From Kosakonia arachidis (GTDB taxonomy: Bacteria; Pseudomonadota; Gammaproteobacteria; Enterobacterales; Enterobacteriaceae), in contig NZ_FPAU01000003.1 of the NCBI RefSeq assembly GCF_900116535.1, positions 250,403 through 314,402 on the forward strand: 64,000 nt of DNA, in the 5' to 3' direction. Shown in pieces: positions 1 to 64,000 of the stretch (positions are counted from its first letter, which is position 1; every line of letters starts with the position of its first letter). The notes under the pieces were generated by a model that was not told the origin of the DNA, did no database searches, and saw only the letters and a program-made list of their open reading frames with translations. The translations under genes were made by a program, and so were the position numbers.

Positions 1-1235
1 ATGAGCAGGGTTCCGCTCTGCTTGCCGGAGTGGCGAAAAGCTACGGCGATTACGTGAATCAGGGTATTAAACCGATGCAGGATGCACTGAATCAGCAGAG
101 CGTGGATGCCTACTACGATTTGCTGGAAAACAAACTGATCCCCATTTCCCGCCAGTTCGACAATGACATACAGGCCTTCCAGCAGTGGGGCGAAACGCGC
201 GGCAGAGCGGAAGTGGACGCCGTACAGAGCCGCAAACATGTTGTGATGCTGCTGATTCTGGTGGTGGCGCTGTTGGTGGCCGGGATGATCGTTCTGGCCT
301 GGCTGGCGCTGCGCCATATGCTGCTGAAACCGCTGGATCGCGCTATCGAACAGCTTGAGCAGGTTGCGGCTGGCAATTTGATCGCGGTAAAAACCGAGGT
401 GAGCAGTAAAGAGTTTAACCGTCTGAACGTGGCCATCGAAGAGATGCGCCACTCGCTGATCAGCTCCGTCACCCGTGTTCGCGATGCCAGCGCACAAATC
501 GATACAGGCAGCCGCGAACTGGCCGCTGGCAACGTCGATCTGTCACAGCGCACGGAATCAACGGCGACATCGCTTGAACAAACGGCAGCCAGCATGGAGC
601 AGATCACCGCGACAGTGAAACTGAACGCCGACAACGCCGATCAGGCGCATAAACTGGCTAAAACCGTTTCTGATACCGCCGATCGTGGCAGTGAGATGGT
701 ATGCTATGTGATTGAAAAAATGCGCGAAATCTCCAGCAGTTCCGATCGCATCGCCGATATTCTCAGCGTGATTGATGCCATTGCCTTCCAGACCAATATC
801 CTTGCGTTGAACGCCGCGGTCGAAGCGGCGCGCGCGGGAGAGCAGGGGCGTGGTTTCGCGGTGGTTGCCGGGGAAGTGCGTAATCTTGCCAGCCGTAGTG
901 CCGAATCGGCGAAAGAGATCCGCCATCTTATAAGCAGCTCGCAGTCACAGGTGTCTGAAGGCAGCGATCTGGCGATGCAGGCGGGTGAAACGATGGATGA
1001 AATCGCTGAAGAAGTACTGCGTATGACCAAACTGATGCGCGAAATCGCCAACGCATCGCAGGAGCAGAGTCGGGGTATCGAGCAGGTCAATATCGCGGTC
1101 AGTCAGATGGATGAAACTGCGCAGCAGAACGCGGCGCTGGTACAACAATCGTCTGCCGCGACCCGTTCGCTGGAAGATCAGTCGCGCGAGCTGCTGCAAG
1201 CGATGGCATTATTCCGTCTGCAAACCCAGGGATAA
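1..1235 (+). CDS. Methyl-accepting chemotaxis protein, 3' part (5' end outside window)
   Basis: C-terminal ~410 residues of a Tsr/Tar-type chemoreceptor; the reading frame is open from base 3, so the start lies upstream of the window. In order: the end of the periplasmic ligand domain, one membrane segment ([19 protein letters not shown], bases ~240-300), a HAMP linker, then the coiled-coil signalling domain with the invariant hairpin tip around [20 protein letters not shown] (bases ~787-845). It should signal to CheA/CheW at the inner membrane. The C terminus ends in QTQG without the NWETF pentapeptide that tethers CheR/CheB, so it is a low-abundance-type receptor. Ligand cannot be told because the sensor domain is mostly missing. 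Family certain. Confidence 0.93.
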
Positions 1236-1249
1236 TCGAAGGAAGAGAA

Positions 1250-1747
1250 ATGGGTGTTTGTATTCAATGTGATAACGAAGCGTTGAAAAACAGCGATTAT
1301 TGCGCGGTATGTGAAGAGCGAGAATTTAAAAAGATCCGTGGCTGGCTGTTTGTACCGGCGATTGGCCTGCTGGTGTCGCTGATTGCGATCATTGCCTCCA
1401 TTAATACCACCACAAAAGTGTTGATGGAGCATTACAGTGCCATCGCCACTGGGCCGAAAGTGCTGCTGATTTACGAACTGGTTTTCTATATCGCCATGTT
1501 TGCTTATTCGCTGTTTGTTTGCAGCCTGTTTTTCCAGAAAAAGCGTCAGCTTCCTCGCTTTTATATTGGTTTCCTGCTGATTTGGCTGCTTTTTTATGGC
1601 GTTGATTTATTGCTGGCGCACTACCTTATTGCGCTGCCATACATCTTCGAAACTGTGAAGGCGTTGATCCGCAATGTGATAAGCACAGCGATTTGGGTGC
1701 CGTATTTCCTCATTTCTGAGCGTGTCAAACGGACTTTTGTGCGCTAA
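1250..1747 (+). CDS. DUF2569 (YdgK-like) inner-membrane protein with N-terminal zinc-ribbon-like cysteines
   Basis: 165-residue protein. The N terminus carries two CxxC pairs (CIQCDN and CAVCEE, residues 4-20), resembling a small zinc ribbon, followed by four hydrophobic helices at about residues 31-50, 73-97, 105-125 and 130-155. The four-helix pattern and tail match the DUF2569/YdgK family, whose function is not known. A good ribosome site (GGAAGAG) precedes the ATG, which lies 14 bases after the chemoreceptor stop, so the two are probably co-transcribed. No role in chemotaxis can be claimed from this alone. Confidence 0.8.
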   Translation: MGVCIQCDNEALKNSDYCAVCEEREFKKIRGWLFVPAIGLLVSLIAIIASINTTTKVLMEHYSAIATGPKVLLIYELVFYIAMFAYSLFVCSLFFQKKRQLPRFYIGFLLIWLLFYGVDLLLAHYLIALPYIFETVKALIRNVISTAIWVPYFLISERVKRTFVR

Positions 1748-1770
1748 AAAAGCGCCACAGGTGTGGCGCT
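1746..1770 (-). terminator. Intrinsic terminator of fbp
   Basis: Inverted repeat AGCGCCAC-AG-GTGTGGCGCT with a six-base T run when read on the minus strand, directly after the fbp stop. It lies between two convergent genes; the T run is better on the fbp strand. Confidence 0.8.
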
Positions 1771-1790
1771 TTACTACCCTTTCCCTGCAC

Positions 1791-2789
1791 TTACGCGTCC
1801 GGAAATTCACGCATAAAACGTTCTACATCATCAACCATGTGCTCATTGCCGACGAAGAAGGGACGGCGCTGGTGCAGGCTTTCCGGTTGAATGTCCAGAA
1901 TGCGCTCTTTCCCGTCGCTCGCTTTGCCGCCCGCCTGTTCAGCGAGGAACGCCATCGGATTGCATTCATACAGCAGACGCAGTTTCCCTTGCGGGTGGCT
2001 TGCAGTACTTGGGTAGAGGTAGATGCCGCCTTTTAGCAGATTGCGGTGGAAATCTGCCACCAGCGAGCCGATATAGCGCGTGGTATACGGACGGTGGGTC
2101 TCTTTATCCTCTTGCTGGCAGAACTTCAGGTACTTTTTCACACCCTGCGGGAATTTGATGTAGTTACCTTCGTTGATGGAGTAGGTATTGCCATGCTCCG
2201 GGAACTTCATACGTTCCTGGCACAGGCAGAAAACGCCGAGTGATGGATCGTATGTAAAGGCGTGAACACCGCAGCCAGTGGTGTAAACCAGCATAGTGGA
2301 CGAACCGTAGACCACATAACCCGCAGCAACCTGTTTGTTGCCCGGTTGCAGGAAATCTTCTTCCGTAACCGGCGTGCCGACGGGAGTCACGCGGCGGTAA
2401 ATAGAGAAAATGGTTCCGACAGAGACGTTGACGTCGATGTTCGATGAGCCATCAAGAGGATCCATCAGCACCACGTATTTGGCGTGTTCACAACCTTCGA
2501 AAACGACAATTTCGTCCTCTTCTTCAGAAGCGATACCGGCCACGATATCGCGCGCGCGAAGTGCAGCTTTCAGTTTTTCGTTTGCGAACAGGTCGAGTTT
2601 TTGTTGCTCCTCACCCTGGACGTTTTCAGCACCGCTTGCACCCAGGATATCGACCAGTCCGGCCTTATTGATATCGCGATGAATGATCTTGGCGCCCAGT
2701 TTTATCGCCGACAGCAAAGCAGTTAATTCACCGGTGGCGTGTGAGAATTCGTGCTGCTTTTCGACAATAAATTCACCTAACGTTTTCAT
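1791..2789 (-). CDS. fbp: Fructose-1,6-bisphosphatase class I
   Basis: 332 residues, the normal length of E. coli Fbp. It hydrolyses fructose-1,6-bisphosphate to fructose-6-phosphate in gluconeogenesis, in the cytoplasm, with Mg2+ and AMP inhibition. The metal-binding motif [13 protein letters not shown] is present, as is the N-terminal [12 protein letters not shown] that fixes the start; the open frame extends 28 codons further upstream but those residues are not family-like. It is convergent with the DUF2569 gene and divergent from mpl, as in related genomes. Assignment secure. Confidence 0.98.
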
Positions 2790-3064
2790 AACACTTTCCC
2801 TGCATGTATATGGAGTAAAGCGATCTTGTCCTGAAGGTTTCAGGTTGCTGTGACAGCAAGTTCCGGATAGCAAACAGCCTGAACCTTAACAGCCAGCGCT
2901 TTCGATGTTGAAAGCGTGACGGACTTACAACAATACTAACAAAGATTCAACAGTCCGTGCTCAGGTGAATCGCGCCAGCAGTATGGGGATTATCCTGAAA
3001 TACTGTTCTCAGACGTTAAACATATGCGTAAAATGTGCGCCAGTTTTGGAAAGGATAAAAACGT

Positions 3065-4447
3065 ATGCGCATTCATATTTTGGGGATTTGTGGCACTTTC
3101 ATGGGCGGCCTGGCCTTGCTGGCGCGTTCGCTGGGACATCAGGTTACGGGCTCCGACGCCAATATTTACCCGCCGATGAGTACGATGCTTGAAAAGGAAG
3201 GCATTGAGCTGATTGAAGGTTATGACGCAGGCCAGCTCGATCCTGTACCGGATTTGGTGATTATCGGCAACGTCATGAAGCGCGGTAATCCATGCGTGGA
3301 AGCTGTGCTGGAGAAAAACATTCCGTTTATGTCCGGCCCGCAGTGGCTGCACGACTTTGTCCTGCGCGATCGCTGGGTAGTCGCCGTTGCCGGTACGCAC
3401 GGCAAAACCACAACCGCCGGGATGGCAACCTGGATCCTCGAAGCCTGCGGCTACAAGCCAGGCTTTGTTATTGGCGGGGTACCGGGAAACTTTGAGGTTT
3501 CTGCGCGTCTGGGCGAGAGCCCTTTCTTTGTCATCGAAGCTGATGAGTATGACTGCGCGTTCTTCGACAAGCGTTCCAAATTCGTTCATTACTGCCCGCG
3601 CACGCTGATTCTGAATAACCTTGAGTTCGATCATGCGGATATTTTTGACGACCTGAAGGCGATTCAGAAGCAGTTCCACCATCTGGTGCGCATCGTGCCG
3701 GGACAGGGGAAAATCATCTGGCCGGAAAACGATATCAACCTGAAGCAGACCATGGCGATGGGCTGCTGGAGCGAGCAGGAACTGGTGGGCGAACAGGGCC
3801 ACTGGCAGGCGAAGAAACTGACCACCGATGCCTCAAGCTGGGAAGTCTGGCTGGACGGGGCATGCGTCGGACAGGTGAACTGGGGGCTGGTGGGCGAGCA
3901 CAACATGCATAACGGTTTGATGGCCATTGCCGCCGCGCGCCATGTCGGCGTTGCACCGGCCGATGCCGCCAGTGCGCTGGGCTCGTTTATCAATGCCCGC
4001 CGTCGCCTGGAGCTGCGCGGGGAAGCGAATGGTGTAACGGTGTATGACGATTTCGCGCACCACCCGACAGCGATACTCGCCACGCTGGCCGCGCTGCGCG
4101 GCAAAGTCGGCGGTACGGCGAAAATCATCGCCGTGCTGGAACCGCGTTCCAACACAATGAAAATGGGTATTTGCAAAGACGATCTGGCCCCATCGTTGGG
4201 ACGCGCTGATGAAGTGTTCCTGTTGCAGCCGCAACACATTCCGTGGCAGGTAGCTGAAGTAGCGGATGCCTGCGTACAGCCTGCTCACTGGAGCGCGGAT
4301 GTCGATACGCTGGCGGAGATGATCATCAAAACTGCACATCCTGGCGATCACATTCTGGTGATGAGCAACGGCGGTTTCGGTGGTATTCACCAGAAGCTGC
4401 TTGATGGCTTAGCGAAAAAAGCTGAGGCCAAAGCAGAAAAGTTCTGA
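3065..4447 (+). CDS. mpl: UDP-N-acetylmuramate:L-alanyl-gamma-D-glutamyl-meso-diaminopimelate ligase
   Basis: 460 residues (E. coli Mpl 457). It joins recycled murein tripeptide to UDP-MurNAc in the cytoplasm, saving de novo peptide synthesis. Mur-ligase layout: N-terminal nucleotide-binding domain with GICGTFMGG (residues 8-16), central ATPase domain with the P-loop GTHGKTTT (about 111-118), and a C-terminal domain containing YDDFAHHPTA (about 327). The start follows AAGGAT and begins MRIHILGICG as in the family. It is a single-gene unit ended by the terminator just downstream. Confidence 0.98.
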   Translation: MRIHILGICGTFMGGLALLARSLGHQVTGSDANIYPPMSTMLEKEGIELIEGYDAGQLDPVPDLVIIGNVMKRGNPCVEAVLEKNIPFMSGPQWLHDFVLRDRWVVAVAGTHGKTTTAGMATWILEACGYKPGFVIGGVPGNFEVSARLGESPFFVIEADEYDCAFFDKRSKFVHYCPRTLILNNLEFDHADIFDDLKAIQKQFHHLVRIVPGQGKIIWPENDINLKQTMAMGCWSEQELVGEQGHWQAKKLTTDASSWEVWLDGACVGQVNWGLVGEHNMHNGLMAIAAARHVGVAPADAASALGSFINARRRLELRGEANGVTVYDDFAHHPTAILATLAALRGKVGGTAKIIAVLEPRSNTMKMGICKDDLAPSLGRADEVFLLQPQHIPWQVAEVADACVQPAHWSADVDTLAEMIIKTAHPGDHILVMSNGGFGGIHQKLLDGLAKKAEAKAEKF

Positions 4448-4461
4448 CGGCTGGCTGAAAT

Positions 4462-4499
4462 AAAAAAACCGCGACCGGGAAACCGGCGCGGTTTTTTTT
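4462..4499 (+). terminator. Bidirectional intrinsic terminator (mpl and the DUF4432 gene)
   Basis: Stem AAACCGCG..CGCGGTTT with an inner CCGG/CCGG stem, flanked by seven A on the left and eight T on the right. It can therefore stop transcription from either side of this convergent pair. Confidence 0.85.
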
Positions 4500-4510
4500 A
4501 TGGCTGCGGA

Positions 4511-5719
4511 TTACTCTTTTGCCATCGGCGTGTCGATAGTTTGCGGCGTTTTGCTGCCCTGAATCTCTTTCACGCGTTTCTCTACGTCCGCCACCTGTGA
4601 ACTGTTATGCAGCAAAGTATAAGTCAGATCGAAGTGTGCACTCTGGCCCGGTTGCAGCTGTTTCACGCGTTTTTGCGCGCGCTCAATGGTGACCGGATAG
4701 GCATAGCTGGTGCCCGGCTCAATTCCGGTTACATAGCCCTGTTTTTCCGTATCGGTGTTTTTCCACATTGTCAGTACCGGTAGTTGTGCGGTGTTATAGT
4801 TAATTGCCACCCCTTTATCGCCCGCTTTGTTCACCAGCGCGGCCACCGTCTGTTTACTGGCATCGGCCAGCGGTTTGATATTAAACACCATCTCGTCGAA
4901 GCCTTTGGTCGGCCCGGCGTAGGTTTGCCACTCTTTCAGGCCGCCTTTGGCGTAGTCATTGAAGGGGCTGACATTTTCATACGGCGTTATAAAACGCGCG
5001 CCTTGCTCGAGAATCGGTTTGCTGAAGTTGCTGTGATAGATAATTTGATAATCGTGTGGGTAATCCGCGTGGTTGGTCAGCACATCATGCAGGCTGAAGC
5101 TGTTGCTGCCAGGAATATAGCGCAGCTCCGTCTCTGTTTGCAGATCCACTTTTTTAAAGGCGCTTTCTTTTACCAGCCCGCGAATACGAATTTCATAAGG
5201 CGCTGTTTCGCTGACATCAACCGAAACCTGTGACGCTGGCGTGTTGCCCGCTTTGCCATGCAGGGTATAGATCTGCCCGTCAGCGGTGACCGGATGGCCA
5301 GTCCATTCATAACCACAGCGCACCACCATCTCGTTGAAACCTTCCAGCCAGCCCAGGCCGTTGCGGCTTTCGAGGTTAATAAATGCCGGGTTGACTACCT
5401 CTTTAACCGGTGAATTCCAACCCAGATGTACGCCAAAACCGTCGGCGTAAAGCAAATTCATGCCGCGGGTCGGGCTAAGGGCAATAGTGAGGCCGTTTTT
5501 GCTGCTCAGTTTAATGACTTTACTGCCTTCCTGCTTACCACCGTGCAGTACCACTTGCTCAATGCTGAATGGCTGATCTTTGATGTTCAGCTGATCGCTG
5601 GTGATCCGCCAGTTTCCTTGCTCTGTAGAGCCATCAGCACTTGTCAGCACCCAGGTTTTCGCCATTGCCGGGCCAGAGATAAGTAGTGCAATAGCGGAAA
5701 GTATTACTGTCTTTTTCAT
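4511..5719 (-). CDS. Secreted DUF4432 aldose-1-epimerase-like protein
   Basis: 402 residues with a clear signal peptide (MKKTVILSAIALLISGPAMA, cleavage after AMA), so the mature protein is periplasmic. The body has the galactose-mutarotase-like beta-sandwich pattern of DUF4432: GMNLLYADGFGVHLGWNSP, GFNEMVVRCGYEW, HGKAGNTPA, and the late IEPGTSYAYP. A sugar-ring epimerase or sugar-binding role follows from the fold; the substrate is unknown. The start at 5719 is preceded by AAAGGATGA at good spacing; the open frame runs 12 codons further. E. coli K-12 has nothing between mpl and yjgA, so this is an insertion relative to it. The upstream region contains three evenly spaced palindromes, suggesting tight regulation. 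Confidence 0.85.
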   Translation of the reverse strand: MKKTVILSAIALLISGPAMAKTWVLTSADGSTEQGNWRITSDQLNIKDQPFSIEQVVLHGGKQEGSKVIKLSSKNGLTIALSPTRGMNLLYADGFGVHLGWNSPVKEVVNPAFINLESRNGLGWLEGFNEMVVRCGYEWTGHPVTADGQIYTLHGKAGNTPASQVSVDVSETAPYEIRIRGLVKESAFKKVDLQTETELRYIPGSNSFSLHDVLTNHADYPHDYQIIYHSNFSKPILEQGARFITPYENVSPFNDYAKGGLKEWQTYAGPTKGFDEMVFNIKPLADASKQTVAALVNKAGDKGVAINYNTAQLPVLTMWKNTDTEKQGYVTGIEPGTSYAYPVTIERAQKRVKQLQPGQSAHFDLTYTLLHNSSQVADVEKRVKEIQGSKTPQTIDTPMAKE

Positions 5720-5801
5720 CGTGTCATCCTTTTTAGCTGAATCGATTATGGTCACTACAGCGAAAATCTACGTTTTGCGCTGCGGAGAAAATGTGATCCG
5801 A

Positions 5802-5865
5802 TTCATCTGATGAAAAAGAGTGCAGATTCATATATGAAAAGCGAACATTGATCTCATTTATGAGA
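5802..5865 (-). promoter_or_regulatory. Three phased palindromes upstream of the DUF4432 gene (probable operators)
   Basis: TTCATCTGATGAA (5802-5814), TTCATATATGAA (5827-5838) and TCTCATTTATGAGA (5852-5865) share a TCAT..ATGA core and have centres about 25 bases apart. No known regulator consensus was matched. They lie 80-145 bases upstream of the start codon at 5719, suitable for an activator or cooperative repressor. Inferred only from symmetry and spacing. Confidence 0.55.
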
Positions 5866-6012
5866 GAAATGAAACATATATCTATAATAGATTTGTGATC
5901 GGTGAAGATTTTAGCTTTAACGATTCAGCTGACCAGTTATGTTTTATAAAGGAGATGAAGAAAAAGGCGGGGGAAAATCCCTCCCCTGGCGGAGAGGGTT
6001 ATCACAGGGTGA

Positions 6013-6567
6013 TTACTGTTCGCTGGTTTCGGCCAGTTCGCGCAGATACTGGAAAATCAAACGCGCGGATTTTGGCGGTTTGTTGCCTTCTTTCTCTTTC
6101 TGCGCATTGCGGATAAGCGAACGCAGTTGCTGGCGGTCGGCGTCCGGCCACAGGTTCAGTACTTCCGGCACCGCATCGTCGCCCTCTTCGATCAGACGAT
6201 CGCGAATCTGCTCCAGCTTATGGAAAAACGCCACCTGCTGGTTGTGACGGTTTTTCAGCTTATCCAGAGCCTGACGAATAGGATCCACGTCGCGTTGACG
6301 CAGCAGTTTACCGATCAACTGCAACTGGCGGCGGCGGCCTTCTTTCTTGATGCGCTGAGCCAGTTCAATGGCGTCACGCAGATCCTGGTCAAGCGGGAGT
6401 TTATCCAGCGAGTTTTTCCCCAGATCTACCATTTCCGCGCCAAGCTGCTTTAACTCTTCAGCATCACGCTTAATTTCACTTTTACTGACCCAGATAATCT
6501 CATCATCTTCGTCTTCAATATCATTACCGGGCACGTCATCGAGCCAGTCGTCGGGCTGCTTTGTCAT
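6013..6567 (-). CDS. yjgA: Ribosome-associated 50S assembly factor YjgA/DarP
   Basis: 184 residues (E. coli 183). A highly acidic N terminus ([21 protein letters not shown]) is followed by helical segments rich in Lys, Arg and Glu ([34 protein letters not shown]). The family associates with late 50S ribosomal precursors. The start at 6567 gives MTKQPDDW and has an AGGAG-like site (reading AAGGAGCCTGAG); the 16-codon upstream extension overlaps the promoter region and is rejected. It is divergent from pmbA as in E. coli. Confidence 0.96.
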
Positions 6568-6661
6568 CTCAGGCTCCTTAAAAAAGAGGCTAATGTTACC
6601 AGTTAAGGCGCACACTGAAAAACGGTTCTCTGTTAGACTTCAAAGATTCTCTCCCTTAATT

Positions 6662-8014
6662 ATGGCATTGGCGATGAAAGTAATCACACAAGTTGCACAA
6701 CAACGCAAAACGCTGGAAGACGCGGTTTCCACGGCACTGGAGCTGGCCTCCGGGAAAGCGGACGGTGCGGAAGTGGCGGTCAGCAAAACTACCGGGATTG
6801 GCGTCAGCACGCGCTACGGTGAAGTGGAGAATGTAGAATTTAATAGCGACGGCGCGCTGGGGATCACCGTTTATCACCAGAACCGCAAAGGCAGCGCGTC
6901 ATCCACCGATCTCAGCCCGGATGCCATCGCGCGTACGGTGCAGGCTGCGCTGGATATTGCCCGCTATACCTCGCCGGATCCTTACGCGGGCGTGGCAGAC
7001 AAAGAGTTACTGGCCTTCGACGCGCCGGATCTCGATCTTTTCCACCCAGCGGAAGTGACGCCGGATGAAGCGATTGAGTGGGCAGCTCGCGCTGAACAAA
7101 CTGCGCTGAAAGCTGACAAACGCATCACCAATACCGAAGGCGGCAGCTTCAACAGCCACTACGGCATCAAAGTTTTCGGTAATAGCCTCGGTATGCTGCA
7201 AAGCTACTGCTCTACCCGTCATTCGCTGTCGAGCTCCGTGATTGCTGAAGAGAACGGCGAAATGGAGCGCGATTATGCGTATACCATTGGCCGCGATATC
7301 AACGACCTGAAAACGCCCGAGTGGGTAGGTGAAGAGTGTGCTAAGCGCACGCTGTCGCGCCTTTCGCCGCGTAAACTGCCGACCATGAAAGCGCCAGTGA
7401 TTTTCGGTCATGAAGTGTCAACGGGACTGTTCGGTCATCTGGTGGGCGCGATCGCGGGCGGCGCAGTGTATCGTAAATCGACTTTCCTGCTCGACTATCT
7501 CGGCAAGCAGATCCTGCCGGAATGGTTGACCATTGAAGAGCATCCGCACCTGCGTAAAGGGCTGGCTTCGACGCCGTTCGACAGCGAAGGTGTACGTACC
7601 GAACGCCGCGACATCATTAAAGATGGCGTGTTGATGCAGTGGCTGCTGACCAGCTACTCCGCGCGTAAACTGGGGCTGAAAAGCACCGGCCATGCAGGCG
7701 GTATTCACAACTGGCACATTGCCGGACGTGGCCTGAGCTTTGAGCAGATGCTAAAAGAGATGGGCACCGGTCTGGTGGTAACTGAACTGATGGGCCAGGG
7801 CGTGAGTGGTATTACCGGCGATTATTCCCGTGGTGCTTCCGGTTTCTGGGTAGAAAATGGCGAAATTCAGTATCCGGTGAGCGAAATCACCATTGCCGGC
7901 AACTTAAAAGAGATGTGGCGCAATATTGTTACCATCGGTGACGATATTGAACAACGTAGTAACATTCAGTGTGGTTCAGTGTTGTTACCGGAGATGAAAA
8001 TCGCCGGACAATAA
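6662..8014 (+). CDS. pmbA: Metalloprotease subunit TldE/PmbA
   Basis: 450 residues, the E. coli length. It is a partner of TldD in the heterodimeric Zn protease that degrades unfolded peptides, matures microcin B17 and cleaves CcdA; TldE itself lacks the zinc motif. Family landmarks are [61 protein letters not shown] and the C-terminal [16 protein letters not shown]. The open frame extends about 98 codons upstream through yjgA antisense; the family start MALAMKVI at 6662 is chosen. Single gene, divergent from yjgA. Confidence 0.98.
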
Positions 8015-8074
8015 CATTACTCCGTGGCGCAATGCAGTGCGCCTTTAGCGTGAATAATAAAAAGGAAGTGAGCA

Positions 8075-8461
8075 ATGCGTAAAAACCTGTTAGCAATCCT
8101 GGCTGTGTCATCATTGTTTGTCGGTTCGACGGTGTTTGCCGCCGATCTCGGTGAGGATATGGATACTCTCGCCCAAAATCTCAAAGTGGTGCAGAAAACC
8201 AGTGACGCCACAGAAATGAAAGATGCGTTAACCAAAATGCGTACCGCTGCGCTGGATGCGCAGAAAGCCACACCGCCGAAGCTGGAAGGCAAAGCGCCGG
8301 ATAGCCCCGAGATGAAAGATTTTCGTCACGGCTTTGATATTCTGGTCGGGCAAATCGACGGCGCGCTGAAACTGGCAAATGAAGGCAAAGTGAAAGAAGC
8401 GCAGGATGCTGCGAAAGGGCTTGCTGATACGCGCAATACGTACCATAAGAAATACCGTTAA
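8075..8461 (+). CDS. cybC: Periplasmic cytochrome b562
   Basis: 128 residues: signal peptide ([22 protein letters not shown], cleavage before ADL) and a 106-residue four-helix haem protein. The axial ligands are present: Met7 of the mature chain in ADLGEDM and the His in RNTYHKKYR near the C terminus. Unlike the interrupted E. coli K-12 gene it is intact. It follows pmbA after 60 bases and ends at a strong terminator. Physiological redox partner unknown for the family. Confidence 0.97.
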
Positions 8462-8483
8462 TTCGGTATCTGATTACATGAAG

Positions 8484-8506
8484 CGGGGCAATTGCCCCGT
8501 TTTTTA
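8484..8506 (+). terminator. Intrinsic terminator after cybC
   Basis: CGGGGCAATTGCCCCG hairpin followed by a run of T (8500-8505). Marks the end of the pmbA-cybC side. Confidence 0.9.
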
Positions 8507-8684
8507 CTTCAGCTTCTTGACCAGAATTTTCGGTGCCCGCTTTTTATTGTTTGCTTGCCGCTGCGGTTTCATTTTTTAATACGTGTTACGTCAGGGGATT
8601 AAAATCACCTGTCGTTAACTCTCTCTTTCATCCGCTGGTCGCCGCTTTCACTACTCATCTTCTGCGTGAGCTGAAGGCGGATCA

Positions 8685-8705
8685 GCAATAAGAATATCTT
8701 ATTGC
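8685..8705. promoter_or_regulatory. Perfect 21-base inverted repeat
   Basis: GCAATAAGA-ATA-TCTTATTGC: nine-base perfect arms around a three-base centre, about 255 bases upstream of the first gene of the operon. Candidate protein-binding site; its A/T-rich arms and lack of a T run argue against a terminator. Confidence 0.45.
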
Positions 8706-8853
8706 GCTCGTGCTTTTCCCTTCGGCTTCCGCGTTTTTTTCTGCTTCGGCAAGGGCGTTTTTCCGCTTCTTTTGCGTAAATCTGTGACTCTTTCGCAGTG
8801 ATATATCTCTTCCCTGATGATTTATGTGGCGCAGATCACTAACGCCTTTCCCC

Positions 8854-8873
8854 TTTCCACTTTGAAGTGGAAA
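8854..8873. promoter_or_regulatory. Perfect 20-base palindrome, probable operator for the PRD regulator
   Basis: TTTCCACTT-TG-AAGTGGAAA: nine-base perfect arms with a two-base centre, 87 bases before the first start codon at 8960. Position and symmetry suit an activator site such as that of the PRD/EIIB/EIIA regulator encoded at the end of the operon. Inferred; no binding consensus is known to me. Confidence 0.5.
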
Positions 8874-8959
8874 ACTCCTCGCTACAAACTTGTAACCCGC
8901 AACGTTAGTTTTATCCCAACGAGATAAATGGGGTACGACGAGTGAATAACGGAGCGGTA

Positions 8960-9280
8960 ATGAACGATGCCCAAGAGCGGGCAGAGCAAACGGCAACCCT
9001 TGCCGGGCGCATGTTGACGCAGGTCTATGCGCTGCTGAGCAATCACGGTATTACGCCGAATGCGGTGCAGCAGCAGATGCTGACCTCCCATGTTCGCGCG
9101 ATGGCGCACCGGTCTGTGACCGGCGAACCGCTGCCGGAAGTGGATGCCAGCCTGTTTGATGAAATCTCGCCTGAATCAATGAACCTGGCCCGTGAAGTGG
9201 TGGCGGCGTTTGGCAATCTTCCGGAAGAAGAAGCCTGGCTGCTGTCGGTGCACTTCGAAGTGGCAAAAGAGAACCTATAA
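8960..9280 (+). CDS. Small single-PRD protein, first gene of the operon
   Basis: 106 residues, one helical PTS-regulation-like domain (PRD) and no DNA-binding or RNA-binding part. Two histidines lie in conserved-looking positions (SHVRAMAHRS, residues ~43-52; LLSVHFEVA near the C terminus), as in phosphorylatable PRDs. Start at ATG 8960 is chosen because GGAG lies five bases upstream; an in-frame GTG at 8942 is possible. The gene is 10 bases before the SFCGS gene. Inference: it could sense phosphorylation and tune the regulator or transporter. Function not established. Confidence 0.75.
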   Translation: MNDAQERAEQTATLAGRMLTQVYALLSNHGITPNAVQQQMLTSHVRAMAHRSVTGEPLPEVDASLFDEISPESMNLAREVVAAFGNLPEEEAWLLSVHFEVAKENL

Positions 9281-9290
9281 GGAGCCCAAA

Positions 9291-9653
9291 ATGGAACAAA
9301 TTACCGTAGTGATTGGCGATCGTCTTGGCAAAGGCCAGAAAGTCGCCGCAGGCGTTGAAAAAGCGGGCGGCCGTGCCGTGGTGGTACCGGGCGTAGCGGC
9401 AGATATGAAATTGGGTGATGTGATGAAAGCGGAAAACGCCACTTTCGGCATTTCGTTTTGCGGCAGCGGCGGCGCGGGTGCCATCACCGCACAGAACAAG
9501 CACGGCTATAAAGCCAAATATGGCATGCGCTCTGTGGAAGAAGGCGTTACCGCCATCAATGAAGGCTGCAATGTTTTTGGCTTCGGCTTTATGGACAAAG
9601 AAGAGTTAGGCGAGCGTATGGTGCTGGCCTGGCAGAAAAAATACGGCGCATAA
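9291..9653 (+). CDS. Glycine-rich SFCGS family protein
   Basis: 120-residue soluble protein. The signature SFCGSGGAGA (residues ~51-60) contains its only obvious candidate nucleophile, a cysteine in a glycine loop, after a Rossmann-like start (ITVVIGDRLGKGQKVAAGVE). A conserved C-terminal part reads EGCNVFGFGFMDKEELG. The family is known only as a conserved neighbour of DUF4312, DUF4311 and DUF4310. The cysteine loop recalls the phosphocysteine loop of PTS EIIB proteins; that similarity is my inference. RBS AAGGAGCC precedes ATG 9291; the stop lies two bases before the next start. Confidence 0.85.
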   Translation: MEQITVVIGDRLGKGQKVAAGVEKAGGRAVVVPGVAADMKLGDVMKAENATFGISFCGSGGAGAITAQNKHGYKAKYGMRSVEEGVTAINEGCNVFGFGFMDKEELGERMVLAWQKKYGA

Positions 9654-9655
9654 CC

Positions 9656-9952
9656 ATGAAAGAACAGTTCACCACCACGGTCAGGGTTAAGGGAAAAGGC
9701 GAGGCGAAAGCGCGCGCTTTCGCGGATGCACTGAACCAGGTTCAGGCTGCGGTGATGAAAGCGTCGCAGCATATTTTACTGCGTATCGAGCCACAGGATG
9801 TGCAGGTTGTTCATGCGCAGGAAACGACACGGAAAGAGGCGTTTTTGTTCCTCTTTCTGCGCCGTGTAAGACGTACGTACAGCGTGGAGCTGGACGTGAC
9901 CGTCAACGTGACCGCCATCAATCTCGATAAAGTGGACTTCGTCACGAAATAA
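9656..9952 (+). CDS. DUF4312 family protein
   Basis: 98-residue soluble alpha/beta protein (MKEQFTTTVRVKGKGEAKARAFADALNQVQ...), with two long beta segments at the C-terminal half (TYSVELDVTVNVTAINLDKVDF). It has no catalytic motif I recognise. It sits two bases after the SFCGS gene and 51 bases before the DUF4311 gene, so it is translated with them. Function unknown; constant association with two membrane proteins suggests a cytoplasmic subunit of a transport complex. Confidence 0.82.
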   Translation: MKEQFTTTVRVKGKGEAKARAFADALNQVQAAVMKASQHILLRIEPQDVQVVHAQETTRKEAFLFLFLRRVRRTYSVELDVTVNVTAINLDKVDFVTK

Positions 9953-10003
9953 CTCAACGCGTACCCGGTGAATCACCTCCGCTGGGTAGAAGAGGGCAGA
10001 CTG

Positions 10004-10780
10004 ATGTTCTTAATCATACTAATAAAATCGCTCATCATCGGCGGCCTGGTTGGCTTCGGTGTTGGCGCGGGGGCTGCACGCATGTTTCATGCGCCGACCA
10101 CACAAGGGATGGGCGCATTTCGTACACTTGGGGAACTAAACTCCTGCGAAGGCGATCCAGCATCGCATTTCTCATTCGGCTTAGGCTTCTTCTTTAACGC
10201 CTGGGCCTCGTCCGTTGCGGCAGGTTCTTTCACTCAGGATGTAGACCATCGCATCATTCCGAACTGGGGGGCGGCGGCGTTAATGGTGAAAAACCGTAAC
10301 GTCGGCGAAACCCTGCACGATCCGAAAAAGATGGCGATCGTCTGTGGCCTGATTGGCATGGTGGTCGTCACCTTCCTTAACCTTACGGCTTCATCCGTTC
10401 CGGCGGCCTTGCAGGTCACTGCCGTTAAAGTGTTGGTTCCGGCGGCTAACTTGCTGGTGAACACCGTAATGCCGGTGATCTTCTGGCTGGCAGCCATCGA
10501 CGCAGGCAAAAAATCGGGTTTCTGGGCGACCGTCTTCGGTGGCGCGGCGCAGCTGATTATGGGCAACGCCGTACCCGGCCTGGTTCTGGGTATTCTGATC
10601 GGTAAAGGTGTGGAAGAGAGTGGCTGGAACCGCGTCACCAAAGTGATGATGACGGCCATTGTCGCGCTGTTTGTGCTGAGCGCGTTCTTCCGTGGCTTCG
10701 ATCTGAAAATGATCGAATCTTTCCACCTGAGCGCGCCGAACTGGCTGGCGCTTATCCACAACTCGCTCAGCGGCAAATAA
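10004..10780 (+). CDS. DUF4311 family integral membrane protein
   Basis: 258 residues with about six membrane segments: residues 1-25 (MFLIILIKSLIIGGLVGFGVGAG), then hydrophobic stretches near 110-130, 142-165, 175-200 and 218-238. Between them is a conserved soluble loop, GELNSCEGDPASHFSFGLGFFFNAWASS, and NWGAAALMVKNRN. The start at 10004 is preceded by AGAGGG at seven bases; an in-frame GTG at 9968 would add 12 residues that are not membrane-like. Likely forms the membrane channel with DUF4310, whose gene starts nine bases after this stop. Substrate not known. Confidence 0.84.
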   Translation: MFLIILIKSLIIGGLVGFGVGAGAARMFHAPTTQGMGAFRTLGELNSCEGDPASHFSFGLGFFFNAWASSVAAGSFTQDVDHRIIPNWGAAALMVKNRNVGETLHDPKKMAIVCGLIGMVVVTFLNLTASSVPAALQVTAVKVLVPAANLLVNTVMPVIFWLAAIDAGKKSGFWATVFGGAAQLIMGNAVPGLVLGILIGKGVEESGWNRVTKVMMTAIVALFVLSAFFRGFDLKMIESFHLSAPNWLALIHNSLSGK

Positions 10781-10789
10781 GGAAGCGAA

Positions 10790-11431
10790 ATGGAACAGAA
10801 TAAAGGGTTTTGGTACGCCGACTGGTCGTTCCCGATCTTTGTTGGCCTGCTCTCTTCCGGCGTGTTCGCCGGGACACATATGTACTACCTGTATGGCATC
10901 GGTGCGTTCAACGAAGTGGCATTTGTCTCGATGTTGCGTTCCGGTATGGACACCGGCGTATACGGCGCAGTCGCCGCGTTTGGCGCCAGCTTCCTGTTCG
11001 CCCGCATTATTGAAGGTTCGTTGGTCGGTATTCTTGATATCGGCGGTGCGATCCAGACCGGTGTTGGCCTCGGTGTGCCAGCGCTGTTACTGGGGGCCGG
11101 GATCCTCTTCCCGGTGGAAAACTTTGTCGCCTCGCTGGCAACCGGCCTGGTACTTGGCCTGGCCATTGGTTACCTGATCATACTGGCGCGTAAGTTCACC
11201 ATCAACCAGAGCGATTCCACCTACGGCGCAGATGTGATGATGGGCGCGGGTAACGCCTCCGGCCGCTTCCTCGGGCCGCTGATTATCCTCAGCGCCATGA
11301 CCGCTTCCATTCCTATTGGTATTGGTTCGCTGGTCGGCGCGCTGCTGTTCTACCTTTGGCAGAAACCGATTACCGGCGGCGCGATCCTCGGCGCCATGCT
11401 GCTGGGCTCCATCTTCCCGGTCGCCCTCTGA
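10790..11431 (+). CDS. DUF4310 family integral membrane protein
   Basis: 213 residues, strongly hydrophobic, with about six helices; glycine-rich repeated-looking segments include GVGLGVPALLLGAGILFPVENF and GAGNASGRFLGPLIILSAMTASIPIGIGSLVGALLFYLW. GGAAGCG ribosome site 5' of ATG 10790. It lies directly after DUF4311 and before the amidohydrolase; a weak hairpin follows the stop. It has no recognised transporter signature, so the pair with DUF4311 may be a separate or highly diverged permease family. Confidence 0.84.
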   Translation: MEQNKGFWYADWSFPIFVGLLSSGVFAGTHMYYLYGIGAFNEVAFVSMLRSGMDTGVYGAVAAFGASFLFARIIEGSLVGILDIGGAIQTGVGLGVPALLLGAGILFPVENFVASLATGLVLGLAIGYLIILARKFTINQSDSTYGADVMMGAGNASGRFLGPLIILSAMTASIPIGIGSLVGALLFYLWQKPITGGAILGAMLLGSIFPVAL

Positions 11432-11437
11432 ACCCTG

Positions 11438-11455
11438 CGGGCGCTGAGGCGCCCG
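11438..11455 (+). other. Intercistronic hairpin between transporter and enzyme genes
   Basis: CGGGCGC-TGAG-GCGCCCG stem with only TTATT after it. Probably an RNA stabilising or partial-stop element rather than a full terminator, since the next gene begins 19 bases later. Confidence 0.45.
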
Positions 11456-11473
11456 TTATTACTGGAGATTCGC

Positions 11474-12607
11474 ATGTTTGATTTACTCCTGCGCCGGGCG
11501 CGTCTGGTTGACGATACGCTGACAGATATCGCTATCAAGGCAGGGAAAATCGCCGCGTTGGGTGAGATAAACGGCCCGGCGGTTAAAACGATCGATCTGC
11601 GCGGCGAACACTATGTTAGCGCCGGGTGGATTGATTCCCACGTGCACTGCTACCCGAACTCGCCGATTTACCACGATGAACCCGACAGCGTCGGCATCAA
11701 TACTGGCGTGACGACGGTGATTGACGCGGGCAGTACCGGCGCTGATGATGTCGATGATTTTTATGCCATTACCCGCGAGGCGGCGACCGACGTGTATGCG
11801 CTGCTGAACGTCTCCCGCGTCGGGCTGATTGCTCAGAACGAGCTGGCCAACATGGCGAATATCGACGCGAATGCGGTACATGATGCGATAAAACGCCATC
11901 CGAATTTTATCGTCGGCCTGAAAGCGCGCATGAGCAGCAGCGTGGTCGGTGAAAATGGCATCACGCCGCTGGAACGCGCAAAGGCGATTCAGAAAGCCAA
12001 CGGCGATTTGCCGTTGATGGTGCACATTGGTAATAATCCGCCAAACCTCGATGAAATTGCTGAGCTGCTGACTTCCGGCGACATCATTACCCACTGCTAT
12101 AACGGTAAACCCAACCGCATTCTCGCGCCTGGCGGCGAGTTACGTGCTTCCGTGGCGCGCGCCATTGCGCGTGGCGTGCGTCTTGATGTCGGGCATGGCA
12201 GCGCCAGCTTTAGCTTTGCCGTGGCCAAACAGGCTATCAGCCTCGGCATTCTGCCGCAGACCATCAGTTCTGATATCTACTGCCGCAACCGGATCGACGG
12301 CCCGGTGCGATCGTTGGCAAACGTGATGTCCAAATTCCTCGCCATTGGCCTGTCGCTGCAGCAGGTGATTGCCTGCGTGACCGACCACGCCGCCGCTGGC
12401 CTGCGTCTGAAGCATAAAGGGCGTCTTGCCGTTGGCCTCGACGCCGATCTGACCATTTTTGACCTGCGTCGCCAGTCTGTACTGTTCACCGATGTGGAAA
12501 ACGACAGCCTGCAGGCCGAACAGTTACTCACGCCGCTGGCCGCCATTCGCGCGGGCAAAGGCTATCTGACCGAACAAGGGAGTGCAGAACATGCCTTCGA
12601 TTTATGA
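11474..12607 (+). CDS. Amidohydrolase/deacetylase family metallohydrolase
   Basis: 377 residues of the dihydroorotase-like amidohydrolase superfamily. Metal ligands are visible: HxH in DSHVHCY (residues ~55-57), the probable carboxylated lysine in VGLKARMS (~154), histidines in MVHIGN and THCYN, and Asp in SSDIYCRN. The family is found beside DgaE/DgaF and is expected to remove an N-acyl group from an amino sugar acid before ammonia elimination; the exact substrate is inferred. RBS TGGAG precedes ATG 11474. The 3' end overlaps the next gene by 17 bases, indicating coupled translation. Confidence 0.87.
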   Translation: MFDLLLRRARLVDDTLTDIAIKAGKIAALGEINGPAVKTIDLRGEHYVSAGWIDSHVHCYPNSPIYHDEPDSVGINTGVTTVIDAGSTGADDVDDFYAITREAATDVYALLNVSRVGLIAQNELANMANIDANAVHDAIKRHPNFIVGLKARMSSSVVGENGITPLERAKAIQKANGDLPLMVHIGNNPPNLDEIAELLTSGDIITHCYNGKPNRILAPGGELRASVARAIARGVRLDVGHGSASFSFAVAKQAISLGILPQTISSDIYCRNRIDGPVRSLANVMSKFLAIGLSLQQVIACVTDHAAAGLRLKHKGRLAVGLDADLTIFDLRRQSVLFTDVENDSLQAEQLLTPLAAIRAGKGYLTEQGSAEHAFDL

Positions 12608-13706
12608 AAAGTACAATTTAAAACAGGTGATTAACGCCTCCGGTCGAATGACCGCGCTGGGCGTTTCTACTCCGCGCCCGGAAGTGGTGGAAGCCGTGCT
12701 TGGTGGCATGAACCACTATTTCGAAATGAAAGACCTGGTGAACAAAACCGGCGAATACATTGCGAATCTGCTGGATGTTGAAGCGGCGACCGTTGTCTCC
12801 TGTGCCTCTGCGGGGATTGCACAATCCGTTGCTGCGGTGCTGGTGCGCGACAGCGACTGGCTGCTGGAGAATCTGCATAGCACGGCGATTGAGAGCAACG
12901 AAATCGTGCTGCCGCGCGGTCACAACGTTAACTTCGGCGCACCGGTCGGCACGATGGTGGCGCTCGGCGGCGGGAAAGTGGTGGAAGCGGGCTATGCCAA
13001 CGAATGTTCCGCCGATCAGCTGGCAGCGGCAATTTCGCCGCGTACGGCCGCTATCCTCTACATCAAATCACACCACTGTGTACAAAAAAGCATGCTCAGC
13101 GTGGAGCAGGCGGTGGTGGTAGCGCGCAAGCATAACCTGCCGCTGATTGTCGATGCCGCGGCGGAAGAGGATTTGCAATGCTACTACCGCGCCGGGGCCG
13201 ATTTGGTGATTTACAGCGGCGCGAAGGCCATCGAAGGGCCAACCAGCGGGTTAGTGATCGGCAAAACCCAGTACGTCGAGTGGGTGAAACGCCAGACGGC
13301 AGGTATTGGTCGCGCCATGAAAGTGGGCAAAGAGGGCATTCTTGGCCTGACTTGCGCCATCGAACATTATCTGAGTGCCCGCAAAGAGAGCGGCGCGGAA
13401 ATGGTTGCCAAAATGACGCCATTTATCGATCAGCTCAACACGCTGCAAGGCGTGAGCGCACGCGTGGTATGGGATAGCGCAGGGCGCGACATTGCCCGTA
13501 GCGAAATCAAGTTTGATGAAGTGGTAACTGGCATCGCCACTGGCGAACTGGTCAGCGCGCTGAAACAGGGTGAATACGCCATCTATTTCCGTGGCTACAA
13601 AGCCAATGAAGGCATTATCGAAGCCGATGTGCGCAGCGTAAGCGCTGAGCAACTGGCGATTGTTTATCGCCGCATCGCTGAAGAATTGAAGGAGCAACAC
13701 GTATGA
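12591..13706 (+). CDS. DgaE-family pyridoxal-phosphate-dependent ammonia-lyase
   Basis: 371 residues of the selenocysteine-synthase-like PLP fold. DgaE in Salmonella converts D-glucosaminate-6-phosphate to 2-keto-3-deoxygluconate-6-phosphate plus ammonia. Visible landmarks: QVINASGRMTALGVSTPRPEV at the N terminus, VVSCASAGIAQSVAA, IVDAAAEEDLQ (PLP-ring Asp) and the Schiff-base lysine in YSGAKAIEGP. Start ATG 12591 has GGGAG at eight bases; the upstream GTG at 12582 is rejected. It overlaps the deacetylase upstream and the aldolase downstream. Confidence 0.88.
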   Translation: MPSIYEKYNLKQVINASGRMTALGVSTPRPEVVEAVLGGMNHYFEMKDLVNKTGEYIANLLDVEAATVVSCASAGIAQSVAAVLVRDSDWLLENLHSTAIESNEIVLPRGHNVNFGAPVGTMVALGGGKVVEAGYANECSADQLAAAISPRTAAILYIKSHHCVQKSMLSVEQAVVVARKHNLPLIVDAAAEEDLQCYYRAGADLVIYSGAKAIEGPTSGLVIGKTQYVEWVKRQTAGIGRAMKVGKEGILGLTCAIEHYLSARKESGAEMVAKMTPFIDQLNTLQGVSARVVWDSAGRDIARSEIKFDEVVTGIATGELVSALKQGEYAIYFRGYKANEGIIEADVRSVSAEQLAIVYRRIAEELKEQHV

Positions 13707-14443
13707 AACTGACCCCGAACTTTTACCGCGATCGCGTCTGCCTGAACGTGCTGGCGGGAAGCAAAGAGAATGCCAGCGCTATCTATGAAGCGGCTGAAGG
13801 CCATGTTCTGGTCGGCGTGCTATCCAAAAATTATCCGGATGTGGCGTCGGCGGTGGCGGATATGCGTGACTACGCGGCGCGTATCGATAACGCGCTCTCT
13901 GTCGGCCTCGGTGCGGGCGATCCGAACCAGTCGGCGATGGTCAGCGCCATCTCCCGCGACGTGCAGCCGCAGCACGTTAACCAGGTGTTTACCGGTGTGG
14001 CAACCAGCCGCGCGCTGCTTGGGCAGAATGAAACGGTGGTTAACGGTCTGGTCTCGCCGACCGGCACACCGGGGTTGGTGAAAATCTCCACCGGGCCGCT
14101 CAGCAGCCAGGCGGCCGACGGTATTGTGCCGGTGGAAACTGCTATTGCACTGCTGAAAGATATGGGCGGTAGCTCGATTAAATATTTCCCGATGGGCGGG
14201 CTGAAGTGCCGTGATGAGTTCCAGTCGGTTGCCGATGCCTGTGCGCGACATAACTTCTGGCTGGAGCCGACGGGGGGTATCGATCTGGAGAACTACAGCG
14301 AAATCCTGCGCATCGCGCTGGAGGCGGGTGTCAGCAAAATTATCCCGCATATCTACAGTTCGATTATCGATAAAGCCAGTGGTGATACCCGCCCGGCCGA
14401 TGTACGCCAGTTACTGGCTATGACCAAAGCGTTAGTGAAGTAA
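13703..14443 (+). CDS. DgaF-type 2-dehydro-3-deoxy-phosphogluconate aldolase
   Basis: 246 residues. Expected to cleave 2-keto-3-deoxygluconate-6-phosphate to pyruvate and glyceraldehyde-3-phosphate, finishing the amino-sugar-acid pathway. TIM-barrel landmarks are SVGLGAGDPNQ, TGTPGLVKISTGP (Schiff-base Lys region), IKYFPMGGLK and WLEPTGGIDLENY. The start overlaps the DgaE stop in ATGA. No sugar-acid kinase is present in the operon although this enzyme family needs a phosphorylated substrate, which points to phosphorylation during uptake. Confidence 0.88.
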   Translation: MKLTPNFYRDRVCLNVLAGSKENASAIYEAAEGHVLVGVLSKNYPDVASAVADMRDYAARIDNALSVGLGAGDPNQSAMVSAISRDVQPQHVNQVFTGVATSRALLGQNETVVNGLVSPTGTPGLVKISTGPLSSQAADGIVPVETAIALLKDMGGSSIKYFPMGGLKCRDEFQSVADACARHNFWLEPTGGIDLENYSEILRIALEAGVSKIIPHIYSSIIDKASGDTRPADVRQLLAMTKALVK

Positions 14444-14451
14444 ATGTCCGG

Positions 14452-14474
14452 CCCTCCCACAATCTGTGGGAGGG
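14452..14474 (+). other. Intercistronic hairpin before the lactonase gene
   Basis: CCCTCCCAC-AATCT-GTGGGAGGG, nine perfect pairs, no T run. It lies between the cytoplasmic enzyme genes and the secreted lactonase gene, so it probably protects or limits the mRNA at this junction. Confidence 0.55.
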
Positions 14475-14503
14475 AAACGCACACGATAGATAAAGGAGCC
14501 ACC

Positions 14504-15649
14504 ATGTACATTGCCCGTCATCTTCTTGCTGCTTCACTCTCCCTGCTGGCGACCAGCGTCATTGCCCAGACCCAGTACGCCTGGCTGGGGACCTACAATC
14601 CCAACGGCGAAGGCGTTTACCGCTTTACCGTTGACCCGCAATCTGGCGCGCTGAGCAACAAAACGCTGGTCAGCACCTTGCCGAATGCGGCGCAGCTTAC
14701 CGTTTCGCAGGATGGCAAAACGTTATATGTCGCCAGCGAAGTAGAAAAGGGCGTGGTGCAGGCGCTGCGTATTGACGATAAGGGCGCATTGCAGGAACTG
14801 AACCAGGTGTCATCCGGGGGTGCCGGGCCGGTTTATCTGTCGCTGACGCCGAATGGGCGCAATCTACTGGTGGCGAATTATGTCAGTGGCTCGATTGCCG
14901 TACTGCCGGTAAAAGCCGACGGTAGCCTCGGCGAGGCGGTGGACAACCACCAGGATCAGGGCGAACCTGGCGCAGCCAAACCCGCAGCAGCCGTGGAAGG
15001 AAGCTTTGCCATCAGCGATCATAATGGCCCGCATGCACATATGATTGCCGCCGATCCGCAGGGGAAATTTGTCTTCTCGACCGATCTGGGACTGGATCGT
15101 ATTTACCAGTACCGCCTGGAGGCGCAAAGTGGCAAGTTAACGCCTAACGAGCCACCTTTTATCAACGCGTCTTCAAAAGGTGCCGGACCGCGTCACTTTG
15201 TCTTTTCGCCAAAAGGCGATGGGCTGTGGTTGATCAATGAAGAGGCCTCAACATTGACGTATTACTCGCTGGACAGCAAAACCGGAACGCTGAAAGAGGG
15301 TAAAACCACTTCGGCGCTGCCAGCAGCGTACAAAGGCACCAGCTTTGCCGCCGGTCTGGTACTCAGTCGGGATGGTAAACAACTGTATGTGGCTAACCGT
15401 CTGCATAACAGCGTGGCGCACTTTAGCGTGCAGCCGGATGGCACGCTGGCGCATCAGGATGATGTCTGGACGCGCGGCGACTATCCGCGATCGCTGACGC
15501 TGGATAAACAGGGGCGCTGGCTGTACGTCATGAATCAACGCAGCGACAATATCACCCGTTTTCGCGTTGCGAAGGACGGTAAGCTAAGTTTTGTGCCGGA
15601 TTACACGCCGGTGGGTAGCCCATCTCAGATGGTCATTTCCTCTTACTAA
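14504..15649 (+). CDS. Secreted lactonase family protein (seven-bladed propeller, Pgl-like)
   Basis: 381 residues with a signal peptide (MYIARHLLAASLSLLATSVIAQ), so it acts in the periplasm. The rest is the repeated propeller pattern of 6-phosphogluconolactonase-like lactonases: blades carry motifs such as GPVYLSLTPNGRNLLVANYVSGS, HAHMIAADPQGKFVFSTDLG and GPRHFVFSPKGDGLWLINE. It presumably opens a sugar lactone to the acid before uptake; being exported, it is not the pentose-pathway enzyme. Start 14504 follows AAAGGAG; 20 upstream in-frame codons would spoil the signal peptide. Confidence 0.85.
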   Translation: MYIARHLLAASLSLLATSVIAQTQYAWLGTYNPNGEGVYRFTVDPQSGALSNKTLVSTLPNAAQLTVSQDGKTLYVASEVEKGVVQALRIDDKGALQELNQVSSGGAGPVYLSLTPNGRNLLVANYVSGSIAVLPVKADGSLGEAVDNHQDQGEPGAAKPAAAVEGSFAISDHNGPHAHMIAADPQGKFVFSTDLGLDRIYQYRLEAQSGKLTPNEPPFINASSKGAGPRHFVFSPKGDGLWLINEEASTLTYYSLDSKTGTLKEGKTTSALPAAYKGTSFAAGLVLSRDGKQLYVANRLHNSVAHFSVQPDGTLAHQDDVWTRGDYPRSLTLDKQGRWLYVMNQRSDNITRFRVAKDGKLSFVPDYTPVGSPSQMVISSY

Positions 15650-15663
15650 GCCAGGAGACTGAT

Positions 15664-17574
15664 GTGCGATTCCCGAACCAACGTTTAGCGCAGTTGTTTA
15701 TGATGTTGCAAAACGAGACACTGCCGCAGGATGAACTGGCACAAAGGCTGTCGGTCTCCACGCGTACCGTTCGGGCCGATATCACCGCTTTAAATGCGCT
15801 GCTGGAGCACCACGGCGCACAGTTTATTTTGACGCGCGGTAGCGGTTATCAACTGAAGATTGATGACGCTACGCGTTACCAGACACTACAGGCTGCCCGC
15901 CCGCGCGCGCTGCGTATTCCCCGCAGCGGGCCGGAGCGCGTGCATTATCTGGTGGTGCGGTTTCTGACCTCGGCCTTTTCCCTGAAGCTGGAAGATCTGG
16001 CGGATGAGTGGTTTGTCAGCCGCGCCACGTTGCAAAACGACATGACTGAAGTGCGCGAGTGGTTTTCCCGTTATCGTCTGACTCTGGAAACTCGTCCGCG
16101 CCACGGCATGAAGCTGTTTGGTAGCGAGATGGCGTTGCGCGCCTGTCTGACGGATCTGCTATTTGAGCTGGCGCAGCAAAACGCGCACAACCCGCTGATC
16201 ACCGAAGAGGCGCTCAACCCTGGTGTGCCGGAAGCGCTGGCCGCCATTCTGCATGACTGCTTTAGCCGCTATCACATTCGCCTGACGGATGAGGGCGATC
16301 TGTTTATCCGCCTCTACTGTGCAGTAGCGGTGCGGCGTATCAGCGAAGGGTATCCGCTATCGGAATTTACCGCCGAAGATGGTGATGAGAACATCCGTGA
16401 CGCTGCGCGCGCCATCTCTGCTGCACTACAGCAACTTGCGGGAAAACCACTGGCGGCATCGGAAGAACACTGGCTGAGAGTACATATTGCCGGGCGACGT
16501 GTGCAGGAGATTGCGCCGAGCGCCATCAGTGCCGACGATGATGAAACGCTGGTGAACTACATTCTCGGCTATATCAACACGCACTATAACTACAACCTGC
16601 AGAATGACGCGCAGCTGCATGCAGATTTACTGACGCATATTAAAACCATGATCACCCGCGTGCGTTACCAGATCATGATCCCTAATCCGTTGCTGGATAA
16701 CATTAAACAGCATTACCCGATGGCCTGGGATATGACGCTGGCGGCGGTGTCTAGTTGGGGTAAATACACGCCGTATGTCATCAGCGAAAACGAAATTGGC
16801 TTCCTCGTGCTGCATATTGGTGTAGGGCTTGAGCGCCACTACAACATTGGTTACCAGCGCCAGCCGCGCGTGCTGCTGGTATGCGATGCCGGGAATGCGA
16901 TGGTGCGGATGATTGAAGCGGTACTGGCGCGTAAGTATCCGCAAATTGTTATCTCCCGCACCGTGACACTGCGCGATTATGAGCAGTGCGACGGCATTGC
17001 GGAAGATTTTGTTATTTCCACTGCGCGGATCAGCGAGAAAGACAAACCGATCGTCACCATCGCACCTTTCCCCAGTGATTACCAACTGGAGCAGATTGGC
17101 AAACTGGTGCTGGTGGACAGGACGCGTCCATGGATGCTGGAAAAGTATTTTGATGCTGCGCATTTCCGCATTATTGACGGCGCGATGGATCAACAGACGC
17201 TGTTTAAAACGCTTTGCGATCAACTTCAGGATGAAGGCTTTGTCGGCGCAGAGTTTTTTGATTCTGTGGTGGAGCGTGAAGCGATTGTCAGCACCATGCT
17301 CGGCGAAGGCATCGCATTGCCGCATGCACTGGGGTTGCTGGCGAAAAAAACCGTTGTCTACACCGTGCTCGCGCCAAAAGGCATCCAGTGGGGCGAGGAG
17401 GTCGCACATGTCATCTTCCTGCTGGCGATCAGTAAAAGCGAGTATGAAGAGGCGATGGCGATCTACGATATTTTTGTCACCTTCCTGCGCGATCGCGCAG
17501 CATCAAGGCTTTGCGATTGCGTCAATTTCGACGCCTTCCGAAGCGTGGCGATGGAGTGCGTCAGCCGGTTTTGA
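15664..17574 (+). CDS. PRD-containing transcriptional activator with PTS EIIB and EIIA domains
   Basis: 636 residues. Domain order: N-terminal HTH (QDELAQRLSVSTRTVRADI, residues 19-40) and a second winged helix, two PRDs (about 190-400), an EIIB(Gat)-like domain with Cys407 in LLVCDAGNAM, and an EIIA(Mtl)-like domain with His554 in ALPHAL. This is the MtlR/LicR-type layout whose activity is set by PTS phosphorylation. It starts with GTG 15664 after AGGAGA; the nearby ATG at 15662 is out of frame. It ends the operon, so it likely activates its own genes via the palindrome at 8854-8873 (inference). Confidence 0.9.
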   Translation: MRFPNQRLAQLFMMLQNETLPQDELAQRLSVSTRTVRADITALNALLEHHGAQFILTRGSGYQLKIDDATRYQTLQAARPRALRIPRSGPERVHYLVVRFLTSAFSLKLEDLADEWFVSRATLQNDMTEVREWFSRYRLTLETRPRHGMKLFGSEMALRACLTDLLFELAQQNAHNPLITEEALNPGVPEALAAILHDCFSRYHIRLTDEGDLFIRLYCAVAVRRISEGYPLSEFTAEDGDENIRDAARAISAALQQLAGKPLAASEEHWLRVHIAGRRVQEIAPSAISADDDETLVNYILGYINTHYNYNLQNDAQLHADLLTHIKTMITRVRYQIMIPNPLLDNIKQHYPMAWDMTLAAVSSWGKYTPYVISENEIGFLVLHIGVGLERHYNIGYQRQPRVLLVCDAGNAMVRMIEAVLARKYPQIVISRTVTLRDYEQCDGIAEDFVISTARISEKDKPIVTIAPFPSDYQLEQIGKLVLVDRTRPWMLEKYFDAAHFRIIDGAMDQQTLFKTLCDQLQDEGFVGAEFFDSVVEREAIVSTMLGEGIALPHALGLLAKKTVVYTVLAPKGIQWGEEVAHVIFLLAISKSEYEEAMAIYDIFVTFLRDRAASRLCDCVNFDAFRSVAMECVSRF

Positions 17575-17610
17575 AATAACCGGGTAGTGGCTACCCGGTG
17601 ATTCAGGAGG

Positions 17611-18444
17611 TTACCCGTCAGTGGAACGTGTCACACTCTCCCAGACATTGATTTCTGCCGTCAGCGTCGCCAGTTTCTCCCGTACCAGCGTGAGCGCATC
17701 GCTACCTAACAGCAGGTGGGCGGGTGGCGTATCGCTTTGCATCATGTTCAGGATCGCGCGGGCAGCTTTTGCGGTATCGCCCGGTTGCTTGCCACTTTTC
17801 TCCTCACGCGCTTTGCGGATAGGGTCGAAAAGCGCATCGTAATCGGCAATGGTGCGGGGCGTGCGGATCATTGAACGGCCCGCCCATTCGGTACGAAACG
17901 AACCGGGCGCGACGGCAGTAACAAAAATGCCAAACGGCTGAACCTCTTTACCCAGCGCTTCGGAAATTCCCTCCAACGCAAACTTACTGCCGCAGTAGTA
18001 AGTAATGCCTGGCATGGTAATAAAACCCCCCATTGAGGTGATGTTGATAATGTGCCCGCGACGCCGTTGGCGCATGCCCGGAAGCACTGCCTTCATCATG
18101 GCGACGGCGCCGAACACGTTAACCTCAAACTGGTGGCGCAGGGCGTCCAGCGATGACTCCTCCATCACCCCTTCATGACCGTAACCCGCGTTATTCACCA
18201 GCACATCAATTGGCCCCACGCTGGTTTGCGCTTCGGCAATGACCTTGTCGATCGCGGAGAAATCCGTGATATCCAGGATATGCCCATAAGCGCGGCCAGA
18301 GGAGAGCGCCTCAAACGCTTGTTTTGCCTCCGTATTTCGCACTGTACCGATCACGCGATAGCCTTCGGCCAGCGCTTCTTGCGCCAGCGAACGGCCAAAA
18401 CCACTACTGACTCCAGTAATAAAAACAATTTTTTCTGCGGACAT
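17611..18444 (-). CDS. Short-chain dehydrogenase/reductase (classical SDR)
   Basis: 277 residues. Cofactor loop TGVSSGFG (residues 10-17), NNAG (~87-90), catalytic Ser in INITSMGG, Tyr-x-x-x-Lys in YYCGSKFAL, and PG motif in VAPGSFRTEW; all classical SDR elements are present. NADP preference is likely from the basic residue in TVRNTE. Substrate cannot be inferred. It is divergently arranged with an AraC-type regulator, a very common pair in which the regulator controls the SDR. Confidence 0.9.
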   Translation of the reverse strand: MSAEKIVFITGVSSGFGRSLAQEALAEGYRVIGTVRNTEAKQAFEALSSGRAYGHILDITDFSAIDKVIAEAQTSVGPIDVLVNNAGYGHEGVMEESSLDALRHQFEVNVFGAVAMMKAVLPGMRQRRRGHIINITSMGGFITMPGITYYCGSKFALEGISEALGKEVQPFGIFVTAVAPGSFRTEWAGRSMIRTPRTIADYDALFDPIRKAREEKSGKQPGDTAKAARAILNMMQSDTPPAHLLLGSDALTLVREKLATLTAEINVWESVTRSTDG

Positions 18445-18553
18445 TGTCGTACTCCCATGAAAAATGGAAGGTGCATAATATTGTCTTTACTGGATGTTTT
18501 TTAGGCCATATATTGCATTTTTATTGCCTAAAATTCTGAGTGACTGTGTGACG

Positions 18554-19489
18554 ATGCATTTCCCCGATCAGCCGCAAATGGTGGCGCTGCTGAAAAAACT
18601 GGCTCCGCAGGAGGGCTACAATCTGACGGCGCTCGCGGATATCCGTATTCTGCGATCCGATCGCCCGCTCGCCAGGACGCCCGTTCTTTACGACCCCGGC
18701 ATTGTTATTGTCTGCCAGGGCAGTAAACGCGGCTATTTCGGCGATCAACTCTACCTTTATGACGAACAGCATTATCTGGCCGTTTCGGTTCCGGTGCCTT
18801 TTGTGATGGAAACTGAAGCTTCTGCCGAACACCCATTGCTGGCTATCTACATGCATCTCGATTTTCAGGTCGCGGCGGAATTGCTGCTCCACATTGAGCA
18901 GCAGGGGGCCATGCATGCAGCGGCAGCGCCGCAAAGTATGATGTCCAGCCCGATGGACGGCGGGATGCGGAAATCGGTGTTGCGGTTGCTGGAGGCGCTA
19001 AGCTCCCCGCTGGAGGCGGCGGTCCTCGGGCCAGCGCTGGTGCGCGAGCTCTATTTCCGCGTATTAACCGGGGCGCAGGGGCATGCCATGCGCTCCGCGC
19101 TGGCGTTACAGGGGCAATTCGGCAGGATCTGTAAGGTGCTACGATATATTCATGCTGCGTATCATCAACCACTGAGTTTGAGGCAACTGGCAGATGAAGC
19201 GGGGATGAGCGTGCCGACATTCCATAGCCATTTCAAAACGATGACGCAAATGCCGCCGATGCAGTATGTCAAATCAGTGCGGCTACACCAGGCGCGAATG
19301 TTGATGGTTCGCCAGGAGATAACCGCTGCCGCAGCCAGCTATGCGGTGGGGTATGAAAGCCCGTCACAATTTAATCGCGAGTTCAAACGGTTGTTTGGCC
19401 TGCCGCCTGCGCAAGAAGTGCAGAGAATGCAGTTGAGTTTCGCCGTACCGCCGCCGCATCCGGCTTCTGACTTTATCTCTTCGCACTGA
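18554..19489 (+). CDS. AraC-family transcriptional regulator
   Basis: 311 residues. The N-terminal cupin-type AraC_N domain (VLYDPGIVIVCQGSKRGYFGDQ, DFQVAAELLLHIE) is followed by two helix-turn-helix motifs (LRQLADEAGMSVPTFHSHFK and the second ending YESPSQFNREFKRLFGLPP). Start at 18554 (MHFPDQPQ) fits the family; the frame is open to 18494 but the ribosome site is weak at both. Divergent from the SDR gene, with about 110 bases between the start codons; likely regulator of it. Confidence 0.87.
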   Translation: MHFPDQPQMVALLKKLAPQEGYNLTALADIRILRSDRPLARTPVLYDPGIVIVCQGSKRGYFGDQLYLYDEQHYLAVSVPVPFVMETEASAEHPLLAIYMHLDFQVAAELLLHIEQQGAMHAAAAPQSMMSSPMDGGMRKSVLRLLEALSSPLEAAVLGPALVRELYFRVLTGAQGHAMRSALALQGQFGRICKVLRYIHAAYHQPLSLRQLADEAGMSVPTFHSHFKTMTQMPPMQYVKSVRLHQARMLMVRQEITAAAASYAVGYESPSQFNREFKRLFGLPPAQEVQRMQLSFAVPPPHPASDFISSH

Positions 19490-19627
19490 GTTTTTGCGAG
19501 CCGCTTTCCAGAACTGCATGACTTTCCAGATTGCTATAAGATCACACGCAGATCGTCTGGCTACCGGCTGATTGATCAGGTTCGCGATAACGTTGTGACG
19601 GTGTTTGTTATCGCTGTGGGAAAGCGA

Positions 19628-19666
19628 GAAAAGGCGACCACTTACCGGCAAGCCCGTAAGCGGTCG
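19628..19666 (-). terminator. Probable terminator after nrdG
   Basis: Read on the minus strand: CGACCGCTTAC..GTAAGTGGTCG stem (one mismatch) followed by CCTTTTCTC. Ends the nrdD-nrdG transcript. Confidence 0.65.
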
Positions 19667-19675
19667 TAGCGGTGT

Positions 19676-20140
19676 TCACCGCAAATGATGCACAACCTGG
19701 TTGCTGCTGCCGCGCCAGATCAACATCGGATCTTTCAGATCCTGAACGAATTTGCCATCAACCAGCACGTTGATCAGGGCCACCACCTCAAGTTGGGCGG
19801 TATTCAGTTCATCCATTTTGTAACCGGTCCACGCCCAGATATCTTTGCCGGGGCATTCGGCGCGGATGCGGGTGACCAGCTTTAAAATGTCCGGCACGTT
19901 CTGTGGATGAAGCGGATCGCCGCCGGAGAGCGTAATGCCCTGGCGTTTAATGCGCGTATCGTTAAGATCGGCGATGATACGATCTTCCATCTCAGAGGTA
20001 AATGGCACGCCAGAATTGAGCCGCCAGGTGCTTTTGTTGTAGCAGCCGGGGCATTCATGTTCACAGCCGGAGACGAACAGGGTGCAGCGGGTGCCGGGGC
20101 CGTTGACAATGTCTACAGGGTAGTATTGGTGGTAATTCAT
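19676..20140 (-). CDS. nrdG: Anaerobic ribonucleotide-triphosphate reductase activating protein
   Basis: 154 residues, the E. coli length. Radical-SAM enzyme that makes the glycyl radical on NrdD. The cluster motif CxxxCxxC is visible as CEHECPGCYNKS, and GGDPLHP is the SAM-binding GGE-like motif. Start at 20140 (MNYHQYYPV) is the family start; eight extra in-frame codons upstream are discounted. It lies downstream of nrdD on the same strand, with an ERIC repeat in the gap. Confidence 0.98.
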   Translation of the reverse strand: MNYHQYYPVDIVNGPGTRCTLFVSGCEHECPGCYNKSTWRLNSGVPFTSEMEDRIIADLNDTRIKRQGITLSGGDPLHPQNVPDILKLVTRIRAECPGKDIWAWTGYKMDELNTAQLEVVALINVLVDGKFVQDLKDPMLIWRGSSNQVVHHLR

Positions 20141-20158
20141 TTTCGCTTCCCATCCGCT

Positions 20159-20281
20159 TATCAATTGACGCCATAACGGCGTTGGCTGCTGACGTGCGCC
20201 CGGGTCACTTACTTATGTAAGCTCCCCGGGACACTCGCCATTGCCGCCTTGTTCTGACGTCAATTGCGTTGCGGATATAGA
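20159..20281. repeat. ERIC element between nrdD and nrdG
   Basis: About 123 bases with the ERIC core GTCACTTACTTATGTAAGCTC inside matching CCCGGG flanks and inverted outer ends (TCAATTGACG..CGTCAATTG). Lies within the nrdDG transcription unit, followed toward nrdD by a short REP-like GCCGGATAAG (around 20297). Confidence 0.85.
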
Positions 20282-20334
20282 GCAGATGATTTACAGGCCG
20301 GATAAGTCGCCATCCATCATCTGCGATCAACGTC

Positions 20335-22470
20335 TTAACCGAGTTGTCCGTTACCGAGGTGTTTCACGCGGCGTTTAACTTCTTCCTGTTTACCGGCGTT
20401 AAACGGGCGGGCATCCGGGCTGCCGAGGTAACCGCAAACCCGGCGCGTGACCGAAACGCGCGCGGCGTCGTGGTTACCGCATTTCGGGCAGGTGAAACCT
20501 TTACTGGTACACTCGAACTCGCCGGTAAAACCGCACTCGTAACACTCATCAATCGGCGTATTGGTACCGTAGTACGGCACATGCTGATAGCTGTAATCCC
20601 AGACATCTTCCAGCGCTCGCAGGTTGTGCTGTATGTTCGGATATTCGCCGTAGCAGATAAAACCGCCGCTGGCTAAAGGCGGATACGGCGCTTCAAAATC
20701 GATCTTGTCGTACGGGTTAACCTTTTTCTCTACGTCGAGGTGGAAACTGTTGGTGTAGTAACCTTTGTCAGTCACCCCATCCACCACGCCAAACTCAGCG
20801 GTATCAAGGCGGCAGAAACGGTCGCACAGGTTCTCGCTAGGCGTACTATAGAGGCTGAAACCGTAACCGGTCTCTTCTTTCCACTGATCAACGGCCTGGC
20901 GCAGGCGTTCGACAATGGCCACCCCTTTCGCCCGCAGCGCTTCGCTGTCGTAAATATGTTTATTGCCGGAGAGCGCGTTGATGGTTTCGTGAATGCCGAT
21001 ATAGCCCAACGAAATTGATGCGCGGCCATTTTTGAAAATAGAGGAAATATCGTCGTCCGCTTTCAGACGTACGCCACAGGCACCTTCCATATAAAGGATC
21101 GGCGCTACGCGCGCTTTCACACCTTCCAGACGAGCGATACGGGTCATCAGCGCTTTACGCGCCAGTTCCAGACGGCTGTCGAGCAGTTTCCAGAACGCCG
21201 CTTCGTTACCTTTCGCTTCCAGTGCAATGCGCGGCAGGTTCAGACTGATAACGCCCAGGTTGTTACGCCCGTCGTGGATCTGCTCGCCGTTCTCTTCATA
21301 GACGCCGAGGAAGCTGCGGCAGCCCATGGGTGTTTTGAACGAGCCGGTGACCTTAACAACTTGATCGTAGTTCAGAATATCCGGATACATACGCTTGCTT
21401 GCGCACTCCAGCGCCAGCTGCTTGATATCATAATTCGGATCATCAAACTTATGATTCAGTCCATCACGGATGGCGAACACCAGTTTCGGGAACACGGCTG
21501 TTTTGCGGTTTTTACCCAGGCCGGCAATACGGTTACGCAGAATAGATTGCTGAATCAGGCGGGATTCCCAACTGGTACCAAGGCCGAAACCAAAGGTGAC
21601 AAATGGCGTCTGACCATTGGCAGTGTGCAGCGTGTTCACTTCATATTCCAGCGACTGGAATGCGTCGTAACACTCTTTCTCGGTGCGGCTGTGGGCATAG
21701 CCGTCGGCGTCCGGAATCTGCCACTCTGCCGCAACCTTGCGATGCTTTTCGAAGCTGGCGGTGACAAACGGTGCGAGCACTTCATCGATACGGTTAATGG
21801 TGGTGCCGCCGTAGATATGGCTGGCTACCTGGGCGATGATCTGCGCGGTGACGGCGGTCGCGGTCGAGATTGATTTCGGCGGTTCGATCTCCGCATTACC
21901 CATTTTAAAACCGTGCGTCAGCATACCTTTCAGATCGATCAGCATACAGTTGAACATCGGGAAGAACGGCGAGTAATCCAGATCGTGATAATGGATTTCA
22001 CCGCGTTCGTGGGCCAGCACAACATCGCGTGGCAGCAAGTGCTGACGTGCATAGTGTTTGGCAACAATCCCCGCCAGCAAATCGCGCTGCGTCGGGATCA
22101 CTTTACTGTCTTTGTTGGCGTTCTCGTTCAGCAGCGCTGAATTGGTCTGCTCGACAAGCCCGCGAATATCCTGGTTCAGGCGGCCACGTTTTTCACGCGC
22201 GATATCGCGATCATGGCGATATTCGATATAGGCACGCGCCAGCTGTTTGTACGGCCCGGACATCAACTGGTTTTCAACGGCCGTCTGGATCTCGCTGATG
22301 TCAACCTGCGACCGATCCTGCATTTGACGACTGATTACGTCTGCGACGGTGGCGCAATAATCTGCGTCATCGACTCCCGCTGCTTTAGCTGCACGCAAAA
22401 TTGCTTCTTGAATGCGCTCTGATTTGAAAGGCACTTTACAGCCATCTCGTTTCATCACATGCGGTGTCAT
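20335..22470 (-). CDS. nrdD: Anaerobic ribonucleoside-triphosphate reductase
   Basis: 711 residues (E. coli 712). Reduces NTPs to dNTPs without oxygen. N-terminal ATP-cone (VMKRDGCKVPFKSERI), active-site region around NCMLIDLKG, the zinc site CYECGFTGEF..CPKCGNHD, and the glycyl-radical motif RRVCGYLGS near residue 680. Protein is close to E. coli throughout. Upstream lie paired NrdR-like boxes and an FNR-like site, consistent with anaerobic and nucleotide control. Confidence 0.98.
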   Translation of the reverse strand: MTPHVMKRDGCKVPFKSERIQEAILRAAKAAGVDDADYCATVADVISRQMQDRSQVDISEIQTAVENQLMSGPYKQLARAYIEYRHDRDIAREKRGRLNQDIRGLVEQTNSALLNENANKDSKVIPTQRDLLAGIVAKHYARQHLLPRDVVLAHERGEIHYHDLDYSPFFPMFNCMLIDLKGMLTHGFKMGNAEIEPPKSISTATAVTAQIIAQVASHIYGGTTINRIDEVLAPFVTASFEKHRKVAAEWQIPDADGYAHSRTEKECYDAFQSLEYEVNTLHTANGQTPFVTFGFGLGTSWESRLIQQSILRNRIAGLGKNRKTAVFPKLVFAIRDGLNHKFDDPNYDIKQLALECASKRMYPDILNYDQVVKVTGSFKTPMGCRSFLGVYEENGEQIHDGRNNLGVISLNLPRIALEAKGNEAAFWKLLDSRLELARKALMTRIARLEGVKARVAPILYMEGACGVRLKADDDISSIFKNGRASISLGYIGIHETINALSGNKHIYDSEALRAKGVAIVERLRQAVDQWKEETGYGFSLYSTPSENLCDRFCRLDTAEFGVVDGVTDKGYYTNSFHLDVEKKVNPYDKIDFEAPYPPLASGGFICYGEYPNIQHNLRALEDVWDYSYQHVPYYGTNTPIDECYECGFTGEFECTSKGFTCPKCGNHDAARVSVTRRVCGYLGSPDARPFNAGKQEEVKRRVKHLGNGQLG

Positions 22471-22629
22471 GATTACTCCATTTTAAAAAACATGTTATCC
22501 ACAATGGAAGACGCACTGATGGCTTAGCTATTCATTACTAAAACCAATCAGTTTGTCTCGTTTTGGCCCGCGTTATCCACAGCGTGTATAGCTTCCCGTG
22601 GGGACGGCTTGTTTGAATAGTAGACGGGG

Positions 22630-22687
22630 AATACAATATGTTGGGCCGGGGAGCATTCTAATTTCTATATATAGTGATTTGCATCAA
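22630..22687 (-). promoter_or_regulatory. nrdD control sites: two NrdR-like boxes and an FNR-like box
   Basis: AATACAATATGTTGGG (22630-22645) and TTTCTATATATAGTGA (22662-22677) resemble the NrdR box ACACTATATATAGTGT and start 32 bases apart, the usual spacing. GTGAT-TTGC-ATCAA (22674-22687) matches the FNR consensus TTGAT-N4-ATCAA at nine of ten positions and overlaps the second box. All are 160-220 bases upstream of nrdD. Assigned by consensus matching. Confidence 0.7.
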
Positions 22688-22799
22688 ACATGTTTGCGTT
22701 TTTATTGACTCAGGACAAAGTAAAAATTTGATAGCACAGAGGACGGGCAGCGTGGCGCAATGTAAATTTTAGCGTTCTCCCTCTGACTAAAAATGCAGC

Positions 22800-22826
22800 A
22801 AAAACAGCAGACTTATGCCTGCTGTC
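22800..22826 (-). terminator. Intrinsic terminator of treC
   Basis: On the minus strand ACAGCAG-GCATAAGT-CTGCTGT followed by TTTTGC and more T. Lies 26 bases past the treC stop. Confidence 0.8.
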
Positions 22827-22850
22827 GCGTTTGCGTTTACCAGGAGAAAT

Positions 22851-24506
22851 CTAAGACTGTCGCCACCACACGGCTTCGAACGGCCGAAGCACCATGTCGC
22901 CAGGTTTTGTGGAGATTTCGGCATAATTGCTGATCACAACCTGCCAGTCTCCGGGCATTTCTTCCGGATGCCAGGGCTGAAATGTGTTGCTCAGATTCGC
23001 AATAACCAGCAGCGTTTCACCCTGCCACTGGCGGCGGTAACACCACAGATACGGATGTGTGGGCAGCAGATCCTGATAATCGCCCCAGGTGAGCAGCGGC
23101 AGTGTTTTACGCAGACGGATGAGCTTCTGGTAGGTATAAAACACCGAGTCCGGATCGCTGATGGCCTTCTCAACGTTGATTTCACGGTAGTTGTCGCACA
23201 GGCCAATCCACGGTTCGCCAGTGGTGAAGCCAGCATTTTTACGGGCGCACCACTGCATCGGTGTACGGCTGTTGTCGCGGGATTTACTGGCCAGAATCGC
23301 CAGCAGTTCTTCCGGCTCGCGTCCAGCAGCACGCTGCTCGGCGAACATATTGTGGCTTTCTACATCGCGGTAATCGGTAATGCGGGAAAAGTGCGGGTTG
23401 GTCATGCCAATCTCTTCGCCCTGATAAATATAGGGCGTGCCCTGCATACCGTGCAAAATCATCGCCAGCATTTTGGCGGCTGGAACACGCAGTATACCTT
23501 CATCGCCAAAGCGTGATGCAATGCGTGGTTGATCATGGTTACACCAGAACAGCGCATTCCATGCGACGTTATGCATCCCCTGCTGCCAGTGGCGGAACAG
23601 CGCTTTCAGCGCCGCATAATCCGGCCGGGCGAGGACCCATTTTTCGCCGTTGGGGTAGTCCACCTTCAGGTGGTGAAAATTAAACGTCATCGACAGTTCA
23701 CTGCCGTCCAGCGCGCCATAGCACTTACAGTTCGCCAGCGAGGTAGAGGACATTTCGCCCACCGTCATCAGTTTGCGCGGCTGGAAAACCTCGCGGCTCA
23801 TCTCCTGCAGAAACTCATGCACTCGTGGGCCATCGGTATAAAAGCGTCGCCCATCTCCATCGTGATCGTCGGGAAAATCCTGTTCTTTGGCGATCAAGTT
23901 GATGACATCGAGACGTAAACCGTCAACGCCGCGATCCGCCCAGAAAGTGCAGACCTCTTTTAGCGCGTTGCGGACCGACGGATTTTCCCAGTTGAGATCG
24001 GCCTGCTCTGGCGCAAAAAGGTGCAAATAGTACTGGCCGCTCTGGTTGTGCCAGTGCCATGCGCTGCCGCCGAATTTGGAACGCCAGTTGTTCGGTGGTA
24101 CGTCTGCTTCGCCGTCGCGCCAGATATAGAAACTGCGGTAAGGGCTGGCGGGATCCTGCGCCTCCTGAAACCAGGCGTGTTGCGTTGAGGTGTGATTGAA
24201 CACCATATCCAGAATCAAGCGGATTCCATGTTGGTGTGCCTGTGCTACCAGTTCGTCAAAGTCTTCCAGCGTACCGTAAGCGGGATCAATAGCGGTGTAA
24301 TTCGCTACGTCGTAACCGTTATCAATCTGTGGGGAAAGGTAGAACGGTGTTAGCCAGATGGCATCGACACCCAGGGTTTTTAAATAGTTGAGGCGGGTGA
24401 TAACGCCGCGTAAATCACCGGTACCGCTGCCGGTCGAGTCCTGAAAACTTTTTGGGTAAATCTGATAAATGACGCCGTTTTGCCACCAGTGGGGAAGGGT
24501 GTTCAT
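22851..24506 (-). CDS. treC: Trehalose-6-phosphate hydrolase
   Basis: 551 residues, the E. coli length. Cytoplasmic GH13 enzyme that splits trehalose-6-phosphate to glucose and glucose-6-phosphate. Landmarks: LILDMVFNHTS, the nucleophile Asp in GLRLDVINL, the acid Glu in TVGEMSST and FWCNHDQPR. Family start MNTLPHWWQNG at 24506; the open frame continues 89 codons upstream across the treB end and is not used. It is 44 bases downstream of treB in the same operon. Confidence 0.98.
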   Translation of the reverse strand: MNTLPHWWQNGVIYQIYPKSFQDSTGSGTGDLRGVITRLNYLKTLGVDAIWLTPFYLSPQIDNGYDVANYTAIDPAYGTLEDFDELVAQAHQHGIRLILDMVFNHTSTQHAWFQEAQDPASPYRSFYIWRDGEADVPPNNWRSKFGGSAWHWHNQSGQYYLHLFAPEQADLNWENPSVRNALKEVCTFWADRGVDGLRLDVINLIAKEQDFPDDHDGDGRRFYTDGPRVHEFLQEMSREVFQPRKLMTVGEMSSTSLANCKCYGALDGSELSMTFNFHHLKVDYPNGEKWVLARPDYAALKALFRHWQQGMHNVAWNALFWCNHDQPRIASRFGDEGILRVPAAKMLAMILHGMQGTPYIYQGEEIGMTNPHFSRITDYRDVESHNMFAEQRAAGREPEELLAILASKSRDNSRTPMQWCARKNAGFTTGEPWIGLCDNYREINVEKAISDPDSVFYTYQKLIRLRKTLPLLTWGDYQDLLPTHPYLWCYRRQWQGETLLVIANLSNTFQPWHPEEMPGDWQVVISNYAEISTKPGDMVLRPFEAVWWRQS

Positions 24507-24550
24507 AACAATTCCTGCGAAAACAGAGGGGCGCAAACGCGCCCCAAACA

Positions 24551-25969
24551 TTACACAATCTGCAAAGTGCCTTGACGGAACTTGCGCTGGTAAACAAAGG
24601 AAGTGAGGGCGACAGGGATCACCACGGCGATAGCCATCGCAAGGGTATAGACCTGCCAGTAGGTGGGTTGAATGGAGAGAATACCGGGCAACCCGCCGAC
24701 GCCGATACCATTCGCCATTACGCCGTTCAGACCGCACAGCAACCCGGCGAAGCCGGAGCCAACCATGGCGCACAGCATCGGGAAGCGGTATTTCAGGTTA
24801 ATGCCGTACATCGCGGGTTCGGTTACGCCTAAAAAGGCGGAGATGGCGGCAGGCACGGAGACCTCGCGTTCATTTTGTTTACGGCTGGCGATGATGATAC
24901 CGACCACTGCCGACCCTTGAGCGATATTGGAGAGCGCAATCAGCGGCCATACCGGCGTGCCACCCATGCTCTGGATCATCTGCATATCGATCGCCAGCGT
25001 GGTTTGGTGTACGCCAGTGATAACCAGCGGCGCATAGAGAAAACCAAACAGCGCAGCGCCAATCGGGGCAAAGCTGCCGGTCATCAGATGACGAACCATA
25101 TAGGCCACGCCATCGCCAATCATGCGGCCGAACGGGCCAATAAAGGCGTGGGCGAGGAATACTGCCAGTATTAACGAGCAGACTGGTACAACAACCAGAT
25201 AGAGGTAATCCGGCACCAGGCGTTTCAAACGCGTTTCAATCACGCCCAGCATCAGACCCGCCAGCAGCGCCGGGATAACCTGTGCCTGATAACCGACTTT
25301 AGCGATGCTAAACAGGCCGAAATTCCATACTTCCGGCGTTTGCGAACCCAATAGGTAGGCATTCATCAACTGCGGTGACACCAGTGTGATGCCGAGTACG
25401 ATCCCGAGGATCGGCGTTCCACCCATTTTGCGCACTGCTGACCAGCAGATGCCAACCGGCAAATAGAAGAAGATCGCCTCACCAATCAGCCAAAGGAAGT
25501 CGTAGACTGTTTTCAGCGACGGAAACATTTGCGCCAGCGTCTGGCCATTGCTCATTGGCACATCGCCGATCACGTTACGAAAACCGAGAACCAGGCCTCC
25601 GCTGATCAGCGCAGGGAGCAGCGGGAAAAATATCTCCGCAAAATGAGAGATCAGGCGCTCGTGCCATTTCATATTTTGCCGCGCCGCCAGCCTGGACTGC
25701 TCTTTATCTGCATGTGCCAGACCAGTGGCTTCGCGCAGCGCCTGATAGTAGTCGCCAACGTTGGTGCCGATCACCACCTGAAACTGCCCGGCATTGGTGA
25801 AACAGCCTTTAACCATCGGCAACTGCTCAATCTCCTGGGGGTTAGCCGCTGCCGGATTGTTCAACACGAAGCGTAACCGCGTAATACAGTGGCTGACAGT
25901 AGCGATGTTTTCGCGCCCGCCCACCAGTGCGATCAACTTCTCAATATCTGATTGATTTACTTTGCCCAT
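24551..25969 (-). CDS. treB: Trehalose-specific PTS EIIBC component
   Basis: 472 residues (E. coli 473). Inner-membrane permease that imports and phosphorylates trehalose; uses EIIA-Glc as phosphoryl donor. The EIIB domain has its phosphocysteine in TVSHCITRLRF (residue ~27); the EIIC part has about ten hydrophobic helices and the GVHQTTLAIDMQ and GVTEPAMYGIN motifs. Start at 25969 (MGKVNQSDIEKLI) chosen over an upstream 15-codon extension, and is preceded by AGGCACCTT-complement ribosome sequence. Confidence 0.97.
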   Translation of the reverse strand: MGKVNQSDIEKLIALVGGRENIATVSHCITRLRFVLNNPAAANPQEIEQLPMVKGCFTNAGQFQVVIGTNVGDYYQALREATGLAHADKEQSRLAARQNMKWHERLISHFAEIFFPLLPALISGGLVLGFRNVIGDVPMSNGQTLAQMFPSLKTVYDFLWLIGEAIFFYLPVGICWSAVRKMGGTPILGIVLGITLVSPQLMNAYLLGSQTPEVWNFGLFSIAKVGYQAQVIPALLAGLMLGVIETRLKRLVPDYLYLVVVPVCSLILAVFLAHAFIGPFGRMIGDGVAYMVRHLMTGSFAPIGAALFGFLYAPLVITGVHQTTLAIDMQMIQSMGGTPVWPLIALSNIAQGSAVVGIIIASRKQNEREVSVPAAISAFLGVTEPAMYGINLKYRFPMLCAMVGSGFAGLLCGLNGVMANGIGVGGLPGILSIQPTYWQVYTLAMAIAVVIPVALTSFVYQRKFRQGTLQIV

Positions 25970-26044
25970 CAAGGTGCCTCTCGAAGGAGAAATGATGCGT
26001 AATGACCGGAGCAAAGCGTAACCAGGAGTAAAAAAATAAAAAAT

Positions 26045-26056
26045 GGGAACGTTCCC
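26045..26056. promoter_or_regulatory. TreR operator
   Basis: GGGAACGTTCCC, a perfect 12-base palindrome of LacI/GalR type, between treR and treB, 76 bases upstream of the treB start. TreR represses treBC and is lifted by trehalose-6-phosphate in E. coli. Confidence 0.85.
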
Positions 26057-26094
26057 GAAATCAGGCGAGGATCACAATAAACCGTACGGCACAA

Positions 26095-27042
26095 TCAGGC
26101 GAGTTTGGCGGGGATCACAATTTTTCGTAAATCAGCACGACCATTAACCTGTTCGATTAACTGGGCCGCGGCCTGGCGGCCTGCCTGAGCATAGCCTGGA
26201 TCGACGGTAACAATTTCCGGATGCAGGAACTTCATCAACGGCGTATTACCCACACTGGCAAGTTGCACGTTTTCGATGCGTTGTTGCTGTAAGTATTTGC
26301 TGGCACCCAGCGCCAGAGTATCGGTAGCGCACAGTAGTGCGGTGGTTTGCGGTGTCAGCACTTCTGCAACATGATCGTAACCCTGCGTCATAGCAAGGCC
26401 CGGCAGTACGGAGAGCGATTCAAGCTGGTATTGCTGGCAGCAGGCCAGATAAGCATCGTGGCGGCGTTTGCCAGTAGTGACATCGCTGTGCGGCACGCCG
26501 ATAAAGCTGATATGGCGATGGCCCTGAGCGTAGAGTTTTTCCATCAATAGCTGAATGGCACCTTCATCGTCGTAACAAACCGAAGAAAAACCATTCGCGT
26601 CACGCGCCAGCAGCACCAACGATGACTGCCAGGAGGCCAGCAGATCTTCGGTAATGCCGGTAAAACCAAACAGCACGACGCCGTCGATATTGCGGTGGCT
26701 CAGCATCTGCAAATGCTCGCCGACCAGTTCCGGCGAAAACTGGCTCTCCATCATGATCGGGTCGTAACCCTGTTCGTAGAAGGCGGGGAGCATGGTCTGT
26801 ACCGCCAGATTTTCCGACAGGGAATCAAGACGTGAGACGATAATCGCCACTACCTTGTCGCTTTGTCCGCGCATGGCGCGTGCGGAACGGGAAGGGGAGA
26901 AACCGTGTTGATTGACGATGGCCTCCACTTTTTCGCGTGTTCGCTGGCTCACGCCGCTTTCATTATTCAGTACGCGGGAAACGGTGGATTTCCCCACCCC
27001 GCTTAAACGCGCAATATCTTTGATTGTCAGCCGGTTTTGCAT
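26095..27042 (-). CDS. treR: Trehalose operon repressor, LacI family
   Basis: 315 residues, same length as E. coli TreR. N-terminal LacI-type HTH (TIKDIARLSGVGKSTVSRVLNNE, residues 5-28) and a periplasmic-binding-like effector domain (VGVPHSDVTTGKRRH, CATDTLALGASKYL). It represses treBC; it is encoded upstream of treB on the same strand. The protein is close to the E. coli sequence throughout. Confidence 0.98.
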   Translation of the reverse strand: MQNRLTIKDIARLSGVGKSTVSRVLNNESGVSQRTREKVEAIVNQHGFSPSRSARAMRGQSDKVVAIIVSRLDSLSENLAVQTMLPAFYEQGYDPIMMESQFSPELVGEHLQMLSHRNIDGVVLFGFTGITEDLLASWQSSLVLLARDANGFSSVCYDDEGAIQLLMEKLYAQGHRHISFIGVPHSDVTTGKRRHDAYLACCQQYQLESLSVLPGLAMTQGYDHVAEVLTPQTTALLCATDTLALGASKYLQQQRIENVQLASVGNTPLMKFLHPEIVTVDPGYAQAGRQAAAQLIEQVNGRADLRKIVIPAKLA

Positions 27043-27162
27043 GCGTCCAGTCCTGTTCCTTAATTAAGGCGGATTGCAGAATAGAGGAGTTTCGTTCAGG
27101 TTCCAACTGCACAGCAATGAGCAAAGTCTGGTTTATGCACTTTGTACGGCTAAATATCGTTG

Positions 27163-27197
27163 CGTATACGTTTGGTTTAATTCAGTGGAGCTATGAT
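27163..27197 (+). promoter_or_regulatory. mgtA promoter with PhoP box
   Basis: CGTATA-CGTTT-GGTTTA (27163-27179) is a direct repeat with the 11-base period of PhoP boxes, and TATGAT (27192-27197) follows 12 bases later, the usual PhoP-dependent layout with no good -35. Transcription should start near 27204. Confidence 0.7.
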
Positions 27198-27203
27198 ACT
27201 GCC

Positions 27204-27538
27204 ACGTCATTTTACGAATGCAATTCTTACCCTTACCGGAGGCCTGATGGATCCCGATCCCACACCTCTCCCGCGATGGAGAACTGTTTCCCGGTAAGCC
27301 TGCTTTTGCTGCCTTACCGGATGCGTAAGGCAGCGACGTTCTTGTCCCTGCCCAAACAGAAACGCCGTTGGCGCGCGTTGCCACGTCACTTGCGAAAAAT
27401 TTACACCCATTATTCATGCTGTATCGAGGCGGCAAGGTATTCGATTCCTCGCTTAGTGCCTGGGGTTCACCGCCGCGATCGAAGCTGAAAGATGATGTGC
27501 AGAAGGCACCCGTGTGAGGCGGGGGCAAGGATATGACT
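27204..27538 (+). promoter_or_regulatory. mgtA 5' leader (Mg2+/proline-sensing attenuator region)
   Basis: About 335 bases of untranslated leader containing mgtL and several GC-rich complementary segments, matching the long Mg2+-responsive mgtA leader of enterobacteria. Individual stem-loops and the Rho loading site could not be assigned by eye. A longer frame on the plus strand here (27024-27488) is not family-like and is not called. Confidence 0.65.
27247..27297 (+). CDS. mgtL: MgtL leader peptide
   Basis: 16-codon ORF reading MDPDPTPLPRWRTVSR. Prolines at 3, 5, 7 and 9 match Salmonella MgtL (MEPDPTPLP...), whose slow translation in low proline or low Mg2+ favours read-through into mgtA. 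It begins about 43 bases into the leader. The tail after LPR differs from Salmonella. Confidence 0.85.
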   Translation: MDPDPTPLPRWRTVSR

Positions 27539-30247
27539 ATGCTGAAAAACTTTACCCGGCAGCTTTTCGCTCGCCTGAACCGTCATTTACCGCGTCGCCT
27601 GGTACAGCGCGATCCGCTGCCCGGCGTACAGACCGTCGGCCACGACGATATTCCCGCGTCGATGGGCGAACGCTGCCTGTCGATTGCGGCGATGGAACCA
27701 ACACTGCTATGGCAAACTTTTGCCAGCCACCCGGAAGGGCTTACCGCGCAAGAAGTGGCGCAGGCGCGCGAAACGCACGGTGAAAACCTGATCCCGGCGC
27801 AGAAGCCGTCACCGTGGTGGGTACATCTGTGGAGCTGCTATCGCAACCCGTTTAATCTGCTGCTCACCTGCCTTGGGATAATCTCCTATGCTTCGGAAGA
27901 TCTGTTCGCTTCTGGCGTGATTGCGCTGATGGTGGCGATTTCCACCCTGCTCAACTTCCTGCAAGAAGCGCGTTCCACCAAAGCGGCGGATGCGCTGAAA
28001 GCGATGGTCAGCAACACCGCGACGGTGCTGCGGGTAGTGAATGAAAAGGGTGAGAATAGCTGGTGCGAGATCCCTATCGATCAACTGGTGCCGGGCGATA
28101 TCGTCAAGCTGGCGGCGGGCGACATGATCCCGGCGGATCTGCGCGTCTTGCAGGCGCGGGATCTGTTCGTTGCCCAGGCGTCGCTGACCGGTGAATCCCT
28201 GCCGGTAGAAAAAGTGGCAACCAGCCGCCAGACGGAGCAGAAAAACCCGCTTGAGTGCGACACGCTGTGTTTTATGGGCACCAATGTGGTGAGCGGAACC
28301 GCGCAGTCAATGGTGATTGGCACGGGCGGCAACACCTGGTTTGGGCAACTGGCCGGGCGCGTCAGCGAACAAGAAAGCGAACCGAACGCCTTTCAGAAAG
28401 GGATCAGCCGCGTCAGCATGCTGCTGATCCGCTTTATGCTGGTGATGACGCCGATCGTCTTGTTGATCAACGGCTTTACCAAAGGTGACTGGTGGGAAGC
28501 GGCGCTGTTTGCCCTCTCGGTTGCCGTTGGCCTGACGCCGGAAATGTTGCCGATGATTGTGACCTCAACGCTGGCGCGCGGCGCAGTGAAACTGTCGAAA
28601 CAGAAAGTGATCGTTAAACATCTGGATGCGATCCAGAACTTTGGCGCGATGGACATTCTGTGTACCGATAAAACCGGTACGCTGACGCAGGATAAGATCG
28701 TGCTGGAAACGCACACCGATATCAGCGGCAAAGTCAGCGAATGGGTGCTACATAGCGCATGGCTGAACAGCCACTATCAGACCGGGTTGAAAAACCTGCT
28801 GGACACCGCTGTACTGGAAGGCGTCGATGCGGAAGTGGCGCAGACGCTCTCTTCGGGCTGGCGCAAAGTGGATGAGATTCCGTTTGATTTTGAACGCCGC
28901 CGGATGTCGGTGGTGGTTGCCCAACAAGCGGATGTGCATCAACTGATCTGCAAAGGCGCGCTGACAGAAATTCTCAGTGTGTGCTCGCAGGTACGTTTTA
29001 ATGGCGAGATTTTCCCGCTGGATGACACCATGCTGCGGCGCATTGAACGCGTCACCAGCACCCTGAACCGCCAGGGGCTGCGCGTGGTGGCGGTAGCGAC
29101 CAAATACCTGCCTGCGCGCACGGGAGATTATCAGCGTGCGGATGAGTCGGATTTGATCCTCGAAGGCTACATTGCGTTCCTCGATCCGCCGAAAGAAACC
29201 ACCGCTCCGGCGCTGAAAGCGCTAAAAGCCAGCGGCATCACCGTTAAGATCCTTACCGGTGACAGCGAACTCGTGGCTGCCAAAGTGTGCCATGAAGTTG
29301 GGCTGGAAGTGGGCGACGCGCTGACCGGCAACGAAATCGAACATTTGAGCGATGATGAACTGGCGCAGATGGCGAAACATATCACGCTGTTTGCCCGCCT
29401 TACGCCGCTGCACAAAGAGCGCATTGTTCGCTTACTGAAACGCGAAGGGCATGTGGTCGGCTTTATGGGCGACGGTATTAACGATGCCCCGGCGCTGCGC
29501 GCGGCGGATATCGGTATTTCCGTGGATAGCGCGGTCGATATCGCCCGCGAAGCCGCCGATATCATCCTGCTGGAAAAGAGTCTGATGGTGCTGGAAGAAG
29601 GGGTTATTGAAGGCCGTCGGACGTTCTCCAACATGCTGAAATACATTAAAATGACGGCCAGTTCTAACTTCGGTAACGTCTTCAGCGTGCTGGTGGCGAG
29701 CGCCTTCCTGCCGTTTCTGCCGATGCTGCCATTGCACTTACTGATTCAGAACCTGCTGTACGATGTGTCGCAGGTGGCGATCCCGTTTGATAATGTTGAC
29801 GACGAGCAAATTGCTAAACCGCAGCGTTGGAACCCGGCAGATCTCGGGCGTTTTATGATCTTCTTCGGGCCGATCAGTTCAATCTTCGACATTGTGACCT
29901 TCTGCGTGATGTGGTGGGTGTTCAAAGCTAATGTGCCGGAAGCGCAAACCCTGTTCCAGTCTGGCTGGTTTGTGGTTGGCTTACTGTCGCAAACGTTGAT
30001 TGTGCACATGATCCGTACCCGTCGCGTGCCGTTTATCCAGAGCCGCGCCGCATGGCCGCTGATTGCCATGACGCTGATGGTGATTTGCGTCGGTATTGCG
30101 CTGCCATTCTCGCCGCTGGCGAGCTACCTGCAATTGCAGGCACTGCCGCTGAGCTACTTCCCGTGGCTGGTGGCGATTCTGGCTGGTTACATGACGCTGA
30201 CCCAGTGTGTGAAAGGCTTTTACAGCCGTCGCTATGGCTGGCAGTAA
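27539..30247 (+). CDS. mgtA: Magnesium-transporting P-type ATPase
   Basis: 902 residues from this start. P3B-type ATPase that imports Mg2+ across the inner membrane. Landmarks: TGESLPVEK (actuator), phosphorylation site DKTGTLTQDK, FDFERRRMSVV, GDGINDAPALRAADIGI (hinge), and C-terminal helices ending SRRYGWQ. ATG 27539 is chosen because AAGG lies eight bases upstream; ATG 27533 is in frame but only two bases from it. Expression should follow PhoPQ and the leader described upstream. Confidence 0.97.
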   Translation: MLKNFTRQLFARLNRHLPRRLVQRDPLPGVQTVGHDDIPASMGERCLSIAAMEPTLLWQTFASHPEGLTAQEVAQARETHGENLIPAQKPSPWWVHLWSCYRNPFNLLLTCLGIISYASEDLFASGVIALMVAISTLLNFLQEARSTKAADALKAMVSNTATVLRVVNEKGENSWCEIPIDQLVPGDIVKLAAGDMIPADLRVLQARDLFVAQASLTGESLPVEKVATSRQTEQKNPLECDTLCFMGTNVVSGTAQSMVIGTGGNTWFGQLAGRVSEQESEPNAFQKGISRVSMLLIRFMLVMTPIVLLINGFTKGDWWEAALFALSVAVGLTPEMLPMIVTSTLARGAVKLSKQKVIVKHLDAIQNFGAMDILCTDKTGTLTQDKIVLETHTDISGKVSEWVLHSAWLNSHYQTGLKNLLDTAVLEGVDAEVAQTLSSGWRKVDEIPFDFERRRMSVVVAQQADVHQLICKGALTEILSVCSQVRFNGEIFPLDDTMLRRIERVTSTLNRQGLRVVAVATKYLPARTGDYQRADESDLILEGYIAFLDPPKETTAPALKALKASGITVKILTGDSELVAAKVCHEVGLEVGDALTGNEIEHLSDDELAQMAKHITLFARLTPLHKERIVRLLKREGHVVGFMGDGINDAPALRAADIGISVDSAVDIAREAADIILLEKSLMVLEEGVIEGRRTFSNMLKYIKMTASSNFGNVFSVLVASAFLPFLPMLPLHLLIQNLLYDVSQVAIPFDNVDDEQIAKPQRWNPADLGRFMIFFGPISSIFDIVTFCVMWWVFKANVPEAQTLFQSGWFVVGLLSQTLIVHMIRTRRVPFIQSRAAWPLIAMTLMVICVGIALPFSPLASYLQLQALPLSYFPWLVAILAGYMTLTQCVKGFYSRRYGWQ

Positions 30248-30368
30248 TCCGTTAATTGCCCGGTGGCGCTATGTTTACTGGGCCTGTGTTACTGCTGTGT
30301 GCGGCGGGGAAGGTTGATTTGCTGTATTTCATGCCGGGTGACGGCGGGCTTAGCTGAGATGCGGAATG

Positions 30369-30408
30369 TTACAGGCAAGATGGGGAGCTTCGCTTATCCT
30401 GCCTGTAA
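30369..30408. other. Long inverted repeat between convergent mgtA and ridA
   Basis: TTACAGGCA..TGCCTGTAA with a partly paired interior, followed by a second GC-rich hairpin (TGGCCG..CGGCCA, 30414-30437). Neither has a T run. Likely acts as mRNA 3' end structure for both genes. Confidence 0.45.
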
Positions 30409-30451
30409 ACTGACTGGCCGGGTACGTTTACGCGGCCATCCGGTATGCGGA

Positions 30452-30838
30452 TTAGCGACGTACGGCGATCGCTTCAATCTCGATTTTCACATCTTTCGGC
30501 AGACGAGCCACTTCCACGCAGGAACGCGCCGGGAAGGTGGCGTTATGCTCGGCGAAAAAGGCTTCGTAAGTGGCGTTAACGGTGGCGAAATCGTTAAGAT
30601 CTTTCACGAACACGGTAGTTTTCACAATGTCGCCCACTTTCAGGCCAGCGGCCTCGACGATTGCTTTCACGTTGTCGAGAGACTGGCGCGCCTGCGCGGC
30701 GACATCTTCCGGCACGCTGCCGGTTTTCGGATCAACCGGGATTTGGCCGGATGTGAGGATCATATTGCCGAGATCAACCGCCTGCACATAAGGGCCGATG
30801 GCAGCTGGCGCATTTTCCGTCGCGATAACTTTAGTCAT
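30452..30838 (-). CDS. ridA: 2-iminobutanoate/2-iminopropanoate deaminase
   Basis: 128 residues. YjgF/YER057c/UK114 family enzyme that hydrolyses reactive enamine/imine products of PLP dehydratases. The catalytic Arg lies in FPARSCVEVARLP; SGQIPVDPKTG and EIEAIAV are also family motifs. Nearly identical to E. coli RidA. Located next to pyrI, same strand, separate by 80 bases, as in E. coli. Confidence 0.98.
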   Translation of the reverse strand: MTKVIATENAPAAIGPYVQAVDLGNMILTSGQIPVDPKTGSVPEDVAAQARQSLDNVKAIVEAAGLKVGDIVKTTVFVKDLNDFATVNATYEAFFAEHNATFPARSCVEVARLPKDVKIEIEAIAVRR

Positions 30839-30920
30839 GATGTTTCCTGAATATCAGCGGTAAGAAGGTGGCGGTCATTATACACGTTATCGCACAGACC
30901 GCCTCTTTACTGGCTGGGCG

Positions 30921-31382
30921 TTAATTGGCCAGCACGACGTGATGTGAGAACTCTTTCTCGCAGTATTTGCACTTCAACGCGATATCCTGCTCGCGTTGTT
31001 TTACCGCAAAGCTGGAAGCGACCGGCTCGGCATGGCTGATGCAGTTGCTGTTCGGGCACACCAGGACGCCATTGATGCGTTCTGGCAGGCTCGGGCGTGA
31101 TTTGCCCACCACTTCATACTCATCAATCCGGTTGACGGTGGCCTGCGGCGCATACAGCGCCAACTGGTTGACCTGCTCATCGGTGAGAAATGTGTTCTCG
31201 ATTTTGATCAAATCCTTGCGACCCATTTCGCCGGACGGCAGGTTAAGGCCAATAGTAATGCGCTGGTCGGTTTCCGTCAGTTTGAACAGCGTCAACAGCT
31301 TGAACCCGACGCGGGCAGGGATGTGGTCAATCACGGTGCCGCGTTTAATGGCTTCGACCTGAAGTTTATTATCGTGTGTCAT
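30921..31382 (-). CDS. pyrI: Aspartate carbamoyltransferase regulatory chain
   Basis: 153 residues. Allosteric subunit of ATCase binding ATP and CTP. The N-terminal nucleotide domain ([22 protein letters not shown]) and the zinc domain with four cysteines (CPNSNC and CKYC) are intact. Starts 13 bases after the pyrB stop in the pyrBI operon. Confidence 0.99.
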
Positions 31383-31395
31383 TGTCGTTTCCCCC

Positions 31396-32331
31396 TTACA
31401 GAGCCAAATCGCGATTGAGAACTAACGCCAGCAGAGCCTGGCGGGCGAAAATGCCGTTGCCGGCCTGCTGGAAATACCAGGCGTGCGGTGTTTTATCAAC
31501 GTCGGTGGTGATTTCGTCAACGCGCGGCAGCGGATGCAGTACCTTCATATTGCTGCGTGCGCCGATCAGATCGCTGGCGCGCAAAACAAACTGCGCTTTG
31601 ACGTTGGCGTATTCCGACGGGTCCAGACGTTCTTTCTGTACGCGGGTCATATACAGGACATCGACTTCCGCCATCACCTCTTCAATACTGGCGTGCACGC
31701 TCCAGGCCATGCCTTTCTCGTCGAGCATATCCAGAATGTACTGCGGCATTGCCAGTGCATCCGGGGCGATAAAGTAGAAGCGGTTGCCGCTGAATTTTGC
31801 CAGCGCCTGCGCCAGTGAATGCACGGTACGGCCATACTTCAGGTCGCCGACCATAGCGATATGCAGGTTTTCAAGGCGCCCCTGCGTCTCCTGAATGGTG
31901 AAGAGATCAAGCAGCGTTTGCGTCGGATGTTGGTTGGCGCCGTCACCAGCGTTCAGCACCGGAATACCGCCGGAAAATTCGGTCGCCAGACGCGCCGCGC
32001 CCTCCTGTGGGTGGCGCATCACAATGGCATCCACATAGGTACTGATAACCGAAATGGTGTCTGCCAGCGTTTCGCCTTTCTTACCCAGCGATGTGTTGCT
32101 GCTGTCAGAAAAGCCGACCACGCTCGCGCCGAGACGGTGCATGGAGGTTTCAAATGACAGACGCGTACGGGTGGAGGCTTCAAAGAAGCAACTGGCGATC
32201 ACTTTATGCTTGAGCAGCTCTGGCTGGGGGTTGGCCTTCAGTCGTGCAGCGGTGTTAAGCACCAGTTCCAGTTCTTCGCGGCTGAGATCGTTTATGGAAA
32301 TGATATGTTTCTGATATAGCGGATTAGCCAT
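31396..32331 (-). CDS. pyrB: Aspartate carbamoyltransferase catalytic chain
   Basis: 311 residues. Makes carbamoyl-aspartate in pyrimidine synthesis. Carbamoyl-phosphate motif [17 protein letters not shown] and the HPLPRVDEI loop are present. The start is ATG 32331 ([11 protein letters not shown]) after AGGAG; the open frame runs 13 codons further into the attenuator and is rejected. Controlled by the pyrL attenuator upstream. Confidence 0.98.
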
Positions 32332-32352
32332 GGTTATCTCCTGACGACTGCG

Positions 32353-32380
32353 CAAAAAAAAGCCCCTCAATAGAGGGGCT
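32353..32380 (-). terminator. pyrBI attenuator terminator
   Basis: On the minus strand AGCCCCTC-TATT-GAGGGGCT followed by eight or more T. It overlaps the 3' end of pyrL, so a ribosome following RNA polymerase closely (low UTP) blocks the hairpin, as in E. coli. Confidence 0.93.
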
Positions 32381-32471
32381 GTGGAATAGGGTTCGCAACG
32401 GGAAAGAAAAATGGCAGGTCAGCGCCTTTTTTCAGACGCGGTAAGACAGTTTGTCGTACACACTGGACCAT
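32367..32471 (-). CDS. pyrL: pyrBI operon leader peptide
   Basis: 34 codons: [20 protein letters not shown] then [14 protein letters not shown]. The first 23 residues follow E. coli PyrL closely (MVQCVRHFVLPRLKKDAGLP), the tail differs. GGGAGGAAGT ribosome site just upstream. A T-rich pause region in the coding strand lies within the FFF codons, as expected for UTP-sensitive attenuation. Confidence 0.9.
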
Positions 32472-32496
32472 ACTTCCTCCCGGCAAATTGTCCCGG

Positions 32497-32524
32497 ATTA
32501 TACGCAGCTACTTTTTTGGATCAA
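32497..32524 (-). promoter_or_regulatory. pyrBI promoter
   Basis: Minus strand TTGATC - 16 bases - TATAAT, followed by CCGGGACAATTTGCC as at the main E. coli pyrBI promoter. Lies 26 bases upstream of the pyrL start. Confidence 0.8.
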
Positions 32525-32623
32525 GCGATTGATGCACATTTTACGCAGTGCAAACGGTTCTCTTTGAATATTAATGCGTTCTAAGTAGATAATTAATTTG
32601 TTTGTGTGTTAGCGCCGTATGCA

Positions 32624-33154
32624 TTACGACTCTGGGCGCAACCCAGACAACACTGCCCCTCCCTCGACGCCAGGGATTTCCGGCAATTGGTGATAATCCA
32701 GAATGCGTGCCACGGCGCGGCCCTAGCCGGCCACGGTGTGAATAAGGATAAATTCGCGATTATGTTCAACGCTGCTCACCATTTCGGAGACCGTGCGGGC
32801 GGCGTCCGGCACCGGGCGCAGCTGTGGATTCAGCGCATAAATTTTTAGTCCTTTGGCGTTGCGGATTTTTATCACGCCGAGCACTTTCAACAGGCGGGAC
32901 ACGGTGGACTGGCGGTGTTTGAACAGGCTATTGGCAATAAACTTAACGCCCTGTGGCGTGGTGAGTTCAGAAAAGCCCATTAACACCGCACCGCGACCGA
33001 TCACTAATACATCACCACCTTCTAAGGTGGCATGGTCATAATTAATATTTTCGTCGCCAAAGTATTTAATAAATTCACCGTCAGCGAAGGCCGGATGCCA
33101 GCGATAAATCGCACGCAGATTGTATGTTTCGCGCTGGCAAGCCGGTTTGGCCAT
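32624..33154 (-). pseudogene. Fossil fusion of arginine deiminase (arcA) and an arginine repressor (argR)
   Basis: The first 82 codons match the middle of arginine deiminase ([29 protein letters not shown]) up to SLFKHRQ near 32909. The same frame then continues as the C-terminal half of an ArgR-type repressor ([30 protein letters not shown]). A TAG at 32723 replaces the expected Tyr codon, and the frame goes on with recognisable GRAVARILDYHQLPEI to a TAA at 32624. The N-terminal and catalytic-Cys parts of ArcA are missing. Salmonella carries an arginine deiminase cluster with its own repressor at this place; here an internal deletion fused its ends. Not expected to be functional. Confidence 0.85.
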
Positions 33155-33969
<815 letters not shown>

Positions 33970-33972
33970 TAA

Positions 33973-34002
33973 TGCCCCCTCACCCGGAGCGGGTGAGGGG
34001 CA
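33973..34002. terminator. Strong hairpin between convergent yjgK and argI
   Basis: TGCCCC-CTCACCC..GGGTGAG-GGGCA stem of about 12 pairs just after both stops. A T run is lacking on the plus strand and short (TTTTG) on the minus side, so it may stop weakly or just shield 3' ends. Confidence 0.6.
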
Positions 34003-34006
34003 AAAC

Positions 34007-35011
34007 TTACTGGCTGAGTGTTGCCACCATGACGGCTTTGATGGTGTGCATGCGGTTTTCCGCCTGGTCGAACACGACGCTTGCCGGTGATTCAAACACT
34101 TCATTGGTGACTTCCATGCCGCCGTGCAGGCCAAACTCTTCCGCCATTTTTTTGCCGAGTGTGGTTTGATCGTCATGGAAGGCCGGCAGACAATGCAAGA
34201 ATTTCACCTGCGGGTTACCGGTCAGCGATAGCATCATACTGTTCACCTGGTAAGGGCGCAGCAGCGCGATGCGTTCAGCCCATTTCTCTTTGGCTTCGCC
34301 CATCGATACCCAGACATCGGTATAGATGAAATCTGCGCCCTTCACGCCAGTGGCGATATCTTCTGTCAGTAGAATATTGCCGCCATTTTTCACTGCCAGC
34401 GCGGTGCACTCCGCCACCAGGCTGGCATCTGGCCAGCAGGCTTTCGGTGCAACAAGACGCAGATCCAGACCCACCAGCGCTGCCGCTTCCAGCATTGAGT
34501 TGCCCATGTTATTGCGCGCATCACCCGCGTAGACCAGCGTCATCTGGTTGAACGGTTTGCCCGGTAGGTGCTCGCGCATGGTCAGCAGATCTGCCAGCAA
34601 TTGCGTCGGGTGGAACTCATTGGTTAAACCGTTCCACACCGGCACGCCTGCATATTGCGCCAGCGTTTCGACAATCTCCTGGCCGTAGCCACGATATTGA
34701 ATACCATCGTACATACGGCCCAGCACGCGTGCGGTATCTTTAATTGATTCTTTATGGCCTATCTGACTGCCGCTTGGCGCAAGATAAGTGACGCGGGCAC
34801 CCTGATCGTATGCGGCAACTTCGAAAGAGCATCGGGTGCGGGTAGAGTCTTTTTCGAAGATGAGCGCGATGTTTTTGCCGGTAAGTTTCTGCACTTCCTG
34901 GCCTTTTTTCTTATCAGCTTTTAATTGCGAGGCGAGTTGCAGCAGGGCATTGATTTCCGCAGGTGTAAAATCGAGCAGTTTCAAAAAATGTTTCTGGTAA
35001 AACGCAGACAT
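34007..35011 (-). CDS. argI: Ornithine carbamoyltransferase
   Basis: 334 residues. Makes citrulline from ornithine and carbamoyl phosphate. STRTRCSFE carbamoyl-phosphate motif, [11 protein letters not shown], and the HCLPAFHDD ornithine loop with catalytic Cys are present. Start 35011 (MSAFYQKHF) follows AGGAAAAC; six codons upstream are open but not family-like. Two ARG boxes lie over the promoter. Confidence 0.98.
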
Positions 35012-35038
35012 GTTTTCCTCACATGGCAAAGGCCACTT

Positions 35039-35077
35039 GTTGAATTAAAATTCAATTTATATGTATGAATATGCATT
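35039..35077 (-). promoter_or_regulatory. Paired ARG boxes of argI
   Basis: Two 18-base sites, 35039-35056 (core TGAATTAAAATTCA) and 35060-35077 (core TGTATGAATATGCA), separated by three bases, the standard ArgR layout. Both resemble AATGAATAATTATTCATA. They lie 28 bases upstream of the argI start. Confidence 0.85.
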
Positions 35078-35173
35078 TGCAACCCCGGCGCATAAATCTT
35101 TTCGGCGAGGAGTGGAGGCAATCGCGGCGGTGTGTGACAATAAGTGTATCTGCCACATTATGAGGAACGAGCC

Positions 35174-35605
35174 ATGGCGAACCCGGAACACCTGGAAGAG
35201 CAGCGCGAAGAGACGCGTTTGATTATTGAAGAATTGCTGGAAGATGGCAGCGATCCTGACGCGCTTTACACCATTGAGCATCATCTTTCGGCAGATGATT
35301 TTGAGACGCTGGAAAAGGCCGCCGTTGAAGCGTTCAAGTTGGGTTATGAAGTGACTGAACCGGAAGAGCTGGAGCTCGACGAAGGTGAAGTGGTGATTTG
35401 TTGCGACGTACTGAGCGAATGTGCTCTGAACGCCGAGCTTATTGACACGCAAGTTGAACAACTGATCAATCTCGCAGAGAAGGTCGGTGTTGAGTACGAC
35501 GGTTGGGGTACTTACTACGAAGATCCTGACGGTGAAGAAGGCGAAGATGGCGAAGAAGGTGACGACGATTACGTCGATGAAGAAGACGACGGCGTGCGCC
35601 ACTGA
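35174..35605 (+). CDS. rraB: Ribonuclease E inhibitor RraB
   Basis: 143 residues (E. coli 138). Very acidic protein that binds RNase E and changes the composition of the degradosome. Sequence [25 protein letters not shown] and the acidic tail [16 protein letters not shown] identify it. Start 35174 has GAGGA seven bases upstream; ten earlier in-frame codons are discounted. It is followed after 45 bases by miaE. Confidence 0.97.
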
Positions 35606-35650
35606 GTGACCGTTGCGGCAGCGCCTGCTGCCGCAAAGCAAGGAACTGCC

Positions 35651-36433
35651 ATGGATTACCCGCAAATACTCGCCCCGGTTTTAGATTTTCTCCACTGCCC
35701 GACCCCCAACGCCTGGATAGAAAAAGCCCGCGACCCGGCCGTGCTGCCGCTGCTGCTGACCGACCACATGGTCTGCGAACTGAAAGCGGCGCAAACCGCC
35801 ATGCTGCTGGTTCGCAAATATGTGGCGGATAAAGCCGGTTCGGACGCGCTGTTGGCGTGGCTGAAACCTTACGAAGCCTTCACCTTCCGTGAAGGGCCGG
35901 AACCGGATTTTGTCGCCCTGCATAAACAGATTGGCAAAAGTGTCATGCCGCAGACCGACGATGCCTGGGGACGCCAGCTTATCGACAGCATGGTGCTGTT
36001 GATTAAAGAGGAACTACACCATTTCTGGCAGGTGCGGGAAGCGATGAACGCCCGTAATATTCCCTACGTCAAAATCACCGCCAGCCGTTATGCCAAAGGT
36101 ATGCTGAAAGAGGTTCGCACTCATGAGCCGCTCACTTTGGTCGATAAACTTATTTGCGGCGCTTACATTGAAGCCCGATCCTGTGAACGCTTTGCCGCGC
36201 TGGCACCGTGGCTGGAGGCTGATTTGCAGAGCTTTTATTTGTCCCTGCTGCGTTCAGAGGCGCGTCACTATCAGGATTATCTGGCCCTGGCACAGCAGAT
36301 CTCCACTGTCGATATCAGCCCGCGCGTGCGTCATTTTGGCGAAGTGGAAGCAGCGCTGATCTCAACACCGGATATGGAGTTCCGTTTTCACAGCGGCGTG
36401 CCGGTGTCATTCAACATTAAGGGAAAAGGATGA
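35651..36433 (+). CDS. miaE: tRNA-(ms2io6A)-hydroxylase
   Basis: 260 residues. Non-haem di-iron enzyme that hydroxylates ms2i6A at position 37 of tRNAs, using O2. Iron-binding helices show EELHHF (about residue 120), EARSCERF (about 175) and SEARHYQDY (about 203). Present in Salmonella, absent from E. coli K-12. Start 35651 follows AAGGAA; a 15-codon extension is possible but lacks a ribosome site. The stop overlaps the next gene (ATGA). Confidence 0.95.
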   Translation: MDYPQILAPVLDFLHCPTPNAWIEKARDPAVLPLLLTDHMVCELKAAQTAMLLVRKYVADKAGSDALLAWLKPYEAFTFREGPEPDFVALHKQIGKSVMPQTDDAWGRQLIDSMVLLIKEELHHFWQVREAMNARNIPYVKITASRYAKGMLKEVRTHEPLTLVDKLICGAYIEARSCERFAALAPWLEADLQSFYLSLLRSEARHYQDYLALAQQISTVDISPRVRHFGEVEAALISTPDMEFRFHSGVPVSFNIKGKG

Positions 36434-37254
36434 ACTGGACGCACGTCTTGATGGCGGGGTATGTCGGTGCGGCGATAACCATTATCACCGGGCTGATGCG
36501 AAAAAAAGGGTGGCTAAGCAAGGGCGGAGCGGCAGTACTGGCAGTGGTATTTATCGCCCTGTGGAATTTTATCGATATCCGCTATTTGCAGGCGCAAAAA
36601 AATGCGCAAACCGCCGAGGCGCGATTTGATGCGATGGTGCAGCAAATTCCCACCTGGCAATTAATTGCCGAACACGAACCGAAGCTGTTTAGCGAACTGC
36701 GTAATCAGGTCGTGGTGCTGATGAAAGTCGGTGCCAGCGATCAAAAAATTATCGATACTATCCAGCCCCGGTTTAGCGCTTTGCAAATGCAACGTATGCC
36801 ACTGGCATCCGATCAACAGGTGGTTGCGGAAACGCGCGTGTTAATCGATCAAACGATAGAAATGCAAAAAATCAGCGATGATGCCTGCTTCCGTTTCCAC
36901 TATCCAGAGGTAAAAGGCGGCGTTAACCCGGTGGCGCTTAACTCGCGCGAGACGCTGAAACGCCGTCTGGACACCGATTACGCCATGCTACAGGCCACCT
37001 ACGGGCCGGATAAGCACACCATTACGCCACAAGAGGAGAAGCAAGCGCAGGCGGATCTCGAACCGATTTTGCGTCAGCTCTACAGCAAATACGGGCAGGA
37101 TGTGCAATTGCTCAGCCATCCGGATAAGGCATCTGGCAAAGAGAAAGTGGTTTGCGACATGATGCTGGATATTTTGAACGGGGTGCAGGCGCTACCGCAG
37201 GCGCGGGCAGCGGGTCTGTATCGTTCATTAATGCTTGAGGCGAACCGCTCGTAA
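36430..37254 (+). CDS. Uncharacterised two-helix inner-membrane protein
   Basis: 274 residues, not recognised. Two N-terminal hydrophobic helices (residues 5-22 and 33-50) are followed by a soluble, helical domain of about 220 residues, with features TWQLIAEHEPKLFSELRNQVV, DDACFRFHYPEVKGG and KVVCDMMLDILNG; two cysteines (in DDACF and VVCDM) could pair if the domain is periplasmic. It overlaps miaE by four bases and ends at a terminator, so it is co-translated with miaE. Nothing shown ties it to tRNA modification. Confidence 0.75.
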   Translation: MNWTHVLMAGYVGAAITIITGLMRKKGWLSKGGAAVLAVVFIALWNFIDIRYLQAQKNAQTAEARFDAMVQQIPTWQLIAEHEPKLFSELRNQVVVLMKVGASDQKIIDTIQPRFSALQMQRMPLASDQQVVAETRVLIDQTIEMQKISDDACFRFHYPEVKGGVNPVALNSRETLKRRLDTDYAMLQATYGPDKHTITPQEEKQAQADLEPILRQLYSKYGQDVQLLSHPDKASGKEKVVCDMMLDILNGVQALPQARAAGLYRSLMLEANRS

Positions 37255-37263
37255 TCAGCGCAA

Positions 37264-37290
37264 GGAGCGGGTGTGACACCCGCTCTTTTA
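37264..37290 (+). terminator. Intrinsic terminator after the miaE-linked gene
   Basis: GAGCGGGTG-TGA-CACCCGCTC stem followed by TTTTA. Lies between convergent genes and fits the plus strand best. Confidence 0.85.
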
Positions 37291-37293
37291 CCG

Positions 37294-37797
37294 TTACAGC
37301 ATTTTCAGCATGCGCACTTCGCAGTCAACATGACCGGTGCAGCCGAGCGGTCCGTCGATATGTTCGAATCCCAGATGTTCGTACAGACCGATGGCGTCGG
37401 TTAAAAATGCGGTCGTTTCAAGGTAACAGCGGGTAAAGCCCTGCGTACGGGCATGATCCATCGCCATCAGTGCCAGCTTTTTCGCCAGCCCCTGACCGCG
37501 TGCAGCGGGAAGAAAATACATCTTTTGCAGTTCGCAAATATCCGGCTCGCTACATTTTAGCGGTGCAACGCCACCTCCGCCCACGATCTCGCCATTCAGT
37601 TCGACGACCCAATAGGCGTAACCCGGCTTGCTGTAAAGCGGGTAAAGCTCATCCAGTTCAGGGTCGGCAACGGTGTAGCCTTTATCGGCGGTGAGGCCAT
37701 ATTCCGCTGATACCTGGCGGATCACTGATGCGATTGAGGCATTATCTGTTGCAGCAATCCGGCGCATTTTTACCTCTACCGGAGCGGTCACATTCAT
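37294..37797 (-). CDS. yjgM: GNAT-family N-acetyltransferase YjgM
   Basis: 167 residues. The acetyl-CoA loop is in [18 protein letters not shown] (about residues 95-112); [19 protein letters not shown] and [20 protein letters not shown] are typical. Very close to E. coli YjgM; acceptor substrate not established here. Cysteines [11 protein letters not shown] at the tail are conserved in the family. Confidence 0.93.
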
Positions 37798-37990
37798 CTC
37801 TGCTCTCTGTTAGGTTACTTTTTACATAATCACGCTTAATACCACTCCTGTGGCAATCTGGCAAGACCAGGAATATTGGCTGCTATTTTTTTATCGATAA
37901 GCCATTTAAACTTGAAGTTGAAAATAACTATTCTGTAACATTTTTGCGTATTATTAGGCTGTGTTTTTCTTTTTTGCGATAAGGATTGTT

Positions 37991-39193
37991 ATGACTTTCG
38001 ATACTCAGGATTCCGGGACAACGCCAGTACGCCATTTTCGCTTTCAGGGAAGCGGTAAAAGCTATTTCCTGATCTGGCTGATAAATATTCTACTAACCAT
38101 TATAACGCTGGGGTTATATTTGCCGTGGGCGTTAGTCCGTGCCCGCCGTTATTTCTACGCCAATACTGAACTGGATGGGGCGCGTTTTTCCTGGCATGCG
38201 ACAGGGCGTTCGGTATTTGTCGGTTGGCTATGTATGCTGGTGCTGTATGCGGTATTCATCATTAACATAGTGCATGGCAATATTGCCCTGCAACTGTGTA
38301 TGATGGCGTTATTCCTGATCTTTTTCCCGTGGCTCATTACTCAGGGTTTGCGTTATCAATTTCTGATGACGGAGATTAACGGTATCCGCTTCAGTTTTTA
38401 CGCCAGCCCGCTGCGTGCATGGTGGGTGATGATAGGCTGCCCGCTGTTGATCGTGGCTGCTGCCATTATTGTGTTTTCATTCTTTACCACCTCGGCGCTG
38501 AGCAGCGGTTCGTATACCACTATTTTCACCATGATCGGCATTGGTACCTTGGTATTATTGCTGGGTGTGGCGATAATGCAGGGTGTATATGCTGCACAGT
38601 GGTTTGGTATGTTGGTGAATAATCTGCAGTACGGGAAGCTGAAATTTTCCGGCGAATTCTCGATTAAAAAGTGCATCACCATTATTGTGCTGTCGATGCT
38701 GCTATTTGTACCGTTTATTGCCATCGCGCTTTATATCACCATCCCGGCTTTCTTTATGCTCTCCCAATATGCTTCCGCGGTTGGCGACAATCCGGAGCAA
38801 CTGGCGATGCTGATGGGGCCGTTTTATGGCAAATTGATCTTCAGCTACCTTATTTATATCGTCGGCGCGATCATGTGTTATATTTTCGCTTTCGTGAAGC
38901 TGCGTAATTATCTTTATAGCCAGTTGGCGCTGGAAGGCGATATTCGTTTCTCCTCCACGGTTACGCTGGGGCGCGTGTTCTGGATCTTCATCACTAATTT
39001 TCTGCTGTGTACGGTTACGCTGTTTCTGGCGTGGCCATGGGCGAAGGTGCGTTTTACCCGCTATTTGCTGGAAAACACCTACTTGCATGGCGATCTGTCG
39101 TCATTACCGCTGGAAAATCACGATCAACAACCGGCGAAGGATCCGGCCAACCTGCTGGCGCGCGGTCTGGCATTCTACCCGGCGCTGTTCTGA
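37991..39193 (+). CDS. yjgN: DUF898 family inner-membrane protein YjgN
   Basis: 400 residues (E. coli 398). At least eight membrane helices; two copies of the repeat LGLYLPWALVRARRYF / LFLAWPWAKVRFTRYL that marks the DUF898 family, and FRFQGSGKSYFLIWLINI near the N terminus. Function unknown. Start 37991 follows AAGGA; ten codons upstream are open. A REP element lies after the stop. Confidence 0.93.
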   Translation: MTFDTQDSGTTPVRHFRFQGSGKSYFLIWLINILLTIITLGLYLPWALVRARRYFYANTELDGARFSWHATGRSVFVGWLCMLVLYAVFIINIVHGNIALQLCMMALFLIFFPWLITQGLRYQFLMTEINGIRFSFYASPLRAWWVMIGCPLLIVAAAIIVFSFFTTSALSSGSYTTIFTMIGIGTLVLLLGVAIMQGVYAAQWFGMLVNNLQYGKLKFSGEFSIKKCITIIVLSMLLFVPFIAIALYITIPAFFMLSQYASAVGDNPEQLAMLMGPFYGKLIFSYLIYIVGAIMCYIFAFVKLRNYLYSQLALEGDIRFSSTVTLGRVFWIFITNFLLCTVTLFLAWPWAKVRFTRYLLENTYLHGDLSSLPLENHDQQPAKDPANLLARGLAFYPALF

Positions 39194-39201
39194 GTGTATT
39201 G

Positions 39202-39291
39202 TGCCGGATGGCGGCTACACCTGTTTCGGCCTATTGCGCGTAGTGTTTGCTAAAACGGTATAGGCCCGGTAAGCGTCAGCGCCGCCGGGCA
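39202..39291. repeat. REP/BIME element between yjgN and valS
   Basis: Two REP-like units: GCCGGATGGCGGCTACACC (39203-39221) and an inverted one containing TAGGCCCGGTAAGCGTCAGCG CCGCCGGGC (39261-39290 region). Sits between convergent genes as is usual for such repeats. Confidence 0.75.
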
Positions 39292-39306
39292 ATCAACCGG
39301 AGGGAT

Positions 39307-39343
39307 AAAAAAAGCCGGGCCTTGTACGCAGCCCGGCTTTTTC
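39307..39343 (-). terminator. Bidirectional terminator of valS
   Basis: AAAGCCGGGC-CTTGTACGCA-GCCCGGCTTT with A run on the left and T run on the right; serves valS on the minus strand and yjgN on the plus strand. Confidence 0.9.
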
Positions 39344-39357
39344 ACGCCTGAAGAGGA

Positions 39358-42213
39358 TTACAGCGCGGCGATGACAGCCTGCTGTTCAATCAGCTTCGCT
39401 TTCGCCTGAGCATAACCGTCCAGTTTTTCACGCTCTTTCGCAATCACCGCTTCCGGTGCGCGCGCGACAAAACCTTCGTTGCCCAGCTTGCTTTCGATAC
39501 GACCAATTTCCTGTTCGACCTTCGCCACTTCTTTCGCCAGACGCGCCAGCTCGGCGTCTTTGTCGATCAGACCCGCCATCGGGATCAGCAGTTCTGCGCC
39601 ATCGATAATTTTAGTGACCGAAACCGGCCCTTTATCATCGGCTGGCAGCACGGTAATGCTTTCCAGACGCGCCAGCGTTTGCAGGAAGTTACGGTTCTCG
39701 TTCACACGACGCATCGCATCTTCACTGCAACCACGCAGCAGCAGATCCAGCGGTTTACCCGGCGCAATGTTCATCTCGGCGCGAATATTACGCACGGCGA
39801 TAATCGCCTGTTTCAGCCACTCGGTATCCGCCAGCGCTTTTTCGTCAACTTGCGACGCATCATACTGCGGGAATGGCTGCAACATGATGGTGTCAGCGGT
39901 AATGCCTTTCAGCACTTTCACGCGCTGCCAGATAGTTTCAGTGATAAACGGAATGATCGGATGCGCGAGGCGCAGCAAACCTTCCAGCACAGTCACCAAC
40001 GTATTGCGCGTGCCGCGCAGTTCGGTTTCTGTACCACCGTTCATTACCGGTTTGGCCAGCTCCAGATACCAGTCGCAGAACTGGTTCCAGGTGAACTCGT
40101 ACAGAATGCCAGCCGCGATATCGAAGCGGAAGTTGTCCAGCGCTTCGCGATACGCTTTGGTGGTCTGGTTAAATTCAGCAAGGATCCAGCGGTCAGCCAG
40201 CGACAGCACTTTTTCACCACCGTTGAAACCGCAATCCTGCCCTTCGGTATTCATCAGCACAAAGCGGCTGGCGTTCCACAGCTTGTTACAGAAGTTACGG
40301 TAGCCTTCCAGACGCTTCATATCCCAGTTGATATCACGACCGGTTGAAGCCAGCGCCGCCAGCGTGAAGCGCAGGGCATCAGTGCCGTGCGGCTCAATGC
40401 CGTCTGGGAACTGTTTCTCGGTACGCTTACGGATTTTCTCCGCCAACTGCGGCTGCATCATGTTGCCGGTACGTTTCTCCAGCAGATCTGCCAGCGAAAT
40501 ACCGTCAACCATATCCAGCGGATCAATCACGTTGCCTTTGGATTTGGACATCTTCTGGCCTTCGTCATCGCGGATAAGACCCGTCATATAGACGGTCTTG
40601 AACGGTACCTGAGGCTTGCCGTTTTCATCTTTAATGAAGTGCATGGTCATCATGATCATGCGTGCGATCCAGAAGAAGATGATGTCGAAGCCGGAAACCA
40701 TCACGCTGGTCGGATGGAACTGACGCAACGCATCCGTGTTTTCCGGCCAGCCGAGCGTGGAGAAGGTCCACAGTGCGGAGGAGAACCAGGTGTCCAGCAC
40801 GTCATCGTCCTGACGCAGCGCGATATCGGCAGCCAGGTTATTTTCCTGACGCACTTCCTCTTCGTTGCGGCCAACGTAGACGTTGCCGTCGTTGTCATAC
40901 CATGCCGGAATACGGTGCCCCCACCACAGCTGACGGGAGATACACCAATCCTGAATATCGCGCATCCAGGAGAAATACATGTTTTCGTACTGCTTCGGTA
41001 CGAACTGGATGTCGCCGTTTTCCACCGCTTCGACCGCCGGTTTCGCCAGCACATCGGCACGCACGTACCACTGATCGGTCAGCATCGGTTCGATAACCAC
41101 GCCGCCGCGATCGCCGTATGGAACGGTGAGGTCGTGCGGTTTAATCTCTTCCAGCAGACCCAGCGCGTCCACGGCGGCAACCATCGCTTTACGTGCGGCA
41201 AAACGCTCCAGATTCTGGAATTCTGCCGGGATGTCCGCCGGATAAACGTCGGATTCGTTGCCGTTGGTATCATAAACCTGCGCGCTTTCACGGATGTCGC
41301 CGTCAAAGGTCAGGATGTTGATCATCGGTAATTGATGGCGACGGCCCACTTCATAGTCGTTAAAGTCGTGCGCCGGGGTGATTTTCACGCAGCCGGTGCC
41401 TTTTTCCATGTCGGCGTGTTCATCGCCCACGATCGGAATACGACGGTTAACCAGCGGCAGCACCACGAACTTGCCAATCAGATCTTTATAACGTGGATCT
41501 TCCGGGTTGACAGCCACGCCGGTATCGCCCAGCAGGGTTTCCGGACGCGTGGTGGCAACCACCAGATGATCTTTACCGTCAGCGGTTTTTGCACCGTCGG
41601 CCAGAGGATAGCGGATATGCCACATTGAGCCTTTCGACTCGCGGTTTTCCACTTCGAGGTCGGAAATCGCCGTGCGCAGTTTCGGATCCCAGTTCACCAG
41701 GCGTTTGCCGCGGTAAATCAGATCTTCTTTATACAGGCGGACAAACACCTCTTTGACCGCGTTGGAGAGGCCTTCATCCATGGTAAAGCGCTCGCGATCC
41801 CAGTCCACGGAGTTGCCCAGACGACGCATCTGGTTGGTGATGGTGCCGCCGGATTCGGCTTTCCACTGCCAGATTTTGTCGATAAACGCCTCGCGACCGT
41901 AATCGTGGCGGGTTTTCCCTTCTTCTGCGGCAATTTTACGTTCAACCACCATCTGGGTTGCGATACCAGCATGGTCAGTACCCACCTGCCACAGAGTGTT
42001 TTTCCCCTGCATGCGCTGGTAACGGATCATGGTGTCCATGATGGTCTGCTGGAAGGCGTGGCCCATATGCAAACTGCCGGTGACGTTCGGCGGCGGGATC
42101 ATGATGCAGAAGCTTTCCTGGCTTTCATCACCGTTCGGTTTGAAATAGCCCTGCTTTTCCCACTGCTCGTACAGCGGCTGTTCGATATCTTTGGGGTTGT
42201 ATGTCTTTTCCAT
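39358..42213 (-). CDS. valS: Valyl-tRNA synthetase
   Basis: 951 residues, same as E. coli. Class I synthetase with editing domain. HIGH-type motif [13 protein letters not shown] (residues ~41-53), KMSKSKGN (KMSKS) about residue 553, anticodon-binding part and C-terminal coiled coil ([29 protein letters not shown]). The start overlaps the holC stop by one base (TAATG), as in E. coli. Confidence 0.99.
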
Positions 42214-42656
42214 TATTTCCAGGTTGCCGTGTTCAGGTTGAAACCGGCCACGCGGTAGGCTTTATAGCGTTCGCGCGCCAGTTGTTTCAGAGAGTCTTCG
42301 TAAGGGACGAAGTCTACCACTTCTGTGAAAGCGGTGGCAAAATCTGCAAATTCCGCGCGCAGGCTGATCAGAATATCGCGCGGGCTACTGTTGCGCTTTT
42401 GCGGCCAGGACAGTTCGACTGGCGCACCACCGCGCGGACCTTCGCCTGCCAGATTGTGCGGCACAAAACGCTCCGCCGGGCGCGCCCATAATGCTTCATC
42501 CAGCCGAATCGCCTGCTGCTCATCGGCACAGGCAATCAGCACGCGCTTGCCGTTACGCCAACGTTCTGCGGCAATTTCACACACCAGTTGCTCGACGGCG
42601 CTTAAGCCGTCAACGGCGTTATCATTGTCCAGAAGGTAAAAGGTCGCATTTTTCAT
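42213..42656 (-). CDS. holC: DNA polymerase III chi subunit
   Basis: 147 residues. Clamp-loader-associated subunit that links Pol III to SSB through psi. [13 protein letters not shown] start, [16 protein letters not shown] and [10 protein letters not shown] are characteristic. Translationally coupled to valS. An ERIC repeat separates it from pepA. Confidence 0.98.
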
Positions 42657-42861
42657 ATTTATACCCGTCGTCTTTCACGCTGCCTCTTTGTTGGCTACCT
42701 GCGCGCACCCCAGTCACATAATGGTCTATGCTCCGGGGGATGAGATGAGAGACATCCCTGTCGCTCACCGGACGGCAGCCTGCGGCTGTACAAATCTGTT
42801 CCCGACGGATTTGTCGCTCAGTTGCCGCCGCGATGCAACGCGAAATCCACAGGATATAGCG
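42657..42861. repeat. ERIC element with internal insertion, between pepA and holC
   Basis: Left part carries CTGCCTCTTTGTTGGCTACC and CACCCCAGTCACATAATGG; right part carries CAGTTGCCGCC and ends near GGATATAGC. Between them is roughly 75 extra bases holding a hairpin ACAAATC..GATTTGT (42790-42814). A normal element is about 125 bases; this one is about 205. Confidence 0.75.
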
Positions 42862-42879
42862 TTCACATTGCGCGAGGTT

Positions 42880-42925
42880 CCAGGCCGGGTGAGGCATAGC
42901 CGCCATCCGGCAATCATAGCCATCC
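42880..42925. repeat. REP-like element after pepA
   Basis: CAGGCCGGGTGAGGC ATAGCC GCCATCCGGCAA followed by a second CATCCGG; REP-type hairpin next to the ERIC element. Confidence 0.55.
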
Positions 42926-42937
42926 GGTATTGACGAC

Positions 42938-44449
42938 TTACTCTTCGCCGTTAAATCCGGCGCGGTTCAGCAGGAACTGTGACAGCATCGCCACCGGACG
43001 ACCGGTTGCGCCTTTGGCTTTGCCGGAGCGCCATGCGGTGCCGGCGATATCCAGGTGCGCCCAGTTATATTTACGGGCAAAGCGCGACAGGAAGCAGCCA
43101 GCGGTGATAGCACCACCAGGACGGCCGCCGATGTTCGCCATATCCGCAAAGTTGGATTCCAGCTGATCCTGGTACTCGTCGCCCATCGGTAAACGCCACG
43201 CGCGGTCGCCAGCCTGCTCGGATGCGCCAATCAGCTCATGTGCCAGCGGGTTGTGATTCGACAGCAAACCGGTGATGTGATGGCCAAGCGCAACCACGCA
43301 TGCGCCGGTCAGCGTCGCGACATCGATCACCGCTTCTGGATCGAAGCGCTCAACGTAGGTCAGCACATCACATAGCACCAGACGGCCTTCGGCATCGGTA
43401 TTCAGCACTTCTACCGTCTGGCCGGACATGGTGGTCAGCACGTCGCCAGGACGATACGCCCGCCCGCCTGGCATGTTTTCACAACCTGCCAACACGCCAA
43501 TCACGTTCAGCGGCAGTTGCAGTTCGGCCACCATGCGCATCACGCCGTAAACTGCCGCAGCGCCGCACATGTCGTACTTCATCTCGTCCATGCCTTCGGC
43601 TGGTTTGATGGAGATACCGCCGGAATCGAAGGTCAGGCCTTTTCCGACCAGTACAATCGGGCGAGCGTCTTCCGACGTGTTGCCTTTGTACTCAATCACC
43701 GACATCAGCGACTCGTTCTGCGAGCCCTGGCCGACAGCCAGGTACGAGTGCATGCCCAGTTCGCGCATTTGCTGTTCGCCAATCACGCGGGTCAGGACGT
43801 TTTTGCTATAGGTGTCTGCCAGTTGGCGCGCCTGCGAAGCGAGGTAAGCAGCATTACAGATGTTCGGCGGCATATTGCCGAGATCTTTGGCCGCTTTAAT
43901 CCCCGCAGAGATAGCCAGACCGTGCTGGATAGCGCGTTCACCGCTGGTTAATTCGCGACGCGTCGGCACGTTGAAGACCATTTTACGCAGCGGACGACGC
44001 GGTTCGATTTTATTGGTTTTCAGTTGATCGAAGCTGTACAGGCTCTCTTTCGCTGTCTCAACGGCCTGACGCACTTTCCAGTAGGTGTTGCGCCCTTTGA
44101 CATGCAGCTCGGTCAGGAAGCAGACGGCTTCCATTGAGCCCGTATCATTCAGGGTATTGATGGTTTTCTGAATCACCTGCTTGTACTGGCGCTCATCCAG
44201 CTCACGCTCTTTACCGCAGCCAATCAGCAAAATACGCTCGGAGAGGACATTTGGTACGTGGTGAAGTAGCAGGGTTTGTCCTGGTTTACCTTCCAGTTCT
44301 CCGCGACGGAGCAGCGCGCTGATGTAGCCATCGCTGATCTTATCGAGTTGCTCGGCGATCGGGGAGAGTCGGCGCGGTTCAAAGACACCCACAACGATGC
44401 AGGCACTACGCTGTTTCTCCGGGCTACCGCTTTTTACACTGAACTCCAT
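42938..44449 (-). CDS. pepA: Leucyl aminopeptidase / XerCD accessory factor PepA
   Basis: 503 residues, same as E. coli. M17 hexameric zinc/manganese aminopeptidase which also binds DNA (carAB control and cer/psi recombination). Catalytic motifs [16 protein letters not shown] and [10 protein letters not shown] are intact, as is the N-terminal DNA-binding domain. Divergent from lptFG. Sequence almost the same as E. coli. Confidence 0.99.
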
Positions 44450-44716
44450 GCACTACGCTCCTGAATCTTAAAGACAACGGCGGCGGCTACAGATAGAATT
44501 GCAAGCTTACGTAACTCATGTCCGCTGTTGCGATGACTTCGTGTTAATCTTAATGGTACTACGGTTTCGGCACGTCAGAATTGGCTCTTTCGCACCCATC
44601 CGCTGAGTATATTAATCTTAGCGATGATTTCGACGACTCAAGAGAATAAATGACGTTTAAGCCATGAAACAAGCGATTTTCCAGGAAAAAGACTGGTTTT
44701 TACGGGCGTATTTAAA

Positions 44717-45817
44717 GTGATAATCATAAGATATCTGGTGCGGGAGACGCTAAAAAGCCAGCTTGCGATCCTATTCATCCTGCTTCTGATTTTCTTTTGT
44801 CAGAAACTGGTGAGGATTTTAGGTGCAGCCGCTGATGGCGAAATCCCAACAAACCTCGTGCTCTCACTGTTGGGGCTGGGCGTGCCGGAGATGGCGCAGC
44901 TTATCCTGCCGTTGAGTCTGTTCCTTGGCCTGCTAATGACGCTGGGCAAACTCTATACTGAAAGTGAAATTACGGTGATGCACGCCTGCGGTCTGAGCCG
45001 TGCGGTGCTGATCAAAGCCGCCATGGTACTGGCGCTGTTTACCGGCATTATCGCTGCGGTTAACGTCATGTGGGCAGGCCCGTGGTCATCCCGTCATCAG
45101 GATCAGGTTCTGGCGGATGCCAAAGCGAATCCCGGAATGGCGGCGCTGGCGCAGGGGCAGTTCCAGCAAGCGACAGACGGCAACTCGGTGTTGTTTATTG
45201 AAGGCGTAGAAGGCAACCACTTTAACAACGTATTTCTTGCGCAGCTCCGTCCCAAAGGCAATGCGCGTCCGTCAGTGGTGGTGGCGGATTCCGGCCAACT
45301 TACCCAGCATAAAGACGGTTCCCAGGTCGTGACGCTCAACACCGGCACACGCTTTGAGGGTACCGCCATGCTGCGCGATTTCCGCATCACTGATTTCCAG
45401 AACTACAAGGCGATCATCGGCCATCAGACCGTCGCGCTCGATCCGACCGATACCGAGCAGATGGACATGCGTACGTTGTTCAATACGAATACCCCGCGCG
45501 CCAGCGCAGAGCTGCACTGGCGTTTAACGCTGATCTTTACTGTGGTGATGATGGCGCTGATGGTCGTGCCGTTGAGCGTGGTTAATCCGCGTCAGGGACG
45601 CGTGTTATCGATGCTGCCCGCTATGCTGCTGTATCTCGTGTTCTTCCTGTTGCAGACCGCACTTCGCTCAAACGGCGCGAAGGGAAAACTGGATCCGATG
45701 ATCTGGATGTGGACGGTTAACCTGTGCTACCTGGCGCTCGCTGTGGCGCTGAACCTGTGGGATACGGTGCCGATGCGCCGGGTTCGCGCCGGTTTTACGC
45801 GTAGAGGAGCGGTATAA
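44717..45817 (+). CDS. lptF: LPS export permease LptF
   Basis: 366 residues. Inner-membrane part of the LptB2FGC transporter that pulls LPS out of the membrane. Start is GTG at 44717 (reads MIIIRYLVRETLKSQLAI), six membrane helices with a large periplasmic beta-jellyroll between residues ~120 and 260. Ends one base into lptG. pepA is divergent. Confidence 0.98.
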   Translation: MIIIRYLVRETLKSQLAILFILLLIFFCQKLVRILGAAADGEIPTNLVLSLLGLGVPEMAQLILPLSLFLGLLMTLGKLYTESEITVMHACGLSRAVLIKAAMVLALFTGIIAAVNVMWAGPWSSRHQDQVLADAKANPGMAALAQGQFQQATDGNSVLFIEGVEGNHFNNVFLAQLRPKGNARPSVVVADSGQLTQHKDGSQVVTLNTGTRFEGTAMLRDFRITDFQNYKAIIGHQTVALDPTDTEQMDMRTLFNTNTPRASAELHWRLTLIFTVVMMALMVVPLSVVNPRQGRVLSMLPAMLLYLVFFLLQTALRSNGAKGKLDPMIWMWTVNLCYLALAVALNLWDTVPMRRVRAGFTRRGAV

Positions 45818-46899
45818 TGCAGGCTTTTGGCGTACTTGACCGCTATATCGGGAAAACCATTTTTTCCACCATCATGATGACCCTGTTCATGCTGGTGTCG
45901 CTCTCCGGCATTATCAAATTTGTCGATCAGTTGAAAAAAGCCGGGCAGGGGAGTTACGACGCGCTGGGCGCTGGGGTGTACACCATTCTCAGCGTGCCGA
46001 AAGATATCGAAGTCTTCTTTCCGATGGCCGCGCTGCTGGGTGCGTTGCTCGGCCTGGGCATGTTGGCGCAGCGCAGCGAGCTGGTGGTGATGCAGGCTTC
46101 AGGCTACACCCGGATGCAGGTGGCACTGTCGGTGATGAAAACCGCTATTCCGCTGGTCCTGCTAACCATGGCGATTGGCGAATGGGTTGCGCCACAGGGC
46201 GAGCAGATGGCACGTAACCAGCGTGCGCAGTCGATGTACGGTGGTTCGCTGCTATCCACACAGGCCGGGCTGTGGGCGAAAGACGGCAACAACTTTATCT
46301 ACATCGAACGTGTGAAAAGTGATGATGAGCTTGGCGGCGTCAGTATTTATACCTTCAACGATCATCGTCGTTTGCAATCGGTGCGCTATGCCGCGTCGGC
46401 AAAATTCGATGCAGAGAACAAAACCTGGCAGCTGTCACAGGTGGATGAATCGAACCTCACCGATCCGAAACAAGTGACCGGCTCGCAGACCGTCAGCAGT
46501 GTCTGGAAAACCAACCTTACGCCGGACAAACTTGGCGTAGTGGCACTGGATCCCGATGCACTCTCCATCAGCGGTCTGTACAACTATGTGAAGTACCTGA
46601 AGTCGAGCGGTCAGGACTCTGGTCGTTATCAGCTCAATATGTGGAGCAAAATCTTCCAGCCGCTGTCGGTGGCGGTCATGATGCTAATGGCGTTATCGTT
46701 TATCTTTGGCCCGCTGCGTAGCGTGGCGATGGGCGTTCGCGTAGTGACCGGCATCAGCTTTGGCTTCGTTTTCTACGTGCTGGATCAGATTTTCGGCCCG
46801 CTGACGCTGGTGTATGGCATCCCGCCAGTGGTCGGCGCACTGCTACCGAGTGCTTTGTTCTTCCTGATTAGCATGTGGCTATTGGTGCGCAGAAACTAA
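45817..46899 (+). CDS. lptG: LPS export permease LptG
   Basis: 360 residues, partner of LptF. Six helices and a periplasmic jellyroll; begins MQAFGVLDRYIGKTIFSTI and contains KKAGQGSYD and the tail FFLISMWLLVRRN. Start overlaps the lptF stop (TAATG), giving coupled translation. Confidence 0.98.
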   Translation: MQAFGVLDRYIGKTIFSTIMMTLFMLVSLSGIIKFVDQLKKAGQGSYDALGAGVYTILSVPKDIEVFFPMAALLGALLGLGMLAQRSELVVMQASGYTRMQVALSVMKTAIPLVLLTMAIGEWVAPQGEQMARNQRAQSMYGGSLLSTQAGLWAKDGNNFIYIERVKSDDELGGVSIYTFNDHRRLQSVRYAASAKFDAENKTWQLSQVDESNLTDPKQVTGSQTVSSVWKTNLTPDKLGVVALDPDALSISGLYNYVKYLKSSGQDSGRYQLNMWSKIFQPLSVAVMMLMALSFIFGPLRSVAMGVRVVTGISFGFVFYVLDQIFGPLTLVYGIPPVVGALLPSALFFLISMWLLVRRN

Positions 46900-46927
46900 T
46901 ACATCAGCGAAGATATGTATTGAATAC

Positions 46928-46952
46928 GAGAGGCTGCGGCCTCTCTTTTTTT
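46928..46952 (+). terminator. Intrinsic terminator after lptG
   Basis: GAGAGGC-TGCG-GCCTCTC followed by seven T; closes the lptFG operon. Confidence 0.93.
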
Positions 46953-47160
46953 ACCCAAAGAGCAGAGATGTTGCCGTGGCTTACCCGCCTTGAGGTTTGT
47001 TTCTCCACCGTGCTGCTACTGGTGCCTGAGAAAACCCGTGGCTACCGGGCTGATTTTGGGGGCACCATGCCGTAATGGCTTCCAGTAAATTCTGTTCTTT
47101 GCAACGTCCGCTGAGCTTCGGGCTATGATTGAGTAACGATTCACAACATTTAGGGAAATT

Positions 47161-48795
47161 ATGTCCAGGTTCTTTTTCAATGACCGCAAACAACTGGTCA
47201 ATGACGCCATTGAGGGCTTAGTGATATCCGCACCGCACGGCAACCTTGTCCGACTCGATATTGATCCCGCCATTCGCATTGTGGCCCGGTCTGACTGGGA
47301 TAAAGGCCGCGTAGCGGTGATTTCCGGTGGAGGTTCCGGCCATGAACCTGCGCATGCTGGCTTTGTCGGTAAAGGCATGCTAACGGCCGCCGTCTGCGGC
47401 GATGTGTTTGCTTCGCCCAGCGTCGATGCGGTGCTGAATGCCATTGTGGCGATGACCGGCGATCGCGGTTGCCTGTTGATTGTTAAAAACTACACCGGCG
47501 ACCGCCTTAACTTTGGTCTTGCGGCAGAAAAAGCCAAGCGCTACGGCCTGAAAGTGGAGATGGTGATCGTCGCTGACGACATCGCGCTGCCGGATAACAA
47601 ACAGCCGCGTGGCATCGCCGGAACGGCGCTGGTGCACAAGATTGCTGGCCATGCCGCTGAGCAGGGTAAATCACTGAGTGAAGTGCGCGACATCGCGCAA
47701 AAGGCCTGCGATAACGTCTACAGTCTGGGGCTGGCGATGGAGACCTGCAACCTGCCGGGCAGCGAAGAGGAAGGGCGTATTCAGCGCGGCAAGGTCGAGC
47801 TGGGGCTGGGGATCCACGGCGAGCCAGGTGCCTCTATTGTCGAGACGCAGAACAGCAAGTCGCTTATCGACACGCTGGTGAAACCGCTTAAAGCAGCGGT
47901 GGGCGATGATCGCGTCGCCGTGCTGATCAATAACCTTGGTGGCGTTTCGGCGCTTGAGATGGCGCTGCTGACCAAAGAGCTGGCGCATTCCGCGCTGAAA
48001 GACCAGATTGCCTGGTTGATTGGCCCTGCACCGTTGGTCAGTTCGCTGGATATGAAAGGTTTTTCCGTGTCGTTGCTGCGCCTGAATGAAACGTTTGAGC
48101 AGGCGCTTTGCGCGAATGTACAAACCGTTGGCTGGCAAAAACCGGTGGCGTTCGCACCGATGAAAACCCAGCGACACAACACGGTGTATGACGGGCTGGA
48201 GATTGAACCTTCAGACAATCCACAGGTAAAAACGCTGCTCGGCACCGCGGTGCAGACGCTGATTGGTCTGGAGAACCGTCTGAACGCGCTGGATGCGAAA
48301 GTGGGCGATGGCGATACCGGTTCTACCTTCGCCGAAGGCGCGCGTGAGATTGCCCGTCTGCTGGAACAAAAGGCGCTGCCGTTGAATAATACTGCACAGT
48401 TGTTGCAACTGATCGGCGAACGGCTGGCGACGGTAATGGGCGGCTCCAGCGGCGTGCTCATGTCGATCTTCTTTACTGCGGCAGGCAATGCTTTACGCAG
48501 AGGCACCGCGTTGCCGGAGGCGCTACTGATTGGGCTTAAACAGATGAAGCACTACGGCGGGGCGGATCTGGGCGATCGTACGCTGATCGATGCGCTGCAA
48601 CCGGCACTGGAAGCGCTGCGCGACAACGGGCTGGAGGCCGCCGTCTCTGCGGCGAAAAGCGGGGCTGCCAGTACCGCAACGATGCAAAAAGCGGGTGCCG
48701 GGCGCGCGTCATACGTTAACAGTGAAAACCTTGATGGTGTAAGCGATCCCGGCGCGGTGGCGATTGCCGAGGTGTTTGCCGCTATCGCGAAATAA
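47161..48795 (+). CDS. ATP-dependent dihydroxyacetone kinase (DhaK-DhaL fusion)
   Basis: 544 residues, two-domain enzyme that phosphorylates dihydroxyacetone to DHAP using ATP, not the PTS. The K domain has GGGSGHEPAHAGFVG and the substrate-binding His in GLGIHGEPGA (about residue 218). The L domain has the Mg-binding DAKVGDGDTGST (about 379) and GGSSGVLMS. It stands alone between lptG and ahr without glycerol dehydrogenase or regulator. Related to Citrobacter/Klebsiella DhaK. RBS TAGGGAAA. Confidence 0.93.
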   Translation: MSRFFFNDRKQLVNDAIEGLVISAPHGNLVRLDIDPAIRIVARSDWDKGRVAVISGGGSGHEPAHAGFVGKGMLTAAVCGDVFASPSVDAVLNAIVAMTGDRGCLLIVKNYTGDRLNFGLAAEKAKRYGLKVEMVIVADDIALPDNKQPRGIAGTALVHKIAGHAAEQGKSLSEVRDIAQKACDNVYSLGLAMETCNLPGSEEEGRIQRGKVELGLGIHGEPGASIVETQNSKSLIDTLVKPLKAAVGDDRVAVLINNLGGVSALEMALLTKELAHSALKDQIAWLIGPAPLVSSLDMKGFSVSLLRLNETFEQALCANVQTVGWQKPVAFAPMKTQRHNTVYDGLEIEPSDNPQVKTLLGTAVQTLIGLENRLNALDAKVGDGDTGSTFAEGAREIARLLEQKALPLNNTAQLLQLIGERLATVMGGSSGVLMSIFFTAAGNALRRGTALPEALLIGLKQMKHYGGADLGDRTLIDALQPALEALRDNGLEAAVSAAKSGAASTATMQKAGAGRASYVNSENLDGVSDPGAVAIAEVFAAIAK

Positions 48796-48844
48796 AGCTA
48801 AACCGCTATCCGGCACACTTTCCTGCCCGGTGGCGGTTTAGCTT
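48795..48844. terminator. Long inverted repeat between dhaK-type kinase and ahr
   Basis: AAGCTAAACCGC (48795-48806) pairs perfectly with GCGGTTTAGCTT (48833-48844) around a GC-rich loop. Lies between convergent genes; without a T run, so termination strength is uncertain. Confidence 0.55.
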
Positions 48845-48904
48845 ACCTGGCCTGCACGATCACTTTGCCGATCGGGCAGACCTGTACAACGGTTTTATGA
48901 TGTT

Positions 48905-49924
48905 TTAGAAATCCGCTTTTAACACCACGCGGTAGCGGGCTTTCCCGTCGCGCACATGATGCAGGGCTTCGTTGATTTGCGACATCGGGAACATCTCGGT
49001 GGTTGGCGCGACTTTAGCGCGTCCGGCAAACTTCATCAGCTTACGCAGCTCAAACGGCGTACCGGTTGCCGAACCCGAGATGCTGCGGTCACCGGCGATG
49101 AGGGTAAATGCCGGCACTTCCAGCGGCTTCAGCACGGCACCCACAGTATGGAAATGGCCGCCGTGGGTCAGCGCTTCAAAATAAGGCTGCCAGTTAAGAT
49201 CGACGTTAACGGTGTTGATGATCAGATCGTACTGACCTGCCAGCGCTTTCAATGCCTCCGGATCGCGGCTGTTCACGACATAGTCGGCCCCCATGATCCG
49301 CACTTCCGCTTCTTTAGCCGGATTTGAACTGAATGCTGTCACTTCACAGCCCATTGCATGCAGCAGCTTGATGGCGATATGCCCGAGGCCACCAATACCA
49401 ATCACGCCGACGCGGCTGGTCGCGGTGATGTTATGCATCAAAAGCGGTTTAAACACGGTAATGCCCCCGCACAGCAGCGGCCCGGCAGTTTCGATATCGA
49501 TGCTGTCCGGCAGCGGGATCACCCACTGCCAGTCGGCGCGGATCTTATCGGCAAAACCGCCGCGATTCAGAATGGTCGGCACCGCGCCTTCCAGACAGTT
49601 GATATGGTTGCCGTCGATACAGGCATCGCAGTGCCCGCAACTGCGTGCCGTCCAGCCGATACCCACGCGCTGGCCCACTTTTAACCCTTTGTTTTGCGCG
49701 GCACTACCCAGCTCTACCACGCGGCCAATCACTTCATGCCCGGCTACCAGCGGGTACTGAGAGATGCCCCATTCGTTGTCGATCATCGATAAGTCTGAAT
49801 GGCAGATACCGCAATAATCCACCTGCACTTCCACATCTTCTGCTGCCAGCGGGCCGGCATCGTATTCCTGTAATTCAAGCGCGGCACCGGCTTGCGGCGC
49901 GGCGTAATTTTTGATGATGCTCAT
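48905..49924 (-). CDS. ahr: NADPH-dependent aldehyde reductase Ahr (zinc alcohol dehydrogenase family)
   Basis: 339 residues, near E. coli YjgB/Ahr. Zinc ligands in CGICHSDL and GHE, structural zinc cysteines [15 protein letters not shown], and cofactor loop [12 protein letters not shown] are present. Reduces a broad range of aldehydes with NADPH. In E. coli this gene also lies just before leuX; here a 4.5-kb cassette lies between them. Confidence 0.95.
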
Positions 49925-50109
49925 GACGGATTCCTTCGTTTTTGAGGGGGACGCATGAATTGTAGGGCATCTGGCGCTTCTCCGGCAGAATGTTGCGCGT
50001 CAGACCGCCCGTTTCGCCAAAGCCATGCCTTCCGTCCTGGGCCATTTCCCCTGTTTTAACCCGTCATCCAGCCAATATTTTCCGACTTTCCCGGCCTGTA
50101 GTGTGGGTC

Positions 50110-50123
50110 TTGCGAATTCGCAA
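50110..50123. promoter_or_regulatory. Perfect 14-base palindrome upstream of the DUF2589 cassette
   Basis: TTGCGAATTCGCAA, 37 bases before the start codon at 50160. Position suits an operator near the promoter or transcription start. Regulator unknown. Confidence 0.5.
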
Positions 50124-50159
50124 CACGATGTTTCTGTACAACTCACAGGAGTACGCATT

Positions 50160-50807
50160 ATGGATTCACAATTCATTGGATCGGTCATTAATGCACTACC
50201 GCTGGAAAATATGATCGGCGGCCCGTTGCAGGCGATGATCAAAGCACAGGTACAGGCGAGTAAGGCCTACGCCGACTTCCTGCTCTCTGTCTGTATTAAG
50301 GATGGTAAAGCGGAGTCGGTGCAGTTCGATTACGACGAAACCGTGGTTGACGAGAAAGGCGTAATTCAGGGCGTGGTGAAAAAAACCATGCGCATCCCGC
50401 TGCTGGCGGCTATCTCTCACCCGAACATCAGCATCGAAGAAGGGACTATCGACTTCGAACTGGAAGTCTCCCAGAGCGAAGCCAGCAGCAGCGAGACCGA
50501 TGCGGAAGCTTCGCTGGAAGCCTCCGTCGGCTGGGGGCCGTTCAGCGTCAAAATCAGCGGACGTGTTTCGCATAAAGATCAGCAAACCCGCTCCACCGAT
50601 ACCCGCGCGAAATACAGCATCCACACCCAGGTCAAACGTCAGCCGCCGCCGGAAGCACTGATGCGCGTGATTGATTTCCTGACGGATGCCGCAACACGCC
50701 CGGCTGTTATGCCGTCTGAGGCGCAAAAGCTTGAATCGAAAAAGCTTGATGCCTATCCCGAAACGCCTGCTGGCGCAGCAAAAGCCCCGGCCGACGCAAC
50801 GCATTAA
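50160..50807 (+). CDS. DUF2589 family protein (first copy)
   Basis: 215 residues, soluble, no signal peptide. N-terminal helix NALPLENMIGGPLQAMIKAQVQASKAYADFL is the DUF2589 hallmark; then beta-rich segments with FDYDETVVDEKGVIQGVVKKTMRIPLLAAISHPNISIEEGTIDFELEVSQS, a Ser/Glu-rich patch (SEASSSETDAEAS), and a charged Pro/Ala tail. Function of the family is not known. RBS AGGAG nine bases upstream. A strong terminator follows, so it may be made in excess over the rest of the cassette. Confidence 0.82.
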   Translation: MDSQFIGSVINALPLENMIGGPLQAMIKAQVQASKAYADFLLSVCIKDGKAESVQFDYDETVVDEKGVIQGVVKKTMRIPLLAAISHPNISIEEGTIDFELEVSQSEASSSETDAEASLEASVGWGPFSVKISGRVSHKDQQTRSTDTRAKYSIHTQVKRQPPPEALMRVIDFLTDAATRPAVMPSEAQKLESKKLDAYPETPAGAAKAPADATH

Positions 50808-50822
50808 TTTTGATGTTCACGC

Positions 50823-50848
50823 TGAGGCTGCGTTGCAGCCTCATTTTT
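50823..50848 (+). terminator. Internal terminator/attenuator between the two DUF2589 genes
   Basis: TGAGGCTGC-GTT-GCAGCCTCA perfect nine-pair stem followed by TTTTT, 15 bases after the first DUF2589 stop and 14 bases before the next start. Confidence 0.88.
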
Positions 50849-50861
50849 CACGGAGCGCACT

Positions 50862-51560
50862 ATGTCAATAAAAGACTGGCTTCGCGGCAACCGGGATACG
50901 CAGCAGAAGGCGAACGAGCAACCTACGGCTCCGCCGGACGAGCGCGCCACAATGCCGCCTGACGATCCGACGACGCAAGAGACCAGCGGGTTGCCGCCTG
51001 CGGATCCGCCCTCTTCGGATCTACCGCCCGATCCGCCTCCGCCGGACAGCCCGCCACCCGGTGGCCCGGTTGGGGCACCTCTCTCGCTGGCAGATATCAC
51101 GCGCGGGATGCAGCACGCCGCATCGGCGGCAAACCAGCTTATCGCGCATCAGTACATGCAGGCGCTGGACCCCTTTTTTGAGCACAGTGATGACGGAAGG
51201 CTGGTGCCAAAAGTCGTCGAAATGGCGCTGGATGATCAACATCACTTTACGTTACCGCTGGTGGCGCTCTCCACGCCGCGCGGGCTGATGCTGGAAAAAA
51301 TGAAGGTCTTTTTGACGGTGCGAACCGATGCCGTTGAGCAGCACAGCGCGATTTCCGGCACGCCCGATGACACGGTTGGCCGCTTCTTCGTCAGCATGTC
51401 GCCGCTGAGCCACGAAGGCAGCGGTCGTGACAGCGGGCATGTGGACATTGAAATGCAGTTCACCGTGCTGGAGCCGCCGGAAAGCGTGATGCGGCTTATT
51501 GAAGAGTACACCCGACAAGTTCTTCCCCAATCAAGTGTGAGGAGTGATGACAATGGCTAA
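50862..51560 (+). CDS. DUF2589 family protein (second copy, proline-rich N terminus)
   Basis: 232 residues. Residues ~25-72 are a low-complexity Pro/Asp/Ser stretch (LPPDPPPPDSPPPGGPVGAP). The rest matches the first copy in layout: DITRGMQHAASAANQLIAHQYMQALDPFF, ALDDQHHFTLPLVALSTPRGLMLEKMKVFLTV and a final VLEPPESVMRLIEEY. A Pro-rich linker suggests an extended spacer or partner binding. GGAG site precedes the ATG. Its 3' end overlaps the lysozyme start by eight bases, so the two are translated together. Confidence 0.8.
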   Translation: MSIKDWLRGNRDTQQKANEQPTAPPDERATMPPDDPTTQETSGLPPADPPSSDLPPDPPPPDSPPPGGPVGAPLSLADITRGMQHAASAANQLIAHQYMQALDPFFEHSDDGRLVPKVVEMALDDQHHFTLPLVALSTPRGLMLEKMKVFLTVRTDAVEQHSAISGTPDDTVGRFFVSMSPLSHEGSGRDSGHVDIEMQFTVLEPPESVMRLIEEYTRQVLPQSSVRSDDNG

Positions 51561-52008
51561 CCAACCCGCAAACACCGGCGCGGCCGGATTAACACTCATT
51601 AAGTCTTTTGAAGGACTAAGCCTGGAGAAGTACCGCGATGCGGTCGGTAAATGGACCATCGGCTACGGCCATTTGATTTTGCCCGAGGAGAATTTCCCGC
51701 AGGCGTTAAGCAAGGTGGAAGCGGAAGATTTGTTGCGGGCGGATCTGGGGATGACTGAGCGCGGGGTTCATCGACTCGTGACGGTCGATCTCAACCAGAA
51801 CCAGTTCGATGCGCTGGTGGCGTTCGCCTTTAACGTTGGGTTAGGCAATTTGCAGAGCTCGACACTGCTGCGCCTGCTTAATCAGGGACAATATCAGGCG
51901 GCGGCGGACCAGCTTCCGCGCTGGAATAAAGCCGGTGGCAAAATTCTCCCCGGCTTGACCCGTCGCCGCGACGCGGAACGTGCGCTGTTTATGGCACCCG
52001 TCAACTGA
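51553..52008 (+). CDS. T4-type lysozyme (GH24 muramidase, endolysin-like)
   Basis: 151 residues. Catalytic triad of the T4 lysozyme family is complete: Glu20 in SFEGLSLEKYRD, Asp29, and Thr35 in WTIGYGH; the C-terminal NQFDALVAFAFNVG and LPGLTRRRDAERALF match phage endolysins. There is no signal peptide or signal-anchor, so it needs a holin or other route to reach murein. Start 51553 has AGGAG at eight bases; in-frame GTG 51544 and ATG 51547 are possible. Gene lies in a non-phage context beside DUF2589 genes. Confidence 0.92.
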   Translation: MANQPANTGAAGLTLIKSFEGLSLEKYRDAVGKWTIGYGHLILPEENFPQALSKVEAEDLLRADLGMTERGVHRLVTVDLNQNQFDALVAFAFNVGLGNLQSSTLLRLLNQGQYQAAADQLPRWNKAGGKILPGLTRRRDAERALFMAPVN

Positions 52009-52027
52009 AGTGACCGGAGGAATTCCA

Positions 52028-52498
52028 ATGAAATACAGACTGTCGATACTGTTTCTGGCTGTGCTAACCGCTGTACCGGCATATGCCGACTTACCGCAAT
52101 GCAGCGCGGTGGTACAAGCGGCCAACCAGCAACTGGCGAAACAGAACAACAAGACCGTGCAGGATGAGAAGAAACTGACGGCGCTGCTTAAAACGCTAAA
52201 TCGTGATGATGTACTGCCCGCTGAGTACGTGACCCGCGATCAGGCGCTCAAATTGGGCTGGAGTGGGAAGGCGGAAGATTCGCTGTGGAACGTCTGGGCG
52301 CTGAACAAGAAAGTACTGGGCGGCGATCCCTGGACCGGTAAGCCTGCGCCGGGCAAAGGAAAATGGTACAGCGCCGATCTCGATAGCGTACGCGGTCTGC
52401 GCAGTAACAAACATCTGATCTACAGCCCGGAAAACGCGACGCGTTATCTCACTACAGATAATGACGCGACAATCGTCACGCTTCCTCCTTGCCAGTAG
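52028..52498 (+). CDS. Secreted barnase-fold protein, active site altered
   Basis: 156 residues; signal peptide MKYRLSILFLAVLTAVPAYA, mature start DLPQC. From LPAEYVTRDQALKLGW to ATIVTLPPC it follows barnase (LPDNYITKSEAQALGW...). Using barnase numbering, Lys27 is Arg, Glu73 is Ser (WYSAD for WREAD), Arg83 is kept, Arg87 is His and His102 is Asn (TTDND for TTDHY). Both the general base and acid are thus lost, so it is probably not an active ribonuclease. Cysteines near each end could pair. GGAGG ribosome site. No barstar-like gene is adjacent. Confidence 0.78.
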   Translation: MKYRLSILFLAVLTAVPAYADLPQCSAVVQAANQQLAKQNNKTVQDEKKLTALLKTLNRDDVLPAEYVTRDQALKLGWSGKAEDSLWNVWALNKKVLGGDPWTGKPAPGKGKWYSADLDSVRGLRSNKHLIYSPENATRYLTTDNDATIVTLPPCQ

Positions 52499-52506
52499 TC
52501 AGTAAT

Positions 52507-52533
52507 GCGGCCTCATCCCATTCGTTGAGGCCG
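52507..52533 (+). other. Intercistronic hairpin before the membrane-protein genes
   Basis: GCGGCCTCA-N9-TGAGGCCGC, perfect nine-pair stem without a T run, 22 bases before the next start. Likely tunes downstream expression or protects the mRNA. Confidence 0.55.
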
Positions 52534-52554
52534 CCTGTTGAGGAGGAGACTGCC

Positions 52555-52968
52555 ATGGTTGATGGCATTCAGATGTTAAGTCAGGGGCTGGCAGCGCTCG
52601 CCGGGTTATTTGGCGGGCTGAGCGTCTCGTTTTTCTGGCAACCCAAAAAATTGCATCAGCACGGTCGGCTGGCAGCCGGGGTGATTATCGGTGCCATTAG
52701 CGTCAGCACGACCTTCACGCTGGGCGGTTTTATTGCGCGCTGGCTGGGCATGAACTTCAAAGATAGCGATATCGCGATGGGTATTGGCTATTTTATCGGC
52801 GCGATCAGCGTCGGGATGATTGCCTGGCTGGCCAACTTTTTTAATCGGCGGGAAGGGCAGGATATTTTACAGGTTGCTGGCGAGCTAAAACGCGCCGCCC
52901 GTGGCGTAAAGGTCACGCCATCGCGCCGCCGCGCGCCACGACGCCCTAAATCGGGAGATCCATCATGA
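52555..52968 (+). CDS. Small three-helix membrane protein, holin-like
   Basis: 137 residues. Helices at about 8-28 (LSQGLAALAGLFGGLSVSFFW), 40-64 and 73-95, then a soluble tail very rich in Arg and Lys (ELKRAARGVKVTPSRRRAPRRPKSG). Size, three helices and a basic C terminus resemble class I holins, but no holin family is recognised. GGAGGAG ribosome site. Overlaps the next gene by four bases (ATGA). Genetic link with a leaderless lysozyme supports a role in letting it cross the membrane; this is inference. Confidence 0.7.
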   Translation: MVDGIQMLSQGLAALAGLFGGLSVSFFWQPKKLHQHGRLAAGVIIGAISVSTTFTLGGFIARWLGMNFKDSDIAMGIGYFIGAISVGMIAWLANFFNRREGQDILQVAGELKRAARGVKVTPSRRRAPRRPKSGDPS

Positions 52969-53345
52969 CGTTGAAACTCATTTTCTGGGCCGCCACGCTG
53001 GTGGATGGCGCGATTGCGGTGATTATTTTTGTCAGCGCACTCAGCTCCCGCATGCCCAATATCCCCGTGTGGTATCGCATTGGGTTATTAATTACCGCGT
53101 TAGGGTTTACCGTTCAGGGGTTTCTCAATCTTCCTTATTTGCTGTTCAATGTCATGTTAATGGCACAAGAACTACCGTTCTGGATATTAAAAGATGTTGG
53201 TGTCGGCGTGATTGCCATTTATTATTTCTGCCACACGATGTGCAAAGATGAGAAGCCGAAAAAAACGACGGTACGTAAAAAATTGCCGGTGGTTAAAAAA
53301 ACGACACCTTCCAGGGCGCCCCGCAAGACAACACCCGCCAAATAA
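52965..53345 (+). CDS. Small three-helix membrane protein with basic tail
   Basis: 126 residues, not recognised. Helices at about 4-25, 37-66 and 71-90, followed by a Lys/Arg/Thr/Pro-rich tail (KPKKTTVRKKLPVVKKTTPSR). Architecture mirrors the preceding protein though the sequences differ, so they could form a holin/antiholin-like pair or a hetero-oligomer. ATGA overlap with its neighbour shows coupled translation. Last gene of the cassette. Confidence 0.65.
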   Translation: MTLKLIFWAATLVDGAIAVIIFVSALSSRMPNIPVWYRIGLLITALGFTVQGFLNLPYLLFNVMLMAQELPFWILKDVGVGVIAIYYFCHTMCKDEKPKKTTVRKKLPVVKKTTPSRAPRKTTPAK

Positions 53346-53396
53346 AAGCCACCGGGCATTTTCACTGCTGTAAATGCTGATGCTAAATATCTCTGG

Positions 53397-53428
53397 CAGG
53401 AGCATTATGCACAGGCATAGTGCTCCTG
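53397..53428 (+). terminator. Hairpin ending the DUF2589-lysozyme cassette
   Basis: CAGGAGCA-T-TATGC-ACAG-GCATA-G-TGCTCCTG, a near-perfect 14-pair stem (one mismatch) followed by TATTTGTTTT. Lies between convergent genes. Confidence 0.65.
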
Positions 53429-53485
53429 TATTTGTTTTAGGAGAAATGTAGCAGCAATTAAATGTCAACAAAAATTCAGGCTGAA

Positions 53486-54085
53486 CTATTCGTCCGAATA
53501 CATCATCGCGGCTTGGGTGCGGTTATTCACATTCAGACGGCGGAAAATAGATTCCAGATGCGCTTTCACTGTACCGGCGCTGATATTTAACTGGCGACTG
53601 ATTTGTTTATTGGATTCCCCGGCAGCCAGCAGCTTGAGGATTTCACGCTGGCGCTCGCTGAGCCGCGTAATCGCGCCGTGTCCGCCATCCAGCAGAGTGA
53701 TGCTTTCCTGCGGGAAGCAGAGCATCCCCAGTGCCGCCGTGCGCAGTGTCTGCGCGATGGTTTCCGGCGGTGAATCACGCCTGACAAATGCAATCGCATG
53801 GTGATGCAAAAACTGCCTGAGTAAGGTCGGCTGGCATTTATTCATCAGCATCACTACCGGAATAGTAGGGTGGTGCAATGCCAGCGTATCGAGTAATTCA
53901 AGACTCTCTGTTTTATTTCCGTCACCATCCAGCAGAATTAGTGATGCCGGAAATTCATTTAGTGTGTCATTAATTTCATTCTGATTATTCAGTCCCCGGA
54001 TTTTTACATTTGGGATAAGTTGCGAAAGTACTGATGCCATTCCTTCAATAAATATCGACTGCTTGTCAATCATGAGTACATGCAT
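53486..54085 (-). CDS. LuxR/NarL-type response-regulator-like transcription factor with degenerate receiver
   Basis: 199 residues. Receiver-like N-terminal domain: Asp53 in LILLDGDGN could be the phospho-acceptor, but only one acidic residue (Asp7 in MIDKQS) stands where a pair is usual, the Thr/Ser position reads MLM, and the conserved Lys is Arg (FVRRDSPPE). The C-terminal HTH is complete (LSERQREILKLLAAGESNKQISRQLNISAGTVKAHLESI). No sensor kinase is nearby. It may act without phosphorylation. Convergent with the lysozyme cassette; a regulatory link is possible but not shown. Confidence 0.85.
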   Translation of the reverse strand: MHVLMIDKQSIFIEGMASVLSQLIPNVKIRGLNNQNEINDTLNEFPASLILLDGDGNKTESLELLDTLALHHPTIPVVMLMNKCQPTLLRQFLHHHAIAFVRRDSPPETIAQTLRTAALGMLCFPQESITLLDGGHGAITRLSERQREILKLLAAGESNKQISRQLNISAGTVKAHLESIFRRLNVNNRTQAAMMYSDE

Positions 54086-54567
54086 GCGTCATCTCCACGT
54101 AATAGTTTTCGTCAATGAGCCTGGTAATCATCAAAGTATTAAATGAAATGGAAAAAATGAAACAGGCTGGTTGTCATAGGTCTTTTAACCGATATGGCAA
54201 ATTAGCGAAGATGAAATAGACAACCTGATCAGTAAAATATCATATATTAAAAATGGCCGTTTCGCTATTTTAGAAATAATGAGTAAGAGGAGTATGATAA
54301 ATAGCCTGACATACACGTTATCCTTCAAACTGCCTCTTTGTTGGCTTCACCTTTGCACCCCAGTCACTTACTTATGTAAGCTCCTGGGCTGCGCAGTCTT
54401 GCCGCCTCAACGCAGTGTGAATGATTTTGTGTATAGCAAGGGAAAAGGGAATTTCGACAGGCGGGTTAATGCAGTGGATAGCGGGCCGCGACAGGACAAG
54501 TAATCGCCAACAGTTTGACGCGGCGCTGGTTTTTTCATCACTTAGCAGCTGAATGCGCGATCGTGGC
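54086..54567. other. Intergenic region upstream of the LuxR-type gene and leuX
   Basis: About 480 bases, A/T-rich near the regulator start and containing an ERIC repeat. A frame at 54279-54503 lies mostly within the ERIC and is not considered a gene. Confidence 0.5.
54311..54435. repeat. ERIC element upstream of leuX
   Basis: Carries CTGCCTCTTTGTTGGCTTC, then CACCCCAGTCACTTACTTA and TGTAAGCTCCTGGGC, then CTTGCCGCCT: all parts of the standard element, about 125 bases, in order. Confidence 0.9.
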
Positions 54568-54595
54568 TTGCATAGCCGCGAACGGCAGGTATAAT
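54568..54595 (+). promoter_or_regulatory. leuX promoter
   Basis: TTGCAT - 16 bases - TATAAT followed by a GC-rich CCCAC discriminator, typical for stable RNA under stringent control. 27 bases before the tRNA. Confidence 0.85.
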
Positions 54596-54622
54596 CCCAC
54601 ACGTTTCCGCATCCCCTTCAGT

Positions 54623-54707
54623 GCCGAAGTGGCGAAATCGGTAGACGCAGTTGATTCAAAATCAACCGTAGAAATACGTGCCGGTTCGAGTCCGGCCTTC
54701 GGCACCA
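54623..54707 (+). tRNA. leuX: tRNA-Leu (anticodon CAA)
   Basis: 85-base class II tRNA with encoded CCA. Anticodon stem-loop GTTGA-TTCAAAA-TCAAC gives CAA; long variable arm CGTAGAAATACG; T-loop GGTTCGAGTCC; acceptor GCCGAAG..CTTCGGC-ACCA. Nearly identical to E. coli leuX, a known integration hot spot. Confidence 0.98.
54678..54707. other. Likely attL core of the island (3' half of leuX)
   Basis: P4-type integrases use the 3' end of their tRNA as crossover; an integrase starts 200 bases downstream in the same direction. The matching attR, expected as a repeat of the leuX 3' end, must be beyond the right edge of the window. Confidence 0.6.
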
Positions 54708-54721
54708 AAAGCATGTAAATG

Positions 54722-54744
54722 GACCTCAACTGAGGTCTTTTTTT
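54722..54744 (+). terminator. Terminator after leuX
   Basis: GACCTCA-AC-TGAGGTC followed by seven T. Confidence 0.92.
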
Positions 54745-54907
54745 ATGCCTGAAATCCTCGCCACACAAGGCTTTCCACGATTTTCACCTCAACTGAAGTC
54801 AATCTGAGTTACCCCACATCAACATGCTTGTGAGTATAGAACCGAGTATATATGCTGGTTCGATATTGCTTATATATTCACGGCAGTACTATGGAAGGAT
54901 AGCCGCT

Positions 54908-56176
54908 ATGGCACTAACAGATACTAAGGTTCGTTCTGCTAAATCTGAGGAAAAAGAGTATTCACTTGTTGATGGTGATGGCATGTTTTTGCTGATTCAC
55001 CCCAATGGCTCAAAATATTGGCGTTTCCGCTTTCGCTTCGGTGGTAAACAGCATTTGATGGCGTTCGGCGTTTACCCGGATGTTTCGCTGGCGGATGCCA
55101 GGAAGAAAAGGGAAGAGGCCAGAAAGCTGGTAGCTGCTGGTATCGATCCTCGTGAGCATAAACGTGCTGTGAAAGAAGAGCAGGCGAAAGAGATTATTAC
55201 TTTCGAGAAGGTTGCCAGAGAGTGGCTTGCGACCAACCAAAAATGGTCGGAAGATCATGCTAATCGCGTAAAAAAGAGCTTGGAGGACAATATCTTCCCG
55301 GCAATTGGTACTCGCGCCATTACTGAATTGGGTACTCGTGATTTACTGGCACCAATTAAAGCGGTGGAATTGTCTGGACGTCTTGAGGTGGCTTCTCGTC
55401 TCCAACAGCGCACTACAGCCATCATGCGTTATGCAGTGCAAAGCGGGCTTATTGATTACAACCCAGCGCAGGAGATGGCTGGAGCCGTCGCATCTGGCAA
55501 TCGACAACATCGCCCGGCGCTGGAATTAAAGCGCATCCCTGAGTTACTCGAGAAAATAGACGGCTATACCGGCAGGCCGCTAACCCGCTGGGCAACGGAA
55601 CTCACTCTGCTTATCTTTATTCGCTCCAGTGAGCTGCGTTTTGCTCGCTGGTCAGAGATCGATTTTGAAACATCAATGTGGACCATCCCGCCTGAGCGAG
55701 AGCCTATTCCCGGCGTGAAACATTCTCAGCGAGGATCAAAGATGCGTACACCTCATCTGGTGCCGCTTTCAAAGCAGGCGCTGGTAATCCTGAAGCAGAT
55801 AAAACAGTTCTGTGGCGAACATGAGCTGATTTTTATTGGCGATCACGATCCGCGTAAGCCCATGAGTGAAAACACCGTGAATAGTGCTCTGCGGGTGATG
55901 GGTTATGACACCAGGGTGGAGGTTTGTGGTCATGGCTTTCGCACAATGGCTTGTAGCTCATTGATTGAGTCAGGTCTATGGTCCAAAGATGCGGTCGAAC
56001 GCCAAATGAGCCATATGGAACGTAATTCGGTACGAGCTGCTTATATTCATAAGGCGGAACATCTGGATGAACGCAAGCTGATGTTGCAGTGGTGGGCTGA
56101 TTTTTTGGATGCAAACCGGGAGAAGGGGATTACGCCGTTTGACTATGCGAAGATCAATAGGGGTAATGGTGAGTGA
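54908..56176 (+). CDS. P4-type tyrosine-recombinase integrase
   Basis: 422 residues. N-terminal DUF4102 domain (MALTDTKVRSAKSEEKEYSLVDGDGMFL), SAM-like core-binding domain, and catalytic domain with Arg in RSSELRFARWSEID, HGFR in GHGFRTMACSSL, His in MSHMERN and nucleophile Tyr in AAYIHKAEHL. Integrates the island at leuX. Start 54908 has AAGGAT upstream; a 28-codon extension is discounted. Family certain. Confidence 0.95.
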   Translation: MALTDTKVRSAKSEEKEYSLVDGDGMFLLIHPNGSKYWRFRFRFGGKQHLMAFGVYPDVSLADARKKREEARKLVAAGIDPREHKRAVKEEQAKEIITFEKVAREWLATNQKWSEDHANRVKKSLEDNIFPAIGTRAITELGTRDLLAPIKAVELSGRLEVASRLQQRTTAIMRYAVQSGLIDYNPAQEMAGAVASGNRQHRPALELKRIPELLEKIDGYTGRPLTRWATELTLLIFIRSSELRFARWSEIDFETSMWTIPPEREPIPGVKHSQRGSKMRTPHLVPLSKQALVILKQIKQFCGEHELIFIGDHDPRKPMSENTVNSALRVMGYDTRVEVCGHGFRTMACSSLIESGLWSKDAVERQMSHMERNSVRAAYIHKAEHLDERKLMLQWWADFLDANREKGITPFDYAKINRGNGE

Positions 56177-56538
56177 AAGGAGGGGCATATTTGTTGAATT
56201 AAATCTAATCGACCAGCCTTAAGGAGCAGGCTGGGGTTTTTCTCAGTTGCATTTTCACTTGAGAGTACTACACGCCCAGAGATCTTGTTTTGGGCAAAGA
56301 GGAGATTCGTGTCCTCTATTGGTGGGTGGAGACATGCTACCTTATATTTTTATAAGTATTCGACACCCATATCCAAACCAGTAGCTCTCAAATTTTTAAT
56401 AGCATACTCAGATTAAACTTTGACTAATATATATAAAAGAGAGGCGCAACTTATCTTCTTTTTTATTAAGCTCCATTTTTAATGGTAATTGTTAAATATA
56501 TAAAATCTATGTCTAGTGTTTTTAATGGAAATACCATT
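56177..56538. other. A/T-rich gap between integrase and the defence operon
   Basis: About 360 bases, strongly A/T-rich. A hairpin around CCAGCCTTAAGGAGCAGGCTGG (56211-56232) followed by GGTTTTTCTC may end the integrase transcript. Nothing else supported. Confidence 0.45.
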
Positions 56539-57611
56539 TCAAAATTTATTGATTAAGCTATTCCAGCTTTCTAACCTGATGGGCGGACTAGATGTAAACT
56601 CAACATTATGTCGTTGTTTGCTTTCTTCAAGATCATTATTAGAGAGACCAGCAATAACAACACTTCTGATGTTTATATCTTTATCAGGATCAACGCTTAA
56701 TTTACCTCTTGGTCCAATTAATGCATTTGAGAAGCCAGTCCCAGTTTCGACCTGCTCCCTTACCTCATGAAAGTATTTTCTATATTTTTTATAATCTCTA
56801 TAAATAACACTAATTCTCTCTCTAACTTGTTGTATTGCCTCATTTGTTTTTTGTGATAGATTGCCGTATCCAGATTGATTCATAAGATTAAAGTTAGCAC
56901 CCTTGATCTCTATGAAAGTAACGTCCATTCGTGAACGGCCGGAAAGAATAACATAATCAACAAAGCCATTAGCAATTTGTAATTCTGGTAAAACAATGTA
57001 CTCCTCTTTTGGATTAGCATAAAAACTAGCGAAAAAAGATAAATCCTTCTTTAGGAACTCTGCTATTTCACGTTCGGTTGGATTAGTTTCAATAAAATTA
57101 GCGATTTCTGTTTTTAATATAGAGCGCTCTTTTATTAGTAATCTTTTAGTGATTATGCTGCTATCTTCAACATAAGATTTTTTAGTATAGGGATAAAGTT
57201 GCTGACGAAGATATTCTATTTTTTTAAAAGCCTTTTATTTTTTAATGTACTATCTAATAACTCTTCATGGGAACAGCCAAGCATTATTTGTGTTTTTTTC
57301 AGTGTTGTTTTCACCCAATTAGGCGAATTGTTATGGCCAAATGTTACAATGTCAAAACTTCCATAGCCAGAAAAGCCTTCTTCATAATGTTCAATAATTA
57401 TAGTGTCATTGTCGATAAATCCCTCATCTATTAGCTGCTTACGGATGTATTCCACGGAGTTGGTTACACTCGTCGGGCTTTGATCATCGAGATCCGTTAG
57501 TAATGAAAATTGAATGCCCTCATGCAAAAATATCCTAACTCGGCATATTGAATATTCATGTGAATAATCGTTTGGCTTAAATTTGAAAATAAAATCACTT
57601 ACTTTCATCAT
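56539..57611 (-). pseudogene. Shedu-like (DUF4263) nuclease gene split by a -1 shift
   Basis: Two adjoining frames: 57611-57216 (131 residues, MMKVSDFIFKF...RLLKK, stop TAG) and, one base back, a frame that runs without break to 56539. Joined at CTT TTA AAA they give 357 residues. The C-terminal half has PD-(D/E)XK features: Asp219 in FVDYVIL, Glu235 and Lys237 in TFIEIKGAN, and NEAIQQVRERI after it, the pattern of the Shedu anti-phage nuclease. The junction is a T TTA AAA heptamer followed by AAA TAG, so either a homopolymer mutation or programmed -1 frameshifting is possible. It lies 32 bases after hsdR, same strand, in A/T-rich DNA. Confidence 0.72.
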
Positions 57612-57643
57612 ATTTCCTTATACAACAATTTTTTTAAATTCCG

Positions 57644-60600
57644 TTACATCGTCCAGTGATTCGAAATAACTTCCGCTTGTTTTAATATTAACTCCACCGC
57701 CCCCGGCATTTTATCGGGTGGATACTTATACCGACGCAGAGTCTGGCGAACCAGGATACGCAATCTCGCACGCACGCTTTCGCGCACTTGCCAGTCCACG
57801 GTTGTGGATTGCCGTAGCTTCAGTGTCACTTCTATCGCCAGTTTCTTAAGTACCTCATCCCCCAACTCACTAACGGCGCTTTCGTTTTCTGCCAGTGCGT
57901 CGTAGAAGGCGATCTCGTCAGGATTCAGGCCAAGCGCATCATCACGCGCCATTGCGGACTGAAAATCCTTCGCCATCTGGATCAGCTCTTCAATCACCTG
58001 CGCCGTCTCAATAGCCCGGTTATTGTATTTAATCAACACCGCCTGAAGACGTTCAGAATACTTCTTCTCCTGCACTACGTTATTTTTAGTGCGGGACTGG
58101 ATACCATCATTAATCAGTTTTTCCAGCAATTCTACCGCCAGGTTGCGATATGGCATATCGTGGACTTCTTGCAAAAACTCATCCGAAAGTAAACCAATAT
58201 TAGGTTTATCCAATCCTGCTAGCGTAAAAATATCATCCACGCCGTTAGCAATTACGGCATTATCCAGAATCTGTTTCAGCGCGGAGTTCTTCTCGGCCTG
58301 GCTTATTTTTTTGTCCACGCTGGTAAATTTGCTGATAGCGGCCTTCACCGCAGACAAGAAAGCAATCTCCAGTTTATAAGGCTGCGCCGCATCCAGCGTA
58401 CAGCAAAGCGACCAGGCTTTAGTAATTGCCAGTACGTTATCAAGAAAACGCTTCTTACCGTCCTCAAGGCCGAGCACGTAGTTTGCAACAGGCACCAACA
58501 GCTTTTGTGCGTGAGCTTCAAAGCCGGTGTAGTCAAAACCTGCTGACGTTGCTGTTTTGGCAAACATACCGTGGATGATATCCAACTTTTCCAGCATGAT
58601 TGCCAGCGCTTCTTCTGCGTTGATGGTCGCATCACCTTTACCGTTTGCATCGGTGTAGGTTTTCAGCGCCAGTTTCAGTTCATTGGCGATTCCGATGTAA
58701 TCAACCACCAGCCCGCCGGGTTTATCTTTGAATACCCGGTTGACGCGGGCAATGGCCTGCATCAGGTTATGGCCGCGCATCGGCTTGTCGATATACATGG
58801 TGTGACAGCAGGGGGCGTCGAAGCCGGTCAGCCACATATCACGCACGATCACCAACTTCAGCGGGTCGTTCACATTCTTGAAACGGGACTCCAGCCGTTT
58901 TTTAGTTCGCTTGTTGTAGATATGCGGTTGCAGCATTGCTTTGTCGGACGCTGTACCGGTCATCACGATTTTGATTTGTCCTTTTTCAGGATCGACATCG
59001 TGCCACTCCGGACGTAGCGCAATAATTTCATCGTAAAGATGGACGCAGATTTCACGGCTCATCGCGACAATCATCGCCTTGCCGTCCATGACGGTATTGC
59101 GCTTCTCAAAGTGAGAAATCAGATCGGCGGCAACCTGCTGGAGACGAGGTTTAGCACCAACCAGTTTCTCCAGACGGCTCCATTCACCTTTGGTTTTTTC
59201 ACGCAGGTCCAGTTCATCATCTTCAATCAGTTCATCAACCTGATCGGAGAGTGCCGCCAGTTCTTCATGATTGAGATCGAGTTTCGCCAGCCGGGATTCG
59301 TAGTGAATAGGCACCGTTGCGCCATCGTCCACCGCATCCTGAATATCGTAAATCGAGACGTAATCGCCAAATACAGCGCGGGTATCGCGATCCTCTGCCG
59401 AAACCGGCGTTCCAGTGAATCCCAAAAACGAGGCGTTAGGCAGCGCGTCACGCATATGTTTAGCGTAACCGTATTTATAGACGCCAGTTTCCCGGTCCAG
59501 GTTGGCTTTCATGCCGTACTGGCTGCGGTGCGCTTCATCGGAAATAACAACGATGTTGCTGCGCCCATTGAGAACCGGATGGGCGTTTTCCCCTTCCTCC
59601 GGGGAGAACTTCTGCACAGTGGTAAAGATAATGCCGCCAGCATCGCGGGTTGCAAGCAGTTCACGCAGTGCTTCGCGATCATCCGCCTGCACTGGCATCT
59701 GTTTGAGCAGTTCCTGCGCCTGACAGAAGGTGCCGTAAAGCTGACCGTCCAGATCGTTACGATCGGTCACGACCACAATCGTCGGGTTGCCCATCTCCGG
59801 CTGTTGCAACAATTTGCCGACGTAGCAACACATGGAGATACTTTTACCGGAACCCTGCGTATGCCAGACCACACCTGCTTTCTTACTGCCCGGCTGAATG
59901 TTGCTGTGCAGCGCCAGTTGCTTACCTGTAGCAGCGACGATTGTCGCCTGCACCGCCTCACGCACCGCGTGGAACTGGTGATAACCGGCTATTTTTTTAA
60001 TCAGCCTTTCATCGTTGTTTTCGAACAGAACGAAGTAACGGATATAGTCGAGCAGTTGTTCCTGGTTAAAGAACCCCCGTACCATAGTTTCCAGTTGCCA
60101 TTCCAGCAGGGGCTTATCATTTTCATTGCTGATGGTCTTCCACGGCATAAAACGCTCTTCCGTGGCCGTCAGGGATCCCACACGAGCCAGATAACCATCG
60201 CTGACAATCAGCGCTTCATTGCATATAAACAGATCGCGAATTTCATCTTTATAGGTCTGTAACTGGTGGTAGGCATCCCAGATATCTACCTTGTCGTCGA
60301 TGGGGCTTTTCAGTTCCAAAACCGCCAGCGGCAGCCCGTTAATAAAGCAGATGATATCCGGGCGACGAGGCTGTTTCGTTCCGCTGATGGTCATTTGATT
60401 GACCACCATAAAACGGTTGTTTTGCGGCTGGTTAAAATCTACCAGCAGGGCGTGATCGTGGATAAGCTCTTCGTCGCGACGATACTGAACCGGAACACCT
60501 TCCAATAACCAATGATGAAAGGCTTTGTTACTAGCAATCAGATCCGGGCTTTCAGCGCGGGTAATACGGGAGATAACCTGTTCGAAGACGTCTGAAGGCA

Positions 60601-60775
60601 GGTGTGGGTTAAGTTTTTGCAGGCAGGAGGTTAACACGGGCGTCAGGAATACATCATGATAGTTGGCGCGTTGTGGGTTACTGCCATCAGGGGCAATATC
60701 CGGCCCGTGATGAATTTCCCAGCCTTGATCTGCAAACCAGCCCAGGCATAATGTTTCAAGTGTAGACTCGTTCAT
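57644..60775 (-). CDS. hsdR: Type I restriction endonuclease subunit R
   Basis: 1043 residues. Order: N-terminal PD-(D/E)XK nuclease (RRPDIICFINGLPLAVLELKSP, about residues 137-158), two RecA-like translocase domains with Walker A TQGSGKS (about 309), Walker B DEAHRSQYG (about 415) and GFTGTPV (about 456), and a helical C-terminal domain (DWQVRESVRARLRILVR, residues 994-1010) that in this family docks on the methyltransferase. The start directly abuts the FRG gene stop (TAAATG). GC content is visibly higher than in the FRG and hsdS genes. Confidence 0.96.
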   Translation of the reverse strand: MNESTLETLCLGWFADQGWEIHHGPDIAPDGSNPQRANYHDVFLTPVLTSCLQKLNPHLPSDVFEQVISRITRAESPDLIASNKAFHHWLLEGVPVQYRRDEELIHDHALLVDFNQPQNNRFMVVNQMTISGTKQPRRPDIICFINGLPLAVLELKSPIDDKVDIWDAYHQLQTYKDEIRDLFICNEALIVSDGYLARVGSLTATEERFMPWKTISNENDKPLLEWQLETMVRGFFNQEQLLDYIRYFVLFENNDERLIKKIAGYHQFHAVREAVQATIVAATGKQLALHSNIQPGSKKAGVVWHTQGSGKSISMCCYVGKLLQQPEMGNPTIVVVTDRNDLDGQLYGTFCQAQELLKQMPVQADDREALRELLATRDAGGIIFTTVQKFSPEEGENAHPVLNGRSNIVVISDEAHRSQYGMKANLDRETGVYKYGYAKHMRDALPNASFLGFTGTPVSAEDRDTRAVFGDYVSIYDIQDAVDDGATVPIHYESRLAKLDLNHEELAALSDQVDELIEDDELDLREKTKGEWSRLEKLVGAKPRLQQVAADLISHFEKRNTVMDGKAMIVAMSREICVHLYDEIIALRPEWHDVDPEKGQIKIVMTGTASDKAMLQPHIYNKRTKKRLESRFKNVNDPLKLVIVRDMWLTGFDAPCCHTMYIDKPMRGHNLMQAIARVNRVFKDKPGGLVVDYIGIANELKLALKTYTDANGKGDATINAEEALAIMLEKLDIIHGMFAKTATSAGFDYTGFEAHAQKLLVPVANYVLGLEDGKKRFLDNVLAITKAWSLCCTLDAAQPYKLEIAFLSAVKAAISKFTSVDKKISQAEKNSALKQILDNAVIANGVDDIFTLAGLDKPNIGLLSDEFLQEVHDMPYRNLAVELLEKLINDGIQSRTKNNVVQEKKYSERLQAVLIKYNNRAIETAQVIEELIQMAKDFQSAMARDDALGLNPDEIAFYDALAENESAVSELGDEVLKKLAIEVTLKLRQSTTVDWQVRESVRARLRILVRQTLRRYKYPPDKMPGAVELILKQAEVISNHWTM

Positions 60776-62014
60776 TTATGCCTCCTTGTCATCACTATCT
60801 TCAATAGAAAGTATATTTTTAATAACATACTCACGTGCTGACTCTGGATAACCTGCTTTTCTCAATATGATTCTTGTTTTTGCAAGCATACTTTCTTTCA
60901 ATGAGTCACGCTCTTGCCAGTCTATTAATTTACCTTTTGCAAGAGTGTTGGCTATTTCATTAGCCATAAACTCTAATTTCTTAACGTCAATGCTGTTGGC
61001 TTCAGTCGGTGTTAATAATAGATCCATTATTGAGTTGGACGCACGGATTTTCGAACTGTTACTTTCAAATGAGATTGGTGTTGTTTCTTGGTGGAAATCT
61101 GCAGATTCAGAAACCTCTATCTTTTCTGATTTATTTTTTTCAATTTCAGCAATGAATACATTACAATAATCCGCAGCACCAATCAAGTCAGGGAAAAGGC
61201 TGGCGTGATGTACGTTCATACGGCGAAGATATTTTAAACACTCGCCTTGATTTTCATTTTTTATATAAATTTTGCAGATGTATTTAGCCAAAATATAGGC
61301 TTCTTCATCCTCTGATGCATTTGAAAAATCATCACCGTGAACCTCTTCATTACTTAATATTTCGGCCAGTTTATTTTCAATGGTTGCATCATGTGGCGAA
61401 TAAGTAAACAACCCCGCTTGGCTTACTAATCGGCCATGATCATCTTTTTTTGGTTCAAATAACCTGATATCTTGGCAAATTTCTTCATCAACTATAAATG
61501 TTTTGTTTAAAACATAAATCGAGCGATATGGGTTGTCATCTTCTTCAATTTGGTCTTCTTTGCAAAAGGCGAAAAAAAGGGCAACATATGGAGAGTATGT
61601 CCAATCCAATAAAGGTGTCATTAAACCATGGTGCTGACCAATAGACCACAATTCATCATCTTCTGGACCATCATCCAGCAAACTATGATCCTTTATTCTT
61701 CCCCTAATGGCTTTTCTAAAAAGAATTAATTGCCGCTCTGCAAGTTCTTTAGTGACAATTCCATTTGATGTAACTCTTCCCAATGTTGGTGTCATGCCCC
61801 AATCGAAACGTCTATGACCTCGAAAAACTAGTTGTATATCATTTTGATTAAAAAAATCACTTTCTAATAAATTAGTAAAATCATGCCAATCATCAATCCT
61901 AGTTACAGGAATTCGGCCACTAAATTTATCAGCAGTAATAACAAAACTCTGCTTAGGTAAAGTGCTTTCCCATTTTGGGATTTTGTTCCAGTAATTATCT
62001 GGTATTTTACTCAT
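60776..62014 (-). CDS. FRG-domain protein with HsdR-like C-terminal segment
   Basis: 412 residues. FRG domain at about 40-290: VFRGHRRFDWGMTPTLGR carries the name-giving Phe-Arg-Gly, and GQHHGLMTPLLDWTYSPYVALFFAF is the second conserved block. Its biochemical role is unknown. The last ~60 residues (from 350) align without gaps to HsdR from 979: DWQERDS versus DWQVRES and LRKAGYP versus LRRYKYP, about 15 identities in 53 by eye. It sits one base after hsdS and immediately before hsdR, so it is an integral operon member. A/T-rich. Confidence 0.88.
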   Translation of the reverse strand: MSKIPDNYWNKIPKWESTLPKQSFVITADKFSGRIPVTRIDDWHDFTNLLESDFFNQNDIQLVFRGHRRFDWGMTPTLGRVTSNGIVTKELAERQLILFRKAIRGRIKDHSLLDDGPEDDELWSIGQHHGLMTPLLDWTYSPYVALFFAFCKEDQIEEDDNPYRSIYVLNKTFIVDEEICQDIRLFEPKKDDHGRLVSQAGLFTYSPHDATIENKLAEILSNEEVHGDDFSNASEDEEAYILAKYICKIYIKNENQGECLKYLRRMNVHHASLFPDLIGAADYCNVFIAEIEKNKSEKIEVSESADFHQETTPISFESNSSKIRASNSIMDLLLTPTEANSIDVKKLEFMANEIANTLAKGKLIDWQERDSLKESMLAKTRIILRKAGYPESAREYVIKNILSIEDSDDKEA

Positions 62015-62015
62015 T

Positions 62016-63365
62016 TCATGCCCCTTCCATAATTATTTTAGGAAAGAGAGATTGATTTGATAAATCAATTTCACCAGATATAAGCTTAGGAAGTAGAATA
62101 TCTCGAAGTTGCTCTAGCGATTTGTTTTGTAATGAAATATTTTTCTTACAATCGAACAAGTTTTTGACGAAGCCATGAAAAGCTGATATCAGCTTTTCAC
62201 TGTCTCTATCTTCAACAGGAATAGTACATGGAGTAGCTAGTACAATATCAGAATTTACTGCTGGATATGCGCCACCATCGGCTAAATGAGCTAATCGCTC
62301 AATATTATCTTTAGAAGTAGCACAGATGTATATAAAGGTACTGAAATGATTTTTTTTCGGTGTCAATACCGCAAAACCAGTGCTTCCGGTTAAATTATCT
62401 TCATCAATGAAAGCATAGGAACCGTTTCCTGGCCTAACAGTTCCTACGATAGTGTCGCCTGACTTCAATTTTCTACGAGCACGACTTGGCGCATCAGCAA
62501 ATAAAAACTCTTCTGTAGAGTGAATAACTCCCCATTTTGTGTTGGCCAAATCAACATAATTTAATGATTCTGGTGCATTTTTCTTAGACCAAGATAAAGT
62601 ATTAAGTAATGCAAGACTCGATAAGTCTGTATTAATCCATCCGACAGGAATATCGCCAAGCTTGCTCTTCAGCATTTCAGCCGGGAATAACTCAGCCAGA
62701 GCTCTAAGTTCAGCATATTTTCCTGGCTGCTCTCGCTCAAAATCGGCCAAGTAAACAGCGTCTTTTCCAGAGATTACCGTCATGGCCGCAAGTGTTGCCT
62801 CTTCCTGCGTACCCGCGGCCTCTAATACGGCTATTTTTGCTTTTACCGGTTCAAAATCAACAAACCAAGACTTGAACAGAGCTTGCGCCATTTGTTCAAG
62901 TGTTAAGTTCATTCTTCTGTTGACAGATATTTTATCCTCTAATTTTTTTAATACAGATGCGATTTTTTCTTGTTCATGTTTTGATTTTGGTACAGTGATA
63001 CTGGCCATATGAACATGATTTCTGTTAATTCCGGGAACAGCAGCTTTATCACTAAAAGAATGAAAATTAATTGTCTGTAATAAGTAATAGATAAATAGTG
63101 GCGAATTACCTTTAAAATCATCAACATACAGAGTGGTATTCAGAGGCCAGAAATTTTCAGGTATATAGAACACTTCACCTATGGTGCCGTATCGGCCGGT
63201 TACCACACCAGGGCCTTCTATCATGGAAACATTATGCGATCCAGAATAACCAGAAGATGAAATAACAGGAACAGTCCCATCTTTACGTTTTGCTTTTGGT
63301 AGATCATATCCACGTTTAAGGTTTATAAAATCACCTAATGTGGTCTCAATCCATTCAAAACTCAT
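62016..63365 (-). CDS. hsdS: Type I restriction-modification specificity subunit S
   Basis: 449 residues with two target-recognition domains: residues ~1-150 (MSFEWIETTLGDFINLKRGYDLP, VPVISSSGYSG) and ~235-400 (LGDIPVGWINTDLSSLALL, ...LKSGDTIVGTVRPGNGS). They are separated by the conserved helix HEQEKIASVLKKLEDKI and MNLTLEQMAQALFKSWFVDFEPVKAK, and a second conserved helix near the C terminus. The split target type cannot be read. Start overlaps the hsdM end by 11 bases. Confidence 0.95.
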   Translation of the reverse strand: MSFEWIETTLGDFINLKRGYDLPKAKRKDGTVPVISSSGYSGSHNVSMIEGPGVVTGRYGTIGEVFYIPENFWPLNTTLYVDDFKGNSPLFIYYLLQTINFHSFSDKAAVPGINRNHVHMASITVPKSKHEQEKIASVLKKLEDKISVNRRMNLTLEQMAQALFKSWFVDFEPVKAKIAVLEAAGTQEEATLAAMTVISGKDAVYLADFEREQPGKYAELRALAELFPAEMLKSKLGDIPVGWINTDLSSLALLNTLSWSKKNAPESLNYVDLANTKWGVIHSTEEFLFADAPSRARRKLKSGDTIVGTVRPGNGSYAFIDEDNLTGSTGFAVLTPKKNHFSTFIYICATSKDNIERLAHLADGGAYPAVNSDIVLATPCTIPVEDRDSEKLISAFHGFVKNLFDCKKNISLQNKSLEQLRDILLPKLISGEIDLSNQSLFPKIIMEGA

Positions 63366-64000
63366 AACCCAGCCCCCTCAGATTCGCCTTAATCTGTTTC
63401 TCTAGCTCAGCACTTTCTGCAAATTGCTCTTTAAGCTGGCCGGTTAACCATGTCATTTTTTCGGCAAACGGTTCATCATCTCCTTCCTGCTCGGCAGCTC
63501 CGACATAACGCCCTGGTGTAAGAACAAACCCTTTTTTCTTTATATCATCCAGCGTGGCTACATAGCAGAAACCAGCTTCATCTTCATAATTTTTATCAGT
63601 CTGCCAAGCATGGAAAGTATTGGTAATCTTTTTGATATCATCAGGCGTAAAATCACGCAATACACGATCTTTCATAAAGCCAATCTGGCGAGCATCAATA
63701 AATAGAACCTCACCTTTACGATGAGCCTTACCATTACCGCCTGATTTGTCTTTGGTCAGCAGCCAGATACAGGCCGGGATTTGGGTGTTGGTAAACAACT
63801 GTCCCGGTAAGGCCACCATACATTCCACCAGATCCGCCTCAATAATCGCCCGGCGAATTTCACCCTCACTGTTGGTATTGGAACTCATCGAACCGTTCGC
63901 CAGCAGCAGCGCCATAGAACCTTTCGGTGCCAGGTGGTGGATCATATGCTGCATCCAGGCAAAGTTGGCATTGCTCTGTGGTGGTGTACCGTACTGCCAG
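63355..64000 (-). CDS. hsdM: Type I restriction-modification methyltransferase subunit M, C-terminal part
   Basis: The last ~214 codons are in the window; the frame is open to the right edge (WQYGTPPQSNANFAWMQHMIHHL). This is the section just after the catalytic NPPF motif of N6-adenine methyltransferases, so that motif should lie just beyond the edge. MALLLANGSMSSN, VECMVALPGQLFTNTQIPACIWLLTKDK and the C-terminal helix LKEQFAESAELEKQIKANLRGLGYEF are typical HsdM. Confidence 0.95.
   Translation of the reverse strand, partial: WQYGTPPQSNANFAWMQHMIHHLAPKGSMALLLANGSMSSNTNSEGEIRRAIIEADLVECMVALPGQLFTNTQIPACIWLLTKDKSGGNGKAHRKGEVLFIDARQIGFMKDRVLRDFTPDDIKKITNTFHAWQTDKNYEDEAGFCYVATLDDIKKKGFVLTPGRYVGAAEQEGDDEPFAEKMTWLTGQLKEQFAESAELEKQIKANLRGLGYEF

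Follow-up and report, generated by a model that had tools for sequence, protein, structure and literature searches.

A five-gene operon head in Kosakonia arachidis as a possible phosphotransferase-coupled uptake system for an N-acyl amino-sugar acid

Five uncharacterised genes at the head of a catabolic operon in Kosakonia arachidis may encode an uptake system for an N-acyl amino-sugar acid that is coupled to the phosphotransferase system (PTS) and is probably phosphorylating, a tentative reading to which we give somewhat less than an even chance. In the proposed scheme, a stand-alone PRD protein of the EF_0829 family (PRD829), the SFCGS protein and the DUF4312, DUF4311 and DUF4310 proteins would act together as a PEP-phosphotransferase-driven importer of an N-acylated amino-sugar acid (N-acetyl-D-glucosaminate, for example), with DUF4311 and DUF4310 as the membrane permease. 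PRD829 would be phosphorylated on a PRD histidine by EI and HPr, and the phosphate would be passed to the incoming acid, possibly via the cysteine-bearing loop in SFCGS, the RpiB-like protein. The resulting 6-phospho acid would be deacetylated by an EF_0837-type enzyme and converted with loss of ammonia to KDPG by a DgaE-family lyase, DgaF would cleave KDPG to pyruvate and glyceraldehyde-3-phosphate, and the phosphorylation state would be sensed by the regulator. Gene content, its conservation, the family assignments, the relationship to RpiB/LacB and the HPr-EI gene beside the Bartonella cassettes are direct observations, from which we infer that the head transports, what it transports and each transfer of phosphate.

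Gene calls and profile searches across the window (the whole 64-kb stretch of DNA analysed) place the operon at positions 8960-17574 of the + strand, with co-directional and tightly packed genes. PRD829 (8960-9280; TIGR03582), the proposed phospho-acceptor from HPr, is followed by SFCGS, an RpiB/LacB-like protein with Cys57 in a glycine loop (9291-9653; PF14272, E 9e-58; TIGR03577), the soluble DUF4312 protein (9656-9952; PF14189; TIGR03578) and two membrane proteins proposed as permease subunits, DUF4311 (10004-10780; PF14188; TIGR03580) and DUF4310 (10790-11431; PF14187; TIGR03579). Behind them lie the EF_0837-family amidohydrolase/deacetylase (11474-12607; TIGR03583, 564 bits), the DgaE-family PLP ammonia-lyase (12594-13706; TIGR01437, 606 bits), the DgaF-type KDPG aldolase (13703-14443; NF047796, TIGR03581 and PF07071), a lactonase of the 7-bladed beta-propeller type with an apparent N-terminal signal (14504-15649; PF10282) and a transcriptional regulator with Mga-type HTH, PRD, EIIB-like and EIIA domains (15664-17574; PF05043, PF00874 and PF00359). 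The eight genes named in the initial annotation (SFCGS, DUF4312, DUF4311, DUF4310, deacetylase, DgaE, DgaF and regulator) are thus all present in this arrangement, and its four uncharacterised genes do stand where the transporter of a Dga-type pathway is expected, becoming five when the PRD gene is counted; the PRD/EIIB/EIIA regulator lies outside the region 8960-14443 to which it had been assigned, behind the lactonase gene. The first gene, encoding PRD829, had been overlooked. The operon is the same cassette as EF_0829-EF_0839, and all seven NCBIfam models for the latter (TIGR03577-TIGR03583), which name the cassette without a function, are passed by the window's PRD, SFCGS, DUF4312, DUF4311, DUF4310, deacetylase and aldolase proteins. 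What is new beyond these models is the RpiB/LacB relationship of SFCGS, the parallel with yhf operons and the HPr-EI partner described below; a search of openly licensed (CC) literature found no paper mentioning DUF4310-4312 or the family accessions tried, none on the SFCGS protein and, among the matches listed, no functional study of the cassette.

All nine genes other than the lactonase occur together in 80 of 80 Enterobacterales loci (the best 80 of at least 499 relatives), so the cassette is not a chance assembly, and the constancy with which two membrane and three soluble proteins precede the catabolic genes in these loci supports PTS uptake. The lactonase is an optional member, found in 46 of the same 80. 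Residue counts were taken from 92 sequences, 88 of which are from Enterobacterales, and are therefore not independent measures of conservation. SFCGS was detected in one of 369 genomes of the host's class, namely the host itself, and in seven of 299 genomes of its phylum, all within its family. No relatives of the cassette were found in viral contigs by sequence search, and the cassette search covered Firmicutes and Alphaproteobacteria through plasmid records only.

The catabolic enzymes indicate where a phosphate is needed. DgaF (PDB relative 3m0z, E 1e-143) passed the KDPG-aldolase equivalog model NF047796 with 387 bits (cut-off 300), and therefore the phosphate must be added upstream of the DgaF step; the deacetylase has 8wzy (E 5e-203) and 2ics as PDB relatives. 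According to the excerpted description of Salmonella DgaABCDEF (a D-glucosaminate PTS with its enzymes; PMC9529869), that system has the DgaE-family lyase and DgaF aldolase in common with the window operon, which carries the five-gene head in place of the mannose-type PTS DgaABCD and an extra deacetylase, and the homologous step in Salmonella is served by a PTS. Unlike Salmonella DgaE, the window lyase falls below the equivalog cut-off, scoring 381 bits against the 6-phosphate-specific model NF047797, far under its cut-off of 600, and the lyases of the E. faecalis and Bartonella cassettes score likewise (370 and 359 bits). Its residues R302, R333 and R347 align with Arg301, Arg332 and Arg346 of Salmonella DgaE, three arginines that contact the 6-phosphate in a docking model (excerpts of PMC9529869), and all three are kept in 85 of 85 sequences. 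The equivalent of Salmonella His163 is also found in all 85 and that of His162 in 83, and the Arg226 position is occupied by Lys in the window lyase. The cluster depends on that docking model and is present in 8t7j as well, a relative of unknown function, and both points count against phosphorylating uptake.

The earlier statement that no kinase is present is true of the operon and not of the genome. Across the 80 Enterobacterales loci (the best of at least 499 relatives), gaps between genes from PRD829 to dgaF are at most 152 bases, and the spacing between dgaF and the regulator is at most 396 bases in the 34 loci without a lactonase; on the basis of this spacing, which leaves no room for one, we take a kinase to be absent from 80 of 80 cassettes. 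The host genome does carry kdgK (NF052444, 526 bits, cut-off 400). In the E. faecalis operon, a sugar kinase gene lies just behind dgaF, its best models being of the KDG-kinase kind with none over its cut-off. The same operon also has a true LacE-type PTS IIC (393 bits, cut-off 236) that could be responsible for phosphorylation in that organism. As a tblastn query, the E. faecalis kinase matched only its own locus among 85 loci. A search with the host kdgK missed the E. faecalis kinase despite an alignment of both proteins at E 4e-11, and its result was not used. Given the host kdgK and the E. faecalis kinase and IIC, the phosphate could therefore come from elsewhere than the five-gene head.

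A link between the cassette and EI/HPr is supported by two observations, namely the retention of both PRD histidines of PRD829 (H44 and H98) in 92 of 92 sequences (88 from Enterobacterales) and the presence of an HPr-EI fusion gene side by side with the cassette and regulator on two Bartonella plasmids (HY406 and HY761). PRD829 scores 141 bits against TIGR03582 (cut-off 69) and 20.4 bits against PF00874, under the cut-off of 23 that its E. faecalis relative passes with 34.9. The sole annotated relative of the HPr-EI fusion that was inspected, from Caballeronia with 55% identity, adjoins a PTS IIBC gene. The annotation of the HY406 plasmid includes neither a kinase nor an EII, although the host chromosome may hold kdgK. 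The clientele of EI/HPr could nevertheless be the regulator alone. In the regulator, H325, H384 and C407 are kept in 85 of 85 sequences and the EIIA His554 in 84, the exception being E. faecalis, which lacks the domain, and an EIIA domain with a phosphorylatable His was found only in the regulator and in none of the transporter genes.

PTS-coupled phosphorylating uptake is supported by the lack of room for a kinase, the DgaF score, the lyase arginines, the PRD histidines and SFCGS cysteine, the Bartonella HPr-EI gene, the PTS of the Salmonella pathway and the trio of genes recurring in yhf operons. Nearly as likely is a PTS-regulated, non-phosphorylating permease, in which DUF4310/4311 would import the unchanged acid, the PRD proteins would do no more than couple its expression or activity to EI/HPr, and the deacetylase and lyase would process free acids to KDG, which KdgK would phosphorylate before the DgaF step. 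PRD domains are normally regulatory, and the head proteins appear to have no homology to EIIA, EIIB or EIIC; these points, together with kdgK in the host, the KDG-kinase-like gene and IIC of E. faecalis, the low score of the lyase with the 6-phosphate model and a possible restriction of EI/HPr to the regulator, count against phosphorylating uptake. Counting against such a permease are the missing kinase, and missing space for one, in all 80 Enterobacterales cassettes, the absence of an annotated kinase from the HPr-EI-bearing HY406 plasmid (subject to the same caveat on the chromosome) and the retention of the docked-phosphate arginines even in the lyase of E. faecalis.

The cysteine of SFCGS had been put forward in the initial annotation as a candidate phosphoryl carrier; the profile comparisons give no support to its descent from EIIB. 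Among 67 profiles, SFCGS matched RpiB first (36.8%) and YhfU second (8.0%), followed by ascorbate EIIA UlaC (3.0% over 21 columns), EIIB AgaB (2.4%) and then background, and with LacAB added to the RpiB profile the hhalign value rose to 86.5% (E 4.6e-6). A reverse scan of seven RpiB/LacAB proteins recovered the SFCGS model in four and not in three, LacB matching at E 4.8e-4, the best of the scan, and 1.8e-3. Cys57 is invariant in 92 of 92 sequences (88 from Enterobacterales) and aligns with the loop Cys of the RpiB family, the CG[ST]G/CNTG loop being common to RpiB/LacA/LacB, SFCGS and YhfU. Between the ascorbate/Sgc-type EIIB profile and RpiB/LacAB there is a match (70.7%), but it is confined to the first 36-39 positions and does not bring the N-terminal Cys of that EIIB onto the RpiB/SFCGS Cys. 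A role of SFCGS as EIIB is thus not supported, and since SFCGS groups with RpiB/LacB, its Cys is not the EIIB phospho-cysteine by descent; binding of a sugar phosphate or catalysis can account for it with no phosphoryl transfer involved. This relationship, with RpiB at the top for both SFCGS and YhfU and the Cys in the same loop, would also fit the idea that the two are sugar-phosphate isomerase-like enzymes of the RpiB/LacAB kind, or sensors, acting on a pathway intermediate next to ordinary permeases. We regard this as improbable, as a Dga-type route has no need of an isomerase, SFCGS is some 25-30 residues shorter than RpiB at the C-terminus and scores under the gathering cut-off of PF02502 (13.8 against 24.7 bits), and the gene, unlike those of RpiB/LacA/LacB, stays with PRD and membrane-protein genes in both operon types though their enzymes differ.

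A plain hydropathy scan gives five hydrophobic segments for DUF4311 and six for DUF4310. Neither was recognised by hhalign as mannose IIC/IID, galactitol/ascorbate IIC, glucitol or cellobiose IIC (a few of these profiles being built from just 1-4 sequences), nor as halves of YhfT, and a brief resemblance between DUF4310 and a mannose-EIIC motif disappeared under profile comparison. DUF2232 weakly matches DUF4311 (E 0.05-0.08). In DUF4312, no His or Cys is kept at 97% or more among the 92 sequences. The "very diverged PTS" of the initial annotation thus finds no support as a statement of homology, and a new group-translocation system is possible. Although the operon position and a make-up resembling that of mannose-type systems (two membrane proteins, two soluble ones) would suit a very diverged mannose, galactitol or ascorbate PTS in which SFCGS is the EIIB and DUF4310/4311 are EIIC/EIID, this is highly improbable, since DUF4311 and DUF4310 reach at most 1.3% and 0.9% against every profile, those of all EIIs included (several shallow), no better than unrelated proteins, and SFCGS goes to RpiB/LacB.

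A trio of PRD protein, RpiB-like Cys protein and membrane protein recurs in yhf operons (8 of 8 loci). In E. coli yhfSTU-php-yhfWXYZ these are YhfY (stand-alone PRD, 93% to PRD829), YhfU and YhfT; YhfY retains the first PRD histidine only, whereas PRD829 has both, YhfT has no profile relationship to DUF4310/4311, DUF4312 was not seen in annotated yhf operons, and the enzymes differ from those of the window. Among the matches listed in openly licensed literature for yhfT, yhfU and DUF2620, none describes the operon by title or abstract. It is conceivable, and in our judgement rather unlikely, that the EF_0829-0833 cassette and yhfY-yhfU-yhfT form one unrecognised class of PEP-driven, phosphorylating group translocators with unrelated membrane proteins and no EII homolog, in which a stand-alone PRD protein would replace EIIA and an RpiB/LacB-derived Cys protein would replace EIIB.

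To our knowledge, the known phosphotransferase transporters belong to a small number of EII families. If PTS-coupled phosphorylating uptake is correct, a cassette tied to EI/HPr without EII parts would represent an additional family of such transporters, several so far uncharacterised protein families that occur in Klebsiella, Enterobacter, Citrobacter, Kosakonia, Aeromonas and Enterococcus would acquire a function, and a role would be suggested for the uncharacterised yhf operon of E. coli. The five uncharacterised genes may thus be a new way of importing and phosphorylating a sugar acid.

Gene finding with Pfam and NCBIfam assignment places ten genes in the operon at window positions 8960-17574, compact and all in one direction: a stand-alone EF_0829-family PRD protein (PRD829, 8960-9280), SFCGS (9291-9653), DUF4312 (9656-9952), DUF4311 (10004-10780), DUF4310 (10790-11431), an EF_0837-family deacetylase (11474-12607), a DgaE-family ammonia-lyase (12594-13706), a DgaF aldolase (13703-14443), a lactonase (14504-15649) that appears to carry a signal sequence and may open an aldonolactone before uptake, and a regulator (15664-17574) combining Mga-type HTH, PRD, EIIB-like and EIIA domains. 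The initial annotation had recognized the operon but omitted PRD829. Seven of the proteins are already grouped by NCBIfam as the conserved set EF_0829 to EF_0839.

Among the best 80 of at least 499 relatives, all 80 from Enterobacterales, the genes from PRD829 to dgaF (hereafter the cassette: PRD829, SFCGS, DUF4312, DUF4311, DUF4310, deacetylase, dgaE, and dgaF) and the regulator are all kept in 80/80 loci, and the lactonase gene is found in 46. The largest gap between PRD829 and dgaF is 152 bases, and dgaF and the regulator are 22-396 bases apart in the 34 loci without lactonase; thus, no kinase lies inside the operon. The earlier statement that there is no kinase applies to the operon but not to the host genome, which has kdgK (KDG kinase). 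Distribution of the cassette family is patchy: SFCGS occurs in 7 of 299 genomes sampled from the phylum (all seven in the host's family) and in one of 369 sampled from the class (the host itself), and DUF4311 in 6 of 72,556 plasmid records (Klebsiella 2, Bartonella 2, Aeromonas 1, Enterococcus 1). The 748-kb E. faecalis record (source of L008) and the 550-kb K. pneumoniae record (source of L012) bear housekeeping genes (murF, and fbp, mpl, and nrdD, respectively) and look like chromosome pieces mislabelled as plasmids. Aeromonas caviae KAM479 is without deacetylase and dgaE, and the first ~39 DUF4310 codons are fused in frame to the second half of dgaF (L011:10729-11268), reflecting either a deletion or an assembly fault.

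Salmonella DgaABCD is described in PMC9529869 as a PTS yielding D-glucosaminate-6-phosphate for DgaE and DgaF, with phosphate docked near Arg301, Arg332, and Arg346 of the Salmonella enzyme. The window lyase has Arg at all three equivalent positions, and these are kept in 85/85 cassette lyases, Enterococcus and Bartonella included. As a sign of a phosphorylated substrate they are suggestive only, because the phosphate was placed by docking and the three Arg are also present in 8t7j, a relative without assigned function. Unlike the Salmonella enzyme, the window lyase has Lys in place of the docked-carboxylate Arg226, and the two Bartonella lyases have no equivalent of His162; lyases of the window, E. 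faecalis, and Bartonella score well below the Salmonella-type model cut-off. The window DgaF exceeds the KDPG-aldolase cut-off, and therefore phosphate must enter upstream of the DgaF step.

Phosphorylation during uptake is, tentatively, the best single reading, and it is hardly ahead of a second possible route, in which a PTS-regulated permease is followed by KdgK. Host kdgK counts against phosphorylation at uptake, as do two genes of the E. faecalis operon: a sugar kinase (whose best-matching models, none over cut-off, are KDG-kinase types) and a true LacE-type PTS IIC, encoded between the genes for DUF4310 and the deacetylase. In that locus (L008:13548-20263) the extra module between the latter two genes comprises the IIC, a small protein, and a MupG-family protein; the kinase lies behind dgaF, which this record shows broken across two reading frames. 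PMC7701990 reports Tn-seq hints of a fitness contribution by EF0839 (E. faecalis DgaF) and of a possible place for it in amino-sugar metabolism. Within the stretches examined for 85 loci, cellobiose-type IIC is found only in L008 and L063, and EI only in the two Bartonella loci.

Several features link the operon to PTS. Both PRD histidines of PRD829 (H44 and H98) are kept in 92/92 sequences (88 from Enterobacterales, the rest from Enterococcus, two Bartonella, and Aeromonas). In the regulator, H325, H384, and C407 are kept in 85/85 and the EIIA His554 in 84/85; the E. faecalis regulator has no EIIA domain. In Bartonella sp. HY406 and HY761, plasmids of ~55 kb carry PRD829 to dgaF, then the regulator, and directly behind them an HPr-EI fusion gene (L009:8047-10062; L010:15405-17420), whose product exceeds both the HPr (75 vs 48 bits) and EI (511 vs 342 bits) cut-offs. 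This evidence is plasmid sequence, with 21.6 kb covered for HY761; no EII or kinase appears among the annotated genes of the HY406 plasmid, whose gene table is incomplete. Of the individual hints that PEP-derived phosphate matters to the cassette, its travelling together with an EI and HPr of its own is the strongest, although these might serve the regulator alone. On other plasmids, the fusion has its closest relatives in Caballeronia and Paraburkholderia (54-55%); the one annotated plasmid relative examined is part of a longer protein and adjoins a PTS IIBC gene. Both Bartonella plasmids also carry type VI secretion genes, and replication and partition genes are present in them as an inverted duplication.

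The initial annotation had also proposed a very diverged PTS or a new group-translocation system. Hydropathy scans give five segments for DUF4311 and six for DUF4310, both with invariant charged residues (including five His for DUF4311, and H30, E42, E75, D83, and D148 for DUF4310). Profile-profile comparison with EIIC, EIID, glucitol, and cellobiose profiles and YhfT yielded nothing above 1.3%, which does not bear out descent from a known PTS family; a fold relationship to EIIs is possible, since several of the profiles compared are shallow (14 non-redundant sequences each for DUF4311 and DUF4310, only 1-4 for some EIIs).

SFCGS is still, as previously considered, a candidate phosphoryl carrier, but by profile comparison it is RpiB-like and does not descend from an EIIB: EIIB profiles score at most 2.4%, and RpiB ranks first of 67 (36.8%, E 3.6e-4), followed by YhfU (8.0%, E 4.3e-3). 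Adding six LacA, LacB, and RpiB sequences raises the RpiB/LacAB match to 86.5% (E 4.6e-6). Pfam and NCBIfam scans of the window's SFCGS give weak RpiB/LacAB and DUF2620 (YhfU) matches (E 0.03-0.06). Phmmer against PDB sequences found no match, and a four-sequence profile gave RpiB 2vvr best (E 0.3) and a nitrogenase (E 1.5). In the reverse scan, four of seven RpiB/LacAB proteins list the SFCGS model, all below its cut-off (E 4.8e-4 for L. lactis LacB, 1.8e-3 for E. faecium LacB, 0.011 for L. paracasei RpiB, and 0.13 for a Klebsiella relative); the other three, two LacA and one RpiB, do not. The SFCGS Cys aligns with the Cys in the RpiB/LacB motif CG[TS]G, the catalytic base in RpiB.

A parallel is found in the E. 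coli yhf operon, whose PRD protein YhfY matches PRD829 (hhalign 93.4%). YhfU (DUF2620) also looks RpiB-like, with RpiB first at 15.1% (48.8% with wider sets), whereas the membrane protein YhfT shows no relationship to DUF4311/DUF4310. In eight loci selected for encoding YhfU (L093 and L166-L172; E. coli, Cetobacterium, Vibrio halioticoli, and five others), YhfY, YhfU, and YhfT are all present, YhfU adjoins YhfT, and both the loop Cys of YhfU and the first PRD His are conserved in 8/8; the second PRD His is not, whereas PRD829 keeps both. The Cetobacterium order is PRD, DUF2620, YhfT. That the PRD and RpiB-like Cys proteins are shared, despite different enzymes and unrelated-looking membrane proteins, suggests a device for transport or control common to both systems, not pathway enzymes.

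The cassette is predicted with good confidence to transport an N-acyl amino-sugar acid. It belongs to none of the EII families tested; in function, it may act like an EII.
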